Assembly (NCBI RefSeq): GCF_009863985.1
Contig: NZ_WEZT01000008.1
Location: forward strand, 76,193 to 123,615
Length of the DNA stretch: 47,423 bases
DNA from: Furfurilactobacillus milii
Lineage (GTDB): Bacteria > Bacillota > Bacilli > Lactobacillales > Lactobacillaceae
Direction: 5' to 3'
The notes beneath the pieces were generated by a model. The model searched no databases, was not told where the DNA came from, and saw only the letters and a list, made by a program, of their open reading frames with translations. Positions 1 through 47,423 of this stretch are shown here, in pieces (within the stretch, counting starts at the first letter, position 1; the number at the start of each line of letters is the position of its first letter). The position numbers and the translations under genes were made by a program.

Positions 1-99
1 ATTCCTTTCATGATTGTTTTCGCAAACATCATTTTACAGAAATTTGGCCATGGGCCATTCTTTATTTAATTAGTGTTGCACTTAAAGTGTAAATTCAAG
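1..99 (-). mobile_element. IS30-family element, 5' end with terminal inverted repeat
   Basis: Read on the minus strand, this stretch begins with a terminal repeat (CTTGAATT, then TTAAGTGCAACACTA, at 99-71). It continues into a short leader that ends in a ribosome binding site (AAAGGAAT) at the window edge, so the transposase start codon should lie just outside. The repeat matches the one at 47326-47354, where the C-terminus of an IS30-type transposase is readable. Both copies point the same way (minus strand). The element is cut by the window edge. Confidence 0.75.
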
Positions 100-386
100 A
101 GTAATAAAACGATTCCTTACCGAAACTTTGAAATGCGTGAATCATCAAAGCAAATACTGATAGCAGGGAACGACCAGTATTTTTTTGATGCTAGAGATAC
201 TTTTATAGAATTTGCGTAGTCACTCTGCTAGACATAATGACACAACCTTGGCTACCGTTATTAGGAATCGAAATGGTTTGATGTTTAAAAGTGATGATAG
301 AGTGTCTTAAGCATTTGCTGTTCCAGATGCTTTTTGAGGATAGCAGGAGAAACTATCAAGGTGATTAAATACTCGAAAACAAAATA
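100..386. other. Gene-free stretch beside the IS end
   Basis: No credible reading frame is seen on either strand. A hairpin at 309-335 (AAGCAT pairing with ATGCTT, then TTTTT) looks like a weak rightward terminator, possibly left from a gene interrupted by the IS. Nothing else stands out. Confidence 0.4.
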
Positions 387-420
387 AGACCGCTATCCGT
401 GATCAACGGGTAGCGGTCTA
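387..420 (-). terminator. Terminator downstream of tRNA-Arg
   Basis: A 14-bp stem (AGACCGCTATCCGT pairing with ACGGGTAGCGGTCT, one G-T pair) has a short loop. On the minus strand it is followed by a T-rich run, so it would end the tRNA transcript. It lacks a T-run on the plus strand. Confidence 0.7.
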
Positions 421-559
421 TTCAACGGGCCTCTCAAAAGTATTAAGTAATGTGTTAAGAGTTTTGATGAAATTAAATCGTTTGACATATTAAAACGATG
501 AAACAAAGGCGCACGGCACTACTTTTAGCACCTCTAACAGTATTCAAGTAATTTTAAAA

Positions 560-631
560 TGCGCTTGGGGGGAATCGAACCCTCATCTCAAGAACCGGAA
601 TCTTACGTGCGATCCATTACACTACAAGCGC
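560..631 (-). tRNA. tRNA-Arg(CCG)
   Basis: The minus strand folds into a cloverleaf. The acceptor stem is GCGCTTG/CAAGCGC with discriminator A. The D-arm has a 3-bp GTG/CAC stem. The anticodon stem is TAAGA/TCTTG around the loop TTCCGGT, giving anticodon CCG, and the T-arm carries TTCGATT. One A-C mismatch is present in the T stem. CCA is not encoded. A terminator lies about 140 nt downstream. It decodes CGG arginine codons. Confidence 0.88.
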
Positions 632-906
632 AAACCGTTTATACCAAACAGGTACTTTACTATATTAGCGAAAACGGTTCGGAAACACAAGTCTATTTAA
701 CCGATTTTCAATGGAATTGGTTGGTTCCCGGTTGAAAGGGAAGTTAGCTCTGCTTATGAATGACCAACTATTTGTCAGTTTGTCTGCACTATAAACGACA
801 GTGTGCATTGATGTCAGTAAGCTCATTGAAAAGACTATCAAATTTCATAATTATGTTTTTAACGCTTTCTGTTGTTAAATATCTAAAAAATGTTGCCGTA
901 AATTGC

Positions 907-937
907 TTGACCCTTGTCTGTACACCAATGTTATATT
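907..937 (+). promoter_or_regulatory. Promoter of the merR-yrdB pair, 19-bp spacer
   Basis: TTGACC (907-912) and TATATT (932-937) are separated by 19 bp. Over-long spacers of this size are characteristic of promoters that MerR-family activators untwist. The regulator gene starts 40 bp downstream, so autoregulation is the simplest reading (inference). Confidence 0.55.
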
Positions 938-977
938 GAGCGCAATGTTAGTACTGATGAATCGAAAGGGAAAGCAG

Positions 978-1382
978 ATGAATATTGCTCAATTTGCTAG
1001 GTTAGCAGGATGCACTGTTGAAACGCTAAGATATTATGACCGGGCCGAACTGTTTCAACCGCTCCGACGTGGAAATGGGTATCGTGACTATGCTCAGACT
1101 GATTTAGATGTCGTCAAAATGATTATTAATCTTCGTAAAGCCGACGTTGACGTTAAGACGATTAAACAAATAATGGTCCTTTTCAAAACGCCGGTGACAA
1201 CGGCATGCTACGATGACACACTTTCATTTATTGCCGGACAAAAACAATCTTTTAAAGAAAAGGCCGAATTGTTTACGCGGTTGGCAAAAATCACCAACAC
1301 TTTGCAGTCACAGGTGATGAATGGCGAACCCTTAACTACGCTTCAAACAACCTTGAAAAAGGCAGGCGAGGGAAATGCTTAA
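978..1382 (+). CDS. MerR-family transcriptional regulator
   Basis: A 134-residue DNA-binding regulator of the MerR type. The N-terminal winged helix-turn-helix is clear: MNIAQFARLAGCTVETLRYYDRAELF followed by the GYRDY wing motif near residues 34-38. A coiled dimerisation helix occupies roughly residues 75-120. The start was set at 978 because GAAAGGG lies just upstream and MerR proteins begin at the HTH; an upstream in-frame codon at 903 would add residues unlike the family. No metal-binding cysteine cluster is seen (one Cys in the HTH, one near residue 75), so the inducer is unknown. Its stop overlaps the next gene by 8 nt, indicating one operon. The 19-bp-spacer promoter upstream suggests self-control. 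Confidence 0.88.
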   Translation: MNIAQFARLAGCTVETLRYYDRAELFQPLRRGNGYRDYAQTDLDVVKMIINLRKADVDVKTIKQIMVLFKTPVTTACYDDTLSFIAGQKQSFKEKAELFTRLAKITNTLQSQVMNGEPLTTLQTTLKKAGEGNA

Positions 1383-1701
1383 ATTGGCAAACGATGGTGT
1401 TCGTTTTGTATTCGAACAGGCCACCCTGTTATTGATTGTTTGGAGCGGCTTCAGAGGCAATTTAGCGAGTAAATTGATAATTGGTATTTTAATTCCAATT
1501 GTTGCCGTCATTTTTTGGACGCGGTTTATGGCGCCAGCCTCTCCCAAACGTTTGACAGAAAGTCGTCGAATAATCGCCGAATGTGTTTTATTTGGTGGCA
1601 CAGGTATTTTGGTCGCTCAAAAATTTAGTTCAAAATTGGCAATTGTATACTTGATCATGATTGCGATTAATACAGTTTTGGACCATGCGTTAAACGCATA
1701 G
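1375..1701 (+). CDS. YrdB-family (DUF2568) membrane protein
   Basis: A 108-residue integral membrane protein with about four hydrophobic segments. The opening (ANDGVRFVFEQATLLLIVWSGFRG) resembles the YrdB/DUF2568 family, whose members have no established biochemical role. The ATG overlaps the stop of the MerR gene by 8 nt, so translation is probably coupled and the protein is a likely partner or target of that regulator's response. No signal peptide and no catalytic motif are visible. Confidence 0.75.
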   Translation: MLKLANDGVRFVFEQATLLLIVWSGFRGNLASKLIIGILIPIVAVIFWTRFMAPASPKRLTESRRIIAECVLFGGTGILVAQKFSSKLAIVYLIMIAINTVLDHALNA

Positions 1702-1706
1702 TCGAC

Positions 1707-2027
1707 TTAGTTGATGAAACGCGTATTTTTGGCTTTCCAGTCATTTAGTTTGATGCGAACCCAGAAGCTATAAATGCCTAGCGTAATGATTGACAGCAAC
1801 AGCCACTTAATCCAGTTGCCAAATAAACCAACGGCAGAACCAGTAAATTGCATTCGGTGGCCATCAATGACCGTATGGTTGATTCGCCAGCCGTAGAGCA
1901 TCGTAATCGACCACGGATAACAAATGCCTAAAGTGAAAAAGGTGACAAGAAAGCCTAAAATTGACCAACCGATGTAAGCGAGTAAACCACCATCAAAGAA
2001 AGAATTGCGGCCATATTTCATTTCCAT
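1707..2027 (-). CDS. Small DUF898-like membrane protein
   Basis: A 106-residue membrane protein with two hydrophobic blocks of similar design (FLVTFFTLGICYPW and WLLLSIITLGIYSFW). This internal repeat is the hallmark of DUF898/YjgN-like proteins, whose function is unknown. The start at 2027 (MEMKYGR) was chosen because GAGG sits just upstream; a longer frame from 2096 lacks a binding site and adds a non-family segment. It converges with the merR-yrdB pair, with only 5 bp between the stop codons. Confidence 0.7.
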   Translation of the reverse strand: MEMKYGRNSFFDGGLLAYIGWSILGFLVTFFTLGICYPWSITMLYGWRINHTVIDGHRMQFTGSAVGLFGNWIKWLLLSIITLGIYSFWVRIKLNDWKAKNTRFIN

Positions 2028-2120
2028 AGTAGAAACCTCGTGTTCATAATAATAGTTTAATAACTTGATTCTACTAATTCCGGATTGTGTTAGCAATGAG
2101 TTTCGCTAGATTCAGCCGAC

Positions 2121-2151
2121 TTGACAGGTCGTAGGCAATCCGGTTTATGAT
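2121..2151 (+). promoter_or_regulatory. Promoter of the aldo/keto reductase gene
   Basis: TTGACA (2121-2126) and TATGAT (2146-2151) are 19 bp apart. Like the merR promoter at 907, the spacer is longer than the usual 17 bp, which raises the possibility that the neighbouring MerR protein acts here too (inference). Confidence 0.5.
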
Positions 2152-2190
2152 AATCTTGTTTGAATGTGAAAACTAAGGAGAGGTGCGCAG

Positions 2191-3009
2191 ATGGGTCAAA
2201 CAAAATTTGAATTACCTAAAGTCGGTTTCGGTACGTATCAACTGACGGGTGAAACTGGTATGAACACGATTAAACAAGCCATTAATACAGGATACCGCTT
2301 AATCGATACGGCTATTAGCTATGAAAATGAAGGGGCGGTGGGTGCCGCCATCAAGGCCAGCGATGTCGACCGTGACCAGTTGATTGTGAGTTCAAAGTTA
2401 CCCGGTCACGACTACCATCATGACGACGCGATTAGTGCCGTTCAGGAATCTTTATATCGAAGTGGCTTAGATTACTTCGATTTGTTTCTATTACACTGGC
2501 CCAATCCTAAACAAGATTTGTACGTGGAAGCTTGGACGTCTTTGATAGAAGCGCAACGCCGTGGGTATGTGAAGTACATTGGTGTTTCAAACTTCACCGG
2601 CGAATATATTGATCGTTTGCGAAATGAAACGGGCATTCAGCCGGTGGTCAATCAGATCGAACTTCATCCGTACTTTAATCAAGAAGCGCAACGTCGGTAT
2701 GACTACGTAAATGGCATCATCACCGAAGCATGGAGTCCACTGGGACGGGCCTCGGCGATGTTGAAAGATCCGGTGTTGCAACAAATTGCTAATAAACATC
2801 AGTGTGGCGTTGGTCAAGTGATTTTGCGCTGGGAACAGTCGTTAAATGTCGTGCCATTACCTAAGGCAGCACATTTTGATCGGCAACGAGCAAACTTGAA
2901 TTTGGATGCAATTGATTTAGACCAGGCAGACATCACTGCAATAAATCAACTCACTAAGCCTGATGGACGGACGTTCAATCAGGATCCCACGGTTTACGAA
3001 GAATTTTAA
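2191..3009 (+). CDS. Aldo/keto reductase
   Basis: A 272-residue cytosolic NAD(P)H-dependent carbonyl reductase with a TIM-barrel fold. The catalytic tetrad is visible: Asp39 and Tyr44 in LIDTAISYENE, Lys69 in SSKLPG and His102 in LLHWPNP. The start signature GFGTYQL and the GVSNF motif also fit. Length matches short AKR5-type enzymes such as 2,5-diketogluconate reductase-like proteins. AAGGAGAGG precedes the ATG. The substrate cannot be told from sequence. A strong terminator follows, so the gene is monocistronic. Confidence 0.92.
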   Translation: MGQTKFELPKVGFGTYQLTGETGMNTIKQAINTGYRLIDTAISYENEGAVGAAIKASDVDRDQLIVSSKLPGHDYHHDDAISAVQESLYRSGLDYFDLFLLHWPNPKQDLYVEAWTSLIEAQRRGYVKYIGVSNFTGEYIDRLRNETGIQPVVNQIELHPYFNQEAQRRYDYVNGIITEAWSPLGRASAMLKDPVLQQIANKHQCGVGQVILRWEQSLNVVPLPKAAHFDRQRANLNLDAIDLDQADITAINQLTKPDGRTFNQDPTVYEEF

Positions 3010-3069
3010 GCGAGTTGTGGTGAAATTTTGTAACACAAAAGCAATAAACGAACGATAAAGCGAAAAAAT

Positions 3070-3106
3070 GACAACCTGTTGTGCTACACAACAGGTTGTC
3101 ATTTCG
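3070..3106 (+). terminator. Terminator of the aldo/keto reductase gene
   Basis: A perfect 14-bp stem (GACAACCTGTTGTG/CACAACAGGTTGTC) with a 3-nt loop is followed by ATTTCGTT. The A-run on the left side would also make it work from the minus strand. Confidence 0.8.
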
Positions 3107-3143
3107 TTATCTAGGCAATTTTGTCTTTGAATCATTTAATTGC

Positions 3144-3213
3144 ACACCATATATAGTTATCCACAGGATATCCACATACTACATATTGATTTAACGCTCG
3201 CAACCAGTATTAT
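3144..3213 (+). promoter_or_regulatory. nrdD control region: tandem NrdR boxes, DnaA boxes, promoter
   Basis: Two 16-bp sites resemble the NrdR box (consensus ACAC-ATATATA-GTGT type). Box 1 is ACACCATATATAGTTA at 3144-3159 and box 2 is ATACTACATATTGATT at 3176-3191, offset by exactly 32 bp, the spacing known for NrdR. Between and overlapping them lie a perfect DnaA box (TTATCCACA, 3157-3165) and a one-mismatch copy (ATATCCACA, 3168-3176). A promoter can be read as TTGATT (3186-3191), 16 bp, TATTAT (3208-3213), so box 2 overlaps the -35. Confidence 0.72.
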
Positions 3214-3245
3214 AAATACTATCATCAATAAAAGGTTGTGAGCGA

Positions 3246-5456
3246 ATGGAGAATGTTCAAATTACGAATCCCTTGGCAATATTAAAATTGTTGCCAGTTC
3301 AAAAACGCGGCGGGTCAATGACTCAATTTTACCCCTATAAGATTGTGTTTGTCCTCCACAAATTGATCAATGACGAAGATTTAATTAACGAAATTGAACA
3401 TGACCTTGTGAATGCACTGCACGATTTAGAGACTATTCCAACAGCAGAAATTCACCGCGTTTTACATAATAGCTTATTGAAACATGATCAAGTGGAGGCT
3501 GCTGATGCTTATGAGGCCTATTTTAAGCATGACCAGGATCAATTTGCAGCAGCGACCAGTGTTGAGGCTCGTATTCAAAAGTTGTTTAGTCGGGACGCGG
3601 ACGTGGTTCATGAAAACGCGAATAAAGACAGTCATGTTTTTAACACGCAGCGTGACCTTGAGGCTGGTGCGGCGAGTCGAGCCATTGGTTTAAAAATGCT
3701 ACCAGATATCGTGGCTAAGGCTCATTTGCGTGGTGACATTCACTGGCATGATCTTGATTATTCACCAGTTACACCCGAGACAAACTGCTGCCTAATCGAC
3801 TTCGACGAAATGCTGGCGCATGGCTTTAAAATTGGTAACGCGTGGGTTTCATCGCCACATTCCATTCAAACAGCGACCGCTCAAATGTCACAAATCATTG
3901 CCAACGTTGCGTCACTTCAATATGGTGGGTGTTCGGCAAACCGAGTTGATCAGCTACTGGCGCCATACGCACAACTGAATTATGACAAGCACATGGCGGA
4001 TGCTGAACAGTGGGTCGCCGAAGACAAACGTGAGGATTACGCACGTCAGAAGACGCAAAAAGATATTTACGATGCCATGCAGGCCTTGGAGTACGAAATT
4101 AACACGTTGTACTCATCACAAGGGCAGACGCCATTTACAACGGTGAACTTTGGATTGGGAACCAGCTGGATTGAGCGTGAAATTCAACGGGCCATTTTAC
4201 AGATTCGTATTAAGGGCTTAGGTAAAGAACACCGGACCGCAATTTTTCCGAAACTGATTTTTACTGTTAAACGCGGCCTCAACTTGAATCCACAAGATCC
4301 TAATTATGATATTAAGCAATTAGCAATTGAGTGTTCGACCAAACGAATGTATCCAGATCTCTTGATGTATGACAAAATCAAAGCGCTCACTGGCAGTTTT
4401 AAGACGCCAATGGGGTGTCGTTCTTTTCTCCAAGGATGGAAAGACGAAAATGGCGTGGAGGTTAACTCTGGCCGCATGAACTTAGGTGTGGTGACCGTCA
4501 ACTTGCCGCGGATTGCGTTGTCTGCACACGGCGACAAGAAGCTGTTTTGGGATATTTTTGAAGAACGCATGGCCGTTTGTCATACGGCGCTGGCTTACCG
4601 AATTGAGCGGACGAAAGAAGCTAAACCGGAAAATGCACCGTTACTCTATATGTATGGCGCGTTTGGCAAACGACTTAAAGCGGACGACGACGTTGATGAG
4701 TTGTTCAAGAATGAACGGGCGACAATTTCGCTCGGTTACATTGGTCTCTATGAAGTGTGCACGACCTTCTATGGACCTAAATGGGAACATAATCCTGAAG
4801 CGCACGATTTCGCTGAAAAGATTGTCGCCGCACTGCGCGAAAAATGTAATCAATGGGCAAAGGCAAGCGGGTATCACTATAGTCTGTATTCCACTCCGGC
4901 TGAATCGCTGACTGACACGTTTGCCAAAGATGACATTGAGAAATTTGGTCGGGTGGCTGACGTGACAGACAAAGAGTATTACACGAATAGTTTTCACTAT
5001 GATGTTCGTAAACACCCATCACCGTTTGAAAAATTGACGTTTGAAGAAGTCTTTCCAAAATATGCGTCAGGTGGGTTCATTCATTACTGTGAGTACCCGA
5101 ACTTGAAGCAGAATCCTAAAGCTCTCGAAGCCGTTTGGGACTGGGCCTATGATCACGTCGGCTATCTAGGCACAAATACGTCTATTGACCAGTGCTTCAA
5201 ATGTGGCTTTAAGGGTGAATTCAAGGCGACAGCTAAGGGCTTTGAGTGTCCACAATGTGGGAATCACGATCCGCAATATTGCGACGTGGTCAAACGGACG
5301 TGTGGTTATTTGGGCAACCCACAGCAACGTCCAATGGTTCACGGTCGTCACATTGAAATTACGTCACGGAAGAAAAACATGACTTCGGAGATGATTAAAC
5401 ATGCAGCAGCGTACGAAAGGACCAAACAATCCGACACCCAAAGAATGGCTCGCTAG
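3246..5456 (+). CDS. nrdD: Anaerobic ribonucleoside-triphosphate reductase
   Basis: The class III enzyme reduces ribonucleoside triphosphates to deoxy forms without oxygen, using a glycyl radical made by NrdG. At 736 residues it is of normal length. Visible parts are an N-terminal ATP-cone (about residues 10-100, including VQKRGGSMTQFYPYKI), the long barrel domain, a C-terminal zinc site (Cys650, Cys653, Cys668, Cys671) and the radical loop RTCGYLGN with the radical glycine at residue 687. The start at 3246 keeps the full ATP-cone; only a modest AAAGG lies upstream. nrdG overlaps its end by 56 bp. Tandem NrdR boxes upstream indicate repression when dATP is plentiful. Confidence 0.97.
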   Translation: MENVQITNPLAILKLLPVQKRGGSMTQFYPYKIVFVLHKLINDEDLINEIEHDLVNALHDLETIPTAEIHRVLHNSLLKHDQVEAADAYEAYFKHDQDQFAAATSVEARIQKLFSRDADVVHENANKDSHVFNTQRDLEAGAASRAIGLKMLPDIVAKAHLRGDIHWHDLDYSPVTPETNCCLIDFDEMLAHGFKIGNAWVSSPHSIQTATAQMSQIIANVASLQYGGCSANRVDQLLAPYAQLNYDKHMADAEQWVAEDKREDYARQKTQKDIYDAMQALEYEINTLYSSQGQTPFTTVNFGLGTSWIEREIQRAILQIRIKGLGKEHRTAIFPKLIFTVKRGLNLNPQDPNYDIKQLAIECSTKRMYPDLLMYDKIKALTGSFKTPMGCRSFLQGWKDENGVEVNSGRMNLGVVTVNLPRIALSAHGDKKLFWDIFEERMAVCHTALAYRIERTKEAKPENAPLLYMYGAFGKRLKADDDVDELFKNERATISLGYIGLYEVCTTFYGPKWEHNPEAHDFAEKIVAALREKCNQWAKASGYHYSLYSTPAESLTDTFAKDDIEKFGRVADVTDKEYYTNSFHYDVRKHPSPFEKLTFEEVFPKYASGGFIHYCEYPNLKQNPKALEAVWDWAYDHVGYLGTNTSIDQCFKCGFKGEFKATAKGFECPQCGNHDPQYCDVVKRTCGYLGNPQQRPMVHGRHIEITSRKKNMTSEMIKHAAAYERTKQSDTQRMAR

Positions 5457-5982
5457 TGAGCACAGTTTGGATTATGTAGCGGACTATAAACCGTTTAATT
5501 TTGTTGACGGGGAAGGGGTGCGTTGCAGCCTATACGTGAGCGGCTGCTTATTTCATTGTCCGGGTTGCTACAATGTGGCCGCACAGAATTTTCATTATGG
5601 GCATCCATATACACAAGATCTAGAGGACCAAATTATCACGGATTTGAGTCAGGATTATGTCCAAGGCCTGACCCTATTGGGTGGCGAACCATTTCTCAAC
5701 ACGCATGTTTGTATTCAGCTGTGCAAACGAATTCGTCGGGAGTTTGGCCACGATAAGGATATTTGGTCATGGACCGGTTACAAGTGGGACGAGTTGCTGA
5801 AGGATTCTGATGACAAGCTTGAGTTATTGTCGTTGATTGATATTTTGGTTGATGGTCGGTTCCTTGAGTCAAAAAAGGACTTAACACTGCAATTTCGTGG
5901 GAGTTCAAACCAACGAATTATTGATGTGCCTAAGTCGTTAGCTCAAGAACAGGTTGTTATTTGGGACAAACTCGTTCGTTAA
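5401..5982 (+). CDS. nrdG: Anaerobic ribonucleotide reductase-activating protein
   Basis: A radical-SAM activase that installs the glycyl radical in NrdD. The 193-residue protein carries the CxxxCxxC iron-sulfur motif (Cys49, Cys53, Cys56 in SGCLFHCPGC), the GGEPF SAM-binding segment and FVDGEGVRCSLYVSG, all typical of NrdG. The ATG at 5401 lies inside nrdD, preceded by CGGAG, giving an unusually long 56-bp overlap in another frame. The product keeps a family-like N-terminal extension (PKEWLASEHSLDYVADYKPFNF), which argues that the overlap is real. A terminator follows at 6131. Confidence 0.95.
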   Translation: MQQRTKGPNNPTPKEWLASEHSLDYVADYKPFNFVDGEGVRCSLYVSGCLFHCPGCYNVAAQNFHYGHPYTQDLEDQIITDLSQDYVQGLTLLGGEPFLNTHVCIQLCKRIRREFGHDKDIWSWTGYKWDELLKDSDDKLELLSLIDILVDGRFLESKKDLTLQFRGSSNQRIIDVPKSLAQEQVVIWDKLVR

Positions 5983-6130
5983 TTGCTGATGGTTATGTGC
6001 ATGTTGATTGCCGGCTGTGGTGGGCAAGTATGCATACTCGTCTTGGGATCGGTTTATCGCTACGGTTCTTCATTTTTTGTTCTACGTATTTCACTTCAAC
6101 GTTTGAGTTCTGCGAAAACGAATGTTCCGT

Positions 6131-6182
6131 AAAACATTTCAAAAGCTAGATGTTAAAATGGCTAGTTTTTGAAATGTTTTTC
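6131..6182 (+). terminator. Terminator of nrdDG
   Basis: The long stem AAAACATTTC...GAAATGTTTT is extended by a GCTAG/CTAG inner helix and followed by TTTTTCT. The 148 bp between the nrdG stop and this hairpin hold no credible gene. Confidence 0.8.
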
Positions 6183-6224
6183 TGTCTAAGAGGCCAGTCG
6201 GTAGAAGGAGTTAATTAAATGCTC

Positions 6225-6276
6225 TTGAAACCGCTTCCATCAAAACCTATAATGGCTCTAGTAAAGTTTAGTAAAA
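6225..6276 (+). promoter_or_regulatory. galM promoter with cre site and putative GalR operator
   Basis: An almost ideal promoter, TTGAAA (6225-6230), 17 bp, TATAAT (6248-6253). A 13/14 match to the catabolite-responsive element (TGAAACCGCTTCCA, 6226-6239) lies on the -35 and spacer, where bound CcpA would block polymerase. Just after the predicted start site lies GTTTAGTAAAA (6266-6276), one mismatch from the palindrome that occurs twice before the gal operon, so GalR probably also acts here (inference). Confidence 0.78.
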
Positions 6277-6294
6277 ATTGTGGAGGCATCCTTT

Positions 6295-7338
6295 ATGAAT
6301 TTTAGTCAGCAACCGTTTGGTAAATTAAGTGACGGTCGATCAGTCGACCAATTAATTTTAAGTAATGATAATCAAGTATCATTGCGTGTATTAACGTTAG
6401 GGGCAACGTGGCAGGGATTTGACGTGCCTGATGGTAACAATCGTAAGAATTTGTTGATCAGCTACGACCAACTCAAAGATTACGAAGCCACACCGTTTTA
6501 TGTTTGTAAGACAGTTGGTCGGGTAGCTGGTCGGATCGGCCAAGCGACTTACGACATTGATGGGACCACTTATCACAGTGACCAAAACGAAAACAAAAAC
6601 ACGTTACACGGTGGTCTACATGGCTTTTCTGACCGTGTTTGGCGGGTTGTTGGCCATCAAGAGACGAGCGATACTGTTTCCGTTACATTAGGGATTAGCG
6701 TTCAGGGTAGTGAAGATAATTTCCCTGGTGACATGGATGTTCTTGTGACCTATAGTTTGACGAATGCCAACCGGGCAACGTGGTCAATCACGGGTACGGC
6801 AACAGCTAAGACACTATTTAATCCTACGTTACACACATACTTTAATGTGACGGATAACGAAGCACTGACCACGCAACAGTTGCACATTAATGGCAAGCAG
6901 CGCGTTTTGTTGAACACCGAAAAAGTTCCTACTGGTGAACTCAGTGATGCTACTGGTACAGCCTATGATTTCAGTAAGACGGGGACTGTGACAGATCATT
7001 TGGCTCAGCTGAAAGAAGAAAACGGTGGCAAAGAATTCGACGACGCCTATCGTGTCAATGGGGATGAACATACGCCGATTGCAACGGTTAGTGACCCGGT
7101 TAGTGGCCGCGCTGTGGACCTGTATTCTAGCCGAAATGGCTTGGTGATTTTTACTGCTGACCCATTAGCTTATGATAAGGATGAGGCTTATCAGGCCAGT
7201 CATCCTTATACGGCCTTGGCCATGGAAGCACAGTGGCTACCAGATGCCATTCATCACGATGGTTTTGGCGATGTTGTGTTGCCAGCAAACGCACCACAAA
7301 CGTATAGCATCAGTTATCAATATCGGGAAATGAAATAG
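6295..7338 (+). CDS. galM: Aldose 1-epimerase (galactose mutarotase)
   Basis: Interconverts the alpha and beta anomers of galactose so that GalK receives the alpha form, the first step of the Leloir pathway. The 347-residue protein has the family marks: ENKNTLHGGLHGFSDRVW around the substrate-binding His region, NPTLHTYFNV with the catalytic His, and EFDDAYR with a late acidic residue. The start at 6295 follows GGAGG at a proper distance; an upstream in-frame GTG lies inside the binding site. It is transcribed alone, just upstream of the gal operon, with its own cre-controlled promoter and terminator. Confidence 0.94.
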   Translation: MNFSQQPFGKLSDGRSVDQLILSNDNQVSLRVLTLGATWQGFDVPDGNNRKNLLISYDQLKDYEATPFYVCKTVGRVAGRIGQATYDIDGTTYHSDQNENKNTLHGGLHGFSDRVWRVVGHQETSDTVSVTLGISVQGSEDNFPGDMDVLVTYSLTNANRATWSITGTATAKTLFNPTLHTYFNVTDNEALTTQQLHINGKQRVLLNTEKVPTGELSDATGTAYDFSKTGTVTDHLAQLKEENGGKEFDDAYRVNGDEHTPIATVSDPVSGRAVDLYSSRNGLVIFTADPLAYDKDEAYQASHPYTALAMEAQWLPDAIHHDGFGDVVLPANAPQTYSISYQYREMK

Positions 7339-7354
7339 TTAAATTAGGTTAAAT

Positions 7355-7405
7355 AACGTCCGTTTGATGTTCAGCAGTAGCTGATATCAAGCGGACGTTT
7401 TGTTT
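7355..7405 (+). terminator. Terminator of galM
   Basis: A long, slightly imperfect hairpin (AACGTCCGTTTGAT... pairing with ...ATCAAGCGGACGTT, about 19 pairs) ends in TTTTGTTTG. Confidence 0.85.
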
Positions 7406-7431
7406 GTCAGTTGAAAAAAGAGACTAAAAAG

Positions 7432-7565
7432 TTTTAGTAAAAATAGTTAAAAGCTGCGAAACTGATTAGACAGGCAAAACAACCGGTTGCATAGCGTTTG
7501 TATATAAAATCACATTGTTGAAACTTTTAGTAAAACTGTTATTATCGACTTTGAAATCGCTTACA
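7432..7565 (+). promoter_or_regulatory. gal operon promoter, two putative GalR operators and a perfect cre
   Basis: The promoter reads TTGAAA (7518-7523), 16 bp, TATTAT (7540-7545). The odd palindrome TTTTAGTAAAA occurs at 7432-7442 and again at 7525-7535 inside the promoter spacer, with centres 93 bp apart. A perfect cre (TGAAATCGCTTACA, 7552-7565) starts right after the -10, acting as a roadblock. This arrangement implies LacI/GalR-type repression, possibly with DNA looping, plus CcpA repression. That the palindrome is the GalR site is an inference from its position and its recurrence before galM. Confidence 0.75.
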
Positions 7566-7592
7566 TAACTATTTTATTTGGAGGTTAGCAAG

Positions 7593-7838
7593 ATGGCTGA
7601 TAAGAATCAGAAAATCAAAATTGACCCTGATAAGTTTGCACGTGCAGTGCTGGGTGGCAATGCTCAACGCGAGGGCGAGGAAAACAAGTTGTACATCAAA
7701 CGTCAATTGACGTTGTACCTTGAATCCGTTTTACTCGTGCAAGATTTTAACGGTTTGGAAGAAACATCATTCGATATGGCAAAAGAAAAGCAACGTAATG
7801 CCATTCTCGAAAAAGTCATTGAGCGTCGCTATAACTAA
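7593..7838 (+). CDS. Small conserved-looking protein, first gene of the gal operon
   Basis: An 81-residue soluble, highly charged protein (about 30% Lys, Arg, Glu and Asp) that I do not recognise. The start at 7593 follows GGAGG by 8 nt. It has no signal peptide, no membrane segment, no cysteine, and is probably mostly helical (LYIKRQLTLYLESVLLVQDF is a likely amphipathic helix). It is the promoter-proximal gene of the galactose operon, 50 bp before galP, so it is co-induced with galactose uptake. A role modulating the transporter or an enzyme is only a guess; a structural or RNA-binding protein is equally possible. Confidence 0.8.
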   Translation: MADKNQKIKIDPDKFARAVLGGNAQREGEENKLYIKRQLTLYLESVLLVQDFNGLEETSFDMAKEKQRNAILEKVIERRYN

Positions 7839-7888
7839 TTCGACAAACGAACGTTAAATTAGTCGAATGGAAAAAGGAGAACTTGAAA

Positions 7889-9322
7889 ATGAATCAAGTC
7901 AAACAATATTTATCCTATGCGCTTGGGGCGTTTGGTCACGACGCATTCTATGCAACACTTAGCACTTATTTTGTTATTTTCGTTACTAGTCAATTATTTA
8001 GTTCAGGTAATCATGCAAACGATGCCAAGATGATCAGTGCTGTTACGATAACGATGGTTGCAATTCGACTTGTCGAAATTGTTTTCGATCCACTTATCGG
8101 TGGTGCAGTCGATAATACCAGAACCCGATGGGGCAAATTCAAACCTTGGTTGATGATTGGGGCCACAATCAGTTCCATCATGTTAATTCTGATTTTTACG
8201 GATTTTGGTGGATTAACTGTTAACAAGCCTACGCTCTACCTTATCTTGTTTGGTATTGCGTTTGTTGTTTTGGATGTATTTTATTCATTTAAGGATATTT
8301 CTTTCTGGTCAATGTTACCTGCTTTGACCGTTGATTCTGGAAAACGTGCTCGTTTTGGGACGATTGCTCGTTTCGGTTCAACTTTGGGTGCACAAGGTGT
8401 CGCACTTGTCATTATGCCAACAGTTACCCTTGTATCTGGTTGGTTTGGTGGCGCCAAGGGCCAACAAACACAAATTGGTTGGGTTGGATTTGCTATTTTG
8501 ATCGGTGCTGTTTCCTTTCTCGGTGCTTTAGCCACTGCTTTGGGGACCAAAGAAGAAGACAACATTATTCGTGAAAACACTGAAAAAGTCGGGATTGTCG
8601 GTATTTTCAGAGTTCTATTTAAAAATGACCAATTGATGTGGTTATCACTTTCATACTTTATGTTGGCTTTCGGTTACGTTATCACCAACTCACTGTTCTT
8701 GTATTACTTTAAGTACGTTATGGGCAAGTCAGGTGAGTTCTCACTTGTTGGTGCCGTGACTGCGGTTCTCGGAATTATTTCAGTTATTTTATTCCCATTC
8801 TTAGAAACCTTAATCAAACGGAAGGCTATTTATGTCGGCGGTATTTGTTTGATGTTGGTTGGTTACATCATTTTCAACTTTGCTGGAACGAACCTGTTCA
8901 TGGTCTTGTTAGCTATCTCATTTATTTTCTTCCCATACCCAATGATTTTCTTGGCCGCATTGATGACCATTACTGATTGTGTTGAATATGGCCAGTTACA
9001 TTTGGGAACACGTAATGAATCAGTTACATTAGCCGTTCGCCCACTGATTGATAAAGTCGCTGGTGCGTTTGCAAACGGGATTGTCGGTATTGCAGCGGTT
9101 CATGCAGGGATGATTGGTAACGCAAAGCCGAGTGACATTTCTGCCTCACAGATGTTGAACTTCAAGACTTACATTTTCTACGCACCAATGGTGATGCTTG
9201 TCATTGCCGCTGTTGTTTACTTAACAAAAGTTACCTTGACTGAAGCTAAACATGCTGAAGTTGTTAAGGAATTGGAAAAGAAGCTGGGTGCGGATTCAGA
9301 AGATATCGCCAAGATTAAGTAA
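7889..9322 (+). CDS. galP: Galactose/lactose permease, GPH family
   Basis: A 477-residue secondary sugar transporter of the glycoside-pentoside-hexuronide (MelB/LacS) family with about 12 membrane segments. The GPH signature is visible near residues 60-85 (EIVFDPLIGGAVDNTRTRWGKFKPWL). Unlike streptococcal LacS it lacks a C-terminal PTS IIA domain, so it would not be regulated by HPr phosphorylation. AAAGGAGA places the start at 7889. Its position before galK and galT indicates galactose (or a galactoside) as the substrate; the exact sugar and the coupling ion cannot be read from sequence. Confidence 0.88.
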   Translation: MNQVKQYLSYALGAFGHDAFYATLSTYFVIFVTSQLFSSGNHANDAKMISAVTITMVAIRLVEIVFDPLIGGAVDNTRTRWGKFKPWLMIGATISSIMLILIFTDFGGLTVNKPTLYLILFGIAFVVLDVFYSFKDISFWSMLPALTVDSGKRARFGTIARFGSTLGAQGVALVIMPTVTLVSGWFGGAKGQQTQIGWVGFAILIGAVSFLGALATALGTKEEDNIIRENTEKVGIVGIFRVLFKNDQLMWLSLSYFMLAFGYVITNSLFLYYFKYVMGKSGEFSLVGAVTAVLGIISVILFPFLETLIKRKAIYVGGICLMLVGYIIFNFAGTNLFMVLLAISFIFFPYPMIFLAALMTITDCVEYGQLHLGTRNESVTLAVRPLIDKVAGAFANGIVGIAAVHAGMIGNAKPSDISASQMLNFKTYIFYAPMVMLVIAAVVYLTKVTLTEAKHAEVVKELEKKLGADSEDIAKIK

Positions 9323-9366
9323 TTAAAATGCAGCAATAAAAAATGTTAAAAGGTGGTTTATACATT

Positions 9367-10536
9367 ATGGATGCAGCAAGTATTAAACAAGAATATCAAG
9401 ATGCTTTTGATGTCGCACCACAGTCTGTTTTCTTCTCACCTGGTCGAATCAACCTGATTGGTGAACACACTGATTACAATGGTGGTCACGTATTTCCGTG
9501 TGCGATTACATTAGGCACATACGGCGCTGCTTCACCACGGACAGATACCACGGTTCGTTTGTACTCAGGCAACTTACCTAAGGATGGCGTGCTTACTTTT
9601 GATGTAAACGACTTATCCTTCAACAAGGACTTTGGTTGGGGTAACTACCCAAAGGGGATGCTTTATGAACTAGCCAAGAAAGGTGCTAAGTTTGACCATG
9701 GCTTCGATTTATACGTTCATGGTAACTTGCCTGATGGCTCCGGTTTGTCATCCTCGGCATCTTTGGAATTATTGGTTGGTGTGATTGCCAAGAAACTTTA
9801 CAACCTCGATGTTGAACAGATGGACTTAGTCTATGCCGGTCAACAAGTTGAAAATGACTATATTGGCTTGAATTCCGGTATCATGGATCAATTCGCGATT
9901 GGCATGGGTAAAAAAGATCAAGCCATGTTCTTGGATGTTAACACCATGAAATATGAATATTATCCGGTTGATTTAGGCGATAACGTTGTCTTAATCATGA
10001 ACAGTAACAAGTCTCATGACTTGGCTAGTTCGAAGTACAATGAACGTCGCTCACAGTGTGAAGAAGCATTACGCCGTATTCAGCAGGGTGTTGATGTGAA
10101 AACGTTGGGTGACTTGACCAAAGAACAGTTTGACCGAGCAACCTACTTAATTAACGATGCTACCTTGATTCGTCGGGCACGCCACGCTGTGTTTGAAAAC
10201 CAGCGGACAATTGATGCCAAACAAGCATTGGATGATCATGATTTAAAGACGTTTGGTCACCTTGTTAGCGCATCACACATCTCATTGCAGTATGATTATG
10301 AGGTGAGTGTCCCAGAACTCGACACGCTAGTTGATACTGCTTGGGCACAAGACGGTGTTCTTGGTGCTCGGATCATCGGTGGTGGCTTCGGTGGTTGTGC
10401 AATTGCAATCGTTAAACGCGACCAAGTTGATCATGTTAAGCAAGTTGTTGGCGACACGTACCTGAAGCGCTTTGGTTATGCAGCAGACTTTTACGTGGCT
10501 GAAATTGCCGATGGGACTCACGAAGTTACGGCATAA
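9367..10536 (+). CDS. galK: Galactokinase
   Basis: Phosphorylates alpha-D-galactose at C1 with ATP (GHMP kinase superfamily). The 389-residue protein shows the galactokinase signature near the N-terminus (GRINLIGEHTDYNGG), the phosphate-binding GLSSSASLE loop, the catalytic-Asp segment GIMDQFAI and the C-terminal GGGFGGCAIA. The start at 9367 follows AGGTGG. It lies 44 bp after galP and 16 bp before galT. Confidence 0.97.
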   Translation: MDAASIKQEYQDAFDVAPQSVFFSPGRINLIGEHTDYNGGHVFPCAITLGTYGAASPRTDTTVRLYSGNLPKDGVLTFDVNDLSFNKDFGWGNYPKGMLYELAKKGAKFDHGFDLYVHGNLPDGSGLSSSASLELLVGVIAKKLYNLDVEQMDLVYAGQQVENDYIGLNSGIMDQFAIGMGKKDQAMFLDVNTMKYEYYPVDLGDNVVLIMNSNKSHDLASSKYNERRSQCEEALRRIQQGVDVKTLGDLTKEQFDRATYLINDATLIRRARHAVFENQRTIDAKQALDDHDLKTFGHLVSASHISLQYDYEVSVPELDTLVDTAWAQDGVLGARIIGGGFGGCAIAIVKRDQVDHVKQVVGDTYLKRFGYAADFYVAEIADGTHEVTA

Positions 10537-10552
10537 ACGTAGGAGTGACATT

Positions 10553-12019
10553 ATGGTAGAAGATGCAGTAGAGAATTTAATTAGCTTAGCTGTTCAGAAT
10601 GGTGCGGCAGAACCGCTAGACCGGGTTTATTTGAGGAATCGGATTTTTGCCTTAATTGGTGATGAAATGGCTGTTGCCCTAGAGGGCGATGGTGTTGAAG
10701 CTATCAGTGAGGCACTGGTTAATGCGGCCGTGGAAAACGGTAAAATCGAGGATAATCAAACAGCGCGCGAACTATTGGATGCGCAGCTGATGGACTTGAC
10801 GACGCCACGTCCAAGCCAGGTCAACGAACGTTTCTGGGAAGATTATCAGACTAGCCCTGAAGCAGCAACAAAGTATTTTTACGGCTTGAGTAAAGCCAAT
10901 AACTACATTAAAACAAAGGCAATTGCAAAAAACATTGTCTTCAATTCAGCGACAACGTTTGGCGACTTGGAAATCACGATTAACCTGTCTAAACCGGAAA
11001 AAGATCCCAAAGCGATTGCGGCAGCCGCCCACACAGCAGCGAGTGGGTATCCACTTTGTCAATTGTGTTTGGAAAATGAAGGTTACCTAGGTCGTCTTGG
11101 ATATCCCGCACGAAGTAATCACCGTGTGATTCGACTAACGGTGGGCGGTCGTCCATGGGGCTTCCAATATTCGCCATACGCATACTTTGGCGAACATGCG
11201 ATTTTCCTCGACCAACAACATGTCCCAATGAAAATTAATCGGCAAACATTTACTAATTTGTTTGAGATTATTACGCAATTTCCACAGTATTTCGTTGGTA
11301 GCAATGCTGATTTACCGATCGTGGGTGGCTCTATGCTGAGCCATGAACATTATCAGGGCGGTCGGCACAACTTCCCAATGATGAAGGCGCCAATTGCTTC
11401 AACGTTTAAATTAGCTGATTATCCAGACGTTAAATGTGGTGTTGTGAAATGGGCGATGTCGACAATTCGTTTGACTGGCACTAACCAGCAGAACGTTGCA
11501 GATGCTGCTGAACACATTCGTGAAGTTTGGAATCATTATGACGATCCAGCAGTTTCTGTAAAAGCATATGATGGTGAGACCCGACATCATACAGTTACGC
11601 CAATTGCTTATCGCGATGGTGACCAATTTGTTCTCGATATCGTGTTGCGGGACAACCAAACTTCCGCCGCTTATCCGGACGGCATTTTCCATCCTCACAA
11701 GGATGTTCAACACATTAAGAAAGAAAACATTGGCTTAATCGAAGTCATGGGACGTGCGATTTTGCCTGCTCGTTTGAAGACTGAAATGCAAGAAGTTCAA
11801 AAATTCTTGTTGGATCAGCCAAACGCCATGGCGGAATATCACCGCACTTGGGCAGAGGAACTCAAGGAAAACAATACGGTTACGAATGATAATGTCGAAC
11901 AAGTAGTCGACGATGCGATTGGTAAAGTCTTTGGTCGCGTTTTAGAGGACGCTGGTGTGTTCAAGTGGGATGCTGCTGGTCGTGAGGCACAAGCTCGGTT
12001 TATTAAAGCGATTGAATAA
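10553..12019 (+). CDS. galT: UDP-glucose-hexose-1-phosphate uridylyltransferase, class II
   Basis: Exchanges UDP-glucose and galactose-1-phosphate to give UDP-galactose and glucose-1-phosphate. At 488 residues it is of the class II type found in Bacillota and has no compact zinc HIT layout. SHEHYQGG (near residue 265) matches the active-site histidine region, and YPLCQLCLEN is also class-typical. AGGAG precedes the ATG at 10553, only 16 bp after galK. No galE is present in this window, so the epimerase must lie elsewhere. Confidence 0.95.
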   Translation: MVEDAVENLISLAVQNGAAEPLDRVYLRNRIFALIGDEMAVALEGDGVEAISEALVNAAVENGKIEDNQTARELLDAQLMDLTTPRPSQVNERFWEDYQTSPEAATKYFYGLSKANNYIKTKAIAKNIVFNSATTFGDLEITINLSKPEKDPKAIAAAAHTAASGYPLCQLCLENEGYLGRLGYPARSNHRVIRLTVGGRPWGFQYSPYAYFGEHAIFLDQQHVPMKINRQTFTNLFEIITQFPQYFVGSNADLPIVGGSMLSHEHYQGGRHNFPMMKAPIASTFKLADYPDVKCGVVKWAMSTIRLTGTNQQNVADAAEHIREVWNHYDDPAVSVKAYDGETRHHTVTPIAYRDGDQFVLDIVLRDNQTSAAYPDGIFHPHKDVQHIKKENIGLIEVMGRAILPARLKTEMQEVQKFLLDQPNAMAEYHRTWAEELKENNTVTNDNVEQVVDDAIGKVFGRVLEDAGVFKWDAAGREAQARFIKAIE

Positions 12020-12043
12020 TATCTTGAATGTGTGGGAAGGTGA

Positions 12044-13042
<999 letters not shown>

Positions 13043-13054
13043 ACAGGACTAAAA

Positions 13055-13089
13055 GCAGGGGGCCGATTATGTGGTCGCCCTGTTTTTTT
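13055..13089 (+). terminator. Terminator of the gal operon
   Basis: A CAGGG/CCCTG outer stem with a GGCC/GGTC inner stem is followed by T7. Confidence 0.82.
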
Positions 13090-13233
13090 GCAATAATGCA
13101 ATGAGTCTTGACCCGTCAAACATGCTTTTTTTGCCTAAAGTGTGTACGCTAGAATAGGTGTGTAGAGGATCGTCATTGTACTAAGCTGACCGGTTAGCAC
13201 ACTTAGATTTATGGAAGGAATGAAACTTAAAAT

Positions 13234-13734
13234 ATGAATAACGCATCATTTAAATACCCGGATCAGGCTGCTTATAAGCTGGTAACTGCCCAGTTAGCAG
13301 CAAAGAATATTACTTACAAAGAAATTGCTGCGATTACGCAGGACATGCAACGCGACTATTTACCAGATGTTCCGCTCAGCGAGTTTGAAACGGAAACTGA
13401 GGATGTACTCCACAAACGCGAAGTGATGAACAACGTGATGGTGGCGCTTGAGTTGGATCGACTGGCAACTGAGAATCAACTGAAGGAACCGTTGGAATCG
13501 ATTATCAGAAATGATGCCGGCGTGTTTGGTGTCGATGAGGGACTGGCGCTCAACATCGCAAATATCTATGGCACGATCGGTGTGACCAATTACGGCTATG
13601 TGGATAAGGTTAAAGAAGGCGTGATCAAACGGCTAGATGAAGAAAAAACCGACCAGGTCAATACCTTTATTGACGATATCATTGGCGCGATTGCGGCAGC
13701 GGTGGCTGCCAAAATGGCACACAAATACGCTTAG
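13234..13734 (+). CDS. Phosphatidylglycerophosphatase A-family protein (YutG-like)
   Basis: A 166-residue soluble protein of the PgpA/YutG family. Diagnostic stretches are VLHKREVMNNVMVALELD, the DEGLALNIANIYGTIGVTNYGYVDK block and the closing VNTFIDDIIGAIAAAVAAKMAH. In Bacillota this form lacks the membrane anchors of E. coli PgpA; a phosphatidylglycerophosphate phosphatase role is the family annotation but is not certain for the soluble branch. GGAAGGA lies 14 nt before the ATG, a little far. It stands alone between the gal operon and gap. Confidence 0.82.
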   Translation: MNNASFKYPDQAAYKLVTAQLAAKNITYKEIAAITQDMQRDYLPDVPLSEFETETEDVLHKREVMNNVMVALELDRLATENQLKEPLESIIRNDAGVFGVDEGLALNIANIYGTIGVTNYGYVDKVKEGVIKRLDEEKTDQVNTFIDDIIGAIAAAVAAKMAHKYA

Positions 13735-13851
13735 AGTTTGGTAAGAATTTGAACTTTTAGCAAACGGAAGAATCTTCTGCTAAGTCGCGTCACGCTTATG
13801 AAACAATCAAATGTAAGCGAATGAAAGCACTTGTGAAAACGATCCTAACGT

Positions 13852-13880
13852 TTGCAGGATTTGGTCGATTGTCATATAAT
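13852..13880 (+). promoter_or_regulatory. gap promoter
   Basis: TTGCAG (13852-13857), 17 bp, perfect TATAAT (13875-13880). An imperfect cre-like sequence lies just upstream (TGAAAACGATCCTA, 12/14). No cggR gene precedes gap, unlike in many relatives, so the classical CggR control appears absent here. Confidence 0.7.
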
Positions 13881-13927
13881 TACATCTGTGTTAAACATAT
13901 ATTTTCCTTAAGGGAGGAAGTTCACCA

Positions 13928-14944
13928 ATGACTGTTAAAATTGGTATCAACGGATTTGGCCGTATCGGTCGTTTAGCTTTAAAGCGGATCCACGAATTGA
14001 ACACTAACGACATCGAAGTTGTTGCAATCAATGATTTGACTACACCTTCAATGTTGGCTTACTTACTCAAGTATGACTCCACTCATGGCAAGTTCCCTGG
14101 TGAAGTTAGTTCAACGGACAAGGGCATTGTCGTTGACGGTAAGGAAATCCCTGTATACGCAGAACGCGATGCAAAGAACATTCCTTGGGTTAAGAACGAC
14201 GGTGTTGACTACGTGCTTGAATGTACTGGTTTCTACACTTCAGCAGAAAAGTCACAAGCCCACTTGGATGCCGGCGCAAAGCGTGTTCTGATCTCAGCAC
14301 CTGCTGGTAAGATCACAACTGTTGTTCCTGGCGTTAACTTGGACGTTTTGAGCAACGACGACAAGATCGTTTCCGCTGGTTCATGCACGACTAACTGTCT
14401 TGCACCACTGGCTTACTTCATGAACGAAGAATTCGGTATCAAGGTTGGTACGATGACGACGGTTCACGCCTTCACATCAACTCAATCAATCCTTGATGGC
14501 CCTCGTGGTTCAAAGCCTCGTAACAACCGTACTGCTTCTGTTAACACGATTCCTCACTCAACTGGTGCTGCTAAGGCCCTTGGTTTGGTTATCCCAGAAT
14601 TGAACGGCAAGTTACAAGGACACGCACAACGTGTTGCTGTTGTTGACGGTTCATTAACTGAATTAGTAACTGTTCTGGACAAGAAGGTTACTGCTGACGA
14701 AGTTAACGCAGCTATCAAGAAGCACACTGAAGGTAACGAAGCCTTTGGTTACAACGACGACGAAATCGTTTCAAGCGATATCATCGACGATTCACATGGT
14801 TCCGTATTTGACCCAACTCAAACGGAAGTTACAACTGCCGGTGACAGTCAATTAGTTAAGACTGTTGCTTGGTACGACAACGAATGGGGCTTCACTTGCA
14901 ACATGATCCGTACGTTGTTGAAGTTCGCCACTTTGGAAGCTTAA
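13928..14944 (+). CDS. gap: Glyceraldehyde-3-phosphate dehydrogenase, NAD-dependent
   Basis: Oxidises glyceraldehyde-3-phosphate to 1,3-bisphosphoglycerate with NAD+. All marks are present: NGFGRIGRL at the Rossmann start, NDLT near residue 36 favouring [16 protein letters not shown] with the catalytic Cys153, the following [10 protein letters not shown] segment with the general-base His, and WYDNEWGF near the end. At 338 residues it is full length. GGGAGGAAG precedes the ATG. Codon use is extremely biased (AAG, AAC, GGT, GTT), as expected for one of the most expressed proteins. Confidence 0.98.
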
Positions 14945-14976
14945 TTTAAATCATTACGTTTTTGATTAAATGTGGC

Positions 14977-15014
14977 AAAGGCGGGAGGAGGAAGACTCCG
15001 CCCGCCTTTTTCTT
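14977..15014 (+). terminator. Terminator of gap
   Basis: AAAGGCGGG with an inner AGGA/TCC helix pairs with CCCGCCTTT, followed by TTTCTTTG. It separates gap from pgk, which has its own leader. Confidence 0.85.
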
Positions 15015-15142
15015 TGAATGATTTAGTGGAATGGTTCACAAATAGTCACGTTTGTTTTCAGAAAATTGGGCTGTGAGTGGCTTTTACCATTAAAAATCGT
15101 TAAAATATATGCGTACGCAAAAATCGTTGGGAGGAAACTACC

Positions 15143-16342
15143 TTGGCTAAATTAACTGTTTCTGATTTAGATTTAACTGGAAAAAAAGTTTTAATGCGTG
15201 TTGACTTTAATGTGCCGATTAAAAACGGCGTGATTGGTAACGACAACCGAATCGTGGCTGCATTACCTACAATTAACTATGTTCTGGATCACGGTGGCCG
15301 TGCCATCTTATTCAGTCATTTAGGTCGTGTTAAGACTGAAGAGGACAAAAAGGAATTGTCCATGCGTCCTGTTGCAGAACGTTTGAGCAACTTATTGGGC
15401 AAACCTGTAACGTTTGTTCCAACTACTCGTGGTCCTCAGCTCGAAGACGCCATCAACAACTTGAAGGACGGCGAAGTTCTGTTATTCGAAAACACTCGTT
15501 TTGAAGATTTGGATGGCAAGAAAGAATCCGGTAACAACCCTGAATTGGGTCAATACTGGGCTTCACTTGGCGATGTTTTCGTTAACGATGCTTTTGGTAC
15601 TGCTCACCGTGAACATGCCTCAAACGTTGGTATCGCAACGGCCATGAAAGCAGCCGGCAAGTCAGTTGCTGCTGGTTTCTTAATGGAAAAAGAAATCAAG
15701 TTCTTAGGTAACGCTGTTGATAACCCTGTTCACCCATTTGTTGCTATTTTGGGTGGTGCTAAGGTTTCTGATAAGATCGGTGTCATCGACAACTTATTGA
15801 GCAAGGCTGACAAGGTTATCGTTGGTGGTGGGATGGCTTACACCTTCTTTGCTGCCCAAGGCCTATCAGTTGGTAACTCATTGCTTGAAAAGGACAAGAT
15901 CGACACAGCCAAAGCAATCATTGAAAAGGCTGGCGACAAGCTTGTATTGCCAATCGATTCCGTTGTTGCTAAAGAATTCAAGAATGACTCACCAGCAGAA
16001 ACTGTTGATGGTTCAATTCCTGATGGTTACATGGCTCTTGACATCGGTCCAAAGTCTGTTGAATTATTTGAAAACACTTTGCGTGATGCTAAGACTGTTG
16101 TTTGGAACGGACCAATGGGTGTCTTCGAAATGCCTAACTTTGCTAAGGGTACCTTAGCTGTTGGTAAGTTCTTGGGTGACTTGGATGCTACAACAATTGT
16201 TGGTGGTGGTGACTCAACTGCTGCCGTTCAACAATTGGGTGTTGCAGACAAATTGACTCACATCTCCACTGGTGGTGGCGCTTCCCTTGAATACCTTGAA
16301 GGTAAGACTTTACCTGGGATCGCAGCAATCAGCGACAAGTAA
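15143..16342 (+). CDS. pgk: Phosphoglycerate kinase
   Basis: Transfers the acyl phosphate of 1,3-bisphosphoglycerate to ADP. The 399-residue protein begins with TTG at 15143 after TTGGGAGGAAAC; the family start [15 protein letters not shown] follows directly. Other marks are [33 protein letters not shown] and the late GGGDSTAAV. The codon bias matches gap and eno. A weak promoter may lie at 15083-15111 (TTTACC, 17 bp, TATATG). A terminator at 16367 separates it from the structured RNA downstream. Confidence 0.98.
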
Positions 16343-16366
16343 TTTAGTTTAATACCGTTCTACATT

Positions 16367-16413
16367 AACGTCCTTCAATCTGTTTCTTAACGGGTTGACG
16401 GGCGTTTTTGTGT
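16367..16413 (+). terminator. Terminator of pgk
   Basis: AACGTCC pairs with GGGCGTT, with TCAA/TTGA inside and TTTTTG behind. It lies directly before the structured RNA. Confidence 0.65.
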
Positions 16414-16419
16414 TTTGAA

Positions 16420-16911
16420 TGGTTAAGGACGCTTGCGGTTGTCAACATTGAAATGCGTCGTGGGACCGGTTCAAGCCTCCTGAAATTCGGAGTCTTTCAC
16501 CTCGCCGTGAAGCCTCATGAGAACCTGAGTCTCCACGACCGTCCGTGCTGTAAATTCGGTACAAAACAACCGAATTAACACCACTTGCACGTCTTGATTT
16601 CAATGTTGACGCCCTCCAGCTCATATTCATATAACTTTGAAAAGTCCAAAAAGTAGTCGAGCAACAGAGTTAAATGTGCACTAATATGTCTGTTGAAGGT
16701 CCTGACGACTTATATGTGAGTGGAGATGACCGAAGACAGTTTCGTGTCGACAATACTTGATGGCGGGTTTTGCCATTTAGTATTGTGGGACGAGTTCTGA
16801 AACGTGGTTTTCGGTTCAGAATCGAGTTGAAGACCGTGCACTTCAGCGGGCTGAAACGTTCCCCAAGAAACGGCGTCTTCGGTCATCGCAACAACAGGTC
16901 ATTGCTTACCA
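16420..16911 (+). ncRNA. Large structured RNA, copy A (paralogue of 25866-26381)
   Basis: A ~490-nt non-coding stretch that aligns over its full length with 25866-26381. Shared blocks include GGGACCGGTTC, ACCTCGCCG, GACCGTCCGT, TGTTGACGCCC and GAAACGGCGTCTT. Helices seen: a 14-bp helix (16441-16454 with 16597-16610) closing a ~170-nt 5' domain; a hairpin with 8-bp stem at 16553-16560/16569-16576; ACAATACT/AGTATTGT at 16750-16757/16779-16786; TTCTGAA/TTCAGAA at 16795-16801/16815-16821; and a probable end-closing helix (TGGTTAAG near 16420 with CTTACCA near 16905). The bases differ from copy B but the pairings persist. The plus strand is assumed from copy B's terminator. No clear promoter or terminator is seen here; read-through from pgk is possible. 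Family unknown to me; GOLLD/ROOL-like RNAs are the nearest concept. Confidence 0.8.
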
Positions 16912-16983
16912 AAGCAATCAGGCAAGGTGAAACTAGCTTTTTAGGACTGACTTCACTACAATGCATGTGTAGGAGAAAGACTT

Positions 16984-17022
16984 ATGAGTGTTCGTTTGGC
17001 AACGAGTGCTTTGACAGATTAA
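16984..17022 (+). CDS. Possible 12-residue leader peptide before tpiA
   Basis: MSVRLATSALTD follows AGGAG at an 8-nt spacing and ends 41 bp before tpiA. A TACAAT hexamer (16957-16962) upstream could be a -10. There is no family evidence, so this may be chance or a short translated leader. Confidence 0.25.
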   Translation: MSVRLATSALTD

Positions 17023-17063
17023 AAGAGTAATGCCAAGACCCATTATGAAGAGGGGGCTAACCC

Positions 17064-17825
17064 ATGCGGATTCCAATGATTGTTGGAAATTGGAAGATGA
17101 ATAAGACTGCGGACTCAGTAGAATCGTTTGTAAATGGTATTAGAGGCAATTTGCCTAATGCGATGCAGTTAGAAACAGCTATTTGTGCACCTGCCTTGTT
17201 TTTAGAACAAATGGTTGATCAGACTCGCGACATGCCTTTAGAAGTTGGCGCGGAAAATTGTTACTTTGAGGACAACGGTCCGTTTACCGGTGAAACCAGT
17301 CCATATGCGTTAAGCAAAGCTGGCGTTGATTTTGTTATTTTAGGACATTCTGAGCGTCGGAAGATTTTCCGTGAAACCGACGAGATGATTAATTTAAAAG
17401 TTCAAGCCGTTTTTCGGAACCATATGCGACCGATTATTTGTTGTGATGAAACGATGGGGCAGCGAGAATCTAATGATGCTGTTCACTGGGTTGTTGCTCA
17501 GGTAATTGAGGCGTTAAAGGGCGTTGATGAGGAGCAGGCAAGAACGGCGATTATTGCGTATGAGCCAAGCTGGGCGATTGGTGTTGGTACACCCGCATCA
17601 CCTGATCAAATTGAGGAAGGCTGTTATCTGATTCGTCAAACGGTCGCAGACGTTTACGATGATGAAATTGCTGACGAAGTGCGGGTATTATATGGCGGTT
17701 CTGTTAAGCCTGCAAATATAAACACGATCATGCAGAAACAGGATGTCGATGGGGTTTTGGTCGGCAACGCGAGCCTTCAACCTGAATCGTTTCTGGAACT
17801 TATTAGCAATGATCCTGGAAAATAA
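17064..17825 (+). CDS. tpiA: Triosephosphate isomerase, divergent type
   Basis: Interconverts glyceraldehyde-3-phosphate and dihydroxyacetone phosphate. The 253-residue TIM barrel keeps the catalytic residues Lys11 (GNWKMNK), His95 (GHSERR) and Glu167 (AYEPSW). It departs from the usual form in the flexible loop (EPSWAIGVGTPAS instead of EPIWAIGTGKTA) and in the phosphate-binding turn (VGNAS, with Asn235 where Gly is usual). Its codon use is ordinary, unlike gap, pgk and eno around it, suggesting low expression. In an obligate heterofermenter this step carries little flux, which would explain both features. A related specificity such as a sugar-phosphate isomerase of the TIM type cannot be excluded. 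GAAGAGGGGG precedes the ATG. Confidence 0.88.
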   Translation: MRIPMIVGNWKMNKTADSVESFVNGIRGNLPNAMQLETAICAPALFLEQMVDQTRDMPLEVGAENCYFEDNGPFTGETSPYALSKAGVDFVILGHSERRKIFRETDEMINLKVQAVFRNHMRPIICCDETMGQRESNDAVHWVVAQVIEALKGVDEEQARTAIIAYEPSWAIGVGTPASPDQIEEGCYLIRQTVADVYDDEIADEVRVLYGGSVKPANINTIMQKQDVDGVLVGNASLQPESFLELISNDPGK

Positions 17826-17837
17826 TTGCTCATAATC

Positions 17838-17866
17838 TTGATAGTGAAACGCGTAACACCTATAAT
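17838..17866 (+). promoter_or_regulatory. eno promoter
   Basis: TTGATA (17838-17843), 17 bp, perfect TATAAT (17861-17866). The spacer contains TGAAACGCGTAACA, which resembles a cre site but with the central CG inverted, so CcpA control is doubtful. Confidence 0.8.
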
Positions 17867-17903
17867 AGTAGGGAAGTCATTGCGACTACATTTACCCATA
17901 TAA

Positions 17904-19235
<1,332 letters not shown>

Positions 19236-19265
19236 TTTCGTTTTGAAATAGGTTGTTATGATAAT

Positions 19266-19299
19266 AAAAATCCTCACTTTTCGAAGTGAGGATTTTTTG
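19266..19299 (+). terminator. Terminator of eno
   Basis: A perfect stem AATCCTCACTT/AAGTGAGGATT around TTCG, with A-runs left and T6 right. Confidence 0.92.
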
Positions 19300-19437
19300 T
19301 TGCTAAGTTTTGATAGATTATGAATTTCTAAAGATTCAAAAGAAAAGCTGAAATATACATGAAGACATTAATGTGTTTACTTTGTTCACCTATACTAGAC
19401 TTGAGTGTTTTTGGCAACAATGAAACGGGGGAGTTAC

Positions 19438-20100
19438 ATGGCAACACAACATGAGGTGGCAAAACGGCATGCGCTATTAGAACGAATGGCTGTTGTTTTT
19501 ATGCGGGAAGGCTTTAGCCAGCTAACAATGAACGACCTGATTAAAGTAATGGGTGTTTCGCGAAGAACGGCTTATAAGTATTTCAGCTCGAAAGAAGACA
19601 TTGTGCACGCTGTTGTTAAGTTGTACTTAGACTACATAGAAGATCTTGACATTCCTCAGCTTAATGGGGACGTGGCAAACTTTTTTCGTCAGTTTCAAAT
19701 GCTGTTCGATCAATCTTTGACAATTTCGCGAACAATTTCTGATGAATTCTTGAGTGATCTGAAATCAGCCAACGATTCAGACTATCGCAATTTGCAAGAT
19801 GCACTTAATCAGCAACAGCAACAAGCAATTATTTATTTCGAGACCGGTGTAAAACGTGGTCTCTTTCGTACGTATCAGTGGGATGTTTTATTATTGCAAG
19901 ATCGCGTGATGGTGCGCGGCTTAATTGACCGGCACTTTTTATTGCGTCATAGTTTGAACCTCACGAAGGTATTGACTGATTACTATAATTTAAAGAAGAC
20001 CCAGCTGCTTTTACCGGAGCAGTTAAACGTAATTGATGATCAGCCTGTTCGGTTGATTATTGAATATTTTGTGAATGAGTATAATCGAACGTTCTTATAA
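19438..20100 (+). CDS. TetR-family transcriptional regulator
   Basis: A 220-residue regulator with the TetR helix-turn-helix at residues ~10-55 (FSQLTMNDLIKVMGVSRRTAYKYFSSKEDIV) and a long variable helical ligand domain. The start at 19438 follows GGGGGA; an upstream in-frame codon would add 11 residues without a binding site. It ends 28 bp before the ClC gene's proposed start, so the two may form one transcript and it may regulate that transporter. The ligand is unknown. Confidence 0.88.
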   Translation: MATQHEVAKRHALLERMAVVFMREGFSQLTMNDLIKVMGVSRRTAYKYFSSKEDIVHAVVKLYLDYIEDLDIPQLNGDVANFFRQFQMLFDQSLTISRTISDEFLSDLKSANDSDYRNLQDALNQQQQQAIIYFETGVKRGLFRTYQWDVLLLQDRVMVRGLIDRHFLLRHSLNLTKVLTDYYNLKKTQLLLPEQLNVIDDQPVRLIIEYFVNEYNRTFL

Positions 20101-20128
20101 AAAATGTCCTAAAAAGAGAGATGATCAT

Positions 20129-21691
20129 TTGAAGAAAAAAAGTAAACGCCGACTTTCGCTCGATTTAACGCGGGTCGGCACTGTCATCACAGGTTTAGCA
20201 GTTGGATTAGTGGCGGGGCTTATTGTTAGTTTGTTTCGATTGGCAATTGAACATGTTCTCGGTTTGGTGAAAATTGGTTATGCAACGATGCATCATCAAC
20301 CCTGGTTAATTTTACCGTGGGTTTTGGGCATGATTATTTTGGGCATTTTAGTGGGGGTACTGGTTAAGACCAGTCCACAAATTAGTGGGTCTGGGATTCC
20401 CCAGGTTGAGGGTCAATTGGCTGGGGAGTTTGACGAGCCGTGGTGGCCAACGCTGTGGAAAAAGTTTGTTGGTGGCACTGCAGCAATTGGTTCTGGTCTG
20501 ATGTTGGGCCGGGAAGGTCCTTCGATTCAACTTGGGGCTGCTGTTGGGCAAGGCTACGCCACGCTTCGTGGCCATCAAGGGACTAATCGCCGGGTTGCAA
20601 TCGCTAGCGGTGCAGCAGCAGGGTTGTCCGCGGCATTCAATGCACCGATTGCCAGTACACTGTTTGTTTTGGAAGAAATTTATCATAATTTTTCACCGTT
20701 AGTTTGGCTGACATCGTTAACCAGTGCTGTTGTCGCAAACTTTGTGTCACTAGCATTTTTCGGGCAAACGCCAGTTTTACATATCCCGTACTCCAGTGGA
20801 CTACCATTACGTGATTACGGTCATTTGATTGTACTGGGCATTATTTTGGGCTTATTAGGGCGATTGTATCAAACCGTCCTGTTGCGTTTGCCAAGTTGGT
20901 ACGCTAAGTTAAGACTGCCTCGTTATTTAGACGGTATCGTGGCACTGCTACTGACCGTTCCTGTTGGTTGGTGGTGGACCTCCAGTTTGGGTGGCGGTAA
21001 TAGCGTTATTTTGGATTTGGCACGCATTCATCCAGGCATTTGGGTGCTCATCGGGCTGTTTGTTGTTCGATTCGTATTCTCGATGGTGGCGTATGGATCT
21101 GGATTACCCGGGGGAATCTTCTTACCGATTTTAACGTTAGGTGCCGTCATTGGTGCGATTTATGGCCGAGTGATGGTCATGATGGGATTACTGCCTAGTA
21201 TTTACGTGGTCAACTTAGTTATTTTTGCAATGGCGGGATATTTCGCCGGAATTGGGAAAGCACCGTTCACGGCGATTCTCTTGATTACGGAAATGGTCGG
21301 GTCCTTGCAGCATTTGATGCCCTTAGCCGTGGTTTGTCTAGTTGCCTATATTACAGTAGATGTGTGCGGCGGCGCGCCAATTTATGAATCCTTATTGGGA
21401 CGAATGCTGTCACCGACGGCGGAACGAGCTGCTGGTTTTACGGACCGAATTGAAGTGCCTGTGTTCGATGGCTCGTTTTTAGTTGGCCATCAGGTACGGG
21501 AATTTAGATGGCCGACCAATGCTCTATTAATTGGTGTTCATCGTGGCGAACGGCAGATTATTCCACACGGCGATACGATTTTGCGTGCCGGTGATACCTT
21601 GATTGTGGAAACACAACATGATAATCGTGCCTTTATTCGTGAACGAATTGCCGGGATGGCAGAGCAAATTAGTGTGCGTGGTGAAGACTGA
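20129..21691 (+). CDS. ClC-family chloride channel or H+/Cl- antiporter with RCK-C domain
   Basis: A 520-residue membrane protein of the CLC family. The three selectivity motifs are visible: GSGIP (87-91), GREGP (127-131, with the gating Glu129) and GGIFLP in the third motif. An internal Glu in LFVLEEIY matches the proton glutamate of exchangers, so an antiporter is more likely than a channel. The last ~75 residues form a TrkA-C/RCK-C ligand domain (from VPVFDGSFLVGHQVREF). The TTG start at 20129 has GAGAG 8 nt upstream; an in-frame ATG at 20075 overlaps the TetR gene and lacks a good site. It likely moves chloride or a similar anion. Confidence 0.92.
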   Translation: MKKKSKRRLSLDLTRVGTVITGLAVGLVAGLIVSLFRLAIEHVLGLVKIGYATMHHQPWLILPWVLGMIILGILVGVLVKTSPQISGSGIPQVEGQLAGEFDEPWWPTLWKKFVGGTAAIGSGLMLGREGPSIQLGAAVGQGYATLRGHQGTNRRVAIASGAAAGLSAAFNAPIASTLFVLEEIYHNFSPLVWLTSLTSAVVANFVSLAFFGQTPVLHIPYSSGLPLRDYGHLIVLGIILGLLGRLYQTVLLRLPSWYAKLRLPRYLDGIVALLLTVPVGWWWTSSLGGGNSVILDLARIHPGIWVLIGLFVVRFVFSMVAYGSGLPGGIFLPILTLGAVIGAIYGRVMVMMGLLPSIYVVNLVIFAMAGYFAGIGKAPFTAILLITEMVGSLQHLMPLAVVCLVAYITVDVCGGAPIYESLLGRMLSPTAERAAGFTDRIEVPVFDGSFLVGHQVREFRWPTNALLIGVHRGERQIIPHGDTILRAGDTLIVETQHDNRAFIRERIAGMAEQISVRGED

Positions 21692-21800
21692 AGAATTACC
21701 TGTTTGCGTGCGTTTACCAGCATGCTCGCACTAGCAATCCCCACCATTTTATGTTAAATTAGTTGAGACATACCGCGAAGTTTGAATGGGAGGAACCACT

Positions 21801-22043
21801 TTGTATAATTTTTTGTTAACTGCACTGATTGTGATCGCAATCTTAATCGTTATTGCAGTCATGATGCAACCCACGAAAACAGATGATGCATTAGGTGCCT
21901 TGTCTGGCGGCGGTGCAAACGACTTATTTGCTCAACAAAAGTCACGGGGCTTTGAAGGCTTTATGCAACGGGTTACAGTAATCCTTGGCATTTTGTTCTT
22001 TGCTATTGCCTTGGCGTTAGTGTACTTGTCCTCGCATAAGTAG
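21801..22043 (+). CDS. secG: Preprotein translocase subunit SecG
   Basis: Small accessory subunit of the SecYEG translocon, here 80 residues with two membrane helices (LLTALIVIAILIVIAVMMQP and VILGILFFAIALALVYL) joined by the typical GGGANDLFAQQKSRGFE loop. TTG at 21801 is chosen because GGGAGGA lies 6 nt upstream; the in-frame ATG at 21786 precedes that site. It heads the conserved secG-esterase-rnr-smpB cluster. Confidence 0.93.
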   Translation: MYNFLLTALIVIAILIVIAVMMQPTKTDDALGALSGGGANDLFAQQKSRGFEGFMQRVTVILGILFFAIALALVYLSSHK

Positions 22044-22111
22044 GCTTGTTTTTTGACGACTAACGTTTACAAATTGGTGATGGCCTCGTGCCATCTTCAT
22101 TGATGTATGAC

Positions 22112-22139
22112 AAAGCTGGGCTTAGTCCCGGCTTTTTTT
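22112..22139 (+). terminator. Terminator of secG
   Basis: AAAGCTGGG/CCCGGCTTT around a 5-nt loop followed by T-run; one G-T pair. Confidence 0.82.
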
Positions 22140-22170
22140 CATGCAATTTTTCAGTGAAAGGATGGAAAGA

Positions 22171-22932
22171 ATGACAATTCATTTTCGTCAACCAGAACCA
22201 CTGTTTATTGAGGCGGGTGCAAACGCAGTCTTGTTGCTGCATGCATACTCTGGCAGTAGCAATGACATGGGGATGATTGGGCGTGGCTTGGCGCGTGACG
22301 GTTATACAGTCTATGCCCCAATGTTCGCTGGTCATGGCACCATGGAGCCCAAAGATATTATCACAAAGGGCGGCGTGGCCGCTTGGCTGAAGAACGCGCA
22401 AGATGCAGTGACCTTTTTAAAAGCACACGGCTATCAACAAATTGCAGTCTTTGGTCTATCTATGGGCGGTTTGTTTGCCACACGCTTATTGGAAATTGAT
22501 AACACGTTAGTCGGTGGTGGGACGTTTGCATCGCCAGTTATTCGGGTTGGTCAAACGAACGTGCCACAAAGCTTTTTAAGTTTGAGCAACAAAATTTATT
22601 CACGTACACAAATGTCAACGGATGAAAAGCAACAAAGTCTCGACTGGTTAGCTCAGCACAATCCAGAACAGTTGAGTGACATTGAAGCCTTTGTCCAAAC
22701 ACAAGTGGCAGCAAATTTACAAATAATTCATAAGCCATTCTTTATCGCCCAGGGTGATGCGGATCAAATGATTGATCCTGGCAGTGGGGCGGCTTTTAAT
22801 GCACGAATGGCGAGTTTAAATAAAGATGTCACGTTTAAGCTGTATCCGAACGCGGGCCATGTTTTAACAGTAAATAACGCGCATCACCAATTGCAAACAG
22901 ACGTTGAAGCATTTCTTGAACGATTGTTTTAA
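22171..22932 (+). CDS. Carboxylesterase, alpha/beta hydrolase (YvaK/Est30-like)
   Basis: A 253-residue serine hydrolase. The nucleophile elbow is GLSMGG with Ser97; HAYSGSS near residues 24-30 supplies the oxyanion hole; QGDADQMID carries the acid and NAGHVLT the catalytic His. Length and gene position between secG and rnr match the thermostable carboxylesterase of Bacillus (yvaK/est). The natural substrate of this family is not established. The start at 22171 follows AAAGGATGGAAAG; earlier in-frame ATGs at 22141 and 22162 fit the binding site less well. Confidence 0.9.
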   Translation: MTIHFRQPEPLFIEAGANAVLLLHAYSGSSNDMGMIGRGLARDGYTVYAPMFAGHGTMEPKDIITKGGVAAWLKNAQDAVTFLKAHGYQQIAVFGLSMGGLFATRLLEIDNTLVGGGTFASPVIRVGQTNVPQSFLSLSNKIYSRTQMSTDEKQQSLDWLAQHNPEQLSDIEAFVQTQVAANLQIIHKPFFIAQGDADQMIDPGSGAAFNARMASLNKDVTFKLYPNAGHVLTVNNAHHQLQTDVEAFLERLF

Positions 22933-22961
22933 CCTAACGCGAAAGTAAAAATGAGGTAATT

Positions 22962-25328
22962 ATGACAGAAAGTAATTTACAACAACAAATTTTGACGTTT
23001 TTAAACGCCAATCAGGAGAGCTCGTTTACAGCGGCCGAAATCGGCACTGCACTTAAACAACCAGAAGCTGAATTCACGCTAAGTGTGCAGGCACTTGCTG
23101 GGTTGGAACGCGCTGGCAAAGTGGCTGTTACGGACACCGGAAAGTGGGCCATTGTTAAAGTGGCAGCTGGGTTATCAGGAACTTTCCATGGTAACGACAA
23201 GGGATTTGGTTTCGTCGCATATGATGGAGAACAACCTGATGCTTACATCAATCCAGATCATACCAAGCATGCAATGACAGGTGACACGGTTGAGATGAAG
23301 ATTTTACGACCATCTAAACCGGGATCTGATCGTGGACCTGAAGGTGAAGTAACAAAAGTGACTGAGCGCCACTACACACAAATCGTTGGTGAGTTTAGGT
23401 CCAAGCGTGACGCCAAGCTGCCTAGCGTTATTGGTGAAGTGCCCCTTAAAGATAAGAAACTCGGCAGTTATACGTTTGATGTCCTCGACGGCGGCATCCA
23501 TCCCGTTGATGGTGAAGTTGTCACGGCCGATGTTACCGGTTATCCAACAGATCTCAATCCACAGTTATTAAGTGGTGTGGCCACGAAGGTGATTGGGAAC
23601 GCCGACGAACCAGGTATCGACATTCTCCAAATCGTTTACGCTCATGATGTGCCTTCCGAATTTCCACAGGAAGTATTGGATGAAGCCAATGCAATTCCTG
23701 ACACGGTGCAAGAAGCTGACAAGGCTGGTCGAGTTGATATTACTGATCAACCGTTAGTTACCATCGATAGTATTGAAAGTAAAGACTTGGATGACGCAGT
23801 CGTTGCGTGGAAACTGCCTAATGGTAATTATCATCTGGGCGTATCCATTGCCGACGTTAGCTACTACGTGAAGGAAGGTTCTGCGCTCGACAAAGAAGCT
23901 TACAAACGTGGGACTTCTGTTTATCTGACTGACCGCGTTATTCCAATGTTACCAAAACGTCTGTCAAACGGCATTTGTTCTTTGAACGAGGGTGTTGAGC
24001 GTTTATCAATGACCTGTGACATGGAAATTGATGGTACTGGTAAGGTTGTTAGCCATAAAATTTATCCTAGCTTGATGAAGAGTCATGCCCGGATGACTTA
24101 TAAGGGTGTTAATAAGATTTTGGAAGCTCATGATGCCAAAACCATGGAACGTTATGACAGTCTTGTTGGCATGTTTGAAACGATGGCAGAATTACACAAG
24201 ATTCTGGTTAAGAAACGCCACCAGCGTGGTGCAATTGACTTCGATGCTCCAGAAGCAAAGATCATTGTTGACGCAGAAGGGCATCCAACTGATATTGAGT
24301 TACGTGAACGTGGCTTGGCAGAACGAATGATTGAATCTTTTATGCTGGCTGCTAATGAAACCGTGGCTGAACATTATGACCGGATGCATGTACCGTTCTT
24401 ATACCGTGTCCATGAAACACCAGACGGTGATCGGGTAAAGAGTTTCTTTGACTTGTTGAACGTCTTTGGCATTAATGCCAAGGGTGATCCAAACAACCTG
24501 AAACCGAAGATGTTACAGTCTGTGTTGAAGGAAGTTGCCGGAACACCTGAAGAGCAGATGGTTCAAACCATGATGCTTCGTTCCATGAAGCAGGCGAAAT
24601 ATTCAGATCAGCCACTAGGACACTTTGGTCTTGGTGCTGAATACTACACGCACTTCACATCACCAATTCGTCGTTATCCAGATGACATGGTTCACCGGAT
24701 GATTCGCTGGTATGCGGCAAACGGTGATAGTGATGCTGCTAAGGCAAAATACGCAGATAAACTACCACAGATTGCTCAAGACACTTCTGAACGCGAGCGT
24801 CGTTCAATTGATACCGAGCGGGCTACCGACGATATGAAGAAGGCCGAATACATGGCTGATCATGTTGGCGAGGACTTTGACGCCGTTGTCAGCTCTGTAC
24901 TGAAGTTTGGAATGTTTGTGGAATTGCCAAACACGGTTGAAGGACTTATTCACATTTCTAACATGAAAGATGACTTTTACGATTATGATGAAAGTCATTT
25001 GGCATTGATTGGTGAACGACATCATCACATCTTCCAAATTGGCCAGCCAATCAAGGTTCATTTGGAAAAGGTCGATAAGGATGCTGCCGCGGTGGACTTT
25101 ACCATTGTGGATCCACGGACTGCGCCAACAACAGACATTCGTGTGGCCCATGATAATCATGGCAATGGCGGCCGTCGTGGAAACGGCAACCGTGGTAACC
25201 GTAACTTTCATAACAATGCCAAACGTGATGAGAAGAATGGTGGCAAGAAATTTAACCACTATCAAAGTAACCGCAATAAGGCTGGTCGTAGTGGTAAAAC
25301 CAATTTTCACGGTGACCGGAAAAAGTAA
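22962..25328 (+). CDS. rnr: Ribonuclease R
   Basis: A 788-residue processive 3'-5' exoribonuclease that degrades structured RNA and takes part in trans-translation. Domains in order: N-terminal winged helix (1-65), two cold-shock domains (~70-230), the RNB catalytic domain with DLDDAV metal ligands (~270-590), an S1 domain (~635-715), and a Gly/Asn/Arg/Lys-rich basic tail (~730-788) that probably binds RNA. It starts 30 bp after the esterase and lies 40 bp before smpB, the classical arrangement. Confidence 0.97.
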   Translation: MTESNLQQQILTFLNANQESSFTAAEIGTALKQPEAEFTLSVQALAGLERAGKVAVTDTGKWAIVKVAAGLSGTFHGNDKGFGFVAYDGEQPDAYINPDHTKHAMTGDTVEMKILRPSKPGSDRGPEGEVTKVTERHYTQIVGEFRSKRDAKLPSVIGEVPLKDKKLGSYTFDVLDGGIHPVDGEVVTADVTGYPTDLNPQLLSGVATKVIGNADEPGIDILQIVYAHDVPSEFPQEVLDEANAIPDTVQEADKAGRVDITDQPLVTIDSIESKDLDDAVVAWKLPNGNYHLGVSIADVSYYVKEGSALDKEAYKRGTSVYLTDRVIPMLPKRLSNGICSLNEGVERLSMTCDMEIDGTGKVVSHKIYPSLMKSHARMTYKGVNKILEAHDAKTMERYDSLVGMFETMAELHKILVKKRHQRGAIDFDAPEAKIIVDAEGHPTDIELRERGLAERMIESFMLAANETVAEHYDRMHVPFLYRVHETPDGDRVKSFFDLLNVFGINAKGDPNNLKPKMLQSVLKEVAGTPEEQMVQTMMLRSMKQAKYSDQPLGHFGLGAEYYTHFTSPIRRYPDDMVHRMIRWYAANGDSDAAKAKYADKLPQIAQDTSERERRSIDTERATDDMKKAEYMADHVGEDFDAVVSSVLKFGMFVELPNTVEGLIHISNMKDDFYDYDESHLALIGERHHHIFQIGQPIKVHLEKVDKDAAAVDFTIVDPRTAPTTDIRVAHDNHGNGGRRGNGNRGNRNFHNNAKRDEKNGGKKFNHYQSNRNKAGRSGKTNFHGDRKK

Positions 25329-25367
25329 GTTTAAGACCAAAATGCTGAACGAAAGGCAGGCGTGAAC

Positions 25368-25838
25368 ATGGCCAAACGAAAACAAACTGGCAACGACGCG
25401 CTGGCAAATAATCGTAAGGCGCGTCATGAATATTCGATTCTCGACACATATGAAGCTGGTATTTCACTGACCGGTACGGAAATTAAATCCGTTCGGGCGG
25501 CCCGAATCACGATTGGTGACGGGTTTGTGTCGATCAAAGATGGGGAAGCTTACCTCATGAATGTCAATATTGCCGAGTTTACGCAGGGAAATCGTTTCAA
25601 TCACGATCCGTTACGTACGCGAAAGCTGTTGTTGCATCAAAAAGAAATTAGCAAGTTACAGTCGGCAGTGTCCCAAAAAGGGATGACCATTGTGCCATTA
25701 AAGGTTTACATCAAACATGGTTTTGCGAAGGTGTTGATTGGTGTGGCACAAGGGAAGCATTCTTATGACAAACGTGAGACATTAAAGAAACGCGACCAAC
25801 AACGTGATATCGATCGTGCATTGTCGCGTCGCCGATAA
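25368..25838 (+). CDS. smpB: SsrA-binding protein SmpB
   Basis: Binds tmRNA and brings it to stalled ribosomes. The 156-residue protein has [27 protein letters not shown] at the OB-fold start, SVSQKG and [11 protein letters not shown] in the core, and the basic C-terminal tail [21 protein letters not shown] that reaches into the ribosome. The ATG at 25368 is preferred over the GTG two codons earlier. Normally ssrA follows; here a different RNA does. Confidence 0.97.
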
Positions 25839-25865
25839 TTACTTTACTTTTGTAGTATTTGTACC

Positions 25866-26381
25866 TATTTACTGTCGCATACGGTTGTCAACAGTGATAC
25901 GCTCGCCGTGGGACCGGTTCGTGCCTTCTGAAACCCGAAGTCTTTTACCTCGCCGCCAAGCCTCGTGGAAAGCCGAGTCTTGGCGACCGTCCGTAACCTA
26001 AATTCGAGCATGGCACTCGAATTAACGTTACCTTCACGGCTCGGTATCACTGTTGACGCCCTTCAGCTACTGTAGGGTATCTGGCGTATTTGGCTCGCGT
26101 CAATTGCGACTGCCGGCCGCTAGTCAAATATTGTTAACTATAGGAGTGGAGCTGACCAGAAACATAGTTCCGTGTCGGCCAAACTTGGCGGCAGGCAATT
26201 GGCCGCTTAGTGTGGTGGGATGACTTATGAGACGTGTTTTTCGGCTCATAATCAAGGATGAAAACCGCGTTTTTGGCGGATTGAATCCGGTCCTCAGGGA
26301 ACGGCGTTTCTGGTCGGCGTAACGGTAGGGACAGTAAATTGATGACTAAACGATTCTGTGTAATTACAGGATCGTTTTTTT
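25866..26381 (+). ncRNA. Large structured RNA, copy B, with terminator
   Basis: A ~475-nt RNA followed by an intrinsic terminator. A perfect 10-bp helix joins its ends (ATTTACTGTC 25867-25876 with GACAGTAAAT 26330-26339). Inside are a perfect 14-bp helix (25887-25900 with 26044-26057), CCAAG..CTCG/CGAG..CTTGG near 25956-25983, AATTCGAG/CTCGAATT (26001-26008/26016-26023) and TTATGAG/CTCATAA (26225-26231/26245-26251). GCCGC and GCGGC arms near 26187-26206 also pair. The terminator (AACGATTCTGT/ACAGGATCGTT plus T7, 26349-26381) fixes the plus strand. TAGTAT at 25853-25858 could be the -10. It aligns throughout with copy A with compensatory changes. It has no tag-peptide frame or tRNA-like ends, so it is not tmRNA despite following smpB. 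Confidence 0.85.
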
Positions 26382-26406
26382 GCGTTTAGGAATTTAAAGA
26401 AGGTCA

Positions 26407-26437
26407 CAAAAAAAGACCCATCCGAAGATGAGTCTTA
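26407..26437 (-). terminator. Terminator of the LysM/Apf gene
   Basis: On the minus strand AAGACTCATC pairs with GATGGGTCTT around TTCG, followed by T-run; one G-T pair. Confidence 0.88.
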
Positions 26438-26466
26438 AGTCAGAACATACTTAGATTAACAGTTGA

Positions 26467-27153
26467 TTACCAACCGCGGTATGCAGCCCAGTGGGCAGCA
26501 GCGGCTGACCATGAACCGTAACGTGAAACAGCGTAAGCAGATGCAACACGTTCTTGGTTAGCAGCGGAGTAGTCACCGTTCAACTTGTCAGCACTCAATT
26601 GGTATTTACCAATGTACTGACCGTTACGGGCAGTGTAGCTACCACCAGATTCACCAGCAGCAATATAAGCCATGGCAGCTTCGTCAGATGATGAAGCTGT
26701 TGAAGTTGAGGCAGCCTGTGTAGTTAATGCTTGTGTATTTTGCGTAGTGGAAGCCTGTGTTGTTTGTGTAGTTGCTTGAGTCTGTTGTGCAGGCGCAGCT
26801 TGTGTAGTAGTTGTTTGAGCTATTGGAGCTTGTGTCTTAGCAACAGTCTGTGTTTGTACAACTGGTGCAGCTTGTTGAACAGGGGCAGCAGTTTGTGTTG
26901 TCGTAGTTGTTGTAGTGTTGGAAGTGCCGTCAGGAATAATCAAGTTTTGACCAACGTAGATTAAGTCTCCCTGGTTTTGCAACTGGTTAGCGTTGATGAT
27001 TGCATCAATGCTTGTGTTGTTGGCGTGTGCCAAAGCGGAAACAGTGTCTCCGCTCTTAACAGTAACGTTTGAGTCTGCGTTTGCGGCAACAGTTCCAGCG
27101 GCTAATAAAGCACCGGCGCTTAAAGTAGTTAACAAAATTTGTTTGATCTTCAT
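26467..27153 (-). CDS. apf: Secreted LysM protein, aggregation-promoting-factor type
   Basis: A 228-residue secreted cell-wall protein. It has a signal peptide (MKIKQILLTTLSAGALLAAGTVAANA, cleavage near 26), one LysM peptidoglycan-binding domain (~29-76, VTVKSGDTVSALAHANN), a Thr/Gln/Ala-rich spacer (~80-175) that should be extended, and a C-terminal domain ending in AAAHWAAYRGW typical of Apf/IsaA-like proteins, which influence cell shape and may be weak muramidases. The start at 27153 follows AGGAG; the longer frame upstream is its structured leader. It is monocistronic. Confidence 0.9.
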   Translation of the reverse strand: MKIKQILLTTLSAGALLAAGTVAANADSNVTVKSGDTVSALAHANNTSIDAIINANQLQNQGDLIYVGQNLIIPDGTSNTTTTTTTQTAAPVQQAAPVVQTQTVAKTQAPIAQTTTTQAAPAQQTQATTQTTQASTTQNTQALTTQAASTSTASSSDEAAMAYIAAGESGGSYTARNGQYIGKYQLSADKLNGDYSAANQERVASAYAVSRYGSWSAAAAHWAAYRGW

Positions 27154-27276
27154 GTAGAAATTTTCACTCCTATATTGTGTATGGCGTCGCATCTTAATTG
27201 GCGACGCGCTTGGCAACCCCTCACGAGGATTCGTGGCTGGGGTGTTGTTCTCTTCCAAACAACGATGCCTACTATA
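27154..27276 (-). promoter_or_regulatory. Promoter and structured leader of apf
   Basis: On the minus strand TATAGT (27271-27276) can serve as -10, giving a ~110-nt leader. The leader forms three successive hairpins: GTTGTT/AACAAC; CACGA/TCGTG enclosed by CCCC/GGGG; and GCGTCGC/GCGACGC just before the AGGAG site. Whether this stabilises the mRNA or senses a ligand cannot be told. It does not match the c-di-AMP riboswitch pattern I know. Confidence 0.5.
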
Positions 27277-27478
27277 CATGGTGTAAATAACAACGAAATA
27301 CCGTAGACATTACAAAATCAGAGTGTTTTGTCACATAAAGATGCTTTTGAAATATTTTGTAACATGATAATGTTTATAACTCGAAAATTATTGAAGTGTT
27401 GCCGAATTGACGGCAATGGGCATGATTACAAACATGTAACTATCCCCAGAAACGTTGATTTAACAGCATTTATCGCAC

Positions 27479-27520
27479 ATAAAAACGCCGTGAATCATCA
27501 AATAACGATACTCACAGCGC
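27479..27520 (-). terminator. Terminator of the LURP-one-type gene
   Basis: On the minus strand CGCTGTGA pairs with TCACGGCG with further pairs inside, followed by TTTTTAT. The 27277-27478 stretch between the two minus-strand genes shows nothing else. Confidence 0.75.
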
Positions 27521-27534
27521 ATTTCTTTACTAAT

Positions 27535-28089
27535 TCATTCCTTTTCTCGATACTCGGGTCCAAGTGTTTTTGGTTCTTGACCTAAACGAAGGGCTTGATT
27601 ATGAACGGGGCGCCGCCGTCCATTTTGTTTGGACCAACGATCCATGATTGCCGCAATCAGCAAGCAGACAGGTTCAGCAGAATGGTTAGCCACGCTGAGT
27701 TGATCATAGCCACCATCCGCACCGTCAACTGGGCGCATGTTGGCAATAATATGCGTCCCATGGTAGATTTTATATTTTCCAGACATGAGGTTGCCCATAA
27801 CGACCCAGTTAAGACCATGAATATAAATAATCTCACGCCAAAAACCAAATGTGCGCCGGACCGAGCCAACTTCTTTACCATTAAAGTAAATGGCAAATTT
27901 TGGCATAATGCCTAAAGATAGTTGTTTTGCCTCCGCCAGAACTTCGCCTGAGGCAGAAGAAGCAATTAATTGTGCCCGTGACCAGCCAAATTGACCGGTA
28001 ATTAGGTAGAGTGTTTGTCGATGAACGTCTAATACAGGGCGGACACCGTTTAAAACGCCCGGGGTTTGTCTAATGTATAACTGACGCAT
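27535..28089 (-). CDS. LURP-one-related (YxjI-like) protein
   Basis: A 184-residue soluble protein of the LURP-one-related/YxjI type, a tubby-like beta barrel of unknown function. MRQLYIRQ at the start, ITGQFGWSRAQLIASSASGEVLAEAKQ and MPKFAIYFNGKEVGSVRR fit the family. Conserved glycine-turn and Trp patterns are seen, but no catalytic site. GGAG before the ATG at 28089 sets the start; the longer frame (to 28194) lacks a binding site. The C-terminal ~40 residues are polar and probably disordered. Confidence 0.75.
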   Translation of the reverse strand: MRQLYIRQTPGVLNGVRPVLDVHRQTLYLITGQFGWSRAQLIASSASGEVLAEAKQLSLGIMPKFAIYFNGKEVGSVRRTFGFWREIIYIHGLNWVVMGNLMSGKYKIYHGTHIIANMRPVDGADGGYDQLSVANHSAEPVCLLIAAIMDRWSKQNGRRRPVHNQALRLGQEPKTLGPEYREKE

Positions 28090-28278
28090 GATTAGTCTCC
28101 ATTGTAAGGACGAGTGATTTAATAAACTGTTGTCTACGTTTGATTGTAACACGGTCCACGCTCTGAACCGTGGGAAACTCGTTGTTTCTCTCAACTATCT
28201 TTTAGATTAATGAAGACGGTTAGTTGATAATGTATTTTACGCTAGAGGTCTGCTACAATAAACGTTGAGGTGCAGGGA

Positions 28279-28983
28279 ATGAAACCGTTTATTCATAATG
28301 ACTGGTGGGATATTTTACAGCCTGAATTTGAACAGGCTTACTACCAAGAGTTACACAATTTTTTGAAGCAGGAATACCGCACGCAAACGATTTATCCTGA
28401 TATGAACCACATCTTCACGGCTTTCGAATGGACGCCGTTTCAAGATGTTAAGGTGGTTATTTTAGGACAGGATCCGTATCATGGACCGCATCAGGCATTT
28501 GGTTTGAGCTTTGCTGTGATGCCAGGTGTGCAAGTGCCCCCGTCGCTTCAAAATATTTATAAGGAATTGCAGGATGACCTTGGGATTGCGCCGGTGAATC
28601 ATGGTTTTCTAAAATCATGGGCTCAGCAGGGCGTGTTGCTACTCAACTCCGTTCTGACGGTTCGGGATGGCAGGGCATTCTCTCATGCTGGTAAAGGCTG
28701 GGAGCGCCTGACCGATACGGCAATCAAACGATTGTCAGAACGTGAGACACCGGTTGTCTTCATTCTTTGGGGTCGAGCTGCTCGAGACAAGATTAAACTG
28801 ATTGACACGCATACTAACATTGTGTTGCAATCGGCCCATCCGAGTCCACTTTCTGCATATCGTGGCTTTTTTGGTTCCAAACCGTTTTCGAAAACAAATG
28901 AGGCGTTAGTTGCGATGGGGGAAGCACCCATTAATTGGCAACTACCAGCTTCGGTTTCGATGGCGGATTTAAAAAATGGGTAA
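28279..28983 (+). CDS. ung: Uracil-DNA glycosylase
   Basis: Removes uracil from DNA to start base-excision repair. The 234-residue protein carries the water-activating motif [23 protein letters not shown] and the intercalation loop [17 protein letters not shown] lies upstream of the ATG at 28279. pta follows 28 bp later, an arrangement common in lactobacilli. Confidence 0.97.
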
Positions 28984-29011
28984 TTAGACTAAATTATTGG
29001 AGGAATCACGC

Positions 29012-29989
29012 ATGGATTTATTTGATGGTTTAAAGGATAAAATTGGTGGTCAAGACAAAACCATTGTCTTTCCAGAAGGTCAGGATCCGCGGATCTTGGG
29101 TGCTGCGATTCGGTTGGCCAAGGATGGCTTGGTAAAGCCAATTATTTTGGGACACGAGGCCGATATTGAAAAGACTGCAGCTGACAACAATTTGGATGCC
29201 AGTGGCGTATTATTGATTGACCCAGAAACATATCCTGAGGATAAGAAGAAGGACATGCTTGATGCCCTCGCTGAGCGTCGTGCTGGTAAGAACACGCGTG
29301 AACAGTTGGCAGATTGGTTAAAGGATGTTAACTACTTCGGTACGATGCTGGTTTACATGGACCAGGCTGACGGGATGGTTTCCGGTGCTGTTCACCCAAC
29401 TGGTGATACGGTTCGCCCAGCACTTCAAATTATCAAAACTAAGCCAGGTGTCAAACGAATCTCTGGTGCGTTTGTGATGCAAAAGGGTGACGAACGTTAT
29501 GTCTTTGCCGATTGTGCCATTAACATCGAATTAGACGCCGCTGGCATGGCTGAAGTTGCTATTGAATCGGCCCACACGGCGAAGGTTTTTGATATCGATC
29601 CAAAGGTTGCTATGTTGAGCTTTTCAACCAAGGGCTCTGCTAAGGGCGACATGGTGACTAAGGTTCAAGAGGCTACTAAGCTAGCCAACGAACAGGCGCC
29701 TGATTTGGCATTGGATGGTGAATTACAATTCGACGCTGCATTTGTACCAACGGTCGGCGCGGCCAAAGCACCTGGCTCAAAAGTTGCTGGTCACGCAAAT
29801 GTGTTTGTCTTTCCTGAATTACAATCTGGTAATATTGGCTACAAGATTGCCCAACGCTTTGGTGGTTTTGAAGCAATCGGTCCAATCTTACAAGGCTTGA
29901 ACAAACCAGTATCTGATCTTTCTCGTGGCTGTAATGAAGAAGATGTTTATAAGGTTGCTATCATCACCGCTGCACAATCCGTTAAGTAG
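29012..29989 (+). CDS. pta: Phosphate acetyltransferase
   Basis: Interconverts acetyl-CoA and acetyl phosphate. The 325-residue length is the short form without N-terminal regulatory domains. Typical segments are FPEGQDPRILGAA, DGMVSGAVHPTGDTVRPALQII, SFSTKGSAKGDMV and AKAPGSKVAGHANVFVFPELQSGNIGYK. GGAGG precedes the ATG at 29012. Likely co-transcribed with ung; a terminator follows. In heterofermenters it links acetyl phosphate from phosphoketolase to CoA chemistry. Confidence 0.96.
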   Translation: MDLFDGLKDKIGGQDKTIVFPEGQDPRILGAAIRLAKDGLVKPIILGHEADIEKTAADNNLDASGVLLIDPETYPEDKKKDMLDALAERRAGKNTREQLADWLKDVNYFGTMLVYMDQADGMVSGAVHPTGDTVRPALQIIKTKPGVKRISGAFVMQKGDERYVFADCAINIELDAAGMAEVAIESAHTAKVFDIDPKVAMLSFSTKGSAKGDMVTKVQEATKLANEQAPDLALDGELQFDAAFVPTVGAAKAPGSKVAGHANVFVFPELQSGNIGYKIAQRFGGFEAIGPILQGLNKPVSDLSRGCNEEDVYKVAIITAAQSVK

Positions 29990-30006
29990 TTAGATAATGT
30001 CACAAT

Positions 30007-30046
30007 TAATCGCGATTCCACTTGTTTTGGGATGGCGATTTTTATT
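30007..30046 (+). terminator. Terminator of ung-pta
   Basis: AATCGC with ATCC/GGAT helices pairs to GCGATT, followed by TTTATTC. Confidence 0.78.
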
Positions 30047-30088
30047 CAAAGAATGACGCGTTAAGTACGTTTGAGGAGTGAATCACAC

Positions 30089-30562
30089 ATGTTTTCAATC
30101 ACCACGAAGACTGACGAAGAAACACAGGCTATTGGGCGACATCTTGCAGAGCTGGTGTCTGCGGGCGATGTTATTTTATTGGATGGCGATCTTGGTGCTG
30201 GCAAGACGACCCTGACTAAGGGTTTGGCGGCCGGTTTAGGCATTCACAGGTATGTTAAAAGCCCTACGTTTACCATCATTCGTGAGTACAAAGAAGGCCG
30301 TTTGCCACTGTATCACATGGATGTATACCGACTGGAAAATGGCGGTGGTGATGATTTGGGCCTCGATGAATATTTTAACGGACAAGGTGTCAGTGTTGTT
30401 GAGTGGTCACAGTTTGTTAAAGGCGAGTTGCCAGCTGAACGGTTAACGATTCATTTACACCGTGATGAAAGTAATATCGATCGACGCACCCTAATGTTTG
30501 ACCCACAAGGTGAACACTATCAAAAAATGACTGATAAATTGGAGGCACAATACGATGAGTGA
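30089..30562 (+). CDS. tsaE: tRNA threonylcarbamoyladenosine biosynthesis ATPase TsaE
   Basis: A 157-residue P-loop ATPase that works with TsaB and TsaD to make t6A37 in ANN-decoding tRNAs. The Walker A loop is GDLGAGKTT (33-41); SPTFTIIREY and MDVYRLE are also family hallmarks. GAGGAG sets the ATG at 30089; a TTG six codons earlier lies in the binding site. It overlaps the acetyltransferase gene by 8 nt. Confidence 0.95.
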   Translation: MFSITTKTDEETQAIGRHLAELVSAGDVILLDGDLGAGKTTLTKGLAAGLGIHRYVKSPTFTIIREYKEGRLPLYHMDVYRLENGGGDDLGLDEYFNGQGVSVVEWSQFVKGELPAERLTIHLHRDESNIDRRTLMFDPQGEHYQKMTDKLEAQYDE

Positions 30563-31073
30563 ACCAACTGTAGATATTCGGCCTGTTACTGAAAATGATG
30601 CAGCAGACCTGCTAACCTTATTGGAAGATTTAAAAAAAGAATCTACCACATTCACTGCTGATCCTGCTTTGGCACATTTGTCTGTTGAAGAGGAAGCCGC
30701 TCAATTACGGGTGATGATCAGTTCACCACAAAACCATCTGATGGTAGCGGATTATGGCGGTCAGTTAATTGGTGTTGCCAGTATCATTGCTAAAAATGAA
30801 ACAGTTGGCGAAATCGGAGTAGCCATTTTGAAGTCGTATTGGAATGAGGGGCTGGGGTCGGCCCTTATGGAAGAGATGCTCTATTGGGCGAAGACGGCCA
30901 GTTCACTGACGAATATTGTTTTAACGGTGCAGTTGGAGAATACGTATGCCAAACGGCTATATCGTAATTTAGGGTTTAAGGTCACTCATTCTGATTCTGT
31001 TGTGAATGCTGTCGGGGATGAGGTGCCTGCTCAGGAAATGACGTTAACTGTTCATCATGGGCATCAGGCGTAG
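30555..31073 (+). CDS. GNAT-family N-acetyltransferase
   Basis: A 172-residue acetyltransferase. The GNAT core is clear: the acetyl-CoA loop IGVAILKSYWNEGLGSALMEEML (~94-116) and the C-terminal VQLENTYAKRLYRNLGFKV motif. Its overlap with tsaE shows a two-gene operon; GGAGG lies within the tsaE end. The layout resembles RimJ/RimL-like or small-molecule acetyltransferases; the substrate is unknown and it is not a clear RimI. Confidence 0.9.
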   Translation: MSEPTVDIRPVTENDAADLLTLLEDLKKESTTFTADPALAHLSVEEEAAQLRVMISSPQNHLMVADYGGQLIGVASIIAKNETVGEIGVAILKSYWNEGLGSALMEEMLYWAKTASSLTNIVLTVQLENTYAKRLYRNLGFKVTHSDSVVNAVGDEVPAQEMTLTVHHGHQA

Positions 31074-31156
31074 TCATGTGTGAACGTCACTGAGAGTAAG
31101 TGGCTTCTGCTAGTTAATCGACACGTTGTTAGTATTAGTTATGTAAAAAGCCCAAA

Positions 31157-31207
31157 TAAAAATCGTTTCGCTACAGATTTTACATCTGTTGGCGAAACGA
31201 TTTTTAT
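31157..31207. terminator. Bidirectional terminator between the acetyltransferase and exonuclease genes
   Basis: A perfect 14-bp stem (AAAAATCGTTTCGC with GCGAAACGATTTTT) encloses a smaller ACAGAT/ATCTGT hairpin. A and T runs flank both sides, serving the convergent genes. Confidence 0.9.
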
Positions 31208-31251
31208 TGTCTATGGTAGGTTAAGCTCATTTAAACAAAAATCAAGACAAG

Positions 31252-31785
31252 TTATTGTAATTTTACAAATGGCTTGATTGCTGAAGCACCAAACTGTTGA
31301 TCTTGGTAGATTAAAATGTTGGCGCAAGCTAAACTATCATCTAGCGCATTGTGATGGTGTTCCAAATTAACGTGGAGCCGTTCGCTGACAGTATTAAGCT
31401 TGTGGTTTGGAAATTCTGGGAAAAAGCGACGGCTTGTTTTGACCGTGTCTAAGGTCAAGTAGTGAACTGGTGCCAGATCATAATGAGCTAACGTGCTTTT
31501 TAATACGCCATTATCAAATGGGGCATTGTGAGCCACGACAAGTTGGTTGTTTGTATAAAACTGATTAATGTGCGGCCAGATTTCTGGGAAGGTTGGCGCG
31601 TCCGCGACATCACTCGCATGGATGCCATGAATCTGCGTATTGCGCCAAGAGAATTCTGTGTCGGGTTTAATCAGCGTATAAAATTCATCGACGACCTTGT
31701 TTTGTCTGACGATGGTCAGTGCCAATGAGCACGCACTGTGGCGTTGGGCACTAGCAGTTTCAAAATCCATTGCGACAAAATTCAC
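31252..31785 (-). CDS. DEDDh 3'-5' exonuclease (DnaQ-like)
   Basis: A 177-residue exonuclease of the DnaQ/epsilon fold. The acidic residues are visible: Asp7 and Glu9 in MDFETA, Asp in AHNAPFD, and His/Asp in HHNALDDS. It begins with GTG at 31785 after AAGGAGG. It may proofread or trim single-stranded DNA or RNA ends; it is not fused to a polymerase. It lies behind the exonuclease III gene on the same strand with a 130-bp gap. Confidence 0.9.
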   Translation of the reverse strand: MNFVAMDFETASAQRHSACSLALTIVRQNKVVDEFYTLIKPDTEFSWRNTQIHGIHASDVADAPTFPEIWPHINQFYTNNQLVVAHNAPFDNGVLKSTLAHYDLAPVHYLTLDTVKTSRRFFPEFPNHKLNTVSERLHVNLEHHHNALDDSLACANILIYQDQQFGASAIKPFVKLQ

Positions 31786-31915
31786 GACGCTAAGCCTCCT
31801 TAATCGTTAGGTAACGTTAAACTTAAATTTATTATGTCAGTCTAAGGCCTTCACGTTTAAATGTAAAGAAATCTGTTAACGGGTTAAGTCAGGGGGACTG
31901 ATTAACGAACTGAAA

Positions 31916-32677
31916 TCAGTCCAACGCTTCTGTTTCTAAAGCAACCGGACAGTGATCAGAGCCAAGCACATCATTAAGGATTTTTGCATCGGTGACTTTA
32001 GCCATCAAAGGCGTTGATACGACAAAGTAGTCAATTCGCCACCCTGCGTTGTTTTTACGAGCGTTAAAGCGGTAACTCCACCATGAATACTGGCCGGTTA
32101 GGTCAGGGTAGAAGTGCCGGAAACTATCTGTAAAACCAGTGCCTAGTAAAGCCGTGAAATTATCACGTTCAGTGTCTGTAAAGCCGGCATGCTGATGGTT
32201 TGTCTTAGGATTCTTGAGGTCGATTTCTTCATGAGCGACGTTTAAATCACCGCAGAAAATGACGGGTTTCTTAGCCGCTAATTCATTTACATAAGCGGAA
32301 AAAGCTGTGTCCCATCCGTCACGGTAGTCTAACCGCTTAAGCTCTTGACCAGAGTTAGGTGTGTAACTCGTGAGTAAGTAGTACGTTTGGTATTCCAATG
32401 TGATCACGCGACCTTCGTGATCGTATTCATCGACGCCAATGCCGTAGGTGACGTTCACCGGTTCATGTTTGGTAAAGATGGCCGTGCCTGAGTAACCTGG
32501 ACGATCGGCATAATTCCAGTACTGATGGTAGCCGGGGAGGTTGACCGTCGCTTGCCCCTCGTGCATCTTGGTTTCTTGAATACAAATAGCATCGGCATCT
32601 AAATCCGTCGCCGTTTGTTCAAAGCCCTTTTTTAAAACTGCTCGTAATCCGTTAACATTCCATGATACAAATTTCAT
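31916..32677 (-). CDS. xth: Exodeoxyribonuclease III / AP endonuclease
   Basis: A 253-residue metal-dependent AP endonuclease and 3' phosphodiesterase for base-excision repair. Motifs are MKFVSWNVNGLRA, CIQETKM with the catalytic Glu, GDLNVAHEEIDLKNPK and the closing GSDHCPV. Length is typical. GGAGG precedes the ATG at 32677, correcting a longer frame from 32746. It functions in the same pathway as ung at 28279. Confidence 0.95.
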   Translation of the reverse strand: MKFVSWNVNGLRAVLKKGFEQTATDLDADAICIQETKMHEGQATVNLPGYHQYWNYADRPGYSGTAIFTKHEPVNVTYGIGVDEYDHEGRVITLEYQTYYLLTSYTPNSGQELKRLDYRDGWDTAFSAYVNELAAKKPVIFCGDLNVAHEEIDLKNPKTNHQHAGFTDTERDNFTALLGTGFTDSFRHFYPDLTGQYSWWSYRFNARKNNAGWRIDYFVVSTPLMAKVTDAKILNDVLGSDHCPVALETEALD

Positions 32678-32922
32678 GATGCTATCCTCCAAGAATTTTG
32701 TGTGAGCGGCGTTGTCCACCGGTGGTCGCGCTATGTAGTTTAACAAGTTGATTTTACCACAGCCATAAAAATGAAGTCTTTAATAAGGGAAACTGGTTTG
32801 AACTCAAATCGTGGTAAAATAGGACGAGGTTTACGGGCACCAGCTAATTGTGGCAACAAGCCACTTTATTGCGAAGTGAAACCGAAACGGTTAATTAATG
32901 AAGAAAGTAAATGGGTGACATC

Positions 32923-33822
32923 ATGCAACAGGTTGATTTAAAAACTGTTTTTGCGTCCAGCAAGGTGATGCAAAACGAACCATTGGGAAATTACACAAAT
33001 ACGAAAACGGGCGGTCCAGCAGACTGGCTCGCGTTTCCTGAGTCACGCGCTGAAGTGGCCAAGTTTGTCGATTTTGCCAGACTTCACGAGATGCCAGTAA
33101 CGGTCATCGGCAATGCTAGTAACTTGATTGTTCGTGATGGTGGCATTCGTGGGTTGGTACTTATTCTGACCCAAATGAAGACGATTACTGTGACGGGCAA
33201 CACGGTCACTGCTGATGCTGGTGCGGCGTTAATTGATGCGACTGAGGTTGCTTACCAACATCACCTGACTGGTTTTGAGTTTGCAGCTGGCATTCCCGGC
33301 AGTGTTGGTGGGGCAGTGTTCATGAACGCCGGTGCATATGGTGGGGAAGTCAAGGACATTGTCAGTTCTGTTGATGTGCTGACACGTGCTGGTGAGTTTG
33401 TGACGTATCCTGCCGAAGAGATGGCGTTTGGTTATCGACACAGTCTGGTTCAAACGACCGGCGATATTGTTGTCGGCGCTAGCTTTACCTTAGTGCCAGG
33501 CGAAGCAACTACAATTCGTGCAAAAATGGACGATTTGAATGCACGGCGGGCCGCCAAACAGCCACTGGAATTGCCTTCCTGCGGTTCCGTGTTCAAACGA
33601 CCAGAGGGTTACTTTGCTGGCAAATTGATTACGGACAGTGAACTACGCGGCTATACATCTGGTGGTGCACAAGTTTCAACCAAGCATGCTGGCTTTATTG
33701 TGAATGTTGGTGAAGCGACGGCTACGGATTACCTAGCAGTTATTCACCATGTTCAAGAAACAGTCTATGCCAAGTTCGGTGTACATCTTGAAACAGAAGT
33801 TAGGATCATTGGTGACAACTAA
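32923..33822 (+). CDS. murB: UDP-N-acetylenolpyruvoylglucosamine reductase
   Basis: FAD and NADPH-dependent reductase that makes UDP-MurNAc for peptidoglycan. The ~299-residue protein is of the short type II MurB form. Marks: [32 protein letters not shown] for [23 protein letters not shown], and [19 protein letters not shown] with the catalytic Ser. The start is uncertain between 32911 and 32923; neither has a strong binding site, and 32923 is slightly favoured by GGGTGA. A micro-ORF abuts its stop and a terminator lies at 33920. Confidence 0.95.
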
Positions 33823-33885
33823 ATGTTTGCTGAGCGCATTAACGTACTTGCTGGCTTATTGAAACAGTTAATTAAACAAAGGTGA
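33823..33885 (+). CDS. Possible 20-residue peptide after murB
   Basis: MFAERINVLAGLLKQLIKQR starts on the base after the murB stop (TAAATG), with GGTGA 7 nt upstream inside murB. It would form a short cationic amphipathic helix. It lies before the murB terminator, so it is transcribed. No homologue is known to me; it may be chance. Confidence 0.35.
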   Translation: MFAERINVLAGLLKQLIKQR

Positions 33886-33919
33886 GTTTTCAATCTTTAA
33901 ATAACATTATTTTATCTGC

Positions 33920-33959
33920 TGACGCAGGCCAATCTGATTGGTCATGCGTCAATTTTTTT
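33920..33959 (+). terminator. Terminator of murB
   Basis: TGACGCA/TGCGTCA outer and CCAAT/ATTGG inner stems around CTG, followed by T7. Confidence 0.9.
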
Positions 33960-33966
33960 GTATGAT
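33938..33966 (+). promoter_or_regulatory. Antiporter-gene promoter inside the murB terminator
   Basis: TTGGTC (33938-33943), 17 bp, TATGAT (33961-33966). The -35 lies in the 3' arm of the murB terminator hairpin and the T-run lies in the spacer, so termination and re-initiation share the same DNA. Confidence 0.6.
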
Positions 33967-34026
33967 AGAAGTAGATGCATGTTGAGCGTGGTGCCAATAC
34001 GTGGCCACAGGAAGGGAGACAACAAC

Positions 34027-36174
34027 TTGAACATTATTGAAGCGGTGATCATTCTTGTCCTGCTAGTGCTGCTGTCAAACATACTGGGACACTACTTGGA
34101 GGCCATTCCGGTCAGCTTGATTCAAGTGACCTTGGGATTATTATGGTCCGTTATTTTTCACATTACGATTCCACTCGAAACTGATTGGTTCTTACTATTA
34201 TTTATCGCGCCACTACTATTTAATGACGGGCGGCGTTTTCCAAAAAGTGAGTTGTGGACATTACGAGGGCCAATCTTGGCAAACGCAGTTTTACTTGTGT
34301 TCCTAACCACGCTACTAGGCGGCTGGTTATTTCACATACTCATTCCTAGCTTGCCATTATCCGTGGGATTTGCGTTGGCCGCCATTTTGTCACCGACGGA
34401 TCCAGTGGCGGTGACATCCATCGCCGAGCAGGTGAGTTTACCGTCCGCAATTATTCATCTGGTCAGTGGCGAAAGTTTGATTAATGATGCCAGCGGTTTG
34501 ATTGGATTTAAATATGCGTTAGCAGCGGCCGTGACTGGAACCTTTTCACTCTGGTCTGCTGCTGGCGACTTCCTTTACACCAGTATTGCCGGTTTTGTGG
34601 TTGGTTTTGTCGTGATGACAGGATTGCAAATGTTGCGGGAGGTGTTGAGACGCTCGGGAATCAATGATCCAGTGTTTAACACAGTGTTACAACTAGTGGG
34701 TCCTTTCGTGATCTACCTCGGCGCAGAGGCGATTCATGCTTCCGGCGTTATTGCCGTTGTTACGGCTGGCGTTTTAGCCCATGTTTCAGAAAACCGAATT
34801 GTTGAGGATTTACCGGAACAACGGCTTTTGATTGAGCGGACATGGGATATTGTGGTGTACGTGCTAAACGGGATTGTGTTCATTATTCTTGGGGATGAGT
34901 TGCCTAGCGCAACGAAGGCAACAATTGCTGATCCGGCAACAGGAACGTGGCGCGCAATCGGCTATGTCGTTGTGATTTGGCTCATTCTTTTTATTCTGCG
35001 GGCTGTTTGGATTTATGTTTATGGTACATTGAGTCGTTTAAGCAAAAACTGGCGCATTGAGCATAAGAATACGGAACCAGTTACGGTTAAAACGGCGATT
35101 GTTTCTGGTTTAACAGGTGTTCGTGGTGCAATTACGCTGGCGGGTATGTTAACGATTCCGGCGACCATTAGTAACGGGGATGCATTTCCAGAACGGTCAT
35201 TAATTTTGTTTGTCGCTGCTGGTGTTATTGTGCTGAGTTTGGTCATCGCGGCAGTGACATTGCCATTGATCAGTCGGCGTGGGGCCATGCTGTTGACTCG
35301 AGGTAGTCAGGTTGACACCTTGGAAGAAATGACTGCGCAAGAAGAGGCTGATGATGGCGAAACGGTGCCGTTAATGTCGGTAGATGAAGCCAAAACGTAC
35401 CTTTCTAAAACGGCAGTCAGAGTGCTGGAGTCACTGCGACGTCCTGAAAATCAACGGGCTGCGTATGACTTGATTCTCGATTATCAATTTATTATTCGGC
35501 GGTTACAGATGCGAACGCAGCCTTCCGAAGACGTGAAAATAATGATCGATTTTGAAGTTGATATTCGTCGAATTGCTCTGCAAGGTGAATTGAAACGACT
35601 GCAAGAGTTGCATGATGCTGGCTTAATCAATATTTGGAATTTTCGTTATTACCGTCGCCAAATCAAGTGGCGATTACGTAATGTGGATGCCCATCAGCGA
35701 CGTGAAGCTTTACCCGCTTGGCGAACAGCTAGGCGTTTGATTCGACACGGTTTACGGCGGCTGCGAATTTTAATGACCGGCAATGATATGGTTACCTTTC
35801 GCCAGCAGCGTCAGTTAGTTGAAACGGAAACTGCCAAAGCAGCGATTGCCCGGTTATCACGTTTCTTTAAAGTCCATAACGCCAAGAAAAACGCACAGCA
35901 ACGACAAAGTGTTTACCATCTGATTGTCCACTATCGCTACCGGATTGAACGGCGTCATCCTGTGACAAATGGCAGTGCTCGACAGCTCCAGTATGAGACT
36001 AATTTACGGGACTTGCGGGTACGTGCGCTCGCAGCGGAACGTTCAGCGGTGACAGAATTGTTGGATGCTGGGCGGATCAATGCTGTAATGGCAGCTAACC
36101 TGCGTCAATACGTTAATTACTCGGAAAATGTGCTGATGCTTGGTGAAGATTTACAAACGGAGGCAACAAGCTAG
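34027..36174 (+). CDS. Na+/H+ antiporter, CPA1 (NhaP/NhaK) family, with long cytoplasmic tail
   Basis: A 715-residue cation/proton antiporter. About 12 membrane segments fill residues 1-420, with SPTDPVAV (transport Asp), NDASGLIGFKYA and GVRGAITLAGML conserved. The remaining ~290 residues are a soluble tail rich in Arg and charged helices (RRLQMRTQPS, RRQIKWRLRN), as in NhaK-like proteins, probably regulatory. TTG at 34027 is chosen because GAAGGGAG lies 8 nt upstream; the longer frame from 33958 has no site. Likely role: Na+ or K+ export and pH homeostasis. Confidence 0.92.
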   Translation: MNIIEAVIILVLLVLLSNILGHYLEAIPVSLIQVTLGLLWSVIFHITIPLETDWFLLLFIAPLLFNDGRRFPKSELWTLRGPILANAVLLVFLTTLLGGWLFHILIPSLPLSVGFALAAILSPTDPVAVTSIAEQVSLPSAIIHLVSGESLINDASGLIGFKYALAAAVTGTFSLWSAAGDFLYTSIAGFVVGFVVMTGLQMLREVLRRSGINDPVFNTVLQLVGPFVIYLGAEAIHASGVIAVVTAGVLAHVSENRIVEDLPEQRLLIERTWDIVVYVLNGIVFIILGDELPSATKATIADPATGTWRAIGYVVVIWLILFILRAVWIYVYGTLSRLSKNWRIEHKNTEPVTVKTAIVSGLTGVRGAITLAGMLTIPATISNGDAFPERSLILFVAAGVIVLSLVIAAVTLPLISRRGAMLLTRGSQVDTLEEMTAQEEADDGETVPLMSVDEAKTYLSKTAVRVLESLRRPENQRAAYDLILDYQFIIRRLQMRTQPSEDVKIMIDFEVDIRRIALQGELKRLQELHDAGLINIWNFRYYRRQIKWRLRNVDAHQRREALPAWRTARRLIRHGLRRLRILMTGNDMVTFRQQRQLVETETAKAAIARLSRFFKVHNAKKNAQQRQSVYHLIVHYRYRIERRHPVTNGSARQLQYETNLRDLRVRALAAERSAVTELLDAGRINAVMAANLRQYVNYSENVLMLGEDLQTEATS

Positions 36175-36277
36175 TGGATTGGTTTGCACGATGGTAAATC
36201 TGCTATACTTAAATGAGCGATTTGAAGCGTAATGTGAAGATCGCACGCCAACATTTGGCGATTTTAGGAGGAGTGTT

Positions 36278-37117
36278 ATGTTACTTAATCCCAGCAACTG
36301 GCTCACCGGGACGGCGGCAGCACGTTTGCTCGACATTCTAGTGATTTGGTTTGTTATTTATGAGCTGATTATGCTATTACGAGGCACGCGGGCGGTAATG
36401 TTGTTCCGCGGGATCCTTGTGATTATCATTATTAAGATTGCTAGCTGGTATCTGGGCTTAGAGACAGTTTCCTGGGTCATGGACCAGATCATTAACTGGG
36501 GGGTTATTGCCCTGGTAATCATCTTTCAACCAGAAATTCGGCAAGGCCTTGAGCGTTTGGGTCGTGGCTCATTCATTCAACGAGGCCGGACGGCTCATGA
36601 TGATGAAGAAAAGTTAATCGATGCGTTGGATAAGGCTATTCAATACATGAGTAAACGCCGGATTGGGGCGCTAATTTCTATTCAAATGGAAACTGGTTTG
36701 GAAGAGTACATTGAAACCGGGATTGATTTGGATGCGGACGTGACCGGTGAGCTGTTGATCAACATTTTCATCCCCAATACACCGTTACATGATGGCGCCG
36801 TGATCATTAAGGATAATCGAATTGCATCTGCTACCGCATATTTGCCGTTATCAGATAGTAATTTGATCCCTAAAGAACTAGGAACACGTCATCGTGCTGC
36901 TGTGGGGATTAGCGAGGTAACGGATGCGTTGACCATCGTCGTTTCTGAGGAAACGGGCGAAGTGATGTTTACGCGGAATAATGAAATGATGCGTAATTTG
37001 ACTCAGGAAGACTATTTAAATTACCTTCGCAAACAATTGATCCCGGCAGAGCCAGAACGTCACAATTGGTTCTTGGACATTGTTAACCGAATTTTTAGGG
37101 GAGGTGGCCATAAATGA
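36278..37117 (+). CDS. cdaA: Diadenylate cyclase CdaA
   Basis: Makes the second messenger c-di-AMP from two ATP at the membrane. The 279-residue protein has three N-terminal membrane helices (to residue ~85) and a DAC domain with the catalytic motifs DGA (172-174) and RHRAA (204-208). AGGAGG precedes the ATG. It overlaps cdaR by 4 nt and lies in the conserved cdaA-cdaR-glmM operon. c-di-AMP controls K+ and osmolyte uptake, a notable link to the cation antiporter just upstream. Confidence 0.97.
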   Translation: MLLNPSNWLTGTAAARLLDILVIWFVIYELIMLLRGTRAVMLFRGILVIIIIKIASWYLGLETVSWVMDQIINWGVIALVIIFQPEIRQGLERLGRGSFIQRGRTAHDDEEKLIDALDKAIQYMSKRRIGALISIQMETGLEEYIETGIDLDADVTGELLINIFIPNTPLHDGAVIIKDNRIASATAYLPLSDSNLIPKELGTRHRAAVGISEVTDALTIVVSEETGEVMFTRNNEMMRNLTQEDYLNYLRKQLIPAEPERHNWFLDIVNRIFRGGGHK

Positions 37118-38286
37118 AAAAGTTTAATCGCTTTCTCAATAGCACGCTCTTCTACCGTTTATCAGCGTTAGTTTTGGCCATTTTCTTAGTTGTTTACGTG
37201 ACCGGTTCAACAGGCAACGACACCCGTTTAGCCCGTCAGGACAATCCTAGCAGGGTATCTTCACTGACGTCGACCAAAACAAAAACAGTGTCGATGCCAT
37301 TGCAACTAAATATCAATTCAAATAAATACTTTGTAACAGGTTATCCGGAGCGAGTTAAAGTTAAAATCACAGGACCGGCTGCATTAGTCACGGCAACGAC
37401 GAACACGCAAAACTTTAGCATTAATGCGGACTTGTCAAAGCTGTCAATGGGTAAACACAAGGTGACGTTGAAGGCCGATGGACTCAACAAAGAATTAACC
37501 TATCAAATTGAGCCGAAGACAATTAACGTCACGATTGCCCATCGTGAGACGATTACAATGCCTGTCCACGTGAAATATGACGCCAATAGTTTGGCAAGTG
37601 GCTATCAGGTTGGCACGCCAACAACGTCAGTTAATAGCGTTACGGTAACCGGTGCAACGTCTGAAGTTGAACAGGTAGCCCAAGTGGTTGCGCCAATTAA
37701 TTTGACCAAGAATAGTACGTCAACCTTAACAGCGACTGTTCAGTTGGAGGCTCAGGATGCTAATGGCCATACAGTTAACGTGGTGATGACACCTTCAACG
37801 GCTAGTGTGACCGTGCCAATTACATCCAACGAAAGTTCTAAGAAGGTTAAGGTTAATTACGAGCCTAAGAATGCGGAGGATGGTAAGAGTTATTCGATTA
37901 CCGGTGACGTTGATAGTTTGACTGCATACGGCACAAAGAGTGCGATTAGCAAATTAAAGAGTAGTATAGTAGCTAACGTAGATGTTTCTGGTCTGCCAAT
38001 TGGAACGACCAAGCAACAAGTTAATTTAACGCCTTCTGCCAGTGGCATTAGAAGCTATTCTGAGACGACTGCCAATGTCACGATTAAAGTGACATCCAGT
38101 AACGCGGATAGTAATGGGGTTCAGCATGGCGATTCGTCAACAAGTTCCTCTGATGAATCATCTAGTGAAGCGGCTGGTAGCAGTGAAACGTCTTCTAGTA
38201 GTGGTGATACGAATAGCTCGGCGAGTAGCAGCGAAACGGGCAGTAGCACAAGTGCGTCCAGTAGTTCAGCTGCCAGTAGCAACTAG
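37114..38286 (+). CDS. cdaR: CdaA regulator CdaR, YbbR-domain protein
   Basis: A 390-residue protein with one N-terminal membrane helix (LFYRLSALVLAIFLVVYVTG) and about three extracytoplasmic YbbR repeats (residues ~55-320). The last ~60 residues are an almost pure Ser/Thr/Asp/Glu/Gly tail, probably disordered and wall-spanning. YbbR proteins bind and modulate CdaA. Its ATG overlaps the cdaA stop (ATGA). Confidence 0.94.
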   Translation: MKKFNRFLNSTLFYRLSALVLAIFLVVYVTGSTGNDTRLARQDNPSRVSSLTSTKTKTVSMPLQLNINSNKYFVTGYPERVKVKITGPAALVTATTNTQNFSINADLSKLSMGKHKVTLKADGLNKELTYQIEPKTINVTIAHRETITMPVHVKYDANSLASGYQVGTPTTSVNSVTVTGATSEVEQVAQVVAPINLTKNSTSTLTATVQLEAQDANGHTVNVVMTPSTASVTVPITSNESSKKVKVNYEPKNAEDGKSYSITGDVDSLTAYGTKSAISKLKSSIVANVDVSGLPIGTTKQQVNLTPSASGIRSYSETTANVTIKVTSSNADSNGVQHGDSSTSSSDESSSEAAGSSETSSSSGDTNSSASSSETGSSTSASSSSAASSN

Positions 38287-38338
38287 TTAGCAAATAAACA
38301 AGTCTTTAGGGACAAACGACGAAGTGAGGAAGAAACAA

Positions 38339-39691
38339 ATGAAATATTTTGGAACAGATGGTGTACGAGGCATTGCAAATCAGAATTTGAGTCCTGAACT
38401 TGCATTCCGACTTGGCCGTGCCGGCGGGTACGTGTTAACGGAGCACGCCGATGAAGATCATCAACCACAGGTTTTGGTGGCGCATGATACGCGTATTTCG
38501 GGTCAAATGTTGGAAGAAGCACTGATTGCAGGGCTTCTGTCAGTTGGAATTGAAGTACTTAAACTCGGTGTTATTACAACTCCCGGCGTAGCATATCTTG
38601 TCCGGGTACAACAGGCAGATGCTGGTGTCATGATTACGGCGTCTCACAATCCAGTTGCCGATAACGGAATTAAGTTCTTTGGTGGTGATGGTTTTAAACT
38701 ATCTGATTCTTTGGAAGAAGAAATCGAAACCCTTTTGGATGCGCCTAAAGATGAATTACCGCGTCCGTCATCGGAAGGATTAGGAACTGTTGAAGACTAT
38801 CAAGAAGGCGCGGCCAAATACACGCAATTCTTAGAGCAAACGATTCCTGATCAACTAAATGGTTTGCACATTGCCGTGGATGCGGCTAACGGTGCTACCA
38901 GCAAGTTGGTGTCACGTTTATTTGCAGATGTAGACACTGATTTCGATACGATGGCAACGAATCCTAATGGGTTGAACATTAACGATGGCGTTGGTTCTAC
39001 TCATCCTGAGGCACTACAACAGTTTGTTGTTGAAAAAGGCGCCACTATGGGTGTTGCGTTCGATGGTGACGGCGATCGTTGTATTGCTGTAGATGAAAAT
39101 GGTGACATCGTTAATGGTGATAAGATCATGTTCATCTGTGGTAAATATATGCATGAACATGGGCGTCTTAAGAAAGACACGGTGGTTACCACTGTGATGA
39201 GTAACCTTGGCCTTTATAAGGCTCTGGAAGGCAATGAGATGCACAGCGTACAAACGCAAGTTGGTGACCGATACGTGGTTGAAAAGATGTTAGCGGATGG
39301 CTATAACGTCGGTGGAGAACAGTCCGGACACGTTGTTTTCTTGGACTTCAATACAACCGGTGATGGCATGTTAACTGCTTTACAACTTATGTACATTGTT
39401 CAAACGACTGGTAAAAAGTTGTCTGAACTGGCCAGTGAAGTAACGACATATCCTCAAAAGTTGGTTAACGTTAAAGTTGCTGATAAAAAGGCAGCTTTGG
39501 AAAATGACCAGATTCAGGCGATCATTAAAAAGGTCGAAACTGAAATGAATGGTGATGGACGCGTGTTGGTTCGTCCAAGCGGCACGGAGCCATTGCTGCG
39601 GGTGATGGCTGAGGCACCGACTCAGGAAGTGGTCGACGGTTATGTCGATGAAATCGCTGACGTTGTGCGTCAAGAAGTCGGTATTGAATAG
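38339..39691 (+). CDS. glmM: Phosphoglucosamine mutase
   Basis: Converts glucosamine-6-phosphate to glucosamine-1-phosphate for UDP-GlcNAc. The 450-residue protein starts [14 protein letters not shown], has the phospho-serine Ser102 in TASHNP, the metal loop DGDGDR and the C-terminal phosphate site [19 protein letters not shown] sets the ATG at 38339. Third gene of the cda operon; GlmM is known to bind and restrain CdaA in other Bacillota. glmS follows as a separate unit. Confidence 0.97.
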
Positions 39692-39757
39692 TGGCAACGC
39701 ATACTGAAGGCTGATTATTTTATGGGCTGATGGGTTAGTCACTGAACATGAAAATTT

Positions 39758-39793
39758 AAGCTGTGTTTCCATTTCTGGATGCACGGCTTTTTT
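39758..39793 (+). terminator. Terminator of the cdaA-cdaR-glmM operon
   Basis: AAGCTGTG with TCC/GGA inside pairs with CACGGCTT, followed by T6. The 39794-39950 stretch between it and the glmS promoter region shows no gene. Confidence 0.8.
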
Positions 39794-40003
39794 GTTTGCG
39801 ATTAGAAATATCACATTAATGTAGTCAAACACGAATCTGTTAGGCACGCTGATCCGTCATTAGTCGTGCTGAGTAGATTTGGCCTAAATGTTCCCATTTG
39901 GAGAAAATTAAGGTTTAGTAATCATATAGACCATTAAAGACAAAAGGTTGACGTGATGTGTTTAAAAACGTTATTATAATACTGCTTTCAAAAAAGAAAA
40001 CGG

Positions 40004-40026
40004 TATTATAATAGTCTATACCAATT
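40004..40026 (+). promoter_or_regulatory. glmS -10 and putative NagR-type operator
   Basis: TATAAT (40007-40012; a weak TTTCAA lies upstream) is followed by AATAGTCTATACCAAT (40010-40025), which shares 13 of 16 bases with the nagB operator at 42170-42185. A second TATTATAATA lies 32 bp upstream. No glmS ribozyme is visible, so control is probably by a GntR-type repressor. Confidence 0.55.
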
Positions 40027-40043
40027 TAAAAAGGATGAACGTT

Positions 40044-41861
40044 ATGTGTGGAATTGTTGGAGTGACAGGAAACGAAAATGCGGTTGAAATGTTGATGAAT
40101 GGTCTCCGTCGTTTGGAATATCGTGGCTACGATTCAGCCGGAATTTACGTGAACGACCAAAATGGCAAAGATTACTTAGTTAAAGAAAAAGGCCGCGTGG
40201 CTGATCTGGCTAAGGCAATCGGTGAAGATGTCCACGGTTCCACGGGGATTGCGCATACGCGGTGGGCAACGCATGGACAACCTAGCGTTGCCAATGCGCA
40301 TCCACAAGTATCCGCTGATGGGCGTTTTTACTTGGTCCACAACGGCGTCATCGAAAACTACATTGAATTAAGAGACAAGTATCTCCAAGATGTAACGTTC
40401 AAGAGTGAAACAGATACTGAGGTCGTTGTTCAATTAATCGACTACTTCGTCAAACATGATAACTTAACCACCTTAGAGGCCTTCCGCAAGGTACTTTACT
40501 TGGTGGGAGATTCTTCATACGGTTTCTTGCTGATGGATCGCGAAGAACCGGACACTTTGTTTGTTGCTAAAAACAAAAGTCCATTGCTAGTTGGTGTCGG
40601 CAATGGCTTTAATGTCGTTTGCTCAGATGCCATCGCAATGCTGAACTACACGCATGATTTCATTGAGATGCAGGACGGCGAAATCATGATCTTAACGCCT
40701 GAAAAAGTTGATATTGAAGACGAGGAAGGTCACCACATTACCCGTTTGCCATTCCACGTCAGTATGGATGCCAGTGAGGCCGATAAGGGAACTTATCCAC
40801 ATTACATGTTGAAAGAAATTGATGATCAACCAACTGTCATGCGTAAATTAGCACAAACGTACTTTAATGATGACGGACAAGTGACTATCGATGACGAACT
40901 GTTGGCGGATCTACAATCAGCTGACCGGTTGTATATTGTTGCTGCGGGAACAAGCTACCACGCTGGTCTAGTCGGTGAACGTTTGTTTGAACGGCTAGCA
41001 GCGGTACCGACCGAAGCCCACGTGTCCTCAGAGTTTGCTTATAATTCACCCATTCTCTCCAAACATCCATTCTTTATTTTCCTGAGTCAAAGTGGTGAAA
41101 CTGCTGATTCCCGTGAAGTGTTAACTGAGGTAAACGCAAAGGGTTATCACAGTTTGACAATCACAAATGTGCAAAACTCAACGTTATCGCGTGAAGCAAC
41201 TTACACAATGCTGTTAAATGCGGGTCCAGAAATTGCGGTTGCTTCTACCAAGGCTTATACGGCTCAAATTGCTGTAGAAGCTATTATTGCTAAGGCGTTA
41301 GGAGAAGCAACGCAACAAGTGGCCGCAGCCGATTTTGACTTGCGTCGCCAACTGGGACTGGTCGCTAATGGTATTCAAGCTTTAGTTGATCAGAAAGAAC
41401 GGTTTGAAGCTGTTGCTAAGGATAATTTTGTCGATCAACGTGATGCTTTTTACATTGGGCGTGGCATTGACTATGCGGTTTCACTTGAAGCCTCGTTGAA
41501 ATTAAAGGAAATTACCTACATTCATTCCGAAGGGGTCGCAGCCGGTGAATTAAAACATGGCCCAATTGCATTGATTGAGTCCGGCACGCCGGTCATCGGT
41601 ATCATTACCCAAGAACGAACGGCTTCACTGACACGTAGCAATTTGGCAGAAACTGCCGCTCGGGGTTCCCACATCATGACGATTGTGACGAAGTCGTTGG
41701 CTAAACCACATGATGATATTATTTTGGAAGACGTCGATGAGATGTTAACGCCATTATTAACCATCATTCCGGCTCAGCTAATTTCCTACTACACGAGTTT
41801 GCTTAAGGGATTGGATGTTGATAAACCACGGAATTTGGCTAAGAGTGTCACGGTTCAATAA
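40044..41861 (+). CDS. glmS: Glutamine-fructose-6-phosphate aminotransferase (isomerizing)
   Basis: Makes glucosamine-6-phosphate from fructose-6-phosphate and glutamine. The 605-residue protein begins MCGIVG; the Cys after the initiator Met is the catalytic nucleophile, which fixes the start at 40044 rather than three codons earlier. HTRWATHG and HNGVIENY belong to the glutaminase domain (1-240), and two SIS domains follow (SQSGETADS; STKAYTAQ), ending AKSVTVQ. It feeds GlmM. Confidence 0.98.
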   Translation: MCGIVGVTGNENAVEMLMNGLRRLEYRGYDSAGIYVNDQNGKDYLVKEKGRVADLAKAIGEDVHGSTGIAHTRWATHGQPSVANAHPQVSADGRFYLVHNGVIENYIELRDKYLQDVTFKSETDTEVVVQLIDYFVKHDNLTTLEAFRKVLYLVGDSSYGFLLMDREEPDTLFVAKNKSPLLVGVGNGFNVVCSDAIAMLNYTHDFIEMQDGEIMILTPEKVDIEDEEGHHITRLPFHVSMDASEADKGTYPHYMLKEIDDQPTVMRKLAQTYFNDDGQVTIDDELLADLQSADRLYIVAAGTSYHAGLVGERLFERLAAVPTEAHVSSEFAYNSPILSKHPFFIFLSQSGETADSREVLTEVNAKGYHSLTITNVQNSTLSREATYTMLLNAGPEIAVASTKAYTAQIAVEAIIAKALGEATQQVAAADFDLRRQLGLVANGIQALVDQKERFEAVAKDNFVDQRDAFYIGRGIDYAVSLEASLKLKEITYIHSEGVAAGELKHGPIALIESGTPVIGIITQERTASLTRSNLAETAARGSHIMTIVTKSLAKPHDDIILEDVDEMLTPLLTIIPAQLISYYTSLLKGLDVDKPRNLAKSVTVQ

Positions 41862-41926
41862 TAAATAGTTTGTTTTTAGTTTGGACAGAAGCTGTAACAT
41901 ATCTCTGCTTTTGAGAACAAGCATTA

Positions 41927-41975
41927 AACGTAATAGCACCTGATTCCCAAAGTAGGAATCAGGTGCTATTACGTT
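41927..41975. repeat. Perfect 21-bp inverted repeat without T-run
   Basis: Bases 41927-41947 pair perfectly with 41955-41975 around a 7-nt loop. The stem (AACGTAATAGC... to ...GCTATTACGTT) is longer than any terminator in the window and is not followed by a T-run. It lies 65 bp after glmS and may end its mRNA or be a mobile palindrome. Confidence 0.8.
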
Positions 41976-42143
41976 AAGCAAGAAATTTGTCATGCGATAG
42001 TGCTCACAGCGTTTGTTCTAAATGAACTCATGCCATGAATTCTACTCTATTTACCAAGTCCCTCTGAATTGGCCAAACGGTCAGTCTTTACTTGTATGAA
42101 GAAAGCAGTGACAAACAAAAATCAGATTTACAGCTTAGGTGAC

Positions 42144-42185
42144 TTGTAAAATTGTCTAGACCTGTTATAATTGGACTATACCAAT
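42144..42185 (+). promoter_or_regulatory. nagB promoter with two NagR-type operators
   Basis: TTGTAA (42144-42149), 16 bp, TATAAT (42166-42171). ATTGTCTAGACCTG (42151-42164) in the spacer and ATTGGACTATACCAAT (42170-42185) at the start site resemble the ATTGGTCTAGACCAAT-type site of NagR/YvoA GntR repressors. Confidence 0.68.
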
Positions 42186-42205
42186 AAGAAAAAGGGAGAC
42201 TCGAC

Positions 42206-42919
42206 ATGAAGGTTATTGTTGTAAAGAACGCCGCTGAAGGCGGTAAGCAAGGTTTTCAAGTGTTTAAGGACGCATTAGCTAATGGTGCTAAGGTATTTGG
42301 GTTGGCAACTGGTAGTACGCCAATTTCAACATATGATGAAATTACGAGTTCAGACTTGGACTTTAGTCATGTGACTTCTGTAAACTTGGATGAATACGTT
42401 GGTCTTGGACCTGATCATCCACAAAGCTACAACTACTTCATGCACGAGCACTTCTTTAACAAGAAGCCATTTGCAAACTCATATTTGCCAGATGGTTTAA
42501 ACAAAGATGCTGAAGCTGAAACGAAGCGTTACGACAAGGTAATTGCTGATAACCCAATCGACTTAGGTATTCTGGGATTAGGCCGTAATGGGCACATTGG
42601 TTTTAACGAACCAGGTACGCCATTTGATTCCACAACACATCAGGTTAAATTAACAGAATCTACTATTGCTGCCAACGCACGTTTCTTCGATAACGAAGAA
42701 GAGGTTCCTAAGTATGCTTACTCTATGGGGATTGGTTCAATCTTAAAGGACAAACAAATTTTGCTGGAAGCTTATGGTGAAGAAAAAGCAGATGCAGTGA
42801 AGGGTACGATTGAGGGACCTGTTACGCCTGATTTACCTGCTAGCTCATTACAAAACCACGACAATGTTATCGTTGTGATTGACGAAGCAGCTGCTTCAAA
42901 GCTCAGCAAGAAATACTAG
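42206..42919 (+). CDS. nagB: Glucosamine-6-phosphate deaminase
   Basis: Converts glucosamine-6-phosphate to fructose-6-phosphate and ammonia, opposing GlmS. The 237-residue length is the short form without the allosteric tail. Marks are [32 protein letters not shown] and [22 protein letters not shown] precedes the ATG. Putative NagR sites upstream suggest induction by amino sugars. A terminator follows. Confidence 0.97.
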
Positions 42920-42969
42920 AAATAAAAAGAAAGCAGATATAACACGTTTAAGCTTTCTCAAGTCACACA

Positions 42970-43010
42970 AATAGACGTTCATGGGTGGAAATGCCCATGG
43001 ACGTCTATTT
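42970..43010 (+). terminator. Terminator of nagB
   Basis: ATAGACGT with CATGGG inside pairs with CCCATG and ACGTCTAT, followed by TTTGTG. Confidence 0.88.
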
Positions 43011-43159
43011 TGTGTTAAATGGGCAAAAGACAGCGCTATGGCTCGCGTTTACGACAATTTTCATCTGCGCGAATTTTGCGATTGAAGGGGAGTTGATTGT
43101 TGCCATTTCACTAAGAGTCAAACTGAAGTGTTATGTTCCAATGCCTGCGTGTTTATAAA
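43011..43159. other. Unassigned stretch ahead of an orphan terminator
   Basis: No reading frame with a binding site is seen. Because an orphan terminator follows at 43161, this stretch could belong to an untranslated RNA, but I see no clear promoter or fold. Confidence 0.3.
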
Positions 43160-43160
43160 G

Positions 43161-43208
43161 AAAAATAACCAAATCATCATTTATAAATGGCAATTTGGTT
43201 ATTTTTCT
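43161..43208. terminator. Orphan bidirectional terminator
   Basis: AAAAATAACCAAAT pairs perfectly with ATTTGGTTATTTTT around an 18-nt loop. No gene ends here on the plus strand; nagB already has its own terminator 150 bp upstream. Confidence 0.75.
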
Positions 43209-43284
43209 AATAAAAACATTAAAATATGGATAGACATAATTTAAAATACGTGATAACTTTAAATTACCATTTATTTACTTCCTC

Positions 43285-43392
43285 TTCCAAGGACGTTCAC
43301 CCCAATGACGCCTTGGAACGGTACATCGTTGATTTGGTGTTCCTAACCTAAATGGCCCTTGAAAGGAACCGATGCCCGTCGGTTCCTTTTTT
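43285..43392 (+). ncRNA. Candidate small RNA with alternating hairpins and terminator
   Basis: TTCCAAGG (43285-43292) pairs with CCTTGGAA (43311-43318), extended by CGT/ACG. The terminator GGAACCGA/TCGGTTCC (43365-43386) is followed by T6. GTTCC at 43339-43343 can instead pair with GGAAC in the first hairpin or in the terminator, so folds exclude each other as in attenuators. TAGACA, 17 bp, TAACTT near 43230-43260 may be a promoter. No plus-strand gene follows, so it would be free-standing; the hairpin may also end the convergent gene. Confidence 0.4.
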
Positions 43393-43408
43393 GGCATCCT
43401 TTTTTTGG

Positions 43409-43747
43409 TTAACCGACTTGGTTTTCTCTGAGAATAGCATCGACAACAGCTTGCATTTCTGGTGTCTTAATCCATTCTTCCCAGTGATCCATATCCCAAC
43501 CTTGCATGAGAAAATGATGATTAATGTAATCTTCATATTTAATCACGTTTGCTGATTCAGGAATATTGAGTTTTAGAATGCGGACCTCTTTAATGAACTT
43601 TTTCTCGGCTGCAAATTCTGCACGCCCATTGTGAACCATGTTGCCAATTTCCATGTACTTTGAGCCATCATTTCGGGTGATTTCCTCAATCATGTCTAAC
43701 GATTCATGGCCTGGTTCTTTTAATGGTGCTGGTTCTTCTGCCATCAT
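43409..43747 (-). CDS. Uncharacterised acidic protein
   Basis: A 112-residue soluble protein that I do not recognise. AAAGGAG lies 6 nt before the first of two ATG codons. It is acidic at the N-terminus (MMAEEPAPLKEPGHESLDMIEE) and has no signal peptide, membrane segment or cysteine. Its C-terminal half (INHHFLMQGWDMDHWEEWIKTPEM) is rich in Trp, His and Met, an unusual mix that could bind a partner or metal. It stands alone between candidate RNAs. Confidence 0.8.
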   Translation of the reverse strand: MMAEEPAPLKEPGHESLDMIEEITRNDGSKYMEIGNMVHNGRAEFAAEKKFIKEVRILKLNIPESANVIKYEDYINHHFLMQGWDMDHWEEWIKTPEMQAVVDAILRENQVG

Positions 43748-43819
43748 ATATGACTCCTTTCTGTAAAAACAACGCTAGTCCATTATCGCATGAAACTTAT
43801 TTGCTGACGAAAAAAGAGT

Positions 43820-43901
43820 AAAAAAAACCACCATCTTGCGACGGTGGGCGGCATAAGAGAGAAAGAGAATTGATTAGAAGGTAATTACTAAATACCTTAC
43901 G
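43820..43901 (-). ncRNA. Candidate CcpA-controlled small RNA (~82 nt)
   Basis: Bounded by a consensus promoter and an intrinsic terminator only ~82 nt apart. The predicted start at about 43901 opens directly into a hairpin (AAGGTA/TACCTT, 43898-43893 and 43883-43878). A ~30-nt unpaired C/U-rich stretch follows (TTCTCTTTCTCTCTTATG), complementary to Shine-Dalgarno-like sequence. The terminator is CCACCGTC/GATGGTGG around GCAA plus T8. It holds no reading frame with a start site. The layout and cre control recall S. aureus RsaI-type carbon-catabolite sRNAs, though no sequence relation is claimed. Confidence 0.7.
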
Positions 43902-43906
43902 AGAAC

Positions 43907-43935
43907 AATATACCTAATAATGAAAGCGCTGTCAA
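43907..43935 (-). promoter_or_regulatory. sRNA promoter with perfect cre
   Basis: On the minus strand TTGACA (43935-43930), 17 bp, TATATT (43912-43907). A perfect cre (TGAAAGCGCTGTCA, 43921-43934, plus-strand reading) covers the -35 and part of the spacer, so CcpA would repress it on preferred sugars. The 43936-44168 stretch to the next promoter shows no gene. Confidence 0.8.
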
Positions 43936-44168
43936 TGACTATTTTAAAGATATCTTTATAGCATGTACCACGGATTTATCGCTCAGAATAACCTATTATC
44001 GGGAATGGTCATTAAGGACTACTTGATCAGTTCAAGAACCATGTGATTCAAAGATCTTCATCGCAGTATCAAAGCCTTGTGAGACCCTCAAGTTTCTATA
44101 TTAGTATGATTGTCTGTTGGGTAGCAGCCCATGATTTAGTAAAAGACGGGATTTAAAACAATTCGAGT

Positions 44169-44205
44169 TGTAAGCGGTTACAAAACAATCAGAATCGGTT
44201 AGAAT
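44169..44205 (+). promoter_or_regulatory. Promoter with perfect palindromic cre
   Basis: cre TGTAAGCGGTTACA (44169-44182) overlaps the -35 TTACAA (44178-44183); 16 bp later lies TAGAAT (44200-44205). It drives the small membrane peptide and probably the NTF2-like gene. Confidence 0.78.
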
Positions 44206-44245
44206 AGAGGTATGGAAAGAAGCTATTAATTAAGGAGATGAGCTT

Positions 44246-44350
44246 ATGGGGTTTCAGGTTGAACTAGCAATCATTGCCATTACCGCAATTGTAATTATGG
44301 TGTTGTTGGGCATTTTGGGACTGCATGACGGTCGTCACCTACACACTTAA
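44246..44350 (+). CDS. 34-residue single-helix membrane peptide
   Basis: The frame starts ATGGGGTTTCAG and ends LGLHDGRHLHT. It contains one hydrophobic helix (LAIIAITAIVIMVLLGILGL) flanked by an acidic/polar N-terminus and a His-rich tail. AAGGAG lies 8 nt upstream at an ideal distance, and a cre-controlled promoter precedes it, so it is very likely expressed. It has no homologue known to me. The NTF2-like gene starts 35 bp later with its own binding site and no terminator between, so both share a transcript. Confidence 0.7.
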   Translation: MGFQVELAIIAITAIVIMVLLGILGLHDGRHLHT

Positions 44351-44385
44351 TATCCGTAAGATTAATAAAACGGGGGTGGGGCTAG

Positions 44386-45093
44386 ATGACTAAGCAACTT
44401 TTTAATCGAAAAATATTGGTAAAACAAGATGATGGACGTCAATTTATTGATGTTATCGAAGACGCAACGCATTTATCCTGGGCATCTACAGTTGATGAAA
44501 CATTACAACAACGTGATGTGGATGCTGTAATCACGCGGCTCGCTGACGGCGTATTCAACTTGAATTGGTTGGGATTACGCGGCGCAATGTCAGAAACGAT
44601 GGACTTTAATCGTCATACATTAGTTGGCGTTCGGTTTGATTCGGAAAAGGGACCACAACGGTTTGCTGGTAGTGTTCAATTATTAAATGATGATGGAACG
44701 CCTGACTTGAGCCCGTTTACGAATTGCCAAATCGTGTTGGCTTTTTGGAATGCCTTCTTTAACCGTCACGATGTCTCTGCGGTGACACAGTATGTGGCGC
44801 CAGAGTTTATTCAACATAATCCAAGCATTGCCGATGGTGCGGAAGCATTTACACATTATTATCGAGTTTTGTTTGGTCCTCAAGGGAGTTTGCGCGAGTC
44901 GAAACGGACGGTTGTCAGTGTAGCTGACCGAGATGATCTTGTGTATTTGCATGTTATTAGACAGGATTCTCCGACAGCGACCGAAATGGCCGAAGTTGAT
45001 ATCTTCCGTGTTCGCGATGGTCAGTTAGTTGAACACTGGGCGGTGAAACAACCGTTTCCAAACCATAGTGCAAACGGACACCCGATGTTTTAA
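44386..45093 (+). CDS. Two-part protein: MoaF-like N-terminus and NTF2/SnoaL-like C-terminus
   Basis: A 235-residue soluble protein. The first ~105 residues resemble a small beta-barrel of MoaF type (FNLNWLGLRGAMSETMDF). The rest is a SnoaL/NTF2-like cone domain (CQIVLAFWNAFFNRHDVSAVTQYVAPEFIQHNP, ending VDIFRVRDGQLVEHWAVKQP), a fold used by isomerases, cyclases and binding proteins. No catalytic assignment is possible. GGGGGTGGGG precedes the ATG. CcpA control is likely through the upstream promoter. A terminator follows at 45180. Confidence 0.8.
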   Translation: MTKQLFNRKILVKQDDGRQFIDVIEDATHLSWASTVDETLQQRDVDAVITRLADGVFNLNWLGLRGAMSETMDFNRHTLVGVRFDSEKGPQRFAGSVQLLNDDGTPDLSPFTNCQIVLAFWNAFFNRHDVSAVTQYVAPEFIQHNPSIADGAEAFTHYYRVLFGPQGSLRESKRTVVSVADRDDLVYLHVIRQDSPTATEMAEVDIFRVRDGQLVEHWAVKQPFPNHSANGHPMF

Positions 45094-45179
45094 ACTGTGT
45101 AGCAAAAACTAACGCACCATTTTTGATGACAATAATTAGAGAGACAGGTTTGTGATTTTTGAAAAAATACTAAAATACG

Positions 45180-45222
45180 AAGGTAACTGCTATGTTGAAA
45201 GAAAACTGGCAGTTACTTTTTT
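45180..45222 (+). terminator. Terminator of the NTF2-like gene
   Basis: GGTAACTGC with GCAGTTAC, 8 to 9 pairs, followed by T6. Confidence 0.82.
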
Positions 45223-45373
45223 CGTTGGAAAAGTTACCGTTCTTTCATCGTAATCAAAACAGTGTAATTAGTTCATTTTTTAAGGACGAATAATATCGCT
45301 CATGTTAATGAAATCTTATAGTAAAGGCGGAAAGGGTTTAAAACCGAACTAAGATTTGGAAAGGGAGATAATC

Positions 45374-46369
45374 ATGGCAATTAAACGTGTAACTGTTGCA
45401 GGTAGCGGTGTTTTAGGGAGTCAAATCGCGTTTCAGGTCGCCTTTAAGGGGTTTGATGTCACTATTTACGACATCAACGATGATGTAATTGATAAAGCCA
45501 AGACGCGTATTGGTGGACTGGCTGAAATCTATGCTAGTCAAATTGCGGGTTCGCAAAGTCAGTTTAGTAACCTGGTGAAGGGAACAAACTATAATGCTAA
45601 CTTGTTGCCTGGATTACCGGATGCCATTATTGGCAGAATTCAGGATGCGGAAAAAGTTGCACGAGAGACTCCAGCTCGAATAAGCTATGCGACGGATCTG
45701 AAAACTGCCGTTCAAAACAGCGACTTGGTGATTGAAGCCATTCCTGAATTGTTGGATTTAAAAACAAAATTTTATCAACAATTAAGCCAAGTAGCACCCA
45801 GCAAAACAATTTTTGCCACTAATTCCTCTACACTAATTCCAAGTCAATTTTCAGAAGCAACTGGGCGTCCCAAACAGTTTCTTGCGTTGCACTTTGCTAA
45901 TGAAATCTGGAAGAACAATACTGCCGAAATCATGGGACACGCGGGGACTGATGCAAATATTTATCAGACGATCGTTCAGTTTGCAAAAGATATTGGCATG
46001 ATTGCAATTGAAGTTAAAAAAGAACAGCCTGGTTACATCTTGAATTCTATTTTGGTGCCGTTTTTACATGCGGCACAACTTTTGTATTTGAAGGGCGTCG
46101 GTGATCCGCAAACAATTGATCGGACTTGGATGATTGCCACAGGTTCACCGATGGGTCCGTTTGCAATCCTAGATATGGTCGGTATTCAGACGGTTTACAA
46201 TATTATCCAGAACTATGTCGCAACAACTGGAGATCCAGACTTCAAACAGTTGGCGACAATGATGAAAACGGAATACCTTGATAAAGGAAAGCTTGGTGTC
46301 TCAAGTGGAGAAGGATTTTACCACTATCCTAACCCAGCCTTTGAGGATGAAAATTTCTTGAAGGGATGA
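45374..46369 (+). CDS. 3-hydroxyacyl-CoA dehydrogenase family protein
   Basis: A 331-residue NAD-dependent dehydrogenase. The Rossmann start is VTVAGSGVLGSQIAFQVAFKGFDVTIYD; SDLVIEAIPE, ATNSSTLIPSQF and LHFANEIW follow with the catalytic Ser/His region, and the C-terminal domain has PMGPFAILDMVG. The order is that of 3-hydroxybutyryl-CoA dehydrogenase, but lactobacilli lack a full beta-oxidation route, so the true substrate is uncertain. The ATG at 45374 follows GGGAGAT. It stands alone. Confidence 0.88.
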   Translation: MAIKRVTVAGSGVLGSQIAFQVAFKGFDVTIYDINDDVIDKAKTRIGGLAEIYASQIAGSQSQFSNLVKGTNYNANLLPGLPDAIIGRIQDAEKVARETPARISYATDLKTAVQNSDLVIEAIPELLDLKTKFYQQLSQVAPSKTIFATNSSTLIPSQFSEATGRPKQFLALHFANEIWKNNTAEIMGHAGTDANIYQTIVQFAKDIGMIAIEVKKEQPGYILNSILVPFLHAAQLLYLKGVGDPQTIDRTWMIATGSPMGPFAILDMVGIQTVYNIIQNYVATTGDPDFKQLATMMKTEYLDKGKLGVSSGEGFYHYPNPAFEDENFLKG

Positions 46370-46414
46370 TTTGAACCGACTCGAACCAGATGTTCATAAA
46401 GTGGCAAGCAAAAG

Positions 46415-46478
46415 AAAGGGTCTTTCACCGGATGACATGCTACACTACCCGTAACACGCCTAAGGAGGAAGACCCTTT
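46415..46478 (+). promoter_or_regulatory. Leader of the 58-residue ORF with SD-masking inverted repeat
   Basis: AAAGGGTCTTTC (46415-46426) pairs with GGAAGACCCTTT (46467-46478), whose right arm fills the space between AAGGAGG and the ATG. An extended -10 (TGCTACACT, 46438-46446) lies in between, so a transcript from it would lack the left arm. Confidence 0.5.
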
Positions 46479-46655
46479 ATGAATGATCATGATGCAAAAT
46501 GGGTATTAGATGAATTAGCAAAACTGCGAACTGACGACAATCGGGTGACTGTTGATGCAGCAATTGATTTAATCAAGGAGCAGCGCGATGAAATCGATAG
46601 TCTACATGGATCGATGGAAGGACAATTGTGGAGCCCTAAGCAGTGGCGGCAGTAG
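46479..46655 (+). CDS. Small charged protein of 58 residues
   Basis: An uncharacterised soluble protein (MNDHDAKWVLDELAKLRTDD... ending WSPKQWRQ). It is rich in Asp, Glu, Lys and Arg, probably two helices, with no signal peptide or cysteine. AAGGAGG lies 10 nt before the ATG, a strong site, and an extended -10 promoter precedes it. Function unknown; it converges with the lipoprotein gene, 17 bp between stops. Confidence 0.72.
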   Translation: MNDHDAKWVLDELAKLRTDDNRVTVDAAIDLIKEQRDEIDSLHGSMEGQLWSPKQWRQ

Positions 46656-46672
46656 ATGATTTCATAATTAAT

Positions 46673-47248
46673 CTATTCGTTTCCATTGATTGTCAATGTC
46701 GTCGTGCCGATATTTTTCTGACCATCATGCACGGTCAATGTGACTGGACCAGCTGAGGGCGAAATTTTATACATGGCAGCCACTGTGACGTGTTGGCCAG
46801 CACCAACTGGCGTCACAGAATTGTTGATGTCATCATTGTCGCTGTCACTATTTTGACCCGACAGTGATAATGAACCACTAACCAAGGTTTTACCATCCTG
46901 GCTGGCCTTGAAATATTTTGACCATAAATCTGATGGCACTTGCTGTTTTGTCGATTGATTTGAGTACTCGTAAGTGATGAGCAGTTGCTGATGGTTTGGA
47001 AATGCAGAGGCAACTTGACGTTGGCCTGTGATTTTAATAGTACCGGTGCTGGCTGTAAGCGTATTGCTTGCAAACGTCGCTACCGGTGCTTTTTTATTTG
47101 CCCGAGTTGTTTGTGTTGATTCACTAGAAACTTTTTTACTCGATGTTTGACGTTGAGATGATGACGAGTGCTTTGCAGATGGTGCACAACCAGTCAATAC
47201 AGTGGCTGAAATAGCCGTGACTAATAAAGAAGAGACGATTTTATTCAT
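46673..47248 (-). CDS. Lipoprotein with DUF5067-like domain
   Basis: A 191-residue surface lipoprotein. The signal peptide MNKIVSSLLVTAISATVLTGC ends in a lipobox (LTGC, Cys21). A Ser/Lys/Thr-rich linker (~22-60) leads to a beta domain (GTIKITGQRQVAS, LLITYEYSNQSTKQQVPSDLW, FKASQDGKTL) resembling DUF5067 immunoglobulin-like proteins of lactobacilli, whose role is unknown. AGGAGG precedes the ATG. Confidence 0.85.
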   Translation of the reverse strand: MNKIVSSLLVTAISATVLTGCAPSAKHSSSSQRQTSSKKVSSESTQTTRANKKAPVATFASNTLTASTGTIKITGQRQVASAFPNHQQLLITYEYSNQSTKQQVPSDLWSKYFKASQDGKTLVSGSLSLSGQNSDSDNDDINNSVTPVGAGQHVTVAAMYKISPSAGPVTLTVHDGQKNIGTTTLTINGNE

Positions 47249-47325
47249 GAAAACCTCCTAAAAGGTATATTTATATTTTCGTAGCTGACGTTTATTTTAT
47301 CGTGCACTATTTTATTTATTAACGC

Positions 47326-47423
47326 CTTGAATTGTCAAATTAAGTGCAACACTACATTAAAGAATATTTCATAAGGCGTTTTCCATCCGAGACATTTACG
47401 GGGACGATTATTCATTTGTTCTG
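47326..47423 (-). mobile_element. IS30-family element, 3' end with terminal inverted repeat
   Basis: The terminal repeat (CTTGAATT...TTAAGTGCAACACTA, 47326-47354, plus-strand reading) matches that at 71-99. It overlaps the end of the transposase gene, which runs off the window. The element has the same orientation as the copy at the left edge. Confidence 0.82.
47335..47421 (-). CDS. IS30-family transposase, C-terminal fragment
   Basis: The last 28 residues of an IS30-type DDE transposase are readable (EQMNNRPRKCLGWKTPYEIF followed by FNVVLHLI and a stop). NNRPRKCLGWKTPYE is the hallmark end of this family. The 5' part lies beyond the window. The stop lies inside the inverted repeat. Confidence 0.88.
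   Translation of the reverse strand, partial: EQMNNRPRKCLGWKTPYEIFFNVVLHLI

Follow-up and report, generated by a model that had tools for sequence, protein, structure and literature searches.

The window analysed here is a 47,423-nt stretch of the Furfurilactobacillus milii genome. On its minus strand, positions 43820 to 43935 hold a compact element running from promoter to terminator. The promoter consists of the −35 hexamer TTGACA (43930..43935) and the −10 hexamer TATATT (43907..43912), recognised in the sequence and by a promoter scan; the two are separated by 17 nt, match the consensus at 11 of 12 positions and form the best of six promoter-like sites within 3 kb. A cre (CcpA operator) with the sequence TGACAGCGCTTTCA overlaps the −35 hexamer (43921..43934, minus strand) and shows 0 mismatches to TGWNANCGNTNWCA, which we take to be the cre consensus. 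An earlier note had described this pairing of promoter and perfect cre, and the description (43935-43907) is confirmed. Because the scan at a loose cut-off found no more sites than shuffled sequences (6 versus 8.0 expected), the promoter alone would prove nothing; the terminator scan found 4 sites versus 2.3 expected.

Judging from the −10 hexamer and allowing 7 nt after it, the transcript would begin with G43900 and form an RNA of ∼81 nt (43820..43900, minus strand) ending in U8 at 43820, against the ∼82 nt from promoter to terminator estimated previously. The predicted transcript comprises a 5′ hairpin with a 6-bp AAGGUA/UACCUU stem (43878..43898), suggested by folding and by homologues; an 18-nt C/U-rich seed, CAAUUCUCUUUCUCUCUU (43855..43872), predicted to be unpaired in homologues; and an intrinsic terminator (43820..43847) with a stem of eight pairs (43847-43828) and T8 at 43827-43820, detected by the terminator scan and by covariation. 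Folding of 82 nt (43901-43820) returned this order of elements, with the C/U stretch left open between hairpin and terminator, and supports the architecture proposed in the note; the energy of −18.4 kcal/mol (z −3.5) was equalled by 1 of 200 shuffles. No open reading frame of at least 40 aa lies over 43820-43900. The element has its own promoter and intrinsic terminator and no reading frame, as expected of a trans-acting base-pairing small RNA (sRNA). The sequence GGG is absent from the 81 nt, and the only Rfam match above the gathering score in the whole window is a tRNA.

Downstream on the same strand lies c0 (43409..43747), a gene of 112 aa without an assigned function. No Pfam, NCBIfam or solved-structure relative of c0 was found; Foldseek gave no match with E up to 0.001, and the best VIA-align result had a Z of 2.6 and an rmsd of 4.9 over 78 residues. 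The family of this ∼100-aa protein is represented in loci L351-L373; the AlphaFold model is confident, with a pLDDT of 93.9 and a b-b-a-b-a-a topology, and 44 aligned members share an invariant N-G-R-x-E. The genes upstream of the sRNA vary between loci; from recognised sequence features we take these neighbours to be glmS, glmM, nagB and a transporter ATPase. In the window, the leaders at 40044 (glmS) and 42206 (nagB) carry half or the whole of the palindrome ATTGGNCTATACCAAT, as is seen in several genera, and presumably this palindrome resembles a NagR/GntR operator. A second perfect cre, TGTAAGCGGTTACA at 44169-44182, overlaps a plus-strand promoter-like site, GTTACA-17-TAGAAT (feature 44169-44205), which faces a 34-aa open reading frame (44246-44350) with a good Shine-Dalgarno sequence and then a gene at 44386-45093 (plus strand) that we take from its sequence to be SnoaL-like. 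The intergenic region upstream of the sRNA may hold two divergent CcpA-controlled units.

In a BLAST search with a 161-nt query, 18 of 60 genomes (counting that of the window) proved to carry the element, whereas the 23 genomes from outside the Lactobacillaceae gave no hit. The exact 18-nt seed occurs in 179 of 397 genomes of the family, representing 16 of 40 genera, while the reversed pattern occurs in 0 of the 397. A pattern scan of named genomes gave at least 119 matches, and 102 of the matches listed have an sRNA-like context; the other 17 listed, which are outside the Lactobacillaceae and without such a context, were left out (one of them, L101, has a terminator-like hairpin after the seed). 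The sRNA-like loci listed belong to Lactiplantibacillus, Levilactobacillus, Limosilactobacillus, Ligilactobacillus, Latilactobacillus, Liquorilactobacillus, Loigolactobacillus, Lentilactobacillus, Secundilactobacillus, Paucilactobacillus, Furfurilactobacillus, Dellaglioa, Pediococcus and Periweissella, together with a few records named Lactobacillus or Lactobacillaceae and one Weissella.

Since the seed was the search key, its constancy in these loci proves nothing, and a covariance model was therefore built to find copies without the exact 18-mer. The model recovered the RNA in 9 of 13 genomes of seed-positive genera that lack the 18-mer, one copy (G001) being split over two contig ends. In all eight complete homologues found in this way the 16-nt core AATTCTCTTTCTCTCT is unchanged, and the flanks, hairpin and terminator vary. 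As the model was trained on seed-bearing copies, this test is fairer, not blind, and copies with an altered seed could be missed. With stricter filters, the model gave no strong hit in 50 other genomes (best E 0.02), and two positive controls scored E below 1e-16. Nine weak hits in seed-negative genomes were inspected as candidate diverged homologues and none was convincing; two weak model hits, L175 (G031) and L181 (G064), have a seed-like C/U tract beside a hairpin and are possible remote relatives of the sRNA. The lone copy from Weissella minor (L148) retains the exact seed; its hairpin and terminator differ, and a cre is not recognisable.

The seed is predicted to be open as well as conserved: its mean unpaired probability exceeds 0.8 in 96 of 105 distinct copies folded singly. 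Covariation was scored on 21 copies selected for alignable terminators, with the structure taken from the window's fold. In this set 95.5% of pair cells hold standard pairs, versus 28-58% when the partners are slid; six of the eight pairs in the terminator stem are altered at both positions, and no shuffle out of 500 reaches the covariation score. The 5′ hairpin is paired in 97.6% of cells in the 21 homologues and is conserved mainly as sequence; some Lentilactobacillus copies carry one GGG, located in this stem. RNAalifold predicted no pairs on a mixed alignment because the terminators did not align, and the resulting model R1 was therefore sequence-only and left unused.

Across 112 distinct homologous promoters, the cre has 0 mismatches in 97 and at most one in 107; shuffled promoter regions yield on average none and 0.7, respectively. 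The operator lies over the −35 or the −10 in nearly all 112. Many copies from Limosilactobacillus and Pediococcus have it on the −10 instead of the −35, e.g. TGTAAGCGCTATCA in L149, and the five exceptions with two or more mismatches are L063, L099, L119, L148 and L155. Selection for repression predicts that an operator is kept while its place turns over, as is seen for this cre, and we infer that CcpA binds there. Its conservation across the Lactobacillaceae establishes that the element is real and far beyond chance, and the check on relatives proposed in the note came out in its favour for the seed, the cre over the promoter and the covarying terminator pairs. The seed appears all but frozen, with the place of the cre, the hairpin and the terminator varying around it.

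Long near-perfect antisense targets were sought and discarded: allowing 3 mismatches, the antiseed pattern matched 34 sites in 12 genomes, versus 40 for the reversed pattern (12 sRNA genes set aside), which is no general excess. Among the hits were leaders of a GRP sugar-uptake gene, matched at one site in G230 and at a different one in G000 and G005, and a gapped pattern gave 12 hits in 6 of the 12 genomes. The glucose-uptake gene of the GRP family, glcU (PF06800), is located in the window's genome at G000:C59:128417-129316, ∼8 kb from the sRNA and directly after a gene that we take from its sequence to be glucokinase-like (glk). The two genes are adjacent in this species (L339:10238-12220, equal to G000:C59:127337-129316), and both leaders contain AGAGAATTG, which is complementary to the seed. 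Among 294 leaders scored in this genome (a 0.3-Mb sample plus the window), that of glcU ranks third; the leaders of eno and of an aldo/keto reductase, named in the note as partly complementary, rank only 26th and 135th and are not upheld as targets.

To compare genera, glcU relatives were drawn from 41 genomes with the sRNA (sRNA+) and 30 without (sRNA−). The sRNA+ set holds the best 30 of 52 hits in the 41 genomes and does not include genera g6 and g14, which have only distant GRP proteins or none. From the sRNA− genomes, 19 of 29 hits were used and 18 scored, one having no readable start; seven of the 18 orthologues have identities of 52-60% and the rest 41-46%. Here sRNA− means that the exact seed is absent: 14 of the 18 loci come from genomes also covered by the covariance model and four do not (G299, G201, G133, G127), and for the sRNA− genus g19 one other genome (G329) has a copy. 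Pairing was scored as the best energy from 60 nt before to 15 nt after the start, with start codons chosen by script. The choice of glcU followed an initial inspection of part of this genome set, and the sRNA− comparison came later.

The median pairing energy of glcU leaders is −18.15 kcal/mol in the sRNA+ set (30 loci, 13 genera) versus −10.25 in the sRNA− set (18 loci, 9 genera), with p 7e-8 by locus and p 5e-5 by genus, kinship being ignored. Genus means do not overlap, if narrowly: the 13 sRNA+ genera are at −15.2 or below and the nine sRNA− genera at −14.9 or above. A background of 465 other leaders has a median of −10.7 and a 5th percentile of −16.6; 20 of the 30 sRNA+ leaders fall below that percentile and none of the 18 sRNA− leaders, which equal the background (p 0.61). 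Against only the seven sRNA− orthologues of similar identity (52-60%), the difference has p 8e-5, again ignoring kinship. Weak pairing (−12.0 to −14.0) is seen in five of the 30 sRNA+ leaders. GRP paralogues (n = 14) have a median of −12.3, with L249 from G177 reaching −19.6. The control gene glk shows no difference between sRNA+ and sRNA− (−12.4 in 17 leaders versus −13.0 in 7) and was rejected as a second conserved target; its leaders were unreadable in 6 of 30 loci, all of them sRNA+.

None of 100 composition-matched shuffled seeds reached the sRNA+ mean. When each genus was represented by a single leader, 3 of 300 dinucleotide-shuffled seeds equalled the true seed, and the reversed seed gave −15.3 versus −16.9; because these controls come close, part of the energy signal is simple purine-richness. 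Sequence words, picked after the leaders had been seen, are more specific. The word AGAGAGAA is found in nine of the 30 sRNA+ glcU leaders (nine genera), none of the 18 sRNA− leaders, 1 of the 465 background leaders and 1 of the 294 of this genome. The words AGAGAATT, GGCATRA and GCATAAG, which complement the less repetitive ends of the seed, occur in 11/30, 0/18, 3/465 and 6/294, and the reversed words in 0/30, 0/18, 6/465 and 3/294, respectively. With the caveat from the shuffle controls, glcU leaders thus show conserved complementarity that tracks the presence of the RNA. The predicted pairing covers a median of 17 base pairs and stops, on its 3′ side, anywhere from −22 to +5 relative to the start, in most leaders on the Shine-Dalgarno sequence or immediately before it. 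The glcU leader is the best target suggested by these comparisons.

We consider it likely, with a probability of about 0.74, that the element encodes a trans-acting, CcpA-repressed sRNA of the Lactobacillaceae that would lower GlcU translation through seed pairing. When a preferred sugar is plentiful, CcpA would occupy the cre over the promoter, no RNA would be made, and GlcU would be produced. As the sugar falls, the ∼81-nt RNA would be transcribed, and its open C/U seed would pair with G/A-rich sequence on the glcU Shine-Dalgarno or immediately 5′ to it, block the ribosome and lower GlcU translation. That the RNA is transcribed, that CcpA binds, that the pairing takes place in the cell and that translation goes down are all steps that we infer from sequence. 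The note's proposal of a CcpA-repressed, seed-pairing sRNA fits the retained cre, the constant open seed, the covarying terminator and the target complementarity that tracks the RNA.

The element could also be a 5′ leader or attenuator of c0, with transcription either stopping at the terminator or reading into the gene. The linkage is strikingly constant: in 89 of the 102 named loci among the matches listed, c0 follows in the same orientation no more than 300 nt downstream. Among the remaining listed loci, none was seen in the short stretch available in six, and the seed is intact both where c0 is 525-1245 nt away (five loci) and where it is on the opposite strand (two). Furthermore, c0 is kept in 22 of 23 family genomes of other genera (and in 0 of 7 genomes of other families), and no copy of the element was seen before it in the 19 of 22 sRNA-lacking genomes whose upstream region was displayed, several of which share the upstream neighbour type. 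A leader would also leave the match between seed and glcU unexplained. We regard this reading as improbable; c0 is probably a separate transcription unit. If the RNA does pair with the glcU leader, it might stabilise or activate the message and so ready cells to scavenge traces of glucose, and several paired stretches do lie upstream of the Shine-Dalgarno sequence instead of on it, with a 3′ end no closer to the start than −13 in 10 of 30 leaders. In 18 of 30, however, the pairing ends at −12 to −3, and in two it crosses the start codon, positions at which ribosome blocking is the usual effect; RsaI of Staphylococcus aureus is moreover reported to repress glcU_2 (accessible part of PMC9266662). 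Activation is unlikely, if slightly less so than a c0 leader. A sponge that sequesters another sRNA rather than mRNAs has a precedent in RosA of Bacillus subtilis, likewise a CcpA-repressed stand-alone sRNA (accessible part of PMC8216469). Yet RosA and RsaI are described there as binding their sRNA partners through G-rich regions, whereas the 81 nt of the lactobacillar RNA contain no GGG and are most constant in a C/U-rich part, which makes a sponge very improbable.

A closer competitor is an RNA that blocks purine-rich Shine-Dalgarno regions in general and has many targets; glcU would be one of these and not the main one, alongside nagB, MFS transporters and others in particular lineages. Two genomes with the RNA, G018 and G078, gave no match to GlcU at 1e-40, which means that there must be targets besides glcU. 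Leaders of nagB pair strongly in five Levilactobacillus loci (−16.9 to −20.7), the start region of an MFS-like transporter ranks second of the 294 in this genome, and the glk leader in this species carries AGAGAATTGA. On the other hand, none of the 20 largest clusters of sRNA-neighbouring genes in the background set has a median below −13.8, and strong glcU pairing is kept over 13 genera; the cross-genus comparison covered the neighbours of the sRNA, glk and the GRP genes. Of the genes to which position had pointed, glmS and glmM were rejected as targets, their leaders being at background, and so was nagB as a general target, since its pairing is strong only in the Levilactobacillus loci and one Secundilactobacillus (−16.1). 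A general blocker is a serious contender that we hold to be somewhat short of an even chance. Under the preferred reading of an sRNA that would lower GlcU translation, glcU is probably the most conserved of several targets, with nagB in Levilactobacillus and the MFS-like transporter in this genome as further candidates.

What is known of carbon control in lactobacilli mostly concerns CcpA and the sugar phosphotransferase system. In the open-access literature, we found no sRNA arm of this control and no description of the RNA, and the supplements of PMC5643018 and PMC8220740, lying beyond the accessible parts of those papers, could list it unnamed. The closest known system is RsaI (RsaOG) of S. 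aureus, which a review describes as CcpA-repressed, derepressed without glucose and blocking translation of glcU_2 at its Shine-Dalgarno sequence (PMC9266662, accessible part). The lactobacillar RNA is likewise a predicted stand-alone sRNA of similar size (RsaI 111 nt), with the same putative control protein and a candidate target gene of the same type. RsaI carries two G-rich regions binding other sRNAs and a C-rich mRNA-binding region, and it is conserved in Staphylococcus but not in Bacilli, according to the accessible part of PMC8216469. In contrast, the lactobacillar RNA lacks G-tracts, and hence the two G-rich regions, has a CUCUUUCUCUCUU seed, and gave no match to the RsaOG model of Rfam up to E 10; for repression of glcU mRNA at the Shine-Dalgarno sequence, it offers predicted pairing. 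The resemblance to RsaI is likely convergent. RosA (S345) is a sponge for RoxS and FsrA via G-rich regions (accessible part of PMC8216469), whereas the lactobacillar RNA, without G-tracts, matches an mRNA leader. RsaE is reported to pair with Shine-Dalgarno regions, and the RoxS/RsaE seeds are UCCCC (PMC9217828, accessible part); RoxS transcription is controlled by Rex (PMC8216469, likewise). The pyrimidine-rich seed is common to all three, but the lactobacillar seed alternates C and U and its promoter carries a cre.

The RNA thus apparently represents a new sRNA family of a known kind, one that would work like RsaI and is unrelated to it as far as sequence tells. That an undescribed family spanning at least 16 Lactobacillaceae genera has reached the RsaI circuit independently, with c0 as a possible partner, seems to us an evenly balanced proposition. 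If true, two apparently unrelated sRNAs, in Staphylococcus and in lactobacilli, brake the same type of transporter, and silencing of glucose uptake at glucose exhaustion would be a recurrent need. A broadly distributed sRNA whose single seed stays constant and whose target can be tested in food-grade species would also offer a clean system for studying how sRNAs control metabolism in lactic acid bacteria. The glcU leaders of L287, L293-L295, L297 and L298 carry cre-like elements such as AAAGCGCTTTCA (unscored), which suggests that in these genera CcpA may control glcU directly as well.
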